NCBI GenBank assembly: GCA_021811105.1
Contig: JAJZPM010000034.1
Coordinates: forward strand, 1-39,875
From: Nitrospirota bacterium
GTDB taxonomy: Bacteria > Nitrospirota > Thermodesulfovibrionia > Thermodesulfovibrionales > UBA6898
Length of the DNA: 39,875 nt
Direction of reading: 5' to 3'
Below, piece by piece: positions 1-39,875 of this stretch (positions within the stretch are counted from its first letter, which is position 1; each line of letters opens with the position of its first letter). The notes beneath the pieces are model-generated. The model saw nothing but the letters and a program-made list of their open reading frames with translations. It was not told the origin of the DNA and searched no databases. Both the position numbers and the translations under genes were made by a program.

Positions 1-96
1 AAGGTCTGTGGTAGACTACCACGTCGATAGGCTGGAGGTGTAAGCGCAGTAATGCGTTCAGCTGACCAGTACTAATTGACCGTGTGTCTTGACCCT
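1..96 (+). rRNA. 23S ribosomal RNA, 3' end (partial)
   Basis: The first ~96 bases match the conserved 3' end of bacterial 23S rRNA. The final helices are recognisable from GATAGGCTGGAGGTGTAAGC near 26-45, GCGTTCAGCTGACCAGTACT near 53-72 and the closing stretch ending in CTTGACCCTT. The gene runs off the left edge. The exact 3' end is placed by analogy with the E. coli sequence and could be off by a few bases. It is followed by an ~87-base spacer and a 5S gene in the usual operon order. Confidence 0.93.
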
Positions 97-183
97 TATT
101 TTACTTCTTCCCTCCTGTTGTCAAAAACAGGTTGACAAGGATACGTTCTTTGATGGTATAATTAATTTTTCGGAAATAAAGTT

Positions 184-299
<116 letters not shown>

Positions 300-308
300 T
301 TTTAATAG

Positions 309-337
309 AAGGCCCGGAATTTCTTCCGGGCCTTTTT
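309..337 (+). terminator. Rho-independent terminator of the rRNA operon
   Basis: An inverted repeat, AAGGCCCGGAA / TTCCGGGCCTT, with a four-base loop is followed by a run of T. It lies ten bases after the 5S gene and closes the rRNA transcript. Confidence 0.93.
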
Positions 338-681
338 TGTGCGCCCGGCACGGGGTTGATAGCCGTTAGCCAAAGGCAAGGGTGTCCATACTGGCCCTTT
401 TTTAACTGCAGTCGAAAATTCGCAGCACAAACACATGATTGCTCCCTATTCTGAGGCCGCGAGAGACGAACTCCGAAGTTATTATCGTCAAATTGACAGC
501 AATAAATGAGGATATTTTGCTTTAACACGGGAAAATGGCGAAATTAGGCCCACATGCAGCATGGTTCAAAGTTGCGCAATTAAATATAGCGCAATAGCCT
601 ATAAATAAGAGGAGTGCTTGGGAAAGGCCCTCGAGGATCCAACTGCATTGTGGCGTTGGGGCAGGAAAGGAGGCGAAATCC
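338..681. other. Gene-free stretch after the rRNA operon
   Basis: No convincing coding sequence, tRNA or repeat is seen. Reading frames here lack ribosome binding sites and recognisable sequence. The right end (663-674) holds the AGGAAAGGAGG-type ribosome binding site of the next small gene. Confidence 0.6.
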
Positions 682-858
682 ATGGTACTCGAGTTAGACA
701 ATAAGGAAAAAGAGGCATTGATGCACGCTCTTGAATCTATTGACAATCAGTTGAAGGATGAAAGATTGAGGACCGACGACAGGGAACTGCGGGAATGCCT
801 GCGTGAAGATCAGTATCTGCTGGAAAGGATACTCCAGAAGGTAACGGCCATGAATTGA
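682..858 (+). CDS. Small hypothetical protein, 58 aa, charged helical
   Basis: ATG at 682 is preceded by a strong Shine-Dalgarno (GGAAAGGAGG, 664-673). The 58-residue product starts MVLELDNKEKEALMHAL and is rich in Glu, Leu, Arg and Lys. It has the heptad-like spacing of a small helical hairpin, one Cys, no signal peptide and no membrane segment. I do not recognise the family. It lies 56 bases before the DUF1059-type gene and may share its transcript and terminator. The strong binding site and the compact in-frame stop make it a likely real gene. Function unknown. Confidence 0.6.
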   Translation: MVLELDNKEKEALMHALESIDNQLKDERLRTDDRELRECLREDQYLLERILQKVTAMN

Positions 859-914
859 GTCGAGGCCGGGCGAGAAAATGAAGAAGTCCCGGATGCGGAG
901 AGAAGGTGAGGGCT

Positions 915-1088
915 ATGAAAGTACTGTCTTGCAGAGACGTAGGCGTCAATTGCGACTATCAGGCGCGGAGCAAAACTGTCGGCGAGGTTATCAGGAAGGC
1001 GACGGACCACGCCAAGAAAGACCATCACATTGATAAGGTGACAAAAGAGTATTTGGATTCATGGCGGAAGAAGGTCCATGACGTGTGA
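915..1088 (+). CDS. DUF1059-like small protein, 57 aa
   Basis: Starts MKVLSCRDVGVNCDYQAR and continues with a conserved helical part (a VIRKATDHAKKDHHIDK segment) typical of small DUF1059 proteins. The two N-terminal cysteines (CRDVGVNC) and the following His-rich helix are characteristic. The function of the family is not known. The ATG at 915 is preferred over the in-frame GTG at 906, because family members begin with MK-(V/T)-(L/M)-x-C and because the AGAAGG motif at 901-906 is correctly spaced for it. A hairpin terminator follows 14 bases after the stop. Family assignment is by recognition of the motif pattern. Confidence 0.8.
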   Translation: MKVLSCRDVGVNCDYQARSKTVGEVIRKATDHAKKDHHIDKVTKEYLDSWRKKVHDV

Positions 1089-1101
1089 CCCGGACTGCCA
1101 G

Positions 1102-1137
1102 GCGGCATGAGAGAAAAACTCTTATGCCGCTTCTTTA
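1102..1137 (+). terminator. Rho-independent terminator
   Basis: A 12-bp stem (GCGGCATGAGAG with CTCTTATGCCGC, one G-U pair) with a five-A loop is followed by TTCTTTA. It lies directly after the DUF1059-like gene. Confidence 0.85.
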
Positions 1138-1249
1138 TTATAAAGATGGAACCTTCGGGACGCCGGCCGCCTGCAGCGACAGGCAGTAACGAGCGAATCT
1201 AAATGCGCAATGCGCGACGGAAGGCAATCCCGCCGCGCATTGTGGGAAT

Positions 1250-1408
1250 TTAGGCTTCACAGCAGAGCTTTCTCATCCTCTTTTTCCCGTTCGGGGAGAC
1301 GGCCAGCACTACTTCGACCTTTTTTCCGCAGTTGCTGCAGAAGTTGGCTTTGCCCTTGTTCTCGAGCCTCGAGCCAACGTCGGTCTTGGATTTCTTTTCA
1401 CCTGCCAT
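1250..1408 (-). CDS. Small Cys-containing (zinc-ribbon-like) protein, 52 aa
   Basis: A short reading frame with an ideal ribosome binding site (AAAGGAGGTTC just upstream of ATG 1408). The product begins MAGEKKSKTDVGSRLENKG, then has a CSNCGKK knuckle near residues 24-30 and ends with KLCCEA. The CxxC plus a later CC pair suggests one zinc or metal site with the layout of a minimal zinc ribbon. It is very basic, with no membrane segment. I do not recognise a named family. It stands alone, transcribed toward the rRNA side, between the DUF1059-like gene and the pst operon. Confidence 0.7.
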   Translation of the reverse strand: MAGEKKSKTDVGSRLENKGKANFCSNCGKKVEVVLAVSPNGKKRMRKLCCEA

Positions 1409-1654
1409 AATAGAACCTCCTTTCCATATTTATGATCCGGCATTATTCGTTGTTTCAGAATTCACCGGGCACGCAGCCCTCCGCGGTCTTGCGTCACCGG
1501 GTTATACGTCCACAGCGATGACCAAAGCGGACTTGGGAATTACACAAAACCCTTTACTATAATCACTTATGCTATGTCTTGTCAATGGCCGACTGCTCAG
1601 TGGGTAAGCCGGGGGAAAATGCCGGAAAGGACGGCAACTAAGCCCGTAAATATC

Positions 1655-2332
1655 TCACTCGCCTTCGGCAGCTTCCGTAGGAGGCACCATATGCCGTATT
1701 ATCTTCCCCTCAACGAGATAGATCACCATTTCGGCGATGTTGGTGGCATGGTCGGCGAGGCGTTCCAGGTACTGCGCTACAAAGCTTATCTTCATAGCAC
1801 GATACACAGTGGTCGGGTCCTGGGCCATGAAGAACGCAAGTTCCTTCAGGACCTCATGCTTGAGGTCATCTACTTCATCGTCCCGCATGATGACGTCCAT
1901 CGCAAGCCTCTTGTCTTTTCGCACAAAGGCGTCGAGCGCGTCCCTCATCATTCCCTGGGCGATTTCCCTCATCCGCGGGATATCGATATAAGGCTTCAGG
2001 ATAGGCTCCTCATTCAGCTCGATTGCCCGCTCGGCGATATTCACGGCGAGGTCACCCATCCTCTCCAGGTCGGTTGTGATCTTCATCGCGGTGGTAATGA
2101 AGCGGAGATCGCCGGCCTTCGGCTGCCTCAGGGCGATAAGACGTATGGATTCCTCGTCGATCTCGACATCCAGCGTGTTGATCACTCGGTCGTTGTCGAT
2201 CACCAGCCGGGCGACTGCATTGTCCCTCTCCACGAGGGCCTGGATCGAATTTTTCAGCGCGTCTTCCACCAGGGAGCCCATTTTCAGGATCTTCTCCTTC
2301 AACTGCTGTAATTCATCGTCGAAAACGGTCAT
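1655..2332 (-). CDS. phoU: PhoU, phosphate transport system regulator
   Basis: A 225-residue protein with the two PhoU helical-bundle repeats. Each repeat carries the conserved acidic metal-binding signature; the first is seen as TDLERMGDLAVNIAERA near residues 87-103 and the second as QYLERLADHATNIAEM near 187-202. Length and pattern are normal for the family. PhoU couples the PstSCAB transporter to the PhoR sensor kinase and dampens phosphate uptake. Its ATG overlaps the pstB stop in a TAATG arrangement, so it is translated with the transporter as the last gene of the operon. No clear terminator is seen after it. Confidence 0.96.
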   Translation of the reverse strand: MTVFDDELQQLKEKILKMGSLVEDALKNSIQALVERDNAVARLVIDNDRVINTLDVEIDEESIRLIALRQPKAGDLRFITTAMKITTDLERMGDLAVNIAERAIELNEEPILKPYIDIPRMREIAQGMMRDALDAFVRKDKRLAMDVIMRDDEVDDLKHEVLKELAFFMAQDPTTVYRAMKISFVAQYLERLADHATNIAEMVIYLVEGKIIRHMVPPTEAAEGE

Positions 2333-3096
2333 TATCCGAACCTCCCGGTCACATAGTCTTCCGTCAGCTTTTCCGAAGGAGCGGTGAATATCCTGTCGGT
2401 CTTGTCGAATTCAATAAGTTCTCCGAGCATCAGAAAACCGGTCCAGTCGGATATCCTCGCCGCCTGTTGCATATTGTGGGTAACTATAACGATTGTCACC
2501 TCTTTTTTCAAGACCGCGGCCAGTTCTTCTATCTTCGCCGTTGAGATAGGATCGAGGGCGGACGTGGGTTCGTCAAAGAGCAGCACCTCGGGATTCACTG
2601 CCAACGCCCTTGCGATAACGAGCCTCTGCTGTTGCCCTCCCGAAAGCGCATACGCACTGGCGTTGAGCTTGTCCTTCACCTCGTCCCACAGCGCCGAATG
2701 CACAAGTGCCTTTTCGACTCTTTCCGAGAGGTCAGCTCTTTTTCTCACGCCCTTCAGCTTCAGTCCGTAGGCGATGTTGTCGAATATGCTCATCGGGAAT
2801 GGTGTCGGCTTCTGAAAGACCATCCCGATCCTGCTCCTGAGATTGATTAAATCCGTGCCGCCGGAAAGTATGTTGTCTCCCTGAAAGATGACCTCCCCCT
2901 GGTACCGGTTCCCTGGATAAAGGTCATGCATACGGTTGAAACATCTGAGCAGGGTCGTCTTTCCACAGCCCGAAGGGCCGATCAGGGACGTGACCGCGTT
3001 TTTGTAGACCGTCAGGTTTATCTTTTTTAGGGCATGGACATCCCCTGCGTAGTAGAAATCGAGTCCTTTGACCTCGAGTTCGATCTTTCCGGCCAC
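2332..3096 (-). CDS. pstB: PstB, phosphate ABC transporter ATP-binding protein
   Basis: ABC ATPase of the high-affinity phosphate transporter, about 254 residues. Visible motifs are Walker [10 protein letters not shown], signature LSGGQQQR, Walker B with DEPTSALDP and the switch His in IVTHN. The chosen start is GTG at 3096, which overlaps the pstA stop in TAGTG and has a GGTGGAGG ribosome site 8 bases upstream. Longer in-frame extensions would run into pstA and carry unrelated sequence. It energises Pi import through PstC and PstA at the inner membrane. Confidence 0.95.
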
Positions 3097-3935
3097 TATT
3101 TGTACCTCCACCTTATGATGAGCCTTCCCGTAATGGTAAGGAGAAGAATGAATACCGTGATCACAAAGGCCGCCGCCCATGCCTGAGCGTGCCAGTTATC
3201 GTACGGCCCCATGGCATACTGAAAGATCGTCACCGTTAGTGAGGCCACCGGTTGTTTCATGTCCAGCGAAAAAAAGGAATTGTTGAAAGAGGTGAACAGC
3301 AGCGGCGCTGTCTCGCCGGCAACCCGCGCGATGGACAGGAGAATGCCGGTAAGAATGCCGGTCGCCGCGCCCCGATAGACCACCTGGGTGATCACTTTGT
3401 AGTAGGGCGCCCCGAGTGCAAATGCCGCCTCCCTTAATGTCCAGGGCACGAGGGAGAGCATGTCTTCGGTTGTCCTCAGGACAACCGGGATCATGATGAT
3501 CGAAAGCGCGACGGCTCCCGCCCATCCGCTGAAATGACCGATAGGCCTGACCAGCACCGCATAGATGAAGGTGCCGATGACGATGGACGGGACGCTGACC
3601 ATGATATCCGAAAGAATGCTGATGATCCGCGCAATCCCGCGGCCCCTAGCATATTCCGCAAGGAAAGTCCCTCCCAGAACTCCGACAGGCACGCCTATCA
3701 ACGTCGCGCATACCGTGATCAGCAACTGCCCCACGAAGGCGTTTCTCAGACCGCCCCCCTCGACCCCGGGCGGCGCAGGATCATTCAAAAAAAGGCTGAG
3801 TTTCAGTGCCTTGATGCCGTGAACGAGCACGTCACCCAAAATGAAGACCAGCCAGAACAGGCCCATGAAAGCCGCAAGGGTGCTCAGCGTAAGCGCAATA
3901 AAACCTTCTGTTTTTCTTATCTGTTCTCTCGTCAT
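3096..3935 (-). CDS. pstA: PstA, phosphate ABC transporter permease
   Basis: A 279-residue inner-membrane permease with six hydrophobic segments. The binding-protein-dependent transport (EAA) loop region appears as [16 protein letters not shown] and is followed by the conserved [17 protein letters not shown], typical of PstA. The ATG overlaps the pstC stop by four bases (ATGA) and the stop overlaps the pstB GTG, so the operon is translationally coupled. It forms the channel with PstC. Confidence 0.95.
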
Positions 3936-4873
3936 CTAGAGTACTTCTTCTCTGCCCTCAGGAGAAAGAACTTGGCAATGGCAAGGGTGATAAAACTCAT
4001 CACGAAAAGGACGAGCGCAAGATAGAACAGAGACGATAAATAGATATCTGTATCAGCCTCTGTGAACTCGTTTGCAAGGGTGACCGTTATCGTCGCTGCG
4101 GCGTCAAAAAGAGACGTTGTAATCCTGTGGTTGTTCCCGAGGACAAATGCGACCGCCATGGTCTCGCCGAGTGCCCTTCCCAATGAAAGTACAATACCCC
4201 CGAATACGCCCAGCTTGGAATACGGGATCACCACATTTTTCACCACCTCCCATTTCGTAGCGCCGATCGCATATGCCGACTCCTTCACTACGGAGGGTGT
4301 GAGGTTGAATGAGTCCCTGGAAATACTTGCGGTGAAAGGGATGATCATAATGCTCAGGATGACGCTGGCGGTCAGGATATCGATGCCCATCGGAGTCCCC
4401 TGGAAGAGGATGCCCACCAGAGGGACTGATCCGAAAATCTTCTTCAGGAAAGGCTCTATATGGTTGCTCATGATCGGCGAAAGGGTGAAAAGCCCCCACA
4501 TGCCGTAGATAATGCTCGGGATGGCGGCAAGGAGTTCGATCGCGGCGCCGATTGGCCCCTTCAGGAAATTCGGAGAGATCTCGGTCACGAATATGGCGAT
4601 GCCTATGGCGACGGGTATCGCGATGACCAGGGAAAGAAGGGTGGTGAAGGCGGTCCCATAGACATTGGTAAGCGCGCCGAAAGATTCTTTGACGGGGTCC
4701 CAGTCGGTCGAAGAAAGGAATTTCCAGATGCCGAACTTCCCGATTGCAAGAGACGATTCGGACAAAAGGACATAAAGAATCCCGATGATGAGGATGATCA
4801 CGGAAAATGACGCGGCCGCCGTTACAAGGGAAAAAATATTGTCGACAGGATTCTTTTTAGCTGTCCTCGGCAT
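3932..4873 (-). CDS. pstC: PstC, phosphate ABC transporter permease
   Basis: An inner-membrane permease of about 313 residues. It shows an N-terminal membrane segment, the characteristic FLSSTDWDPV stretch, the GAAIELLAAIPSIIYGMWGLF core and the EAA-loop equivalent ESAYAIGATKWEVV followed by SLGRALGETMAVAFVLGN. ATG 4873 is used. A TTG three bases upstream (4876) is also possible and lies at slightly better distance from the GAGGAAAGG site. It is the second gene of the operon, separated from pstS by a strong hairpin. Confidence 0.95.
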   Translation of the reverse strand: MPRTAKKNPVDNIFSLVTAAASFSVIILIIGILYVLLSESSLAIGKFGIWKFLSSTDWDPVKESFGALTNVYGTAFTTLLSLVIAIPVAIGIAIFVTEISPNFLKGPIGAAIELLAAIPSIIYGMWGLFTLSPIMSNHIEPFLKKIFGSVPLVGILFQGTPMGIDILTASVILSIMIIPFTASISRDSFNLTPSVVKESAYAIGATKWEVVKNVVIPYSKLGVFGGIVLSLGRALGETMAVAFVLGNNHRITTSLFDAAATITVTLANEFTEADTDIYLSSLFYLALVLFVMSFITLAIAKFFLLRAEKKYSR

Positions 4874-4905
4874 CAATCGAAGCGCCTTTCCTCGAGATTA
4901 GAGAA

Positions 4906-4944
4906 GCAACGGGGCAGGTTGTGATTCCAAGCCTGCCCCGTTGC
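4906..4944 (-). promoter_or_regulatory. Hairpin between pstS and pstC (attenuator or mRNA-stabilising)
   Basis: A perfect 13-bp inverted repeat (GCAACGGGGCAGG at 4906-4918 with CCTGCCCCGTTGC at 4932-4944) with a 13-base loop lies in the pstS-pstC gap. On the transcribed strand the hairpin is followed by TTCTCTAATCTC, not by a real T-run. Partial termination or protection of the pstS transcript is therefore more likely than full termination. Such an element would give more PstS than permease. Confidence 0.7.
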
Positions 4945-4958
4945 GCCTTTGTACGATA

Positions 4959-5966
4959 TTAGATACCGTTTGCCTTCCAGTATGCTCTGATCTTGTCTTT
5001 CAAGGATTTCGGCAGAGGCACGTACACAAGCTCTTTTGCCTTTTTGTCGCCATTCTTGAAGGCCCAATCGAAGAATTTGACGACCTTCTTGTTGCTGTCG
5101 GTCTTTTCTTTTGCGAGAAGGATAAATGTCGCACCCGCAATAGGCCAGGCATGCTTGCCGGGGGCATTTACGAGCCAGAGATCAAAATGCTTTTTGGGGT
5201 CAAAATTCGCCGTAGCCGCCGCATCCTCAAAAGTCTTGAAATTCGGCTCTACGAAATTGCCGGCAGGGTTTTTGAGGAGTGTGTATGCCAGCTTGTTCTG
5301 CTCCGCATAGGCGAATTCGACATAACCGATGGAGTTCGGCGTTCTTTTCGTATAATTTGCCACGCCCTCATTGCCCTTGCCGCCGATGCCTACGGGCCAT
5401 TTCACCGATGTCCCTGCCCCCACCTTGTTTTTCCACGCAGGACAGACGCCGCTGAGATAGTTGGTAAATATCGCGGTGGTTCCCGAGCCGTCCGACCTGT
5501 GGACAACATTTATTTCGCTATGCGGGAGGTTCACCTTAGGATTTAAGGACTTGATCGTGTTGTCATCCCAATATTTTAATTCTCCAAGGTAGATGTTGCA
5601 GACAGCGTTGGAGTCGAGCTTCAACTCGCCTGCCTTGACCCCCGGGATAGTCACCACTGGGACAACCCCGCCCATGACGGCAGGGAATTGCAGCAGCCTG
5701 TCTTTCCCCAGCTGTTCAGGAGTGAGCGGCGCATCGGACGCGCCAAAATCCACTGTCCTCTCGGTGATCTGCCTGATGCCGCCTCCGGAGCCTATAGACT
5801 GATAATTGAGCTGGGCTCCCGTCACCTTGTTATAGTCAAACGCCCATGCGGAATACACGGGGTAGGGGAACGTAGCTCCCGCTCCATTGAGCAGTTCGGC
5901 TGCCTCCGCATGTGCAAAAGAAAAGACAAGTGCTAATGCCATCGCTAATTTCAGAAACATTTTCAT
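4959..5966 (-). CDS. pstS: PstS, periplasmic phosphate-binding protein
   Basis: A 335-residue protein with a signal peptide (MKMFLKLAMALALVFSFAHA). The mature start ELLNGAGATFPYPVYSAW and the phosphate-binding loops YQSIGSGGGIRQ, DFGASDAPL and RSDGSGTTAIFT are those of PstS. It captures Pi in the periplasm for PstCAB. It is the first gene of the pst-phoU operon, with an AAGGAGG site directly upstream of ATG 5966. A Pho-type promoter lies 30-80 bases upstream. Length is normal for the family. Confidence 0.97.
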   Translation of the reverse strand: MKMFLKLAMALALVFSFAHAEAAELLNGAGATFPYPVYSAWAFDYNKVTGAQLNYQSIGSGGGIRQITERTVDFGASDAPLTPEQLGKDRLLQFPAVMGGVVPVVTIPGVKAGELKLDSNAVCNIYLGELKYWDDNTIKSLNPKVNLPHSEINVVHRSDGSGTTAIFTNYLSGVCPAWKNKVGAGTSVKWPVGIGGKGNEGVANYTKRTPNSIGYVEFAYAEQNKLAYTLLKNPAGNFVEPNFKTFEDAAATANFDPKKHFDLWLVNAPGKHAWPIAGATFILLAKEKTDSNKKVVKFFDWAFKNGDKKAKELVYVPLPKSLKDKIRAYWKANGI

Positions 5967-5993
5967 GGTTGCCTCCTTATGGATCTTATTTAG

Positions 5994-6045
5994 ATTATAC
6001 TTCCATTGTTACAACAGTGTTACAAAAAGATTAAAAGTCTGTTAC
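5994..6045 (-). promoter_or_regulatory. Pho box promoter of pstS
   Basis: Read in the direction of pstS, four 7-mers begin exactly 11 bases apart: GTAACAG (6045-6039), TTAATCT (6034-6028), GTAACAC (6023-6017) and GTAACAA (6012-6006). A perfect -10 TATAAT lies at 5999-5994, six bases after the last repeat. The third repeat covers the -35 position. This is the arrangement of a PhoB/PhoP-activated promoter, and the core resembles the Bacillus TTAACA repeat. Confidence 0.9.
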
Positions 6046-6285
6046 ATGTCGCTTCCCTCCTTTGTGGCCGTATTTTCAACCTCGTCCCCTGTGCGAATAC
6101 TGCTTTCCAAAAACTCGCTCAATCAGCCGGAAGATGAAAAGATTGGGCTCCCACGTGAAAATCGCAATCGCCGCGAGTACGCAGGCGGAAATGCTCAGGA
6201 CTATCAAGAAAACCATGGTCTAAAATAGCATGTGAAATGTTACGGGAGTATTAACGGGAAGTTAAATTATGAAGAAGAGTCCTTC

Positions 6286-6930
6286 TCATATCTTCTCTCT
6301 CTTCTCCTGAAAAAGATCGGCATAATATTCCTGCAGGCATTCGGGGCAGAGGCCATGGGAATAATGGATTTCCTCAGGGAGTGCACGGAAATGCTCTTTC
6401 CGTTTCCAGATGCCTTTGGTGCCCCGTATTTTCCTGCAGATTGAGCAGATCGTCACAGGCCCTCCATTTACCCGGTCCTCTGGGCCGCACCCGGAAGCTA
6501 TAAGGTACCCGTTTTTGCCGGAATATTGCCTCAGAAATTCGCCCAGCTTTTTGTCATCTTTCACGACATGCCCGGATATCCAGTCTGTGATGGCCTGTAC
6601 CGTCTCTACCGAAAGCTCATAGGATCCCTTTAACCCCAACGCCCGGATGTTTTGCAATTCTTCCTTGAGAAAGTGCAGTTCCATTATGAAGTTCCCGTGC
6701 TTCTCCTTATGCAATGCGTAATCCGAATATCCATAATATTTCATATATTGTTCTTCTTCGCAGAAATGGACCTCTATGTATTCCTCAAGAAAAGCCAGCA
6801 CATCGTCAATAGTGTATCTGCAAACCTGCTTCTTGATTGCAGCTCGCAGGCCATTGAGCCTCTTGAAAAGTTCCCTATGTTTGTTGTCGATCATTGGAAC
6901 ACCGACCGACATGTCTTCTGTCCAGTGCAT
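6286..6930 (-). CDS. Bacteriohemerythrin with C-terminal Cys4 module
   Basis: A 214-residue cytoplasmic protein. Residues 1-130 form a hemerythrin domain with the expected di-iron ligands: H18 in DNKHRELF, H55 and E59 in HFCEEEQ, H74/H78 in HKEKH, and the WISGHVVKDD element. The family binds O2 reversibly or senses O2 or redox. Residues ~155-205 form a second module, CSICRKIRG ... SHGLCPECL, with two CxxC pairs. That module is known as a tail on sensor and receiver proteins in Desulfobacterota and Nitrospirota. The ribosome site GGGGAGG precedes ATG 6930. The gene follows the two small four-Cys genes with a 37-base gap, so one transcript is likely. The ligand of the Cys4 part is unknown. Confidence 0.9.
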   Translation of the reverse strand: MHWTEDMSVGVPMIDNKHRELFKRLNGLRAAIKKQVCRYTIDDVLAFLEEYIEVHFCEEEQYMKYYGYSDYALHKEKHGNFIMELHFLKEELQNIRALGLKGSYELSVETVQAITDWISGHVVKDDKKLGEFLRQYSGKNGYLIASGCGPEDRVNGGPVTICSICRKIRGTKGIWKRKEHFRALPEEIHYSHGLCPECLQEYYADLFQEKREKI

Positions 6931-6967
6931 TGATTAGCCTCCCCAATTGCGGCAATTGCAGATGTAT

Positions 6968-7159
6968 TTACAGATGAGCTGCCCTTGAATCGTTTTCAGA
7001 TTGACCCGTACTGATGATCCCTTTCAAATAAAGCGGGCACTTTCTGTGCTCATTTGTCTGACAGTATTCCGCGAGCTCGAACTGGCTCGGCAGGTACCGC
7101 CTCTCCAGTGCCCTGCATGAAAGTATGGCCCTCGCGATGGTGAGATGCGCGCATTTCAT
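6968..7159 (-). CDS. Small four-Cys protein (family member A), 63 aa
   Basis: Starts MKCAHLTIARAILSCRALE. Four cysteines at 3, 15, 33 and 41 have the spacing C-x11-C-x17-C-x7-C, and the last is followed by Pro (CPLYLKG). That spacing recurs in four other small genes of this window. The ATG overlaps the stop of the preceding gene in ATGA, so the two are translationally coupled. No membrane segment or signal peptide. A small Fe-S or zinc site is plausible, but nothing in the sequence decides it. The family is not one I can name. Confidence 0.75.
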   Translation of the reverse strand: MKCAHLTIARAILSCRALERRYLPSQFELAEYCQTNEHRKCPLYLKGIISTGQSENDSRAAHL

Positions 7160-7347
7160 GACCCGCTCCCGACTACTGAAAGATGACCGGTCCGGCGGCC
7201 CCTGAGTAACCCGCGACGCGCTTTCTCCCGTTTTTTCAGCGGACATCCGTCGTTGTCTCCCTCGCAGAAATAGTGCCTGAAAAGGCGCGCAACCGGGATC
7301 CCCCGTTTGCAGCGCCTAGAGTCGGCGGTAAGGTCGCTGCACTTCAT
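7156..7347 (-). CDS. Small four-Cys protein (family member B), 63 aa
   Basis: ATG 7347 has an ideal AAAGGAGGT site. The product starts MKCSDLTADSRRCKRG and has cysteines at 3, 13, 28 and 35 (x9, x14, x6), the last followed by Pro. It is the most diverged member of the small four-Cys family. The C-terminal third is Arg/Gly-rich and looks unstructured. It is the first gene of a probable B-A-hemerythrin operon. Function unknown. Confidence 0.75.
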   Translation of the reverse strand: MKCSDLTADSRRCKRGIPVARLFRHYFCEGDNDGCPLKKREKARRGLLRGRRTGHLSVVGSGS

Positions 7348-7535
7348 ATCTACCTCCTTTAGTGAAGATGATTTTTTACAGAAATACGGCCCTGAGACGC
7401 ATCTGCACGTCAGAAACGACATAGCGTACGGTACTAAATCGGATGAACCTATCTCAGATGCCTGATCTCGTTTCCTCGATGCTTATGAAATACGATACCA
7501 CCGGAGTGTTGCATGGTCATGTCGGAGACATTAAA

Positions 7536-7577
7536 ATTCTGTGAACGGTAGGCAGGTAATGAAAGATTCTGTGGACG
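7536..7577. repeat. Direct repeat upstream of the 7634 operon
   Basis: ATTCTGTGAACG at 7536-7547 and ATTCTGTGGACG at 7566-7577 match at 11 of 12 positions. Their starts are 30 bases apart, close to three helical turns. They lie 57-98 bases before the first gene of the ATPase cluster. They may be operator half-sites, but no known regulator is matched. Confidence 0.4.
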
Positions 7578-7633
7578 CTCCCTTGATCGGTTGCTAGACT
7601 AAAATTAGGAATGTAAATACTTGAGGAGGCGTA

Positions 7634-7924
7634 ATGGGATTACTCGATAACGGTCTGAAGGGCAATGTGGTGACAGGCCTGGCGATAGGAATCGGCGCCG
7701 CGATTCTGGCCCCTACGGTTCTTCCGGCAGTGGCAAACGCGGCAAAACCTCTGATAAAAGCCGCCATCAAAAGCGGCATTATCATATTTGAAAAGGGCAA
7801 GGAGACCGCTTCAGAACTGGGAGAGGTATTTGAGGACATTGTGGCGGAAGCGAAGGCGGAAATGGCCGATGCCCATAAAGAAGCAGCTCCTGCAGCCCCG
7901 CCGGAGGGAGAAACAGGTGCATGA
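7634..7924 (+). CDS. DUF5132-like small membrane protein, 96 aa
   Basis: Starts MGLLDNGLKGNVVTGLAIGIG, followed by one or two Gly/Ala-rich hydrophobic stretches (about residues 12-50) and an acidic, Ala/Pro-rich tail. This pattern matches small membrane proteins annotated DUF5132, whose function is unknown. ATG 7634 follows a strong GAGGAGGCG site. It is the first of five same-strand genes running to 13585, and its end overlaps the next gene by eight bases. The Gly/Ala helices could pack in a membrane or at a membrane surface. Confidence 0.8.
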   Translation: MGLLDNGLKGNVVTGLAIGIGAAILAPTVLPAVANAAKPLIKAAIKSGIIIFEKGKETASELGEVFEDIVAEAKAEMADAHKEAAPAAPPEGETGA

Positions 7925-8405
7925 ACCTCCTCTTGCGTTTATCAGCCATCGTACAAGGTCGCGCATAAGGATACGGGTACCTTCAAAAAAAGGAGATCAT
8001 GCCTTTTTCGCTTCGGTCGCCGAAAAGATGTCAGCGGTCGAAGGCATCGGGACAGTCGGGGCGAACCCTCTTACCGCAAGCGTATTGCTCCTGCACTCGT
8101 CTGACCCTGACCGCATTATTGAGCGGTCGGTCGCTGAAGGCTTCTTCAGAATCGGCGATGCCGCACACACCCGTACAAACCTCCACAGGCGCGTTTTCAC
8201 GGCATTTGACACGGCGGACGCCGCCCTCCGGGATGTGACGGGAAACGAATTGGATGTCGGCGGCACAGCGTTCCTCGCGCTTGTGGGTATGGGTATCTAC
8301 CAGATATGGCGGGGGAATATTGCTGCGATCCCCTGGTACGCGGCGGCGTGGTACGCCCTCAACATTTTCCTGAAATCGAACACCGAAAAACAACCGGCAC
8401 AGTGA
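7917..8405 (+). CDS. HMA-like domain membrane protein, 162 aa
   Basis: GTG 7917 is chosen because GGAGGGAG lies seven bases upstream and because homologous sequence begins right there (VHEPPLAFISHRTRSRIRIR). Residues ~5-70 resemble the ferredoxin-like heavy-metal-associated fold (an R-x-R-x-R strand, then VEGIGTVGANPLTASVLL), but the CxxC metal site is absent. The C-terminal ~60 residues carry two hydrophobic segments (TAFLALVGMGIYQIW and IPWYAAAWYALNIFL). The gene overlaps the DUF5132-like gene. The same kind of domain recurs at the N-terminus of the ATPase two genes downstream and in the 16817-17188 protein. Probably a membrane-anchored partner of the ATPase; this is inference. Confidence 0.7.
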   Translation: MHEPPLAFISHRTRSRIRIRVPSKKGDHAFFASVAEKMSAVEGIGTVGANPLTASVLLLHSSDPDRIIERSVAEGFFRIGDAAHTRTNLHRRVFTAFDTADAALRDVTGNELDVGGTAFLALVGMGIYQIWRGNIAAIPWYAAAWYALNIFLKSNTEKQPAQ

Positions 8406-8524
8406 TTTTAACGGTACTGTAACCGCGAGGTCATACTCATGCAATACATATCATGTATCGTAATTCCGTATTCGCATTTCCGGAGAAGCCGAAATGCGTC
8501 CTGAGAAAGGAAAAGGAGGTTGTT

Positions 8525-9208
8525 ATGGCACAAGAACAAGTTATGGGCGGAGAAGACGTTCAGGAAGTCATCGGGAGGGCGGGTTCCACTGTGAAGGACG
8601 GCGTCATCAGCAGCCTTAAAGGGATCAACGAAATCGAGGCCGAGATCGTCACGCTGGTAAGAAATACCGTCTCGAACACTCTCCGCGCAACAGGAGAGGT
8701 GGCGACCGAAAGCATCGTCATTAGCAAGGACGTGGTCAAGGGCGCGATCCAGGCCTCCGAAGAGGTCGGTACAGGGCTTATCCTCAGCACCAAGAGTGTG
8801 GCGAAGGGCATTATCATGGGGGTAAGCGATGTCGGCGGAGACGTTATTACCGTTGCCGGCCAGACGGTGAAGGGGGCGGTAAAGGGCGCTGCCGAAGTCG
8901 GCGCGGACGTTGCCCTTGTCGCGAGGCGTGCCGTCGACGGCGTCATCGAGGCGAGCAAAGAGGTCGGCGCGAACGCCGGGGAAGTGGCCAAATCAGCGGT
9001 TAATGGCGCTATCGAAGCGGCCGGCACTATTGGCAATACGGCGGTGCGTTCTGTCAGGGATATGCTCGTCGGGGTGGTGGAAGGAGTGAAAGACATTGCG
9101 GGCGCGGCCCTTCCGAAGCCGAGGCCAGCAGCCCAGAGCGCTCCTATTGCGGAGAAGCCCGCTCCTGTCGAAGTCACGACGAAGACAAGAAGCAGACGCG
9201 GCAACTGA
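8525..9208 (+). CDS. Seven-repeat amphipathic helical protein, 227 aa
   Basis: ATG 8525 follows AAAAGGAGGTTGTT. After 32 leader residues the protein is built of seven consecutive units of exactly 22 residues (33-186). Typical units are ASKEVGANAGEVAKSAVNGAIE and GAAEVGADVALVARRAVDGVIE written with an EVG near position 5 and VxGxI near the end. A 41-residue Pro/Ala/Lys-rich tail ending RSRRGN follows. There is no signal peptide, and the segments are too polar to be membrane-spanning. Units of 22 (2 x 11) residues with alternating small/hydrophobic and charged faces are the pattern of surface-lipid-binding helices (apolipoprotein or phasin-like). It likely coats a membrane or inclusion, or lines up beside the ATPase; this is inference from periodicity. 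No named family recognised. Confidence 0.75.
   Translation: MAQEQVMGGEDVQEVIGRAGSTVKDGVISSLKGINEIEAEIVTLVRNTVSNTLRATGEVATESIVISKDVVKGAIQASEEVGTGLILSTKSVAKGIIMGVSDVGGDVITVAGQTVKGAVKGAAEVGADVALVARRAVDGVIEASKEVGANAGEVAKSAVNGAIEAAGTIGNTAVRSVRDMLVGVVEGVKDIAGAALPKPRPAAQSAPIAEKPAPVEVTTKTRSRRGN
8621..9082 (+). repeat. Seven tandem 66-bp coding units (22-residue repeats)
   Basis: The units start at 8621 and recur every 66 bases without insertion or deletion to 9082. They are diverged at DNA level but keep frame and length strictly, which points to selection on a helical register rather than recent tandem duplication. Confidence 0.8.
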
Positions 9209-9212
9209 GGGT

Positions 9213-12200
9213 GTGGTCTATATAGTCCACGATACGGGAACGGGCCGTGCCAGGTTCAAGGTAGAGGGGCTGTACCGTACTGATTCGCTCAGGTTCAGGA
9301 TAGAAGCTGCGTTGACCGTCCACAGCGGCATAAGCAGCTTTTCGATCAACGTCCTGACAGGAAAGGTCCTTGTCTTTTTTAACTCCGGCAATACCGCCGA
9401 TACTATTCGCGGGGTCATTCAGGACGCTGTGGAAGTCCAACAGAGTAACGGGCGGAATGCCGCCGGGCAGGCACCCTTGGCAGTACCGAGGCGGGAACTT
9501 CGCGCGGTCCCTGAGAATGGGGGAGGAAGCTATCTATCGGGGAAGCCGAAAAGGAGCCGCCGACAGGTCAGAAAAAGCGTTATTCGGGCCGAAGAACAGC
9601 AGAGGGAGCCGTGGCACACGAAGGACGCCTCCGCAATACTCGAAAATGCGGGCTCAACGTCTGACGCGGGTCTCTCACGCAGGGAAGCGGAAGAACGCCT
9701 GAAAAAATTCGGGCCGAACCTGTTGCCCGAAGCTGTCCCCCGCTCGGGCTTGGGCATCTTTGTTGACCAGTTTAAATCTCTTCCGGTCACCCTGCTCGGC
9801 GTTGCCGCAGGTGTTTCAATCGCTACAGGCGGCCTTGTCGATGCGCTCGTAATCGCCGGGGTCGTCGTCATTAACGGGGTTATAGGGTATACCACGGAGA
9901 CGCAGGCCGAAAAGACGATCCACTCGCTCAAGAGCCTCGTCCGTCCATCGGCGATATGCGTACGAGAGAGGGCTTTGAGCACGTTACCTGCTGAAGATAT
10001 TGTGCCGGGCGATATCCTTGTCCTGCGGCCGGGAAGCTATGTGGGGGCCGACGCCCGTCTCGTCGAGATGAACCATCTCAGCGTTGACGAATCGGCGCTC
10101 ACCGGTGAAAGCATGCCTGTCATCAAGACCGTTAAAGCCCTTGACGACGAGGACGTCCCGCTTGCTGACAGGACAAACATGGTCTATATGGGTACTCTCG
10201 TGACCGGGGGACAGGGACTGGCTGTCGTGGTGACGACCGGAAAACATACCGAGATAGGCAGGATCCAGACACTTGTGGGAGAGGCGCAGCCGCCCGAGAC
10301 ACCGCTGGAAAGGCAGCTCGATCATATGGGGACGCAACTGGTCTTTATAAGCGGGGCCGTATGCGGTCTCGTATTCTTGATAGGGCTGCTCAGGGGATAC
10401 GGCTTCCTCCAGATGCTGAAGACGTCGATTGCGCTTGCGGTTGCGGCTGTGCCGGAGGGACTGCCGATGGTCGCCACGACTACCCTGGCGCTCGGGATCA
10501 GGGCGATGAAAAAACACAACGTGCTGATCCGGCATCTGGACGCGGTCGAAACGCTCGGCTCTGTCCAGACGATTTGCCTTGACAAGACCGGCACCATCAC
10601 CCTGAACAGGATGACCGTGGTGGGAATGTTTGCCGGGATGAGGCGGATTAAGGTCTCAGAGGGGAGATTCAGGAGCGATGGCTGGGACCTTAACCCCTAT
10701 GAGCATGATGAACTCCTGAGACTCATCCACGTCTCCTGCCTTTGCAACGAAAGCGAGGTCGCGAAGGAACAGGGTGACTTTGTCGTCAGGGGCTCGGCCA
10801 CGGAAAATGCGCTTATTCACGTCGCACTAAGCGCGGGCGTGAATGTGCCCGAACTGAGGGAGAAGTTCACTCTTTTCAAAGTCAGGCACCGGTCGGACAA
10901 CTGTAACATCATGGTCACGTTTCATGGGGTGCTGCCGAAGTCCTCTGCAGGCAACGGGTCCAATGTGATTGCGGTAAAGGGTAGTCCCCAGGAGGTTCTT
11001 TCCCTCTGCGCGTGGCATATGAAGGACGGACAGAAGCTCCCCCTTACTGAAGAGGACCGCCAGGCTATTGTGATCGAAAACGAAAAGATGGCGGGAGACG
11101 CGTTGCGTGTCCTCGGCTTTGCTTACGCGTACTGTATCGACGAAACCGCTTGTTTCGAGCCCTCCGACATCTGCGGGGCGGCTGTAGAATCGATGGACCT
11201 CGTCTGGCTCGGGCTTTCCGGCATGATGGACCCTGTCAGAAATGGAGTAAGAGAACTCATCGGGAGATATCACGCTGCCGGGATCGACACCGTCATGATC
11301 ACCGGAGATCAGGGGCCTACGGCATACGCAATCGGGAAGGAGCTCGACCTGAGCAGGGGCAGACAGCTTGAGATCCTCGACTCCACCCACCTCAGCAGCA
11401 TAGCGCCGGATGTCTTGAAGGCATTGTCCGAGAAGGTGCATGTCTTTGCCCGTGTGAGCCCCGCCAACAAGCTCCAGATCGTGCAGGCGCTGCAGGCGTC
11501 CGGCAGGGTGGTGGCGATGACGGGTGACGGCATCAATGACGGTCCGGCGCTCAAAGCGGCCGATATCGGCATTGCGATGGGACATACGGGTACGGACGTC
11601 GCCCGTGAAGTCGCGGACGTAGTGCTCGAAGACGACAACCTTGAGACGATGATAATCGCGATCAGTCAGGGAAGGACCATATATAACAACATCAGAAAAT
11701 CCGTCCATTTCCTGCTGGCAACAAACATGAGCGAGATTATGGTCATGTTAGGGGGGATGGCTAGCGGTCTGGGGCAGCCACTGAATGCGATGCAGTTGCT
11801 CTGGATCAATCTCCTCACCGACATCGCACCCGGTCTCGCTCTTGCCCTTGAGGCGCCCGAGCCCGACGTGTTGGGCCGACCGCCGAGAAGCCCGGACGAG
11901 CCGATTGTTAGAAAAGAGGACTTCAGGAGGATCGCCTTTGAATCGGCAATGCTTTCAGCAGGGGCGATGGGCGCGTACGGATACGGGATCATGCGTTACG
12001 GCATGGGGCCCCAGGCCGGTACGATGGCCTTTATGGGCCTGACCTTCGGCCAGATCCTCCATGCCGTAAGCTGCCGCTCGGAGAAATACAGCATTTTTGA
12101 CAAGGAAAATCTGCCGTCCAACAAGTATCTTAACGCGGCACTGGCAGGCTCTGCGGCGCTCCAGGGGCTTGCCATGATTGTTCCGGCCCTGCGGAGTCTG

Positions 12201-12380
12201 CTTGGTCTTTCACCGATCGGGCTTGCAGACTGGCTTGTCGTAGGCGGCGCGGCGGTGGCGCCGCTGTTGATCAACGAGGCGACAAAGCGATCACCAGTCT
12301 TGGCTTATGAGCCTGCTTCGCCGGAGAAGGATGTGGTAACAGACGGTCTGAGCGGACAGTTAGAGGAGACGACGGCATGA
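9213..12380 (+). CDS. P2-type cation-transporting ATPase with N-terminal HMA-like domain
   Basis: About 1055 residues. Residues 1-75 form an HMA-like domain without CxxC (GTGRARFKVEG ... GISSFSINVLTGKVLVFF). A linker and a cation-ATPase N-terminal segment follow, then the P-type core: LTGES (~296-300), PEGLP in TM4 (~414), phosphorylation site DKTGT with Asp ~457, and GDGIND (~771). TM5-6 keep an N-x-x-E and LLWINLLTD. PEGLP plus NLLTD is the signature of P2 (Ca2+ or Mn2+ type) pumps rather than heavy-metal P1B pumps, so Ca2+ or a similar divalent cation is the best guess. The start is uncertain: GTG 9213 is the only sensible in-frame start after the upstream stop at 9208, though its ribosome site is poor; a TTG at 9096 would overlap the previous gene. 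The stop overlaps the MetK-like gene (ATGA). Confidence 0.9.
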   Translation: MVYIVHDTGTGRARFKVEGLYRTDSLRFRIEAALTVHSGISSFSINVLTGKVLVFFNSGNTADTIRGVIQDAVEVQQSNGRNAAGQAPLAVPRRELRAVPENGGGSYLSGKPKRSRRQVRKSVIRAEEQQREPWHTKDASAILENAGSTSDAGLSRREAEERLKKFGPNLLPEAVPRSGLGIFVDQFKSLPVTLLGVAAGVSIATGGLVDALVIAGVVVINGVIGYTTETQAEKTIHSLKSLVRPSAICVRERALSTLPAEDIVPGDILVLRPGSYVGADARLVEMNHLSVDESALTGESMPVIKTVKALDDEDVPLADRTNMVYMGTLVTGGQGLAVVVTTGKHTEIGRIQTLVGEAQPPETPLERQLDHMGTQLVFISGAVCGLVFLIGLLRGYGFLQMLKTSIALAVAAVPEGLPMVATTTLALGIRAMKKHNVLIRHLDAVETLGSVQTICLDKTGTITLNRMTVVGMFAGMRRIKVSEGRFRSDGWDLNPYEHDELLRLIHVSCLCNESEVAKEQGDFVVRGSATENALIHVALSAGVNVPELREKFTLFKVRHRSDNCNIMVTFHGVLPKSSAGNGSNVIAVKGSPQEVLSLCAWHMKDGQKLPLTEEDRQAIVIENEKMAGDALRVLGFAYAYCIDETACFEPSDICGAAVESMDLVWLGLSGMMDPVRNGVRELIGRYHAAGIDTVMITGDQGPTAYAIGKELDLSRGRQLEILDSTHLSSIAPDVLKALSEKVHVFARVSPANKLQIVQALQASGRVVAMTGDGINDGPALKAADIGIAMGHTGTDVAREVADVVLEDDNLETMIIAISQGRTIYNNIRKSVHFLLATNMSEIMVMLGGMASGLGQPLNAMQLLWINLLTDIAPGLALALEAPEPDVLGRPPRSPDEPIVRKEDFRRIAFESAMLSAGAMGAYGYGIMRYGMGPQAGTMAFMGLTFGQILHAVSCRSEKYSIFDKENLPSNKYLNAALAGSAALQGLAMIVPALRSLLGLSPIGLADWLVVGGAAVAPLLINEATKRSPVLAYEPASPEKDVVTDGLSGQLEETTA

Positions 12381-13585
12381 AAAAGGACTTCATATTTTCT
12401 TCTGAGTCCGTCACCGAGGGCCACCCCGACAAGCTCTGCGACCAGATCAGCGACGCGATTGTAGATCACTTCCTCCAGCAGGACCCCTCTTCTTCGGTCA
12501 TCGCCGAATGCGCTGTCTCTACCGCCATTCTCTTTATTGCCGCCAGATTTTCGTCGGCGGCATACGTCGATTTTTCGAGTGTTGCACGCGGCGCGATAAG
12601 TCAGATCGGGTACGAGCAGAAGGAGTTCAACAGCAAGACCTGCAGCATTATCACAAGCCTCAAGGAGCTGCCGGAGGATGCCGTGCGCAGTTTTGACGAA
12701 CGAAGGCTCTCAGAAGAAGAAATCGACCTCATCCCGGTCAGAAATCAGGTCACGCTCTTCGGCTTTGCCTGCAATCAGACGGCATCATGCATGCCGCTTC
12801 CGATATGGCTCGCCCACAAACTTTCGCGGAAACTGACATCTGTTCGTATCCAGAGAATTCTGCCTTACCTCATGCCGGACGGGAAGACCCAGGTCGGCGT
12901 GGAATACCGGGACAGCAGGCCCCACAGGATTCATAGCATTACCGTTATAGCTGCACAGATCAGATCCGTTCAAAGAGGGGGCCCCGATCTCGACCGGTTG
13001 AGGGATGATCTTATCGAAACCGTCATCCGGCCCGCTTTTCACGACGAAGAGGTCCGGCCCGATGACAGGACGAGGATATTCATCAATCCGGACGGTCCCT
13101 TCATTGTGGGCGGGCCTTCGGTTCATTCCGGCCTGACGGGGAGGAAAAACGCGATCGATACGTACGGCGAATATTCACGCCACAGCGGTGCGGCACTGAG
13201 CGGCAAAGACCCGGTGAGGATAGACAGGGTGGGCGCCTATGCTGCGCGGTATGCGGCAAAAAATGTGGTCGCGGCCGGACTTGCCGGAGAATGCGAGGTG
13301 CAGATCAGTTACTCCATCGGACTTGCAAGGCCGGTAAGCGTCCAGGTGGAGACGTTCGGGACCGGGACAATACCGGATGACAAGATCGGCTTGCTTGTCG
13401 AAAGGCATTTCGACTTCAGACTCGCCTCGATCATGCGTCAGTTCAATTTGAGGTACCTGCCGTCGACGATCAAGGGAGGGTTCTACCGGAAGCTGAGCGC
13501 ATATGGGCACGTGGGAAGAATGGACATAGGTCTGCCCTGGGAGGTTACGGACAAGGCGGCCCTCCTGCGTGAAGACGCAAAGTGA
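12377..13585 (+). CDS. Divergent S-adenosylmethionine synthetase (MetK) paralogue
   Basis: 402 residues, full MetK length, clearly homologous throughout (SSESVTEGHPDKLCDQISDA at the start, SGLTGRK, SGKDP and IDR later). Retained: H16, D18, K19, E44, K170, R256, K257, K277 and D283. Altered: the flexible-loop GDQG motif is RNQV at 122-125, a conserved Asp before GLTGRK is H250, and the usual TYVKTG is CAVSTA. Catalysis of ATP plus methionine to SAM may be lost or changed; a non-canonical substrate or a structural role is possible. It is co-translated with the cation ATPase (four-base overlap) as the last gene of the cluster. This is unlike a housekeeping metK, so it is not given that symbol. 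Confidence 0.88.
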   Translation: MKKDFIFSSESVTEGHPDKLCDQISDAIVDHFLQQDPSSSVIAECAVSTAILFIAARFSSAAYVDFSSVARGAISQIGYEQKEFNSKTCSIITSLKELPEDAVRSFDERRLSEEEIDLIPVRNQVTLFGFACNQTASCMPLPIWLAHKLSRKLTSVRIQRILPYLMPDGKTQVGVEYRDSRPHRIHSITVIAAQIRSVQRGGPDLDRLRDDLIETVIRPAFHDEEVRPDDRTRIFINPDGPFIVGGPSVHSGLTGRKNAIDTYGEYSRHSGAALSGKDPVRIDRVGAYAARYAAKNVVAAGLAGECEVQISYSIGLARPVSVQVETFGTGTIPDDKIGLLVERHFDFRLASIMRQFNLRYLPSTIKGGFYRKLSAYGHVGRMDIGLPWEVTDKAALLREDAK

Positions 13586-13815
13586 AGACAATGCGGTGAT
13601 TTTGTGATTTCCGGGTCCTGTACGAAGATCAAAACGAAATGAGGATGCATAAGGAGACGATCCGCGTCATATCGCTCCACCGCACAGGATAGGAGAACTT
13701 TGAAGGATTTATAGCAGAAGGTCGAGCAACAGATGCATTCGGCGCTCAAACGGATCGGCACTCGTGAATGCTACGGCTGAACCTGCCACGGGGATGGTTC
13801 GCTGGTGAGCCTTGG

Positions 13816-14532
13816 TTAGCGGGCCTCTTTTAGTTTGTCGGCGAAAAAGGGAGGCAAACCGCTGGCGCGTATTGCAGCGGCCACTTTCTCGATGTCGTAG
13901 GGAACTCTCAGGAAGTCGCTTGTTACTCCTTCACCGGTAATAGCAACCAGCGCCAGACAGGCGCGCTGATCGCCGTCTTTCGGTTTCCCGACGCTCCCTG
14001 CATTGATGAAAGCTTTCCCGCCGACCTCCTTTCGGTAAGGGGTATGCGTGTGGCCGTATATCAGCACGTCGGCATCAGTCTTTGCCGCCATTTCAAGAAA
14101 GAACTTCTCCGGCCTGTCTTCGAACCAGTAGAGGTTATTCTTGTGGGGGGTGGCATGAAAAAGAAGGATCTTTTTACCGTGGGAGGAGAAAGATATCGTC
14201 ACCGGGAGGCCCCGCATATAAGCCTTGCTCTTGTCGGATGCATGCTTCTTTGTCCAGCCGAATGATTTGTCCGCAAGCCCGGCCTGCACAGGGTCTTCAT
14301 ATTTACAGCCGCAGTGTTCATTGTCGTGCGCCACATTGTAATCGTAGTTCCCCTGTACTCCGTCTATGTCATGTGCAACAAGAAAATCGACAACCTCGTT
14401 CACAAAGGGGGCGTAACCTCCCACGTCTCCAAGATGAAATGCCTTGTCGACCTTCAGGGAAACGGCCGCATCGTAGACCGCCTTCAGTGCTTCGATGTTG
14501 CCGTGTATGTCTCCCAGGACTGCAATTCTCAT
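13816..14532 (-). CDS. Calcineurin-like metallophosphoesterase, YfcE/MJ0936 type
   Basis: A 238-residue cytoplasmic protein with the dinuclear metal phosphoesterase motifs in order: GDIHGN (D8, H10), GDVGG, GNYD, and GHTHTP near the C-terminal third, followed by INAGSVGKPKDGD. This is the short prokaryotic phosphodiesterase group, acting on cyclic or other small phosphodiesters; the true substrate cannot be told. ATG 14532 is preferred over the upstream in-frame ATG at 14556 because the family begins MRIAVLGDIHGN. It is divergent from olsBA. No Pho-type repeats are seen on its own side. Confidence 0.88.
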   Translation of the reverse strand: MRIAVLGDIHGNIEALKAVYDAAVSLKVDKAFHLGDVGGYAPFVNEVVDFLVAHDIDGVQGNYDYNVAHDNEHCGCKYEDPVQAGLADKSFGWTKKHASDKSKAYMRGLPVTISFSSHGKKILLFHATPHKNNLYWFEDRPEKFFLEMAAKTDADVLIYGHTHTPYRKEVGGKAFINAGSVGKPKDGDQRACLALVAITGEGVTSDFLRVPYDIEKVAAAIRASGLPPFFADKLKEAR

Positions 14533-14614
14533 GGTGCGGTTTCCATAATCAACCACTCTATAGTGCTATCAAATGTCCTGGCGTGTCAAGGCTGGTGGAG
14601 TTTGCTCCCTCGCC

Positions 14615-14668
14615 GTAACCGAAATTTCATTCCCCCGTAATACTCGTGCAAAATCGCCTCCGTACAAT
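14615..14668 (+). promoter_or_regulatory. Pho box promoter of olsBA
   Basis: Four 7-mers start 11 bases apart: GTAACCG (14615), TTCATTC (14626), GTAATAC (14637) and GCAAAAT (14648). Eight bases then precede a -10 TACAAT (14663-14668). Spacing and order match the other Pho-type promoters of the window. The gene start is 40 bases downstream of the -10. Confidence 0.75.
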
Positions 14669-14708
14669 AATGGCATGACCCGATAAAAAAAGGAGGCGCG
14701 CGATAGCC

Positions 14709-15494
14709 ATGGAAATGACAGGAGAAATTTTATCAGTGCACGGCCGGTTTGCCGTGAAGCTTGCGGAGGAAGGGCGCGAGGTCGAGTCTGCAATGAGACT
14801 TCGCTTCGAAGTGTTTAATAAGGAACTGAAGGAGGGCCTTCAGGAGTCTTATGTGACCGGCATGGACAGGGACAGGTACGACGACTACTGCGACCATCTG
14901 ATAGTGACCGAAGTGACAACCGGGAAGATAGTCGGGACCTATCGCCTGATGCGAAGTGGTGTTGCCGAGAACAGCGTTGGATTTTATTCCGAGACGGAAT
15001 TCGACCTTTCAGCAATCAAACGTATGCCTGGTGAAAAGGTGGAGCTGGGCCGCTCCTGCGTCCACAGGGACTACAGGAATGCCGCCGTGGTGGGGATGCT
15101 CTGGAAGGGTATTGCAGTCTACGTTGAAAGACATCGAGCGACCCATCTTTTCGGCTGTGGGAGTCTTCACTCGAAAAACCCTGCCGAGGTGAGCATGATA
15201 TACACGTATCTCAACCTTTTCCATAGGGCGGGGGCGCACTGCAATGTCCTGCCTCTCACCAGACTGGAAGAGGTGAGGGCGTTCTCCTGGTGTGAGAGGG
15301 AATCGGTTTTCCCCTTGCTGCCGCCTCTCATGAAAGGCTATCTCCGTGTCGGCGCGGAGATATGCGGGGAACCGGCGTACGACCCCGTATTCGGCACAAC
15401 CGACTTCTTCATCCTGCTCGACACGCAGAAGCTCCTCGGACGTTACCGGCGGAGGTTCTTCAGCGAGGACAAAGAGCCTCTATGTGCAGCCTGA
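14709..15494 (+). CDS. olsB: OlsB-like ornithine N-acyltransferase (GNAT family)
   Basis: 261 residues. Recognisable features of the OlsB / hemolysin-like acyltransferase family are EVESAMRLRFEVFNKEL near the N-terminus, DHLIV with a GTYRLM strand, ELGRSCVHRDYRN, and the FGCGSLHS ... A segment with SMIY. OlsB transfers a 3-hydroxyacyl group from ACP to ornithine to give lyso-ornithine lipid at the inner membrane. The overlap with an OlsA-type acyltransferase gene supports this role strongly. AAAAAGGAGG lies upstream of ATG 14709. The Pho-type promoter fits the known induction of phosphorus-free ornithine lipids under phosphate limitation. Confidence 0.85.
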   Translation: MEMTGEILSVHGRFAVKLAEEGREVESAMRLRFEVFNKELKEGLQESYVTGMDRDRYDDYCDHLIVTEVTTGKIVGTYRLMRSGVAENSVGFYSETEFDLSAIKRMPGEKVELGRSCVHRDYRNAAVVGMLWKGIAVYVERHRATHLFGCGSLHSKNPAEVSMIYTYLNLFHRAGAHCNVLPLTRLEEVRAFSWCERESVFPLLPPLMKGYLRVGAEICGEPAYDPVFGTTDFFILLDTQKLLGRYRRRFFSEDKEPLCAA

Positions 15495-16279
15495 GAAGGA
15501 CGTATAAGACGGTCTTTCTTATCCTCCTTGGTCTCGCAGGTTTTATCGCAGGAATTCTTATCAGCATGACCACGGGAGGCGGCAAGGGCGTTCGCGTACG
15601 GGTGAGATGCATGTCGCTCTGGATGCGGTGCGCTTGCGTGATACTCGGCATTCGCATCAGGAAGGAGGAACTCTGGGACATCCCGCGGGGATCGTTTATC
15701 GTGGCCGATCATTGCAGTTATCTCGATATCCTCATCCTCGGCAGTCTTACGCCGGCCGTGTTTGTGGCTAAAAAAGAAGTCGCGTCGTGGCCGTTTATCG
15801 GAAGTCTTGTGCGGTCTGCGGGCACGGTGTTTGTGGACCGTGCCTCGCGCTTGTCCATGCCGCTGACCATCAGGGAGATCGAAAATCGCCTTTCCTCCGG
15901 AGTCAGCGTCATCGTATTTCCGGAAGGAACGACCGGCAACGGGGCGGAAGTCCTCGAATTCAAGAGTTCATTCTTTACTGTCCCGGTCGATAAAAACTGT
16001 GTCCTGCTGCCGGTGAGCATCGTATATTTACACGTAAACGGCGAAATATTGGACGCACAATCGAGAGATGCGGTTGCATGGTATGGGGGCATGAGTTTTT
16101 TCCCGCACCTATGGAACGTGCTGGGGATGCGCAGGATTGAGGTAACCGTGCGCGGGAATCCCGCGGTCCGCGACATCATCACACTGGATGCTTCGTTGGC
16201 GAGAAAGCAGCTCGCCGCCTATGCCCGAAGAAGCGTCAAGGCGGGGTTCGATGCCCTGTCGACAAGTTCAACCCCCTAG
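15482..16279 (+). CDS. olsA: OlsA-like lysophospholipid/lyso-ornithine lipid acyltransferase
   Basis: 265 residues. An N-terminal membrane segment (about 9-29) is followed by PlsC-family motifs: HCSYLD (H77-D82, the HX4D catalytic pair), VDRAS (~118-122) and FPEGTT (146-151). It acylates lyso-ornithine lipid made by OlsB, or lysophosphatidate. ATG 15482 overlaps the olsB end by 13 bases. A longer upstream extension exists but only translates olsB DNA in another frame. The coupling to olsB makes ornithine-lipid synthesis the best call. Confidence 0.85.
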   Translation: MCSLRRTYKTVFLILLGLAGFIAGILISMTTGGGKGVRVRVRCMSLWMRCACVILGIRIRKEELWDIPRGSFIVADHCSYLDILILGSLTPAVFVAKKEVASWPFIGSLVRSAGTVFVDRASRLSMPLTIREIENRLSSGVSVIVFPEGTTGNGAEVLEFKSSFFTVPVDKNCVLLPVSIVYLHVNGEILDAQSRDAVAWYGGMSFFPHLWNVLGMRRIEVTVRGNPAVRDIITLDASLARKQLAAYARRSVKAGFDALSTSSTP

Positions 16280-16397
16280 TTTCAGAGAATCAATCCCGTC
16301 GATTAAAAGAGCGATGGGCAGTCTAAAAGGGTCCGTTAATCGCTCCTGAGGGTCGTTCGCCCCTGAGTGCCTGCACGATATTTCAAGGCGTCGCGAG

Positions 16398-16640
16398 TCA
16401 GATTCGGGCGAGCATTCGGCGGGAAGCCTGCCCTGGTATGTTCTTTGCCGAATTCACCTTGTACCCTCTTTCGTGAAGGAAGAGTGTATCATTTCCATAG
16501 CCGCAGCCGAGATCAATAATCGGGGTGTCTTTTGAGTCTTTCAGAGCGCCGTCGTATTTTTCCAGCCAGAGGTCGTACCCGGGTTTCTGTCCGCCGCATC
16601 TTATGAATACTTCGTCCCATTCCCCATAATGGTGATTCAC
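16398..16640 (-). pseudogene. Truncated SAM-dependent methyltransferase
   Basis: From GTG 16640 the sequence reads as the start of a class I methyltransferase of the small TPMT/YeaB-like kind: NHHYGEWDEVF, GYDLWLEKY, then motif I DLGCGYGNDTL. Homology stops right after motif I, near 16454, and the frame ends after unrelated residues. About 60 % of the normal protein, including the rest of the SAM fold, is missing, so it cannot be functional. It lies 176 bases downstream of the HMA/zinc-ribbon operon on the same strand and may be a relic of a longer operon. Confidence 0.65.
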
Positions 16641-16816
16641 CGTGCCTTCATCAAAAGTGCCGAGTGACCCTTCCGGATATTCGAGCAGTGCGGCGGCTCG
16701 AAACCAGCGCAATGCAGAGGGATGGATATGGCGGAAATAAAACTTCTTCAGGACGCCTTTTTTTCGGTGCGGGAGCACCGCAGAATCAGGAGAACAGGCT
16801 TTGGAAGCCATAGAAT

Positions 16817-17188
16817 TTATATCAGCAATGATATGAGGGAGAGAGCTGAGCCTTCCAACGCCTTTTCCATGGCCATGCCGAGAGCGGCCTTTCCGACGAT
16901 ACGGCCTGTCTTTTCTGCTACGGCATGGATATATCCTTCGTTCGTCGTCGCCTTGGTCCGGTCGAAATACCCCTTGCGTTCGAGAAGCCCCACGATATCT
17001 TCGTGCTTCGCAGTCCTATGGTTATAATTGATCAGGAGGCTTCCGGTGATCGGGTTAAAATCCACGGCGGCGATGCCCTGGATCGTGCTGAGTGCCTTTT
17101 TCAGCTCGTCGGCGGCAGCGCTGTTTCTTTTCAGAAGCGGGCTCTTCACTCTTAACCTTCCCGGCACATTATGCATGTAATAGCTCAT
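16817..17188 (-). CDS. HMA-like domain protein without CxxC, 123 aa
   Basis: Starts MSYYMHNVPGRLRVKSP and continues with a ferredoxin-like heavy-metal-associated fold (GIAAVDFNPITGSLLINYN), then an Ala/Gly-rich amphipathic or hydrophobic tail (VGKAALGMAMEKALEGSAL). The metal-binding CxxC is missing. It resembles the HMA-like regions of the 7917-8405 protein and of the ATPase N-terminus. AAGGAGGAAAA precedes ATG 17188, which overlaps the stop of the zinc-ribbon gene (ATGA). The two-gene operon has a strong Pho-type promoter. Its role is unknown; a phosphate-starvation partner for the ATPase system is conceivable. Confidence 0.75.
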   Translation of the reverse strand: MSYYMHNVPGRLRVKSPLLKRNSAAADELKKALSTIQGIAAVDFNPITGSLLINYNHRTAKHEDIVGLLERKGYFDRTKATTNEGYIHAVAEKTGRIVGKAALGMAMEKALEGSALSLISLLI

Positions 17189-17481
17189 TTTTCCTCCTTC
17201 ATCGTGAATTTCCTATATGTTTTGCATGCCGGATACCCGGAGCACCTGAACCGGATGATATCCCCCTCCAGCTTGTATACGTTCATCGGCCTGCCGCACT
17301 CGGGACAGGCCGGTTTGCCCTTGACCGGATACTTTTTGGCCCCGGGGGTAAATTGGCTGCCGCATATGAGGCACAGGAACCGCTGCTCCCCGGTCCTGAT
17401 GTGTCCGTAGCGGTAGGCTGCGTCGGCATTACACAACGGACACTTCACTTCTACGACTTCTTTTGCAGTACTTACACTCAT
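17185..17481 (-). CDS. Double zinc-ribbon protein, 98 aa
   Basis: Two zinc modules are visible. The first is CPLCN ... CLICGSQF (residues ~14-43), like the zinc ribbon of IS1 InsA proteins. The second is CPECGRPMNVYK ... CSGYPACKTY (~59-89), like the topoisomerase I C4 zinc finger. No nuclease, transposase or topoisomerase catalytic part is attached, so a small nucleic-acid-binding or adaptor role is likely. It is the first gene of the operon with the HMA-like protein, and its promoter carries four phased Pho-type repeats and a perfect -10. Confidence 0.8.
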   Translation of the reverse strand: MSVSTAKEVVEVKCPLCNADAAYRYGHIRTGEQRFLCLICGSQFTPGAKKYPVKGKPACPECGRPMNVYKLEGDIIRFRCSGYPACKTYRKFTMKEEK

Positions 17482-17488
17482 ATAAGTT

Positions 17489-17542
17489 ATTATATGCGTG
17501 CACTGTTAAATCATAATGAATGAAATGTTAAGTTTTTGTAAC
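17489..17542 (-). promoter_or_regulatory. Pho box promoter of the zinc-ribbon/HMA operon
   Basis: In gene direction four 7-mers start 11 bases apart: GTTACAA (17542), TTAACAT (17531), TTCATTA (17520) and TTAACAG (17509). Eight bases follow, then a perfect TATAAT (17494-17489). Two repeats contain the exact TTAACA core. The predicted start of transcription lies almost at the ATG (17481), so the leader is very short or absent. Confidence 0.8.
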
Positions 17543-17717
17543 AGAGAAAGTTTTGAAAGAGCTCTGCTGAAACTTTGATGTCCAGTCTGATCGCTGAAGA
17601 ATGATGGGTAATAGTATGGAGCAGACTCGGGTTCTGTTTTTTTAACAGGAAAATAATAGTTGCGTCTGATGCGGCTCCCGTTTGCCATGCAATGCCCGTG
17701 GGAAGCTTCTTTGCGAG

Positions 17718-18593
17718 TCAGGCTGCATCGCGCCCAAGCTTTTTCGCACAGTCTATCTGCTTCTTCTCTTCATACAATTCAAGATATATATCGGAAAAAC
17801 CGTATTCAGCCAGCAATCGGTGTTTCATATCCCGCACCGCCGTCCCGTCATAGGTCGTCCCGCTGGTCCTTACTCGAATAGCCAGGATGATCCTTTCCGG
17901 TGAGAGACCCCAGATATGGATGTCCTTCACCCTAGCGATATAAGGGAAATGCGCATAAATGAATCGTTCGACCTCCTCCGGCCCTGTCTTTGCCGGATTG
18001 CCCTCCATGAGAATATGGACGCTGTCCCTGACGAGGAAGTAGGTCGGATACGCAATGAGCAAGCCGATAATAAGGGCTGCGACCGGGTCGAGGAAATAAA
18101 AGCTTGTCTGCCGTATAATGAGGGCGGATACGATGACCCCTATAGATCCGAGGGCATCGTTTGCAATGAGGAGCCGCGCACCTTTCAGGTTCATGTCCGC
18201 GGAGTGCCGGTAAAACTGGATAAATCCGTACGCGTTGACCACAAGTCCGATTATCGCGATCAGCAGGACACGGTCAGCCTCGATCGGCTCGGGATGCATG
18301 ATCTTCTTGTAGGCGTCCACAAAGACATAAAAGAGGAGAAACCCTACCAGAATGCCGTTGAAGAGGCCGGACAGCACTTTGGAGCGCTCGTATCCGAAGG
18401 TATTGTTTTTGGTCGGCAGCTTTTTTGAAATCCGGGCAACGTACAACGCTACGAACTGCCCCGTGATGTTGATTGCCATGAACGATGCGTCCGTCACCAG
18501 GGCGAGACTTCGGTAATATAACCCGCCGAAGAGCTCGATGAAGAAGTAGACGATTGTCAGTATCAGGACGGTTATTTGCCGATTGCTTTCCAT
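17718..18593 (-). CDS. Cation diffusion facilitator homologue lacking metal ligands
   Basis: 291 residues with six membrane segments and a cytoplasmic C-terminal domain, overall clearly CDF (SLALVTDASFMAIN, FGYERSKVLSGLFNG, LLIANDALGSIGVIVSALII, DSVHILMEGNP). The TM2 ligand pair HxxxD is F38xxxN42 and the TM5 HxxxD is L142xxxD146. Three of the four tetrahedral metal-site residues are therefore replaced. The protein may be inactive as a Zn2+/H+ antiporter, or may move another substrate. The start is ATG 18593, with no strong ribosome site. It lies apart from other operons. Confidence 0.85.
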   Translation of the reverse strand: MESNRQITVLILTIVYFFIELFGGLYYRSLALVTDASFMAINITGQFVALYVARISKKLPTKNNTFGYERSKVLSGLFNGILVGFLLFYVFVDAYKKIMHPEPIEADRVLLIAIIGLVVNAYGFIQFYRHSADMNLKGARLLIANDALGSIGVIVSALIIRQTSFYFLDPVAALIIGLLIAYPTYFLVRDSVHILMEGNPAKTGPEEVERFIYAHFPYIARVKDIHIWGLSPERIILAIRVRTSGTTYDGTAVRDMKHRLLAEYGFSDIYLELYEEKKQIDCAKKLGRDAA

Positions 18594-18901
18594 GTGCCGA
18601 TACCGCTTACAGATACCTGCCGACCAGATTGTTTACTTAATTATCGATGACCTCCAAAGCGGCCCATGTATTACTCTAACCGGCGGTGCATGGTATGTCC
18701 AACAAGTAATTCATTACTTGCCTCTCATGGAGGAGGCGAGGTTTGTGATCGTGCCGCTTGCCGTTTCGTTCTTGCCGTCTCAGCCACTGTGACAGTAACC
18801 ACGCAGCGGTTTCCAGCCCGTCCATCAGCACGGGGAAGCCTATGTCAGTCGGGGTCGGCTTTTCAGGGAGCCGAGCCTGTCAACAGCCATCTCAATTTTC
18901 A
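18594..18901. other. Gene-free stretch between the CDF gene and mgsA
   Basis: No supported gene. A weak ~50-codon frame on the minus strand has no ribosome site or family resemblance. The GTTTAC and CGCTTAC motifs near 18604-18640 are not in 11-base phase, so no Pho box is called. Confidence 0.5.
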
Positions 18902-19372
18902 CTACGTCCCGCTCTGCATAGCAGCCACTCTTTGTCTCTGCAAGGCCTCATAGTCTTCAACTATGCGTTCATAGGGCTCCTGTGTAAGATGAGAGGAAAT
19001 GACAAAATCCGCTGTTGCCCTGTTGCATGCGATAGGGATATTATAGACAACCGCAATCCTTAGAAGCGCCTTTACATCTACATCGTGGGGGTGGGGTTCA
19101 AGAGGGTCCCAGAAGAAGATAACCATATCAATCTCAGCCTCGGAAATTTTGGCGCCGATCTGCTGGTCGCCGCCCAGCGGACCACTCTTAAAGCAATGCA
19201 CCGGCAAGGACAAAGCATCGGCGAGGAGACTGCCGGTACTGCCCGTTGCATATAATATATGACCGGCGAGCATGTCCCTGTTGAATAATGCCCATTCCAT
19301 AAGAGCCTTCTTCATGTTGTCGTGCGCGACAAGCGCGATTCGCTTTGCTTGATTCATGCTTATGGTTTTCAC
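18902..19372 (-). CDS. mgsA: Methylglyoxal synthase
   Basis: 156 residues with the family signatures RIALVAHDNMKKAL, the GSTG loop (ATGSTGSLL) and SGPLGGDQQIG, which carries the catalytic Asp, then FFWDPLEPHPHDVDVKALLR. The enzyme converts dihydroxyacetone phosphate to methylglyoxal plus Pi and is inhibited by Pi in well-studied members. It therefore bypasses lower glycolysis and frees phosphate during Pi starvation. GTG 19372 follows AGGAGGAAGC; an internal ATG at 19357 lies too far from it. It sits 81 bases behind the Pho-type CBS-kinase/receiver operon and may be co-transcribed. Confidence 0.93.
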   Translation of the reverse strand: MKTISMNQAKRIALVAHDNMKKALMEWALFNRDMLAGHILYATGSTGSLLADALSLPVHCFKSGPLGGDQQIGAKISEAEIDMVIFFWDPLEPHPHDVDVKALLRIAVVYNIPIACNRATADFVISSHLTQEPYERIVEDYEALQRQRVAAMQSGT

Positions 19373-19453
19373 GCTTCCTCCTGTGTTGGTTCGATAACCT
19401 GATGATATTGCCTCCCAGCCTCAGCCGTTCATCCTCGTGTCAGAACTCTTTCT

Positions 19454-19828
19454 CTAGTCCTGACTAAGGGTAAGATAATGTGCCACCTTTTCCCGAAGTC
19501 CGTAGAGGTCCCCCTTGCAGATATACCCTCTGACGTTATGAGACCGCACCATCTGCCTCAGGCTGTCCTCGTCGTTCGAGGAATAAAAGACAATAGGTGC
19601 CTTTGAGTGAGAACAAAGCAGTTTTGAGAGCGCGTCGCCGGAAAGCCCCGGCATATTCACGTCGAGCAGAATGAGGTCCGGCTCGAGCGTCTTTGCCAGA
19701 CTCGTGGAACCGAAGGGCTTGTTGTGAGTATACACATCGTGCCCCTCTATTTCGAGTATCTCTTTGACCGCGATCAGGTGGTTGTTGTCGTCATCGATGA
19801 CGAGTATCCTTTTAGCGCCTGTGTCCAT
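19454..19828 (-). CDS. Single-domain response regulator
   Basis: 124 residues forming one receiver domain: acidic pocket VIDDDN at 10-15, phosphoacceptor D56 in LILLDVNMPG, a Ser in FYSSNDED, and Lys in YICKGD. No output domain follows, so it acts as a phosphorelay intermediate or by protein contacts, as CheY-like proteins do. It overlaps the kinase gene by 17 bases and is its obvious partner. Confidence 0.92.
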   Translation of the reverse strand: MDTGAKRILVIDDDNNHLIAVKEILEIEGHDVYTHNKPFGSTSLAKTLEPDLILLDVNMPGLSGDALSKLLCSHSKAPIVFYSSNDEDSLRQMVRSHNVRGYICKGDLYGLREKVAHYLTLSQD

Positions 19829-21026
19829 TATCGTCGTCCTCCTGAGAAATTAATGTGTTGTGAGTGATAGGCATTGTCACTTCGAAGGTTGTCCCGCGCC
19901 CGAATTCGCTGTCCATGGCGATACCGCCGCCGAGCATATGCGCGAGACTTTTCGTGATCGTAAGCCCGAGCCCGGTGCCTTCGTGGCGCTTGGTGGTGAC
20001 ATCTCCCACCTGGCTGAAGGCGATGAAGAGCCGGTCCATATCTTCCTTTTTGATGCCTATGCCGGTGTCCTTCACGGTGATAGTCAGCTCGTCGTGGGAC
20101 GCCAGAAGGCCGAGCGTAATTCTTCCCCGATCGGTGAATTTCGCGGCATTGCTCGTCAGATTGGTCAATATCTGCTTTATCTTAATCGGGTCGGACATGA
20201 CAGTCAGTGTCCGGAAGCCGGACTCGATCGAGACGTCCACCGGTTTCGCGCCGAGAAGCACCCTGGTGGTCTCGGTGACTTCCCTGATGGTCCCCATGAT
20301 GTCGAATTCTTCATATATGATCTCCATCTTGCCCGCCTCTATCTTCGACAGGTCGAGGATATTGGTTATGATCGCTCTCAGATGGGCGGCCCCGGACATA
20401 ACGAGGTTCAGCCTGTCCCTCAACTGGTCGATATATCCCTTTTCGCAGGATATCTTCATCAGCTCGGCACGGCCTATGATCGCGTTGACCGGCGACCTCA
20501 GTTCATGGGTTACATTCGCGATAAACTGGGACTTTACATGGTTGATCTTTTCCAGTTCCTTTGCGCGCTCATGGGCCATTTCCCGCTGGACGATGCTGTT
20601 TGCAAGAAGATTGCTCTGCTGGATGATCATCTGACGCACCGGCAGGAGCCCCTTGTAAAAGCCGTCTTCATCGATGATGACGATCTCGTCGTACACGTCC
20701 TGGGAAGGCCTTGCAAGGGCCTTGTTGATCGCGACGTCGAGGCGCTCCCTTTCATATATATATAGCGGCTCGGTATCGGTGATCATGATGACCGGTTTCC
20801 TGCCGTAAAGCTCAAACCCGTATCGTCGGAAGACAGAAAAGAGAAGCTTCTGTCTAGTGAGGAGACCGACCGCCTCCCTGCCCTCGACTACGCCAAAGGC
20901 CTCTATTTGGGGCGACTCAAAGAATTTTTCGACAACGGTTCGTACGCTGGTAGAAGGGTGGACGCAGATATCGGAGGCGACAAGACTGCCGACCGCGGGC
21001 GAACCCTCATGCACTGCCTGTTGCAT
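19812..21026 (-). CDS. Histidine kinase with N-terminal CBS pair
   Basis: 404 residues, no membrane segment. Residues 1-135 are a CBS-domain pair (VGSLVASDICVHPSTSV ..., then EIVIIDEDGFYKGLLPV), which usually binds adenine nucleotides or SAM-like ligands. A coiled linker leads to HisKA with H174 (NVTHELRSPV), then HATPase motifs NLTSNAAKF, DTGIGI and GTGLGL. A soluble sensor of energy or nucleotide state is likely. It is followed by its receiver gene and then mgsA. The promoter contains phased Pho-type repeats, which would place energy or phosphate sensing inside the Pho response. Confidence 0.9.
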   Translation of the reverse strand: MQQAVHEGSPAVGSLVASDICVHPSTSVRTVVEKFFESPQIEAFGVVEGREAVGLLTRQKLLFSVFRRYGFELYGRKPVIMITDTEPLYIYERERLDVAINKALARPSQDVYDEIVIIDEDGFYKGLLPVRQMIIQQSNLLANSIVQREMAHERAKELEKINHVKSQFIANVTHELRSPVNAIIGRAELMKISCEKGYIDQLRDRLNLVMSGAAHLRAIITNILDLSKIEAGKMEIIYEEFDIMGTIREVTETTRVLLGAKPVDVSIESGFRTLTVMSDPIKIKQILTNLTSNAAKFTDRGRITLGLLASHDELTITVKDTGIGIKKEDMDRLFIAFSQVGDVTTKRHEGTGLGLTITKSLAHMLGGGIAMDSEFGRGTTFEVTMPITHNTLISQEDDDNGHRR

Positions 21027-21079
21027 AACCTGTCAATATCCTTCCCAATGGTCTCGGGCGAGATGCCCTCGCGTTTTCT

Positions 21080-21122
21080 ATTATCTTCGGTGCGCGTTAC
21101 AATTTGATGAAAATGACATTAA
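21080..21122 (-). promoter_or_regulatory. Pho box promoter of the CBS-kinase operon
   Basis: In gene direction three 7-mers start 11 bases apart: TTAATGT (21122), TTCATCA (21111) and GTAACGC (21100). Eight bases then precede a -10 GATAAT (21085-21080). Geometry is identical to the zinc-ribbon and dedA promoters. Confidence 0.7.
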
Positions 21123-21147
21123 ATTTCAGAGATGGTTCCGTCCGTGC

Positions 21148-22509
21148 TCAAAGCAGTCTTGCCCCCTGCTCCGCGAGGCGCGATCGGACAGTGCAGCTCA
21201 GGTTCAGGTAACAGAAATTCTCCTCGTCAATAAAGCGGCTTATAAGATATGCGAGTCCGTTGCTTTTTGCGTCCAGATAAGGGGTATCGATCTGGTTTAT
21301 GTCGCCGGTAAAGACAATCTTCGTCCCTTCCCCGCACCGCGTGATGATCGTCTTGACGTCGATCGGCCTCAGGTTCTGCGACTCGTCGACGATGAAGTAC
21401 CTCTGCGGAAGGCTCCTCCCCCGTATGTAGGTCAGCGCCTCTATCTGCAGTGCGCCCGAGTCGATGAGGTACTGGAAGCTCCTGTACTGGGAGGCAGACG
21501 CATCGTCTTTGATATGGCCTTTAGGCGTATTGACGATCACTTCCAGACTGTCGAATATCGGCTGCATCCACGGCGCCAGCTTCTCGTTGACGTCGCCCGG
21601 CAGATAGCCGATGTCGTTTCCCATAGGGACGATGGGCCGCGCGACAACGACCTGCTCATACAGCGGGGACTTTTTTGTCGTCTGATGGATCCCGGCTGCG
21701 AGGGCCAGGAGCGTCTTCCCCGTCCCTGCCGAGCCGGTCAATGCGACGACTTCTATTTCGGGGTTTGTGAGCGCGTCTATCGCGCATCTTTGTTCGACGT
21801 TCTTCGGGAAGATCCCCTCGAGCGATTTTCCGTTCTTGATCCTGGCGCCGTCGTCATGTCCCCGCAGTCGGTAAATCTCGTCTTCGGACCGGAGATACCG
21901 CACCGAGAGAATGCCGTTAGTATAGTCCGTCTCTTCGAGCACCTTCCCGTATTTCTGAAAAAGCGTCGTTTTATCGCTCGTAAAGTCCTCTGCATGGAGC
22001 CCGCATACCTCTGCCTTTATCCTCACCGTCGTGTCTTTCGACACGAGCGTCACCGGCAGCAGTCTTCCGGTCCCGTCGGTCTGACTTTTTTCGACGACAC
22101 CGAGGGCCGTCCGTATGATCTTGTCGTCTTCTGTTCGGCCTTCCATAAACGTGGAGGCTGAGCCGCTCAGGGACGTGCTGACTGAAAGCAGGCCGCCGGT
22201 GTCCATGTTGATCCCGGCCAGTAATGATCCTGTCTCTCTCAGGCGATCGATGGTCCTGAGGGCTGTTCTGGCCGATGCCGCGATCTCGCCGTGGCCCTTT
22301 TTGAGCCTGTCGAGCTCCTCTAACACAGCGAAGGGAACCACGACGTCGTTGTCGCCAAAGCTGAAGAGAGAGTTTGGATCGTGGATCAGCACATTCGTAT
22401 CGAGCACGAATATTTTCTTCGTCCCCTGATTACCGCCGGACCGGCCGGATTTCCGTGATTCGGGAGATTCTTCGATACAAGAAGGCCTTCCGCATTCTGT
22501 TTGCTCCAT
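21148..22509 (-). CDS. PhoH family ATPase with PIN domain (PhoH2)
   Basis: 453 residues. A PIN-type RNase domain at ~31-175 (FVLDTNVLIHDP, then EELDRLKKG and acidic EDDKIIRTA) is fused to a PhoH ATPase domain (Walker A GSAGTGKT at 259-266, Walker B YFIVDESQN, and FTGDINQID). This PhoH2 layout is known as an RNA helicase/RNase pair. phoH genes are classic phosphate-starvation genes in Gram-negative bacteria. GGAGG precedes ATG 22509. A Pho-type promoter lies ~150 bases upstream, divergent from the dedA promoter, leaving a long leader. Confidence 0.92.
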   Translation of the reverse strand: MEQTECGRPSCIEESPESRKSGRSGGNQGTKKIFVLDTNVLIHDPNSLFSFGDNDVVVPFAVLEELDRLKKGHGEIAASARTALRTIDRLRETGSLLAGINMDTGGLLSVSTSLSGSASTFMEGRTEDDKIIRTALGVVEKSQTDGTGRLLPVTLVSKDTTVRIKAEVCGLHAEDFTSDKTTLFQKYGKVLEETDYTNGILSVRYLRSEDEIYRLRGHDDGARIKNGKSLEGIFPKNVEQRCAIDALTNPEIEVVALTGSAGTGKTLLALAAGIHQTTKKSPLYEQVVVARPIVPMGNDIGYLPGDVNEKLAPWMQPIFDSLEVIVNTPKGHIKDDASASQYRSFQYLIDSGALQIEALTYIRGRSLPQRYFIVDESQNLRPIDVKTIITRCGEGTKIVFTGDINQIDTPYLDAKSNGLAYLISRFIDEENFCYLNLSCTVRSRLAEQGARLL

Positions 22510-22658
22510 GAGGATCCTCCGTGGGTCAAAAAAGTATTTGCTATCGGTGAATACGAGCAGCGAGGAGAGAGAAAAGCAACGATAGGAAGAGAATGAAGAG
22601 AACGTCGCGGGATGGCGTCTATGTCGAAAGCTGGTCTTTCCTTCATTCTTCTCAGACC

Positions 22659-22712
22659 ATTATGCCATTGTTTTGTTGCAGGGACGTTACAGGGTGATGA
22701 AATTTCTGATGG
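22659..22712 (-). promoter_or_regulatory. Pho box promoter of phoH2
   Basis: In gene direction: CCATCAG (22712, weak), TTCATCA (22701), GTAACGT (22690) and GCAACAA (22679), all 11 bases apart. Eight bases then precede CATAAT (22664-22659). This matches the layout of the other Pho-type promoters. Confidence 0.7.
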
Positions 22713-22721
22713 GGGCCGGCC

Positions 22722-22775
22722 GTAACCGATATTTCGCAGTCTCGTAATCAATCTTTAACCGTCGAATTCTATAAT
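22722..22775 (+). promoter_or_regulatory. Pho box promoter of dedA
   Basis: GTAACCG (22722), TTCGCAG (22733), GTAATCA (22744) and TTAACCG (22755) start 11 bases apart. Eight bases precede a perfect TATAAT (22770-22775). It stands back to back with the phoH2 box, nine bases apart. Confidence 0.8.
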
Positions 22776-22801
22776 AACGGCAGAGAACTCTGCAGGCCGG
22801 A

Positions 22802-23416
22802 ATGGAAACTCTTTCCGATATATCCGCACTTTTCAGCCGGTTTTCCTATGCCGGCATTTTTTTGAGTTTGATTCTCGGAAGCGTGGGCTTCCCCTTTCCC
22901 GAGGACGCGATCCTCATGTGCAGCGGCCTTCTCATCGCCCGGGGAGTGCTCAGTCCTGCACCTGCCCTCGCGACGGTCTTTGCGGGGATGGTCATAAGCG
23001 ATCTTATTATCTTTTCGTTAGGCAGACAGTATGGTCGCCGGATCGTCATTCATAAATGGTTCGGCAGGATAATATCTGCGGAAAGACTGGCCTCGATTGA
23101 GGGCCGATTCAATGCTCATGGGATATGGGTCATTCTGATCGGCAGACAACTGATAGGAATCCGGTCACAGATGATCCTGATGTCCGGAATTATGAGGGTC
23201 CCGGTACTCCGCTTTCTCGCTGCGGATGCCCCTGCAGTTCTTGTTACCATGGGCATAATGATTACAGCAGGTCACGCGGGCGGTAAGGTATGCAACGGGA
23301 TCTCCGGTATTAAGGAGACAATGCTGATTGCTCTGATTGTGCTTTTTGCAGGCGTCTGCATCTTTTTTTTGCTGATGCGGCTGAGAGCAATGTTCCGTTC
23401 CAGCGTGGGCGACTGA
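22802..23416 (+). CDS. DedA family membrane protein
   Basis: 204 residues with the DedA/VTT fold: an N-terminal helix, the re-entrant GSVGFPFPEDAIL motif with its acidic pair, DLIIFSLGRQYGRR, and the second signature LIGRQLIGIRSQMILMSG. It ends with two or three membrane helices. DedA proteins move lipids across the inner membrane (undecaprenyl phosphate or phosphatidylethanolamine in known cases). The Pho-type promoter suggests a part in lipid handling during phosphate limitation. ATG 22802 follows a modest CAGGCCGGA site and lies about 20 bases from the predicted transcription start. Confidence 0.88.
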   Translation: METLSDISALFSRFSYAGIFLSLILGSVGFPFPEDAILMCSGLLIARGVLSPAPALATVFAGMVISDLIIFSLGRQYGRRIVIHKWFGRIISAERLASIEGRFNAHGIWVILIGRQLIGIRSQMILMSGIMRVPVLRFLAADAPAVLVTMGIMITAGHAGGKVCNGISGIKETMLIALIVLFAGVCIFFLLMRLRAMFRSSVGD

Positions 23417-23454
23417 AGATCCGGATGATAGCTATCAATACGCAGTGGCGTTGC

Positions 23455-23880
23455 CTATTCTGCTTCCTTTATCCATGCTTCTATCCTTTCCTTGATCCCA
23501 TCACGGATTATTCTCGTTGCCTGAAGTTTTTCATCATGAGTCCCCTCAAGGGCCGAAGGGTCCGCAAAGTTCCAGTGCAGCCTTTTTGCATATCCGGGGA
23601 ATATCGGACATTTATTGTCTCCCGTCTCATCGCAGACGGTTATTACGTAATGGAACAATTTACCTGCCTTGATGAACTCAAAGACTCCCTTGACCCGGTT
23701 CCCGGATATATCGATCCCGATTTCCCTCATCGCCTCGACAGCAAGGGGATTGAGGCTGCCTGGCTCAAGTCCGGCGCTTTCCGCTTCGAACCTGTCTCCG
23801 GCCATGGAGTCCAGGATCGCCTCGGCAATCTGGCTGCGGGCACTGTTATGGATGCAGACAAAAAGGATCTTCTTTTTCAT
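23455..23880 (-). CDS. arsC: Arsenate reductase, LMW-phosphatase type
   Basis: 141 residues. The P-loop CIHNSAR (C9-R15, CX5R) opens the protein and the resolving cysteines C83 and C91 lie in the [11 protein letters not shown] segment. This is the three-cysteine layout of thioredoxin-coupled ArsC, distinct from protein tyrosine phosphatases. It reduces arsenate to arsenite in the cytoplasm. No arsB/acr3 or arsR is nearby. Instead it sits nine bases behind a small four-Cys gene under a Pho-type promoter. That makes sense because Pst, made under Pi starvation, also lets arsenate in. Confidence 0.92.
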
Positions 23881-23889
23881 ATGGGCAGG

Positions 23890-24096
23890 TCACTTGCAGT
23901 GCACCGAGTAAGCGCCGAATGCAATCATGTTTTGAAGAGACCGCATGTACACGGGACACGCCTCGTGGCGTCTGCTCATGCACCATTTGATCGTGGCGCC
24001 TTCCATGTTCTTAATCAGGTTATTTGTGACACGGCACATGGTCCCTTCTTTGCTCCCCTTGAGATGCGGACACATAACTAAAACGATGGTGTTCAT
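23890..24096 (-). CDS. Small four-Cys protein (family member C), 68 aa
   Basis: ATG 24096 follows GGGAGGAAAGGGG. The product starts [18 protein letters not shown] and has cysteines at 9, 21, 39 and 47 (x11, x17, x7), the same spacing as member A; the last is in CPVYMRS. Soluble, basic, no signal peptide. It is the first gene before arsC under a three-repeat Pho-type promoter with perfect TATAAT. A redox or metal cofactor protein is plausible; nothing shows which. Confidence 0.78.
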
Positions 24097-24118
24097 GCCC
24101 CTTTCCTCCCTTTGCGTC

Positions 24119-24173
24119 ATTATAAAATATCAATGGTTAAATTATTATTACGGGATGGTTAAGAATTCTTCAC
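24119..24173 (-). promoter_or_regulatory. Pho box promoter of the four-Cys/arsC operon
   Basis: In gene direction: GTGAAGA (24173, weak), TTAACCA (24162), GTAATAA (24151) and TTAACCA (24140), 11 bases apart. Nine bases then precede a perfect TATAAT (24124-24119). Two identical repeats flank the variant one. Confidence 0.8.
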
Positions 24174-24221
24174 AATTATTGCGGGGCGTTCCGGTGATTC
24201 CCCCAATCTCTGCTGACGCCG

Positions 24222-24449
24222 CTAGGCCGTCGCGAACACGGGGATCAAAAAGGGTGAGAGCATGCAGATGACCCCTGTCCAGAAAAGCCACCTGTTTTTC
24301 CAGGACAGATCATGCCAGTACATCTCGCGGAGGGATTTTCTCTGATCCGTTTCTCCTCCCGGGAGTGAAAGGATGACGCTTTCGACATAGCTGACCTCCA
24401 AGGCCCCGAATATGGTCAGGATCGAGATTATCATGTCCAACGTTTTCAT
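24222..24449 (-). CDS. Small two-helix membrane protein, 75 aa
   Basis: ATG 24449 (start MKTLDMIISILTIFGALEV) is preceded by GAGGGAAACG. Two hydrophobic segments (about residues 5-25 and 53-73) flank a charged loop (GGETDQRKSLREMYWHDLSWKN) whose full stretch includes several Trp and Arg residues. I do not recognise the family. It follows member D by 25 bases on the same strand and is probably the last gene of the PHP-glycosyltransferase operon. Confidence 0.65.
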   Translation of the reverse strand: MKTLDMIISILTIFGALEVSYVESVILSLPGGETDQRKSLREMYWHDLSWKNRWLFWTGVICMLSPFLIPVFATA

Positions 24450-24474
24450 CGTTTCCCTCACATTTTTTGGGCTG

Positions 24475-24672
24475 TTATCTCTTTCTCATGATCTTCGCCA
24501 GGAACATCGGGCAGTTGTCGTAATTCTCACTGAAGCAATACTCCTTCCTGTTATGAGGCCCGACAATCATGGATGAGAGCGAGGCGGCGCAAATATTTTT
24601 TTCCCTGTCGCTGAACGGACAGTTAAAATCGTCGGGCATGTCCCTGTATGTTGAACGTTGCAGCAAATACAT
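24475..24672 (-). CDS. Small four-Cys protein (family member D), 65 aa
   Basis: ATG 24672 follows a strong CAGGAGGAG site. The product starts MYLLQRSTYRDMPDDFNCPF and has cysteines at 18, 28, 46 and 54 (x9, x17, x7), the last in CPMFLAK. It lies 14 bases behind the glycosyltransferase, hence in the same operon. A longer open frame continues upstream into the glycosyltransferase gene, but only as an out-of-frame reading of it. Confidence 0.75.
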   Translation of the reverse strand: MYLLQRSTYRDMPDDFNCPFSDREKNICAASLSSMIVGPHNRKEYCFSENYDNCPMFLAKIMRKR

Positions 24673-24686
24673 GGATACTCCTCCTG

Positions 24687-25907
24687 CTAGTATTTTGACA
24701 ATGCCAATCTTGTCTTTATCGCTGTCACGATCCTCGGTCTCCACACCTTCAAGCCCGTCTCGGGGTAGGGAAAAAGCAACGAGTCCTTTCCGATAATATA
24801 CCGGTTTCCCCTCCATGCGACCGTATTGCTCAGCACCGGGACAAACCAGAGCGACCCGATGACGAGGTCTTTGAAAGGGGTGAATGCATAAAGCAGCGGG
24901 TGCATATCGGCCCCGAGCCGATTTCCCAGATAATAATCGCGGGCTATTTTTGTCACGCTTGTTGCCGCGGCAAGGAAAAGCGACAGTTTCGTAAACGGAA
25001 GGAAGATCAGCGGTATAAAGGACATAAACACGGCGTTGCTGAGCAATTCGGGAAAATACTTCGCTCCCCCTATCTTCCACCTGAGCTTGCCCCACCTGGT
25101 ATGCCTGTTGATGAACTTTTTTACGCCCCAGTATTCGTTGACGTTGTTGATCACGTGATTGGAGAGCAGGACTTTTTTTCCGAGCCTGTGGATCCTTTCG
25201 CCGATGATATAGTCTTCGGCAAGCAGGTCCTTGACCGCACCGAATCCCCCGATGGCCTCAAGGTCGTCCTTCCTCATGAGCATCGATTTCCCGATGACGC
25301 AGGGCATCCTGAGATACTTGTCGAGAAAGCAGACGCTGCCCACTATGAAGGAATTCAGGTGGAGGTTCTCGAGAACGGCGCCGACAGACCGGCCGCTTAT
25401 TCCCCTGATCATGTTGCTGACGAGTCCTACGGACGCGTCAGCCATGTGGCGTGAGATGTCGCTCAGATAGTCCTTCTCCACGCGGACGTTGCTGTCGCTT
25501 ATAAGTATGAGATCGTATTTGGCTTTTCTGTAAGCCGGGATCAGGTTGTTTACCTTGGGGTTCAGCCCTTCATCACAATGTTCGACGACAATACATATGT
25601 CTCTTGCAGGGTACTTATCCTTTATCTTCTTTACCACTTTATAAGCCGGGTCGTTCTGGTTCTGGAGGGCGAAAATGAGCTCGTACTCCGGATAATCCAG
25701 ATTACAAAAGCTTTCGAGATTATCGAAGAGTCCGTCATCAAGACCCTTGAGCGGTTTAAGGATTGAGACTGGAGGAAAAGATCGGGGAAAGCGCATGCCT
25801 TCCCCTGAGTGGGGGGGAGCAGTATATGACCGCACAGCAATCATTTGAAACAGATATCCGATTATCCCAAAGAGTGTAATGCCTGCAAATATCCAAAATA
25901 AAATCAT
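24687..25907 (-). CDS. Family 2/21 glycosyltransferase, HpnI/ceramide glucosyltransferase-like
   Basis: 406 residues with an N-terminal membrane helix, a GT-A catalytic domain and C-terminal hydrophobic segments. Motifs include PPVSILKPLKGLDDGL, the FALQNQNDPA strand, SDSNVRV (DxD-like), CVIGKSMLMRK, a LAEDYIIGERI acceptor-site Asp, and RHTRW, the (Q/R)xxRW of GT21 enzymes. Such enzymes add a sugar to ceramide, hopanoid or diacylglycerol. ATG 25907 follows TAGGAGG, which overlaps the PHP stop. With the PHP gene and Pho-type promoter, a glycolipid made under phosphate limitation is the best reading; hopanoid GlcNAc transfer (HpnI) is the main alternative. Confidence 0.85.
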   Translation of the reverse strand: MILFWIFAGITLFGIIGYLFQMIAVRSYTAPPHSGEGMRFPRSFPPVSILKPLKGLDDGLFDNLESFCNLDYPEYELIFALQNQNDPAYKVVKKIKDKYPARDICIVVEHCDEGLNPKVNNLIPAYRKAKYDLILISDSNVRVEKDYLSDISRHMADASVGLVSNMIRGISGRSVGAVLENLHLNSFIVGSVCFLDKYLRMPCVIGKSMLMRKDDLEAIGGFGAVKDLLAEDYIIGERIHRLGKKVLLSNHVINNVNEYWGVKKFINRHTRWGKLRWKIGGAKYFPELLSNAVFMSFIPLIFLPFTKLSLFLAAATSVTKIARDYYLGNRLGADMHPLLYAFTPFKDLVIGSLWFVPVLSNTVAWRGNRYIIGKDSLLFPYPETGLKVWRPRIVTAIKTRLALSKY

Positions 25908-25916
25908 GTCCACCTC

Positions 25917-26609
25917 CTAATTTCTGAAGAGCGTCATCGCGACACCCTTGTTATGTCTGATGCACTGTTTTATGGAGTCTACGTCTTTAGCGCAGTTGAG
26001 GAGAGTCTTCCAGGAGTACAGATGTCTCGGTTTGTGGAAATCGCTGTTTGCGATGTATGGATATTTCTTGAGGCTGATGACGTTGAAGACGTCGTCCCTG
26101 TTGGCGATCTCCCAGGCGTCGATAAAACGGGCATACTTATCCCTATTGTTCCAGAGGAAGAGTGTGTCCCTGTCGGTCTTTGCCGACATATAATGCGGGT
26201 GGCAAGCTATCGTCAAGGCGCTCTGTTTTTTTGCCTCCAGGAATATCTCTTCATAACTTATGCAGGCCGGGATAAAGTCCTGGACATCAATGATCAGCAT
26301 GTGGGCTGAGTTGTCTGAGGTGAGATGGTTCTTGGTTATTTCAATTCCTGGAATAACGAGCATGTCATATTTGTTCCGGGCCCTTTCCGCTTCTTCCTTT
26401 ATATGAGAGATATATTGGCTAAAGTTGGCGGCTGTCACAGAATACTTAAAACGGTGTGCGAGCTTGCCCAGCGGATTATCACCATTCACCACATGGTCTG
26501 TTATTGCAATAACGTCGAAGCCTGCCTGTCCGAAGAGATCAATCGTCCTTTTCAGCTCTACCGAGCCGTCTGAATAAGTGGTGTGGATATGGAAATCACA
26601 CAGCAGCAT
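25917..26609 (-). CDS. PHP-domain metal-dependent phosphoesterase
   Basis: 230 residues forming one PHP domain: CDFHIHTTYSDGS (H7, H9, D14), ITDH (second metal motif), PGIEIT, then ACHPHYM and IANSDFHKP near the C-terminus. Metal ligands are complete. No signal peptide or membrane segment. PHP proteins hydrolyse phosphate esters; the substrate is not visible. The nine-base gap to the glycosyltransferase and the Pho-type promoter suggest that it supplies an acceptor (for example by dephosphorylating a lipid) or recycles phosphate; this is inference. Confidence 0.87.
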   Translation of the reverse strand: MLLCDFHIHTTYSDGSVELKRTIDLFGQAGFDVIAITDHVVNGDNPLGKLAHRFKYSVTAANFSQYISHIKEEAERARNKYDMLVIPGIEITKNHLTSDNSAHMLIIDVQDFIPACISYEEIFLEAKKQSALTIACHPHYMSAKTDRDTLFLWNNRDKYARFIDAWEIANRDDVFNVISLKKYPYIANSDFHKPRHLYSWKTLLNCAKDVDSIKQCIRHNKGVAMTLFRN

Positions 26610-26660
26610 CGGCCTGCTTTATTCGACGTTTTATTATCATGATGCTTATATGGTAGTGAG

Positions 26661-26703
26661 TTTAGATTGCAGGAATATGAAACGGAGGTTACATTCCCGT
26701 TAA
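26661..26703 (-). promoter_or_regulatory. Pho box promoter of the PHP-glycosyltransferase operon
   Basis: In gene direction: TTAACGG (26703), GTAACCT (26692) and TTCATAT (26681), 11 bases apart. Eight bases then precede TCTAAA (26666-26661), a weaker -10. The repeat order equals that in front of the second phoB-like gene. Confidence 0.6.
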
Positions 26704-26710
26704 ATGTGAA

Positions 26711-26739
26711 GAGGTGGAACCCGTGCGGATCTCCACCTC
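26711..26739 (-). terminator. Hairpin between member E gene and the PHP promoter
   Basis: Inverted repeat GAGGTGGA (26711-26718) with TCCACCTC (26732-26739). It lies 54 bases after the member E stop and just before the Pho-type repeats, insulating the two transcripts. The T-run is better on the plus strand (TTTT) than on the minus, so termination in the gene direction may be partial. Confidence 0.5.
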
Positions 26740-26792
26740 TTTTCTCTCGCGCCACGGCGCGACCGGATATCTGTCCCGGGCACCCGTCCGTA

Positions 26793-26951
26793 TCAAATCG
26801 GTTCGTCGTTGCTGTCAAAGAAGAACTGGGAAATGTAGACGCCGCAGCTCGGCCAGCCATCTCCGAGACAGTTCTCCTCGCGAACGCAGTCAAGATGTTC
26901 CGGGCACAAGTCGACTATCCTGCAAGTCGTACCTTTCAGTTTAGGGCACAT
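26793..26951 (-). CDS. Small Cys-rich protein (family member E), 52 aa
   Basis: ATG 26951 follows AGAGGAGGT. The product starts MCPKLKGTTCRIVDLCPEH and has six cysteines at 2, 10, 16, 22, 28 and 36. Ignoring C16 and C22, the spacing is x7, x17, x7, matching the other small four-Cys proteins, and the opening CPKLKG closely resembles CPHLKG of member C. It stands alone between two hairpins. Function unknown. Confidence 0.72.
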   Translation of the reverse strand: MCPKLKGTTCRIVDLCPEHLDCVREENCLGDGWPSCGVYISQFFFDSNDEPI

Positions 26952-27004
26952 CGTTATTACCTCCTCTCCGATATAGCTATTTCGTAGATGCACTTTGTTT
27001 GAAA

Positions 27005-27030
27005 GGGGGAACCGCTGTTCCCCCCTTTTT
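27005..27030 (-). terminator. Hairpin terminator after the secreted PHP gene
   Basis: GGGGGAAC (27005-27012) pairs with GTTCCCCC (27017-27024) around a four-base loop. On the plus strand it is followed by TTTTT, on the minus strand by TTTC, so it may act in both directions. It lies 31 bases after the stop of the secreted PHP protein. Confidence 0.65.
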
Positions 27031-27060
27031 ACTGCTCTACTGATATAACAAGCTCCTGGT

Positions 27061-28986
27061 TTACAGGACCTTCACAAAAATAGGGTTGCTATAGAACCAG
27101 AGATCGTCCCAGGCCATGTCTGCATTGTTGGTGCCCGGTGTATTAAGCAACGGGCTGCCGGCGGCATCGGTCCCATACACGATTTTTGTGTTCGTAGCAT
27201 CCATCTTACTCACGCCATAACCGAGATTCGTGCCGCGGATACGGAAGAACATGCTGTTCCGGACATGAGGCACAACAAAGGTCATGGTGGTGAAGCCTTC
27301 ATCATCAATGCTCCATGAAGATGCATCGAAGGTTTCAACAATACCGGCAACGGTGCTGTCGATGGCGTTGAAAGCCGGATTCGGGGTCACGCCGTCAGCA
27401 AGGAACTTGTTCGCCCTGGTTGGGTTGATGCGGCCTTGGATCAGCTGGACGTGGTGGACTGCAGGCGGAGCGCAGACGTAGCTGCCCGAGGCGTTGATGC
27501 CGGCCTGGCAGTTATTGCTGTCAGGCGTCCTGAACCTGATCTGAACGGTGATTTTTTCTCCTTTTCCGACAGAAAGGGTTTCACCCATGGTAGCGCTGCT
27601 GTCGCCGGAGGGCGCTCCGTGGAAGACCCTGAAGTAGAGTTTGTTGATCAGATCTCCGTGGACGGAGAAGGCGTTGCCGGAGCGGAGGCCGTTTATAACG
27701 TCCTCCTGGGCGTAGACTCCGTCGCCGCTGGCATCCTTCACCTTTACGTAGGTCTTCTCATACTCTCCGGGCCAGAAGTCGCTGGATGTGCTATGGAAAT
27801 CCGAGCTGTCGAAGTTGAAGAACTTGCGGCCGTCTGCCAGCAGGTTGTCCCAGAGGCCGCCAACCGTGGCGATATAAGTGCCGGCCCCTCCGTAGGTGCC
27901 GCCGCCGCATGCTCCCGTACCAAACTCACCGCGATTCGATGACTTATCGTGCCCGGGAATCCCCTCGAAGCCGAAGGCCACCGACGGTCCGTTGTCGTTC
28001 ATATCGCGGAACGCGGCGATGGACCAGCCGCCCACGCCGCAGCCTGCCCTCTCGACATGTGCCGGGATAAGGTAGCCGGTGGCGGGGTAGTTGGCCTGCA
28101 TCCACTTGACGCCGTCTAAGGTCTTGTTATGCTTTGCGTTCTGGGCGAGTACGGCTGAATAATCGGGATAGGCAGGAGAGGTGTAGCTGCTGCTCTGGAC
28201 CTTGCCGTCCCACCCCATGATCGTAGCCGTAGTAGTAGTTGTCGTGCCGTCGGTGTCGGAGTTGTCGAAGCGGTACTCAAACTCCGCGATCGGTAGGGCG
28301 TTGTCGGCGGCGATCGCTGTGCTTGCGTGTTCGTGGCCGGGTACGTTCCATTCCATCCCGGTAATCACGATCTTGTCAGGATAATTGGCTCGGATGCTTT
28401 CGATCCAGTCGTAAGCACCCATGTACGCGGGTCCGGCGTAGAACGGAATGTCGGATGTACGGATAAGGGACTGCCAACGCCACATCTTGCCATTGGTGGG
28501 GTCCCCGATTGCCGGAAGGGTCGGGTAGACGGTCGTGTCGGTCCAGTTCCTGCCGAAGCCGTCCCGTGATTGGATACCACCGTGCTCGGAGTTTGTGAAG
28601 AAGCCAAGACCGTTCCTGAAGGCGGTGGGCGCAGTACCCTGCTTATACAGTCCGCTGGTATCCGATACCGCGAACGGGGTTATCGTGGTAGGCCCGGTCA
28701 GATCGTTCATAGGATAGCTGCCGTCGGTAAAGGTGGTGTGGTTGTGGAAATCGCCGATCATCCATTTCCCGGCGCAGTGTCGATCTCCGTGCTCATGTTG
28801 ATCGTCACGCTCGTGTCGATCTTCACGACAGGAATATTTTTCACTATTCTCAACATCCGGTCTGCTGGAAGAGGCGGAACCCGCGCGTTGCTCTGCGTGG
28901 GACACTCCTGCGCCGGAGACCAGGGTCACGGCAAACAAGCCGGCGAATAAAGATGTTTTGATACGATTCCATGTGCCAATATTCAT
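27061..28986 (-). CDS. Secreted PHP-domain protein with His/Asp-rich N-terminal region
   Basis: 641 residues with a signal peptide (MNIGTWNRIKTSLFAGLFAV to about residue 31). Residues 52-73 are very rich in His, Asp, Glu and Arg with two Cys (CREDRHERDDQHEHGDRHC), then the PHP-like motif GDFHNHTTFTDGSYP (H81, H83, D89). NSEHGG, TGMEWN, IPAHVE and FDSSDFHS follow as further metal motifs. The C-terminal ~200 residues resemble a beta-rich domain. A periplasmic or outer-surface metallo-phosphoesterase is likely, but the substrate is unknown. AAAAGGAGAG precedes ATG 28986. No phased Pho-type repeats were found upstream. Confidence 0.8.
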   Translation of the reverse strand: MNIGTWNRIKTSLFAGLFAVTLVSGAGVSHAEQRAGSASSSRPDVENSEKYSCREDRHERDDQHEHGDRHCAGKWMIGDFHNHTTFTDGSYPMNDLTGPTTITPFAVSDTSGLYKQGTAPTAFRNGLGFFTNSEHGGIQSRDGFGRNWTDTTVYPTLPAIGDPTNGKMWRWQSLIRTSDIPFYAGPAYMGAYDWIESIRANYPDKIVITGMEWNVPGHEHASTAIAADNALPIAEFEYRFDNSDTDGTTTTTTATIMGWDGKVQSSSYTSPAYPDYSAVLAQNAKHNKTLDGVKWMQANYPATGYLIPAHVERAGCGVGGWSIAAFRDMNDNGPSVAFGFEGIPGHDKSSNRGEFGTGACGGGTYGGAGTYIATVGGLWDNLLADGRKFFNFDSSDFHSTSSDFWPGEYEKTYVKVKDASGDGVYAQEDVINGLRSGNAFSVHGDLINKLYFRVFHGAPSGDSSATMGETLSVGKGEKITVQIRFRTPDSNNCQAGINASGSYVCAPPAVHHVQLIQGRINPTRANKFLADGVTPNPAFNAIDSTVAGIVETFDASSWSIDDEGFTTMTFVVPHVRNSMFFRIRGTNLGYGVSKMDATNTKIVYGTDAAGSPLLNTPGTNNADMAWDDLWFYSNPIFVKVL

Positions 28987-29204
28987 TTGTTCTCTCCTTT
29001 TTTCCTTTCAGCTTTTGACATTATTGGTTCCACAAACTGCTGCCCATCCGGTCAATACTCGTGTATGATCGGCTTATCACCTCCTTTTGCCAACCCTGGC
29101 CTGATTCGACTCCTGAACGTATCACTCCTCCGGCTGATATTTGAACGATCCTCAGGCCGGAACAGCTTCTGGAAGCAAGACGGAAAGAATAGTCGTTGAA
29201 CTTG

Positions 29205-29405
29205 ATGAGTATTGTAGTGGACTTCTATTACGCGGTGATGAAGGAGGGATTAAGTCTTTATGAAGATTTTGCCGTGGATTCCCGCTCGACAACCATGCTC
29301 GTTGTTGAATGGACGCAGAGCAGCGATATCAACCGGCGGAAGAATGACTTAAGGCGGATGCGCCGGGGGATGTTGATCGATTCAGAACTTCCTATTCTTG
29401 ATTAG
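29205..29405 (+). CDS. Possible small protein, 66 aa (doubtful)
   Basis: An open frame starting MSIVVDFYYAVMKEGLSLY with an acidic, then Arg-rich C-terminal half. It has no convincing ribosome binding site and its last 24 bases overlap the end of the glycosidase gene on the other strand. It is the only candidate gene in the stretch 28987-29381, which otherwise shows nothing beyond the leader of the secreted PHP gene. Composition is protein-like, so it is listed with low confidence. Confidence 0.3.
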   Translation: MSIVVDFYYAVMKEGLSLYEDFAVDSRSTTMLVVEWTQSSDINRRKNDLRRMRRGMLIDSELPILD

Positions 29406-30659
29406 GTATGAATAATATGCGGCGGCATTGGTCGGTATGCGCCGGAGGGTGTCGAAATCGACCCGGTAGAGGCCGAAGCGCGCGTCGAGCCCCTGGAGCC
29501 ATTCGTAGTTGTCTATCAGAGACCAGTAGAAGTAGCCCCTTATGTCCATGCCCCGCTCCCTGCACCGTTCGACCGCGTCAAGATGTTCCTTCATAAAGGC
29601 GATCTTCTTCTGGCTGTCCCTGGTGGCGATGCCGTTTTCGGTAATTATCAGGGGGACGTCCAGTGCGGACGCGTATCGCAGCACCTTCTCGAGCCCGCGG
29701 GGGTGGATCTCCCATCCCATGTCGGTGAGGCCCCGGCCGTCGATGTCGAGATGCCTCATCTCGACACCCATCTTCTTGAACGGATTGAACCGCATATGGA
29801 TCCTCGTGTAATAATTCACGCCGAAGAAGTCGAGCTTGCCTTTGATCGGCACAGGAATTACCAGTTCTTCTTTAAAGGGGAATTTGATCCTTAGTGACCC
29901 CGCTAAAAAGGCATCAAGCAGAGAGTGATTGTAGAAATATTTCGCAACTCGCGCAAGGAGTTTGTCCAGAGGGTTCCATCTCTTCCAGGGGGCAAGCGCG
30001 GCCATATTGTGCGCCACACTCACCTGAGCGTCCGGACATCCGGCATGGATGATATCATACGCCGCTGCGTGGGCCGTGAGGATGTTTTTCAGCGCCCTGA
30101 CCCCGAGGGGAACATTCTTCAGCGCGGGCGGGGTGCATCCCTCGAAATAGCCGGCAAGGACCAGGACATACGGTTCGTTGAAGGTGATCCAGTAACGGAC
30201 GCCCCTCAGGGCGGGAAGTATTTTCTCGACGTAGCGAAAAAAATGCTCGACCGATGCATCTTCATGCCAGGGGTATTTCTTGATGAACCAGAGTGGATGA
30301 GTGAAGTGATGCAGGGTCACCATCGGCTCTATGTTGTCTCTCCGAAGGATATCGATGATCTCCTGATAGTGTGCAACGGCCCCTTCGTCCCATACTCCTT
30401 CGCGAGGCTGTATCCTGCTCCACTCCAGGGAGAAGCGGTAGGCATTTACGCCGAGATTTCTCAGGAGGGCAAGATCTTCCCGGTAAAGTTCATAGTGATT
30501 GGTGACTGTCGGCTTGGCACTTAATATCTCGTCCCAGGACGTCCAGTCGGCATGCGGCGAGCCCTCGAGCTGAAAGGCGGAGGTGGCCACCCCCCACAGA
30601 AACGGCGTCCTGCGCGACCCCGGAGATCCGGATCCTGGGGCAGGGGAGGGACCGGGCAT
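29382..30659 (-). CDS. Glycoside hydrolase family 1 (beta-glucosidase-like)
   Basis: About 425 residues with GH1 hallmarks: FLWGVATSAFQLEG near the N-terminus, FSLEWSRIQP, the acid/base glutamate in WITFNEP, and the nucleophile in IITENGIA. The C-terminal YFYWSLIDNYEW is followed by ARFGLYRVDF. No signal peptide, so it acts on cytoplasmic beta-glycosides. It begins ten bases after the second phoB-like gene; ATG 30659 is used, though a TTG at 30698 overlapping that gene has a start-compatible context. Co-transcription with the regulator is likely. The substrate might be a glycoside or glycolipid; the sequence does not tell. Confidence 0.9.
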   Translation of the reverse strand: MPGPSPAPGSGSPGSRRTPFLWGVATSAFQLEGSPHADWTSWDEILSAKPTVTNHYELYREDLALLRNLGVNAYRFSLEWSRIQPREGVWDEGAVAHYQEIIDILRRDNIEPMVTLHHFTHPLWFIKKYPWHEDASVEHFFRYVEKILPALRGVRYWITFNEPYVLVLAGYFEGCTPPALKNVPLGVRALKNILTAHAAAYDIIHAGCPDAQVSVAHNMAALAPWKRWNPLDKLLARVAKYFYNHSLLDAFLAGSLRIKFPFKEELVIPVPIKGKLDFFGVNYYTRIHMRFNPFKKMGVEMRHLDIDGRGLTDMGWEIHPRGLEKVLRYASALDVPLIITENGIATRDSQKKIAFMKEHLDAVERCRERGMDIRGYFYWSLIDNYEWLQGLDARFGLYRVDFDTLRRIPTNAAAYYSYLIKNRKF

Positions 30660-30669
30660 TTCTTTTGAG

Positions 30670-31389
30670 TTAGTCTCCTTTGAGAAGGTGGTCTTCAAAG
30701 TAATAGCCGTGGCCTCTTCTTGTCTTTATATAAACCGGATTTGCGGGATCGTCTTCTATCTGTGTGCGTATCCTGCTGATATGGACGTCGACGGTCCTCG
30801 GCTCGACATACCCCTCGTCTTTCCAGACTGCGTTCAGGAGTTGTTCGCGGTTGTATATCTTGCCCTTCCTTTCCACAAGGAACATAAGGAGCTTAAACTC
30901 CGTAGGACTGAGGCTGAGCGTCACGCCCCTCTTCATGACGGAATACGTCTCGGCATTGATCACAAGGTCGCCGACGGAGATCTGCTCTTCGTTTGAAGGC
31001 GTCTTTGTGGACCGTCTTAATACAGCCTTGATGCGCGCGACGAGTTCTCTCACGCTGAACGGCTTCGTCAGGTAATCGTCTGCGCCCATCTCGAGGCCGA
31101 GAATCCTGTCCACCTCATCTGTCTTTGCGGTAAGCATGATGATCGGGATGTTTCTTGTCTTCGGATCGTTCCTCAGTATGCGGCAGAGTTCCATGCCCTG
31201 CATGCCAGGCATCATCAGATCCAGTATCACGATATCGAATATTTCCCCCCTGACCTTTTTCAGCCCCTCTTCGCCGTCCGTCGCTGCGGAGACATCGAAC
31301 CCTTCCCGTATAAGATTATAGGACAGGAGTTCAACGATGTCTTGTTCGTCGTCCACCACGAGTATTTTCTGTCTGCCGGCCCTGCTCAC
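30670..31389 (-). CDS. PhoB-like response regulator (second copy)
   Basis: About 239 residues. Receiver domain (LVVDDEQDI, phosphoacceptor Asp in VILDLMMPG, MLTAK, LTKPF) plus an OmpR/PhoB winged-helix domain (LSPTEFKLLMFLVERKG, EPRTVDVHISRIRTQIEDD). It is highly similar along its whole length to the regulator at 33211-33912, so the two are paralogues. The start is uncertain: GTG 31389 or GTG 31407. It has its own Pho-type promoter, lying against the end of the kinase gene. Confidence 0.92.
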   Translation of the reverse strand: MSRAGRQKILVVDDEQDIVELLSYNLIREGFDVSAATDGEEGLKKVRGEIFDIVILDLMMPGMQGMELCRILRNDPKTRNIPIIMLTAKTDEVDRILGLEMGADDYLTKPFSVRELVARIKAVLRRSTKTPSNEEQISVGDLVINAETYSVMKRGVTLSLSPTEFKLLMFLVERKGKIYNREQLLNAVWKDEGYVEPRTVDVHISRIRTQIEDDPANPVYIKTRRGHGYYFEDHLLKGD

Positions 31390-31435
31390 CTCACAGTATT
31401 CTCGCACGCATGCGTCATAACGAGAGTATACGAAG

Positions 31436-31478
31436 AATGTATTGCGGCAGTGTGAAAGGATTGTTACATTTCGGTTAA
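31436..31478 (-). promoter_or_regulatory. Pho box promoter of the second phoB-like gene
   Basis: In gene direction: TTAACCG (31478), GTAACAA (31467) and TTCACAC (31456), 11 bases apart. Eight bases then precede TACATT (31441-31436), a weak -10. The box overlaps the last four bases of the kinase gene. Confidence 0.6.
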
Positions 31479-33214
31479 ATGAGAATTCTTACCTTTGTGC
31501 CCTTGCCTTGCACGCTCTCTATCTTCATGCTCCAGCCATGGGCCTTCACCAGGTGTTTGACGATCGCAAGCCCGAGTCCGGTGCCTCCCATCTTCCTCGA
31601 CCTGGCGGGATCGACCCTGAAGAACCTTTCGCCGAGTCTCGGCAGCAATTTAGCCGGGACCCCAATGCCGGTGTCCTCGACAAACAGGAAGGGACTTCCC
31701 GTTTCCCTGCCGCTATCGATGCCGAAGCTCACCCCGCCGGTCTCTGTAAACTTGATCGCGTTATCCACCAGGTTGGTGAGTATCTGGAGAAGCCGGTTCC
31801 TGTCCGCATCGACCTGCAGAAGCGACGGGTCTGCCTCAATCCTCAGGAAGAGGTTCTTGGCGGAGGCCTTGGCCCTGAACAGTTCGGCGATATTCTCGAA
31901 TACTCCCTGCACGTCAGTAAGGGTCTTTTCGACCTTGATGACACCGAGCTCTATCCTCGAGATCGTCATCAGGTCATCGACGAGCGCATTGATACGTTCG
32001 CTGTTCGATTTTATCGTCTGCACGAACCTTGCCGCATTGTCCGGATCGGACAGGGCGCCGTCAAGGAGGGTGTCCGCAAATCCCATGATCGCGGTGATCG
32101 GCGTCTTCAGTTCGTGCGAGACATTTGCGACAAAGTCTTTTCTGACTTGCTCGAGTTTCTTGATCTCGGTGATATCGTGGAAGACCGCGACAAAACCGGA
32201 GAGCTCGCCTTCTCTGTAAAAGAGAGGGGAAACCCTGACGGCCAGATGTTTTTCGTCGGGAGATTCGATCGTAAACTGAGACATGCCGGGGACGCGGTTT
32301 TTTCGCACTTCTTCGATCAGCGTGGTGAACTCATGGTTTCTCACGACTTCGGCAAACAGCGCGCCCGCCGGAGGGACCTCGCCGAAAAAATCCTTCACCG
32401 ATGCGCTCGAAAGCGTCACAATGCCCCTTGCGTCGATGATCAGGAGGGCATCAGGCACGCTCCTGAGGATGACACTCAGCCGGTTTCTCTCCTCTTCGCC
32501 CTGCGCCATCATCTCCTGCAGCGCCGCTGACATCGCGGTAAGATTGTCCGCGATTTCGGTAAATTCGCCCGCCTTCTTCAGAAAAAGTCTTTTGTCTATC
32601 TCCCCTTTCGATAAAGATCGGGAAAAATCCGTTATCTGGTGGAGCAGTCTCCTTAGATGGTCGGTCTGCCAGACCGAAACGGCCCACGTTACGAACAAGA
32701 CGGCGAGCATGACAAATATGATCTTCAACCTGAGGAGGTTTACCGCCACGTCGATCTCCTTCAGGGGCACGGCAAGCCTGATGAAACCCTCTTCGGTCCC
32801 GTCATGACTGATCTTTTTTGCCACGTAAAGGAAGTCGTAATTCAGCGTGTCGCTATGCCGGACCACGAAGCCGGTGCCGAGGAGAGCAGCCTGCTGCACC
32901 TCGGTGCGGCCCGCATGATTCTCCATGGTGGCCGAATCATGATCGGAATCGCCGATGACCTTTCCGTCCATGAGAATCACGGTTACCCGCGCGTGGACCT
33001 CGCTTTTCAACGTCCTGCAGAGATCATCGATGTCGGGCTTATTGAAGGGGACCGTCTGTGCGATGAGGCTTATCGTCCCGGAGAGATGCTCCTTCAGATT
33101 GTCGATATAATTTTCCCTGACGGCCGAGGTAATGTACAGTTCCGTAAAGAGCCCTGCCATCAGCAACACGACGGCGTAGACCAGAAAGATCCGCCTGAAT
33201 ATCCTTACCTTCAT
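31475..33214 (-). CDS. phoR: PhoR-like sensor histidine kinase
   Basis: 579 residues. TM1 (~8-28), a periplasmic or extracytoplasmic region of about 130 residues, TM2 (~161-182), HAMP (~183-235), PAS (~245-350), HisKA with H367 (NVSHELKTPITAI), then N-box NLVDNAIKF, DTGIGVP and GTGLGLAIVKH. This is the PhoR/PnpS layout with a real sensor loop. ATG 33214 overlaps the upstream regulator stop (ATGA). With two PhoB-like regulators around it, and Pst/PhoU in the window, phosphate sensing is the clear inference. Confidence 0.9.
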   Translation of the reverse strand: MKVRIFRRIFLVYAVVLLMAGLFTELYITSAVRENYIDNLKEHLSGTISLIAQTVPFNKPDIDDLCRTLKSEVHARVTVILMDGKVIGDSDHDSATMENHAGRTEVQQAALLGTGFVVRHSDTLNYDFLYVAKKISHDGTEEGFIRLAVPLKEIDVAVNLLRLKIIFVMLAVLFVTWAVSVWQTDHLRRLLHQITDFSRSLSKGEIDKRLFLKKAGEFTEIADNLTAMSAALQEMMAQGEEERNRLSVILRSVPDALLIIDARGIVTLSSASVKDFFGEVPPAGALFAEVVRNHEFTTLIEEVRKNRVPGMSQFTIESPDEKHLAVRVSPLFYREGELSGFVAVFHDITEIKKLEQVRKDFVANVSHELKTPITAIMGFADTLLDGALSDPDNAARFVQTIKSNSERINALVDDLMTISRIELGVIKVEKTLTDVQGVFENIAELFRAKASAKNLFLRIEADPSLLQVDADRNRLLQILTNLVDNAIKFTETGGVSFGIDSGRETGSPFLFVEDTGIGVPAKLLPRLGERFFRVDPARSRKMGGTGLGLAIVKHLVKAHGWSMKIESVQGKGTKVRILI

Positions 33215-33912
33215 AGTGCCGCATCCACGTAATATCCGATGCCCCTTTTCGTCCTGAGGTATTTCGGATTTGCGGGGTCGTCCTCGATCTGGGTGCGCAG
33301 CCTCCGCACATGTACGTCGACCGTCCTCGGCTCCACGAACGCCTCGTCTTTCCATACCGCATCAAGAAGCTGGTCGCGATTGAAGACCTTGCCCTTTTTC
33401 TCGACAAGGTAAAGCAGCAGCCTGAATTCTGTTGAACTGAGGGAAAGGGGTAGGTCCCGCTTCGTTACCGTATAGGTTTCCTTGTTAATCGTGAGATCGC
33501 CTATGCGTATCACCTTTTCGTCTTCTTTCTTGCCCGAGGTCCTTCTCATGACCGCCCTTATGCGGGCAAGAAGCTCCCTTGGACTGAACGGCTTGGTCAG
33601 ATAATCGTCGGCGCCGACCTCGAGGCCGAGTATCTTGTCGACCTCTTCGCCCTTGGCGGTAAGCATGATGATCGGCAGGTTTTTCGTTTTGGGATCGTTC
33701 CTGAGGACCCGGCAGATTTCCATTCCGGGCATGCCGGGCAGCATGAGGTCGAGGATAATGAAGTCGAACTTCTCTTCCCTTATCTTTGCGAGCGCATCTT
33801 CGCCGTCAGAGGCAGAGGACACGATAAATCCCTCTTTTTGCAGATTGTATGCGACAAGCTCCACAATGTCGGGCTCATCGTCAACGACCAATATTTTTTC
33901 CTGATAAGTCAA
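33211..33912 (-). CDS. phoB: PhoB-like response regulator (first copy)
   Basis: 233 residues: receiver (VVDDEPDI, phospho-Asp in FIILDLMLPG, MLTAKG, YLTKPF) plus a PhoB-type DNA-binding domain (LSSTEFRLLLYLVEKKG, RTVDVHVRRLRTQIED). TTG 33912 is the probable start. The stop overlaps the phoR ATG by four bases, so regulator and kinase are translated together. It is the likely activator binding the 11-base repeats seen at nine promoters here. No phased repeats lie in front of this copy. Confidence 0.9.
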   Translation of the reverse strand: MTYQEKILVVDDEPDIVELVAYNLQKEGFIVSSASDGEDALAKIREEKFDFIILDLMLPGMPGMEICRVLRNDPKTKNLPIIMLTAKGEEVDKILGLEVGADDYLTKPFSPRELLARIRAVMRRTSGKKEDEKVIRIGDLTINKETYTVTKRDLPLSLSSTEFRLLLYLVEKKGKVFNRDQLLDAVWKDEAFVEPRTVDVHVRRLRTQIEDDPANPKYLRTKRGIGYYVDAAL

Positions 33913-34058
33913 TATTTTTTCCCGGTTTCCTGTTCCCCAAAAAAGCGCATCGTCATCTTTTCGAAGTATAACAGAAATCGAGGCATTCAGCCACGGGAAG
34001 AAAGAGTGACGTCTGGAGTATATAGTGGCCGAGCAAATATAATATACGTGGGAACATT

Positions 34059-35927
34059 ATGAATTCGGGACTCTCAGAAGAAGCAAGAAAATTCCTGGCC
34101 CATACGGTGGCGGAGTCGATGGAAGGCTATGAACTCCGGGACCCGCAACTAACGATGATGGACGCCTGTGCAGGGACCATCGATGCCGGAGGCACGCTCG
34201 TCGCCGAGGCCGGTACCGGCACAGGCAAGACCTTCGCCTATCTGATACCGATAATCCTCTCCGGCCACAAAGCGGTCGTTTCGACGAGGACTATCAATCT
34301 GCAGGAGCAGCTTGCCTCGAAAGACCTGAAGCTGCTGTCGGCCCTGAAAGATTTCGACTATGCCGTAGCTAAAGGCAGGAGCAATTTCCTTTGCCTCAGA
34401 CGTCTGCATGCGTTTCATCCTGACAACACTGAAGAATCAGCCGAGCATAAGGATATGCTCGATTGGGCTGCGGAGACCGCATCCGGCGACAGAGAAGATT
34501 ATCATAATTACAAAAGGCCCCTGATATGGGAGAAGGTATGCGCGGATTCCGATGCGTGCAAAGGGAAAAAGTGCAGCCACTTCAAAAATTGCTTCTACTT
34601 CGTGGCAAGGCAGAAATGGGAGGCGGCCAGTATTGTGGTCACCAACCATGCGCTGCTTACGATCAACGCCATGATGCCGGAGGACAAGAAAATCCTTCCG
34701 AAGGCGGAGGTCCTGGTGGTCGACGAGGGACATGCCCTGGACAGCATCGTCTCCGAGCAGATAGGGCTCAATCTGTCGGACAGGGGGTTCGACAAAATCC
34801 TCAATGAATTGCTGAGGGTCGATCAAAGGGGTGTCTATAAGGGGCTTCTCTCGAAGACGCCTGTGCTCTTTCCGGACGTCGAGGCATTAAGGGTCGAAAT
34901 CGGAGTTTTTTTCAGCAAGGTGGGGTCGGCATCCGAAAACAGGAGGATCATAAAGGGAACGTTCAGGCTGAGTGACTCTCTGTCGGAACTGTCGGCTTCG
35001 ATAAGATCGCTCCTCGAAAAAATAAGAGAGTCGGTCGTCGGACTTTTTACGGAGGACGAGGAACTGGACCTGAAGGCGGCGATCCTCAGGCTCCGTTCCT
35101 TAGCCGAGGGAATGGGGGTATTCACGGAAGAGGCTGAGGGATTTGTCAGGTGGGCCGAGGTCGAGGAGAGACGGACCGCACTCAGGATGTCACCCATATA
35201 CCCTTCCGAGTTCGTCAGGACGAATCTAATGCCTTACTACAGCTCGGTTATTCTGACGTCTGCAACACTTTCGGTCGCGGGAGACTTCGGGCTGATCGAA
35301 GACATCCTCGGCCTCGACCGGCCGGAAACATTGTCCGTGGCTTCCCCATTCGATATCAGGAACCAGGTCGAGGTGGGCATCGAGAGGGGCATCGACCTTA
35401 AGACGGAAAAGGGGATAGAGAAACTTGCGGGAACGGTCCTGCGGGAGTCGACAAAAGAAGAGGGCGGGACACTCGTGCTCTTCACCTCACGGGAAGTAAT
35501 GAGGAAGACCTGGGATATTTCTGCGGAGAAACTCTCCTCCGCCGGCCTGAACCCGATGCTGCAGGGCGAGCTGCCGAACAGGAAAATGCTCAGAGAGATG
35601 AGGGAAAGCACGAACAGCGTCATCTTCGGCCTCGATTCGTTCTGGGAGGGGGTTGACGTAAAGGGGGATTCGCTGAACTGCCTCGTCATCACTAAACTGC
35701 CTTTCGAGGTGCCGACGGAACCGATCGTTGTTGCACGCACAGAGGAGATCAGGAAAAAGGGAGGGAACCCTTTCCGCGACTATTCACTCCCCAGGGCGGT
35801 CCTGAAGTTCAGACAGGGGTTCGGCAGGCTGATAAGGGCAAAAGGCGACAGGGGCAGGGTGATCATCTGCGACGAAAGGATTGTGACGAAGGATTACGGG
35901 CGGAGGTTTCTGGCGAGTATCAGATGA
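34059..35927 (+). CDS. DinG/XPD-family ATP-dependent DNA helicase
   Basis: 622 residues. Walker A EAGTGTGKT (50-58), STRTINLQEQ, iron-sulphur cysteines in FLCLRR and in the cluster CADSDACKGKKCSHFKNC (four Cys), DEGHALDS (DEAH box), SATLSVAGDFG, FGLDSFWEGVDVKG and the motif VI arginine region RQGFGRLIR. This is a superfamily 2 5'-3' helicase with an FeS domain, acting on R-loops or damaged DNA. There is no N-terminal exonuclease domain. A TATAAT lies shortly before ATG 34059. It is divergent from the phoB-like gene and has no Pho-type repeats. Confidence 0.92.
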   Translation: MNSGLSEEARKFLAHTVAESMEGYELRDPQLTMMDACAGTIDAGGTLVAEAGTGTGKTFAYLIPIILSGHKAVVSTRTINLQEQLASKDLKLLSALKDFDYAVAKGRSNFLCLRRLHAFHPDNTEESAEHKDMLDWAAETASGDREDYHNYKRPLIWEKVCADSDACKGKKCSHFKNCFYFVARQKWEAASIVVTNHALLTINAMMPEDKKILPKAEVLVVDEGHALDSIVSEQIGLNLSDRGFDKILNELLRVDQRGVYKGLLSKTPVLFPDVEALRVEIGVFFSKVGSASENRRIIKGTFRLSDSLSELSASIRSLLEKIRESVVGLFTEDEELDLKAAILRLRSLAEGMGVFTEEAEGFVRWAEVEERRTALRMSPIYPSEFVRTNLMPYYSSVILTSATLSVAGDFGLIEDILGLDRPETLSVASPFDIRNQVEVGIERGIDLKTEKGIEKLAGTVLRESTKEEGGTLVLFTSREVMRKTWDISAEKLSSAGLNPMLQGELPNRKMLREMRESTNSVIFGLDSFWEGVDVKGDSLNCLVITKLPFEVPTEPIVVARTEEIRKKGGNPFRDYSLPRAVLKFRQGFGRLIRAKGDRGRVIICDERIVTKDYGRRFLASIR

Positions 35928-36235
35928 GGAGAGCAGGGATTGTCAAAAAGCGAAAGCATCTTTTTGTGCCTGAAATAATATAATGATATCAAATTGTTAG
36001 AGGCTGTTTTTTGCATTCGTAATTTGAAAGTCGCGCCTCAAAGGAATATAATAAATATATAGATCCTGGAGCCATACGAGGGAAATGGATATCCGTTAAC
36101 ACAACGGTAGGGTTCAGCAAAGGCCCAAAAGCAAAATCCTCTCCCGTGTGGTTCTATTTTTTTGCGCGATTGCCTAATTGCCCGGCAAACGCGGCGGTTA
36201 TCAGAAAGAAAGCCATTCTGCAATTGGGATTCGGA
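35928..36235. other. Gene-free stretch after the helicase gene
   Basis: No supported gene, terminator or repeat. Short frames on both strands lack ribosome sites and recognisable sequence. Confidence 0.5.
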
Positions 36236-36601
36236 CTATAATTCGCTGAGCAAAAGGCCGGATTGATATATGTTGGCAGGGCCTTTCTTGCACCATACAA
36301 CAGTGGCATCTCTTACTGCTGCCCGGCCCTCACCGTAAAACCTCAGTATGGAGCCCACCTTTATAGGTGCAAGTGTGAGAAGACACAGCCCCGATTCGCT
36401 CTCGTTTATTATGGTGCCTTTAAAACAATTTTCGTCTATATCAGCGACGTAGGACCACAGGATATCCCCAATTGCCCGTTCCCTGACTCCTCTCCTCAGA
36501 TCTTCTGCTGTGCTGTTCGCCGCGGCTGCCCAAAATGTACCGGATTTATTCTTGTCGGTCTTATCCAACGCCGTCTTCCTTCCCTGCATCATCCTCGTCA
36601 T
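36236..36601 (-). CDS. PilZ-like domain protein
   Basis: 121 residues. The c-di-GMP-binding signatures are visible: RRGVRER (RxxxR) near residues 36-42 and NESESG ([DN]xSxxG) near 66-71, followed by the beta-barrel ending GLLLSEL. A small one-domain c-di-GMP effector is likely. The start is unsure: ATG 36601 has no ribosome site, whereas a TTG at 36568 follows GGAAGGAAG. It overlaps a preceding small frame on the same strand. Confidence 0.75.
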   Translation of the reverse strand: MTRMMQGRKTALDKTDKNKSGTFWAAAANSTAEDLRRGVRERAIGDILWSYVADIDENCFKGTIINESESGLCLLTLAPIKVGSILRFYGEGRAAVRDATVVWCKKGPANIYQSGLLLSEL

Positions 36602-36725
36602 CTAAACGGGGATAACTTTGTGTCAGCTTTTCCAGAAGAGACTGCCTTTCGGTCAGAGAAAGAGTCATATACAATGGTGATTCCATCAGTATCGAAATGA
36701 ACTTCCTCATTTCATGATTATGCAT
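36561..36725 (-). CDS. Small hypothetical protein, 54 aa
   Basis: Starts MHNHEMRKFISILMESPLY and continues with a polar C-terminal half ending in an acidic DDEDDAGKEDGVG stretch. It overlaps the start of the PilZ gene, as coupled genes do. The ribosome site is weak (GAAAAAGCC). Family not recognised; probably a real partner of the PilZ gene, but low certainty. Confidence 0.45.
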   Translation of the reverse strand: MHNHEMRKFISILMESPLYMTLSLTERQSLLEKLTQSYPRLDDEDDAGKEDGVG

Positions 36726-37167
36726 TGTCATATGGCTTTTTCCCGTCTGTTTTTTCCCGCGGCAATACTGTTAAATGCCCCTCCTCACGTAACCCTGTTT
36801 TTTATCGAAACAATTCTGCTGTCAATTCTTTAAATATCACAAAATGAGCCTTTCGTCAACAGTTTTCAGGTGAAACCGCTCACTTTCCTGCCTTTTCATG
36901 GCTTTATTTGACATAAACAGGAGATAAAAGCTTTATTTACAAGGAGTTTATGGCGAGAGCGTGTTGGATCGAACTATACGAAACATCTTATAACTTATTG
37001 ATATTGCAAGCTATTCTTACCTAGGAAAATGCCCTTTTCACCGTTTGGTTCACGGTTTTTGCTTCGCCTGGTAATTCAGCCCCAGTAAAGGCAGTGTCAC
37101 GTAGCAGCATAAAAAACTTCGACTATCAGTATCTTCCCTTTTGACAAGATCATTGCCTCCGTCTCCG
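36726..37167. other. Gene-free stretch
   Basis: A-T-rich, about 440 bases. Isolated CTGTTAA and GTAACCC motifs near 36768-36796 are in opposite orientations and not in 11-base phase, so they are not called Pho boxes. No gene, tRNA or terminator is seen. Confidence 0.5.
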
Positions 37168-38159
37168 TTATGTATGAAAGGATATGGTAAAAGCGGTCCC
37201 TTCGCTTTTATCCAGTTCTATCGTTCCGTCGGTTGCGCATCGGAGATAATTGTTCTTAGCTGGCGCGTCACAAGCTCGTCCTCCCGATATCCCAGTAAAT
37301 TCAGCGTCGCCTTGTTGACCATCTCGATCCGACCTTCCGGATCTGCCACGATCAGGGCGTCCCTCATGGCAGCAAGTATCGAGTCCAGATAGTCTTTCTC
37401 TACCAACTGCATCCTGGCGCTTCTCAACTGCCCGAGCATGGCGTCAAAAGTATCTGCCAGAAGCCCGACTTCATCATTGCTCTTGACGTTTATCCTTTGG
37501 CTGTAATCACCCCTGCCGACTTTTTTTGCAGCATGCGTCAGGAGCCGAACCGGATGCAATATCCGATTTGCCAATGCGGATGTCAGCAAGATGCCCAGGA
37601 AAATTACGACAAGCGCGAGCCCCGTTGAAGCCATCATCGTCTTTTTTATGACACCCGCTTCCTCCTCCAGCCAGTCCATATTCAGTCCTATTACAATATT
37701 CCCGACGGTGAGATCACCGGCTTTGACCGGATAAGTTACTTCAACGGCCCCCTTGCCGGACCGCATGAACCTCCTGATGGTCCCCTTTCCGATTCTTTCC
37801 GTCTTGGATGCAGGGAGCGCTTGGAACGTTCCGCCTATTTCCTTCTCTTCGCTGGCCGCCAGGATCCGGCTATTGTTGTCCACAACCAGGACGTATAGGC
37901 GATCGGATCTCTTGCCGTAATAGGAGACCAGACTGTTCATGGAAACAAAATCATAGGAAACCAGATGGGGCATAATCGCGTGAGAAATAGCGGATGCGCT
38001 TCTTACGGAATCGCGCAGAAATCTTTCCTCGAATTTCCTGATGTGATTTAGCTGATTATAGGTATAGAGACCGCCCAGCATGAGAGCAACCACGATTATT
38101 GTTAAGGTGGTCACCATGCTGATTTTTGTTCTCAGCGATATTGTTCTTCTGTTTGCCAT
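37168..38159 (-). pseudogene. Sensor histidine kinase with internal deletion
   Basis: From ATG 38159 the frame encodes TM1 (~13-35), a sensor loop (about 36-170), TM2 (~175-195), HAMP (NRILHPVRLLTHAAKKVGRGDYSQRI) and the first part of a PAS domain (ADPEGRIEMVNKATLNLLGY). It then stops at 37218. Immediately after, in another frame (~37168-37232), comes DGTIELDKSEGTAFTISF, the standard end of a HATPase domain. HisKA and nearly all of the ATPase domain are gone, and the junction shifts frame. It cannot autophosphorylate. It lies 10 bases behind the PhnD-like gene, its former sensor partner. Confidence 0.8.
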
Positions 38160-38169
38160 GGCTGCTTTT

Positions 38170-39035
38170 CTAAAGGGTGCCTTTCACCGCGCTATAGATG
38201 CGCCGAACATCCTGATAATCCTCATCCTTTATCTGTACGAATTTTTCTATCCGCAATTTCCTCAATATTTCCCTTCCTTTTGCCTCCCTGTGCATATCGA
38301 GAAAAACGCTCGTCATTTGCCTCTTGAGCGTCCTGTCCATTGTTCTGCTGACCACCACCGGCGGGATCGTGAACTCCTCTGACTTAAAAATAACCCTCGT
38401 CTTTGAAGAATATTGTGCCTGGACCTTCTGCAGGTAATCCCAAATCTGCCCGTCGATGAAACCCGCGTCGACCATCCCGCTGGCCACCAGTTGAATAGTC
38501 ATATCATGGCTCCCGGAATAAATTGCCTTTCCAAAGAAGGATTTGATCGTTTCATGTCTCTTGCGCAACATATAAGCCGCATAGACGCTCGTGGTCGACA
38601 GCGGGTCCGCAAAATCGACCGACTTCCCTATCAGATCATTCAGCGATTCGATATCGCTGTCTTTCCTGACGATGACATAAACCCGAAACTTCGGTTTTCC
38701 GTATCCTTCGATAACCGGAGCGGCAATCGGCTCAAACTTCGACATTTCCTTTCGACGGGCATAATGACAATTGCACAGAAACCCACGTCAACCTGACCGT
38801 CGACAAACAGACGGTCCACCTGCCCATAAGTCAACCCCGATATAAAGACCGCGCGCCTTCCGAGTTTATTTGCCACATAGGTTGTCAATTCCCTGTAATT
38901 TTTGAATGACGGGTCGGATGCCACGGCGCCTGTTACGGCGAATCTCAGGTCCTTCTGCACGGCGGCTGCAGTGCCGGGTGCACCCGAAAAAAAGATTAAA
39001 GAGGTGAAAAGAACGAACAAAAAATACTTTTTCAT
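38170..39035 (-). pseudogene. PhnD-like periplasmic binding protein, frameshifted
   Basis: ATG 39035 starts a signal peptide (MKKYFLFVLFTSLIFFSGAP) and the first ~85 residues of a PhnD-type phosphate/phosphonate-binding protein (LTTYVANKLGRRAVF ... VDVGF). At about 38782-38786 the frame changes; the second part (ARRKEMSKFEPIAAPVIEGYGKPKF written across the break, then DFADPLSTTSVYAAYML) continues the same fold to 38170. A single lost base in the GTGGG run explains it. The family binds phosphonate, phosphite or Pi and is often paired with a kinase. This could also be an assembly error. Confidence 0.75.
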
Positions 39036-39311
39036 GGTTGGTTTCACTCCAGTTATGGCATTGCGTCTTAATCGTAAAGCGGCTCTTTGGATGCATGATG
39101 CAGTATGTATCCTGATGAATCCAAGAAAGAAATTCCCCTAATCATTATCGCACCAAGATAACGAAGAATGATACATAATCATAGAATCAAAGGTCGAAGG
39201 AAATCAACAAGAAGAAGATTTTCGAGAAATTTGGAATTTAATTTTACATTTTTACGGCACTGTCAACGGAACACGGTTTTATTTTACATAATCAGGAGGG
39301 AAAGCCTTTAC

Positions 39312-39416
39312 TCACAATAGTTCTGGATTCTTTCTTTTCCGCGCCATGACCAACGCCGTCTGATAATCCTGCTCCGCCTTGTTGATCCATTCGAGAACAT
39401 CATGCCGCTTTTTCAT
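39312..39416 (-). pseudogene. HEPN-domain protein, truncated remnant
   Basis: ATG 39416 overlaps the end of the MNT gene. The 34-residue product starts MKKRHDVLEWINKAEQDYQ, the typical beginning of a HEPN protein (~130 residues normally), and stops at TGA 39312-39314 after NPELL. The catalytic RxxxxH and most helices are missing downstream, so the toxin half of an MNT-HEPN pair has been lost. Confidence 0.65.
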
Positions 39417-39738
39417 AAAGGACTTTTCCTTCAGTCATGATGCTCTTTATGAACGGGTCGAAATAGTGCTCTCTTTTTTTGATCTCTGCCGGAGTCCTAA
39501 CAATGATGTCCATAGGGATCGTTCGCGGCTCCAATACCTCACTTACCATGGCATAACGTTCGATCCCTTTTTTCTTCGTGTTCAGCATGACCAGCAGATC
39601 CAGATCGCTGTCCTTTGTAGGAGCGCCCTTAACATAGGAACCGAAGAGCACTATTTTTTCAACGTCGAGATTTTCCACAAGACGTTTCACGACAGCAGCA
39701 AGTGTTGCCTGCAGTTCTTTTTTTGAAAGTGCTTTCAT
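39400..39738 (-). CDS. MNT-type nucleotidyltransferase (antitoxin of an MNT-HEPN pair)
   Basis: 112 residues with the minimal nucleotidyltransferase motif GSYVKGAPTKDSDLDLLV (GSxx ... DxD) near residues 33-50 and a later DIIV third acidic residue. MntA-type proteins silence HEPN RNases, in known cases by AMPylation. ATG 39738 is used; the weak upstream context has no strong ribosome site. Its partner HEPN frame, overlapping its end, is truncated, so the antitoxin is now an orphan. Confidence 0.85.
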   Translation of the reverse strand: MKALSKKELQATLAAVVKRLVENLDVEKIVLFGSYVKGAPTKDSDLDLLVMLNTKKKGIERYAMVSEVLEPRTIPMDIIVRTPAEIKKREHYFDPFIKSIMTEGKVLYEKAA

Positions 39739-39775
39739 GGGATTAAATTAACCCTAACGTTGCATTAAAAACAGA

Positions 39776-39875
39776 TCATGCAGCGTGTTTGAGTCGATGG
39801 AGATAATGCAAAACACCCTTTTGGACTGTCGGATTGCCGCTCATTGTGAGCGTAAGCGTACCGCCGGGCTCGGTA
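39776..39875 (-). CDS. C-terminal end of an unidentified protein (partial)
   Basis: An open frame enters from the right edge and ends at 39776 (sequence ...TLTLTMSGNPTVQKG then LHYLHRLKHAA). The composition is protein-like, but only 32 residues are inside the window, too few to name it. Confidence 0.3.
   Translation of the reverse strand, partial: TEPGGTLTLTMSGNPTVQKGVLHYLHRLKHAA

Follow-up and report, generated by a model that had tools for sequence, protein, structure and literature searches.

Membrane lipid remodelling is one of the main ways in which bacteria save phosphorus, and phosphorus-free lipids are abundant in groundwater and sediments. The closest described systems to the locus presented here are the PlcP-Agt and PlcP-Pgt pairs of Sinorhizobium, Agrobacterium and marine Alphaproteobacteria, in which a Pho-boxed phosphoesterase lies directly before a lipid glycosyltransferase, and ornithine-lipid genes belong to the same regulon. 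Agt is a member of glycosyltransferase family GT4. Pgt, a processive GT21 enzyme making membrane glycolipids, is phosphate-regulated in Mesorhizobium (M. loti) and Agrobacterium, and bacterial GT21 enzymes have been described as synthesizing glycosyl-diacylglycerols (PMC8231724, PMC3972451). The Agrobacterium pgt promoter contains a predicted Pho box, and Pgt products are beta-linked; the enzyme takes both ceramide and diacylglycerol, with preference for the latter (PMC3972451). In some bacteria plcP is located just before the glycosyltransferase in one operon, and the gene serves as a marker of lipid remodelling, for example in ocean surveys (PMC4796936). Among anaerobes, Desulfovibrio alaskensis G20 replaces phospholipids with glycolipids and ornithine lipids at low phosphate, through a GT4 Agt homologue and OlsF; a PHP protein is not mentioned in that work (PMC5193443).

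The locus studied here is carried by a 39,875-nucleotide contig of a 3.94 Mb Nitrospirota genome, referred to in full length as the window, and the nearest relatives of this genome are Nitrospirota genomes from metagenomes. On the minus strand, open reading frames follow one another in the order phoB, phoR, phoB2, GH1, PHP2, PHP and GT21. The PHP gene (25917-26609) codes for a metal-dependent phosphoesterase of 230 residues, and the GT21 gene (24687-25907) for a membrane glycosyltransferase of about 406 residues. The first-pass annotation had described the two genes as lying nine bases apart, and this distance holds for the ATG at 25907, which is preceded by AGGAGGTG; an alternative GTG start at 25913 would shorten the gap to three bases. 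The lower bound given there, position 24475, falls beyond the glycosyltransferase gene, which already ends at 24687.

Absent from that annotation was the complete Pho locus in the remainder of the window. It comprises pstS-pstC-pstA-pstB-phoU (1655-5966, minus strand), identified as open reading frames in an order kept in relatives, as well as phoB-phoR, phoH and the ornithine-lipid pair olsB-olsA. On the plus strand, the OlsB-like acyltransferase (14709-15494; PF13444, 116.7 bits) is followed by an OlsA/PlsC-like acyltransferase (15362-16279; PF01553, 82.9 bits) whose true start is probably near 15500. The regulators phoB (33211-33912) and phoR (31475-33214), both on the minus strand, were assigned from open reading frames and synteny, the former also from its 68% identity to phoB2 (30670-31407, minus strand). 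The latter scores 271.5 bits against the PhoB model TIGR02154, below the cut-off of 296; phoR is thus flanked by two related phoB-type regulators. The exact order phoB-phoR-phoB2-GH1-PHP-GT is found in L048/L133 and L128, from which the window deviates only in the insertion of PHP2. This gene (27061-28986, minus strand) codes for a large PHP-like protein of 641 residues with a partial, below cut-off match to the CehA/McbA model NF038032 and no match in Pfam. Its N-terminus resembles a signal peptide, and the protein is apparently secreted. Its position between GH1 and PHP is seen in the window only, and a 77% identical homologue follows the glycosyltransferase gene in a Deltaproteobacterium (L080).

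A scan of species genomes yielded 79 loci with this PHP protein. GT21 follows PHP, with GH1 usually before it, in about 35 loci of Nitrospirota and three of Deltaproteobacteria, and Pst, Pho or Ols genes occur near PHP in many loci. Full-length PHP was found in 25 out of 61 related genomes, adjoined by GT21 in all 25.

To characterize the promoter of the pair, we trained a matrix on pstS promoters from the same group of organisms. These promoters contain three to four 7-base half-sites of consensus TTGTAAC at 11-base spacing. In the window, the array before pstS (6008-6047, minus strand) is composed of ATGTAAC, TTTTAAT, TTGTAAC and TTGTAAC, separated by AGAC, CTTT and ACTG. An array of the same build, four half-sites at 11-base spacing, precedes PHP at 26666-26705 on the minus strand, at -96 from the start codon; its half-sites ATTTAAC, ATGTAAC, GTTTCAT and CTGCAAT are separated by GGGA, CTCC and ATTC. 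It scores 22.4; against 400 dinucleotide shuffles this gives p=0.0025, the minimum that this number of shuffles allows. With the pstS-only matrix, all 43 loci showed an array before PHP at p<=0.05, and 39 of them also at p<=0.01; as these promoters belong to related organisms, the tests are not independent. Windows drawn at random from these loci include Pho promoters and are too strict as background, so shuffles and upstream regions of other genes were used instead. For 135 such regions the 95th percentile was 12.6, in comparison with a median of 23.0 for PHP (Mann-Whitney p=2e-20). A stronger argument is the register of the array: relative to the start codon it stands mostly near -63 or -96, in loci whose PHP proteins are only 54-90% identical. 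An E. coli-style Pho-box matrix gave weak support, since the local half-site is TTGTAAC/TTTCAT and not CTGTCAT; the native matrix resolved the array. The Pho-type box noted in the first-pass annotation was thus confirmed, conserved PHP-glycosyltransferase pairs next to such boxes, for which it had suggested a search, were found, and with a PhoB-type array in its promoter the pair is very probably under Pho control.

Two further sites were recorded in the window. A Pho array lies upstream of olsB (14613-14641), and a Pho-box-like site, ATGTAACAATCCTTTCAC, upstream of phoB2 (31452-31469, minus strand), where 0.7% of random windows score as well. The latter could serve phoB2 and GH1 together. Upstream regions of GH1 itself contain an array in only two of 35 cases under the pstS-trained matrix, which indicates that GH1 is mostly without a Pho box of its own.

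Characterised PHP enzymes are phosphomonoesterases, nucleases or cyclic-phosphate esterases, and we know of none that acts on a lipid. The window protein matches PF02811 (33.4 bits, cut-off 26.4), has no transmembrane segment and is expected to be cytosolic. Its ligand set (HxH, D, H, E, H, H, DxH) is complete and assigns it to the PHP superfamily, TM0559 type; the residues H7, H9, D14, H39, E90, H103, H137, D190 and H192 are invariant in 33 sequences from several phyla. The closest solved structure is TM0559 of Thermotoga (PDB 2anu; phmmer E=1.9e-58, approximately 42% identity), a member of the same family in which the metal ligands are conserved. The AlphaFold model (pLDDT 89) matches it over the whole length with a TM score of about 0.9 (0.89-0.91). 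Only passing mentions of TM0559 were found in a literature search, and a search of the open, non-subscription literature found no paper in which phosphate starvation, glycosyltransferases and lipids are brought together with PHP domain proteins.

The first-pass annotation had proposed that PHP is a non-homologous stand-in for PlcP, in analogy to PlcP-Agt. In a Pfam search the window protein gives no match to PF00149, only to PF02811, and hence is not a calcineurin-like PlcP; the two phosphoesterases share neither sequence similarity nor a Pfam family. On three alphaproteobacterial plasmids, of Gemmobacter, Fuscovulum and Pannonibacter, GT21 comes directly after a gene annotated as UDP-2,3-diacylglucosamine diphosphatase. 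Because of its calcineurin-type motifs and of published plcP-glycosyltransferase operons (PMC4796936), this gene is taken to be a PlcP homologue. One lineage therefore has a calcineurin-type enzyme in the slot before GT21 and the other has PHP, which is the best argument for a stand-in, and a positional one. When one such alphaproteobacterial protein, chosen by annotation and context instead of the experimentally characterised S. meliloti PlcP, was used as a query, no homologue was found in 59 of the 61 genomes; the other two gave weak matches of 28%, and of these G058 carries the pair. The lack of a convincing PlcP homologue in genomes with the pair accords with the proposal; the glycosyltransferase precedent had to be changed from the GT4 enzyme Agt to the GT21 enzyme Pgt.

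Taken together, we favour, with moderate confidence, a Pho-induced operon that remodels phospholipids into beta-glycolipids, with PHP as the likely step supplying diacylglycerol. We infer each chemical step and substrate in the following scheme. Scarcity of phosphate would lead PhoB to bind the tandem Pho box and switch on PHP and GT21. PHP would then take the phosphate-bearing head group off a phospholipid, or phosphate off phosphatidate, leaving diacylglycerol and recovered phosphorus, and GT21 in the membrane would join diacylglycerol with the sugar of a UDP-sugar to form a beta-linked glycolipid in place of the phospholipid. The GH1 enzyme would trim, transfer or later remove the beta-linked sugar. 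That the glycosyltransferase makes a membrane glycolipid is probable. PHP would act in one of three candidate ways, as phospholipase C, as phosphatidate phosphatase or as head-group phosphatase. Gene position, regulation and the intact metal site give diacylglycerol supply by PHP about an even chance, and its assignment specifically as a phospholipase C is tentative. Similarly tentative is the most far-reaching version of the proposal, in which PHP acts inside the cell as a genuine phospholipase C or phosphatidate phosphatase that Nitrospirota recruited independently to replace PlcP, forms a reversible module for exchange of phospholipid and glycolipid with GT21 and a membrane-acting GH1, and, TM0559 included, scavenges phosphate across several phyla.

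The alternative that survives best concerns the substrate of PHP. The enzyme might dephosphorylate the head group once it is released, as phosphoethanolamine or glycerol phosphate, or another soluble ester within the Pho regulon, with GT21 making its glycolipid from diacylglycerol provided by other enzymes. Small phosphate esters are the substrates of most PHP enzymes, and phosphatases acting on the phosphoalcohols made by PlcP have been described as unknown (PMC3972451). Outside Nitrospirota the PHP family is also found near Pho genes. Chlorobiaceae have it in many such loci, with GT21 absent and sometimes with a calcineurin-type phosphoesterase at its side, so the Pho link of the family is broader than its glycolipid link and the PHP reaction need not involve glycolipids. 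An anammox PHP gene that follows phoH, near a probable glycerophosphodiesterase and a phosphatase-like gene, points in the same direction. Against this, PHP is placed directly upstream of GT21 in every PHP-bearing relative, the position of plcP elsewhere, and neither a convincing PlcP homologue nor another source of diacylglycerol was identified. We consider a head-group or soluble-ester phosphatase rather unlikely.

Two of these neighbourhoods deserve description in their own right. In L085, L089, L104 and other Chlorobiaceae loci, PHP is followed by the calcineurin-type phosphoesterase and by PlsC-type and GNAT/FeeM-like acyltransferases, possibly a Pho-linked aminolipid cluster. The anammox locus belongs to Anammoxibacter (L091, 2033-6705).

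The remaining alternatives concern the acceptor of the glycosyltransferase. The protein matches PF13506 (Glyco_transf_21, 161.6 bits), has hydrophobic segments at both the N- and C-terminus, and carries the GT21 pattern D..D..(Q/R/H)xxRW in the motifs DSN, AED and RHTRW. Its nearest relative in structure databases is a ceramide glucosyltransferase (26qf, E=1.4e-45). This, together with the acceptance of ceramide by Agrobacterium Pgt (PMC3972451), would allow another lipid acceptor under phosphate limitation, either ceramide, as in Caulobacter, or polyprenol; since Pgt favours diacylglycerol and the adjacent phosphoesterase fits diacylglycerol supply better, we regard such an acceptor as improbable.

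The best NCBIfam match of the glycosyltransferase is the hopanoid enzyme HpnI (TIGR03472), with 246 bits, below the cut-off of 310, and identity to HpnI is about 30%. A tree was built from PHP-linked glycosyltransferases, true HpnI proteins of hopanoid clusters and alphaproteobacterial GT21 proteins. All PHP-linked sequences form one clade (support 100/99), apart from HpnI (96/89). They also fall outside the alphaproteobacterial Pgt-type clade, to which the window protein is about 25-28% identical, and are nearer to HpnI, although the long branch between the PHP-linked and the alphaproteobacterial sequences leaves the deep order of the tree uncertain. Of the 25 genomes with the pair, four have hopene cyclase, as do five of the other 36, without association (Fisher p=1.0); in the remaining 21 of the 25 it was not found. 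In two genomes (G042 and G029), a true HpnI beside the cyclase coexists with a PHP-linked glycosyltransferase, and a third (G030) contains both on different contigs. For the family as a whole, identity with HpnI was thus rejected, on account of the score below cut-off, the separate clade and the lack of co-occurrence with the cyclase. The first-pass annotation had named as refuting its reading a hopanoid gene set elsewhere in the genome with the glycosyltransferase clustering as HpnI; the gene set exists, and the clustering was not observed. The window genome has hopene cyclase within a hopanoid cluster on another contig (L125, 6886-18442) with hpnA, F, G, H, J, K and N; hpnI is absent from this cluster and no HpnI was found elsewhere in the genome. 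HpnI precedes HpnK and HpnJ in the pathway, so with hpnJ and hpnK present and HpnI missing, the glycosyltransferase may have a second role there. Although the best profile match and this incomplete cluster speak for a hopanoid glycosyltransferase with PHP as an accessory phosphatase, the own clade, the 21 of 25 genomes without cyclase and the three genomes that hold both enzymes make this very improbable.

Another locus (L178) has, next to phoR- and pst-like genes, a further GT21 that belongs to the PHP-linked clade and is 64% identical to the window protein; it is situated at the contig edge, so that any partner upstream is out of view.

In addition to its separate GT21 clade, the proposed remodelling operon differs from the PlcP-Agt and PlcP-Pgt systems in having a GH1 beta-glycosidase attached as a third member of the module, a membership not noted in the first-pass annotation. 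The gene (29382-30698, minus strand; PF00232, 271.5 bits) overlaps the end of phoB2. GH1 occurs in 23 of the 25 genomes with the pair and in one of the 36 others (Fisher p=2e-13), including genomes in which it is not adjacent. Both catalytic motifs, TFNEP and ITENG, are present in the window protein, and among 28 GH1 sequences the NEP motif is found in 26 and the TENG motif in all. Its closest solved relative, sharing both catalytic glutamates, is 1vff (E=4.9e-90). Plant SFR2, a GH1 enzyme transferring sugars from one galactolipid to another, offers a looser comparison in function. The 1vff protein, BGPh, is a membrane-bound beta-glycosidase of Pyrococcus with preference for long-alkyl beta-glucosides (PMC4687101), and differs from the GH1 of the module in having no link to phosphate. 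As Pgt products in Agrobacterium are beta-linked (PMC3972451), a beta-glycosidase could act on the GT21 product. Trimming of glycolipids, sugar transfer or reversal of the glycosylation are possible roles, and the enzyme is suggested as a new part of glycolipid turnover.

If PHP can replace PlcP, surveys based on plcP only would miss this route in Nitrospirota and perhaps in other anaerobes of groundwater and sediments. The proposal, if true, would also assign a function for the first time to a widespread PHP family with a crystal structure (TM0559, 2anu), and a phospholipase C or phosphatidate phosphatase activity would make PHP the first lipid-acting enzyme of its kind.

A membrane protein of the VTT type is encoded near the pair in the window (22802-23416). 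VTT/DedA-type membrane proteins also lie 3' of the glycosyltransferase gene in alphaproteobacterial PlcP-GT21 operons (L179, 5129-5701; L180, 4977-5552).
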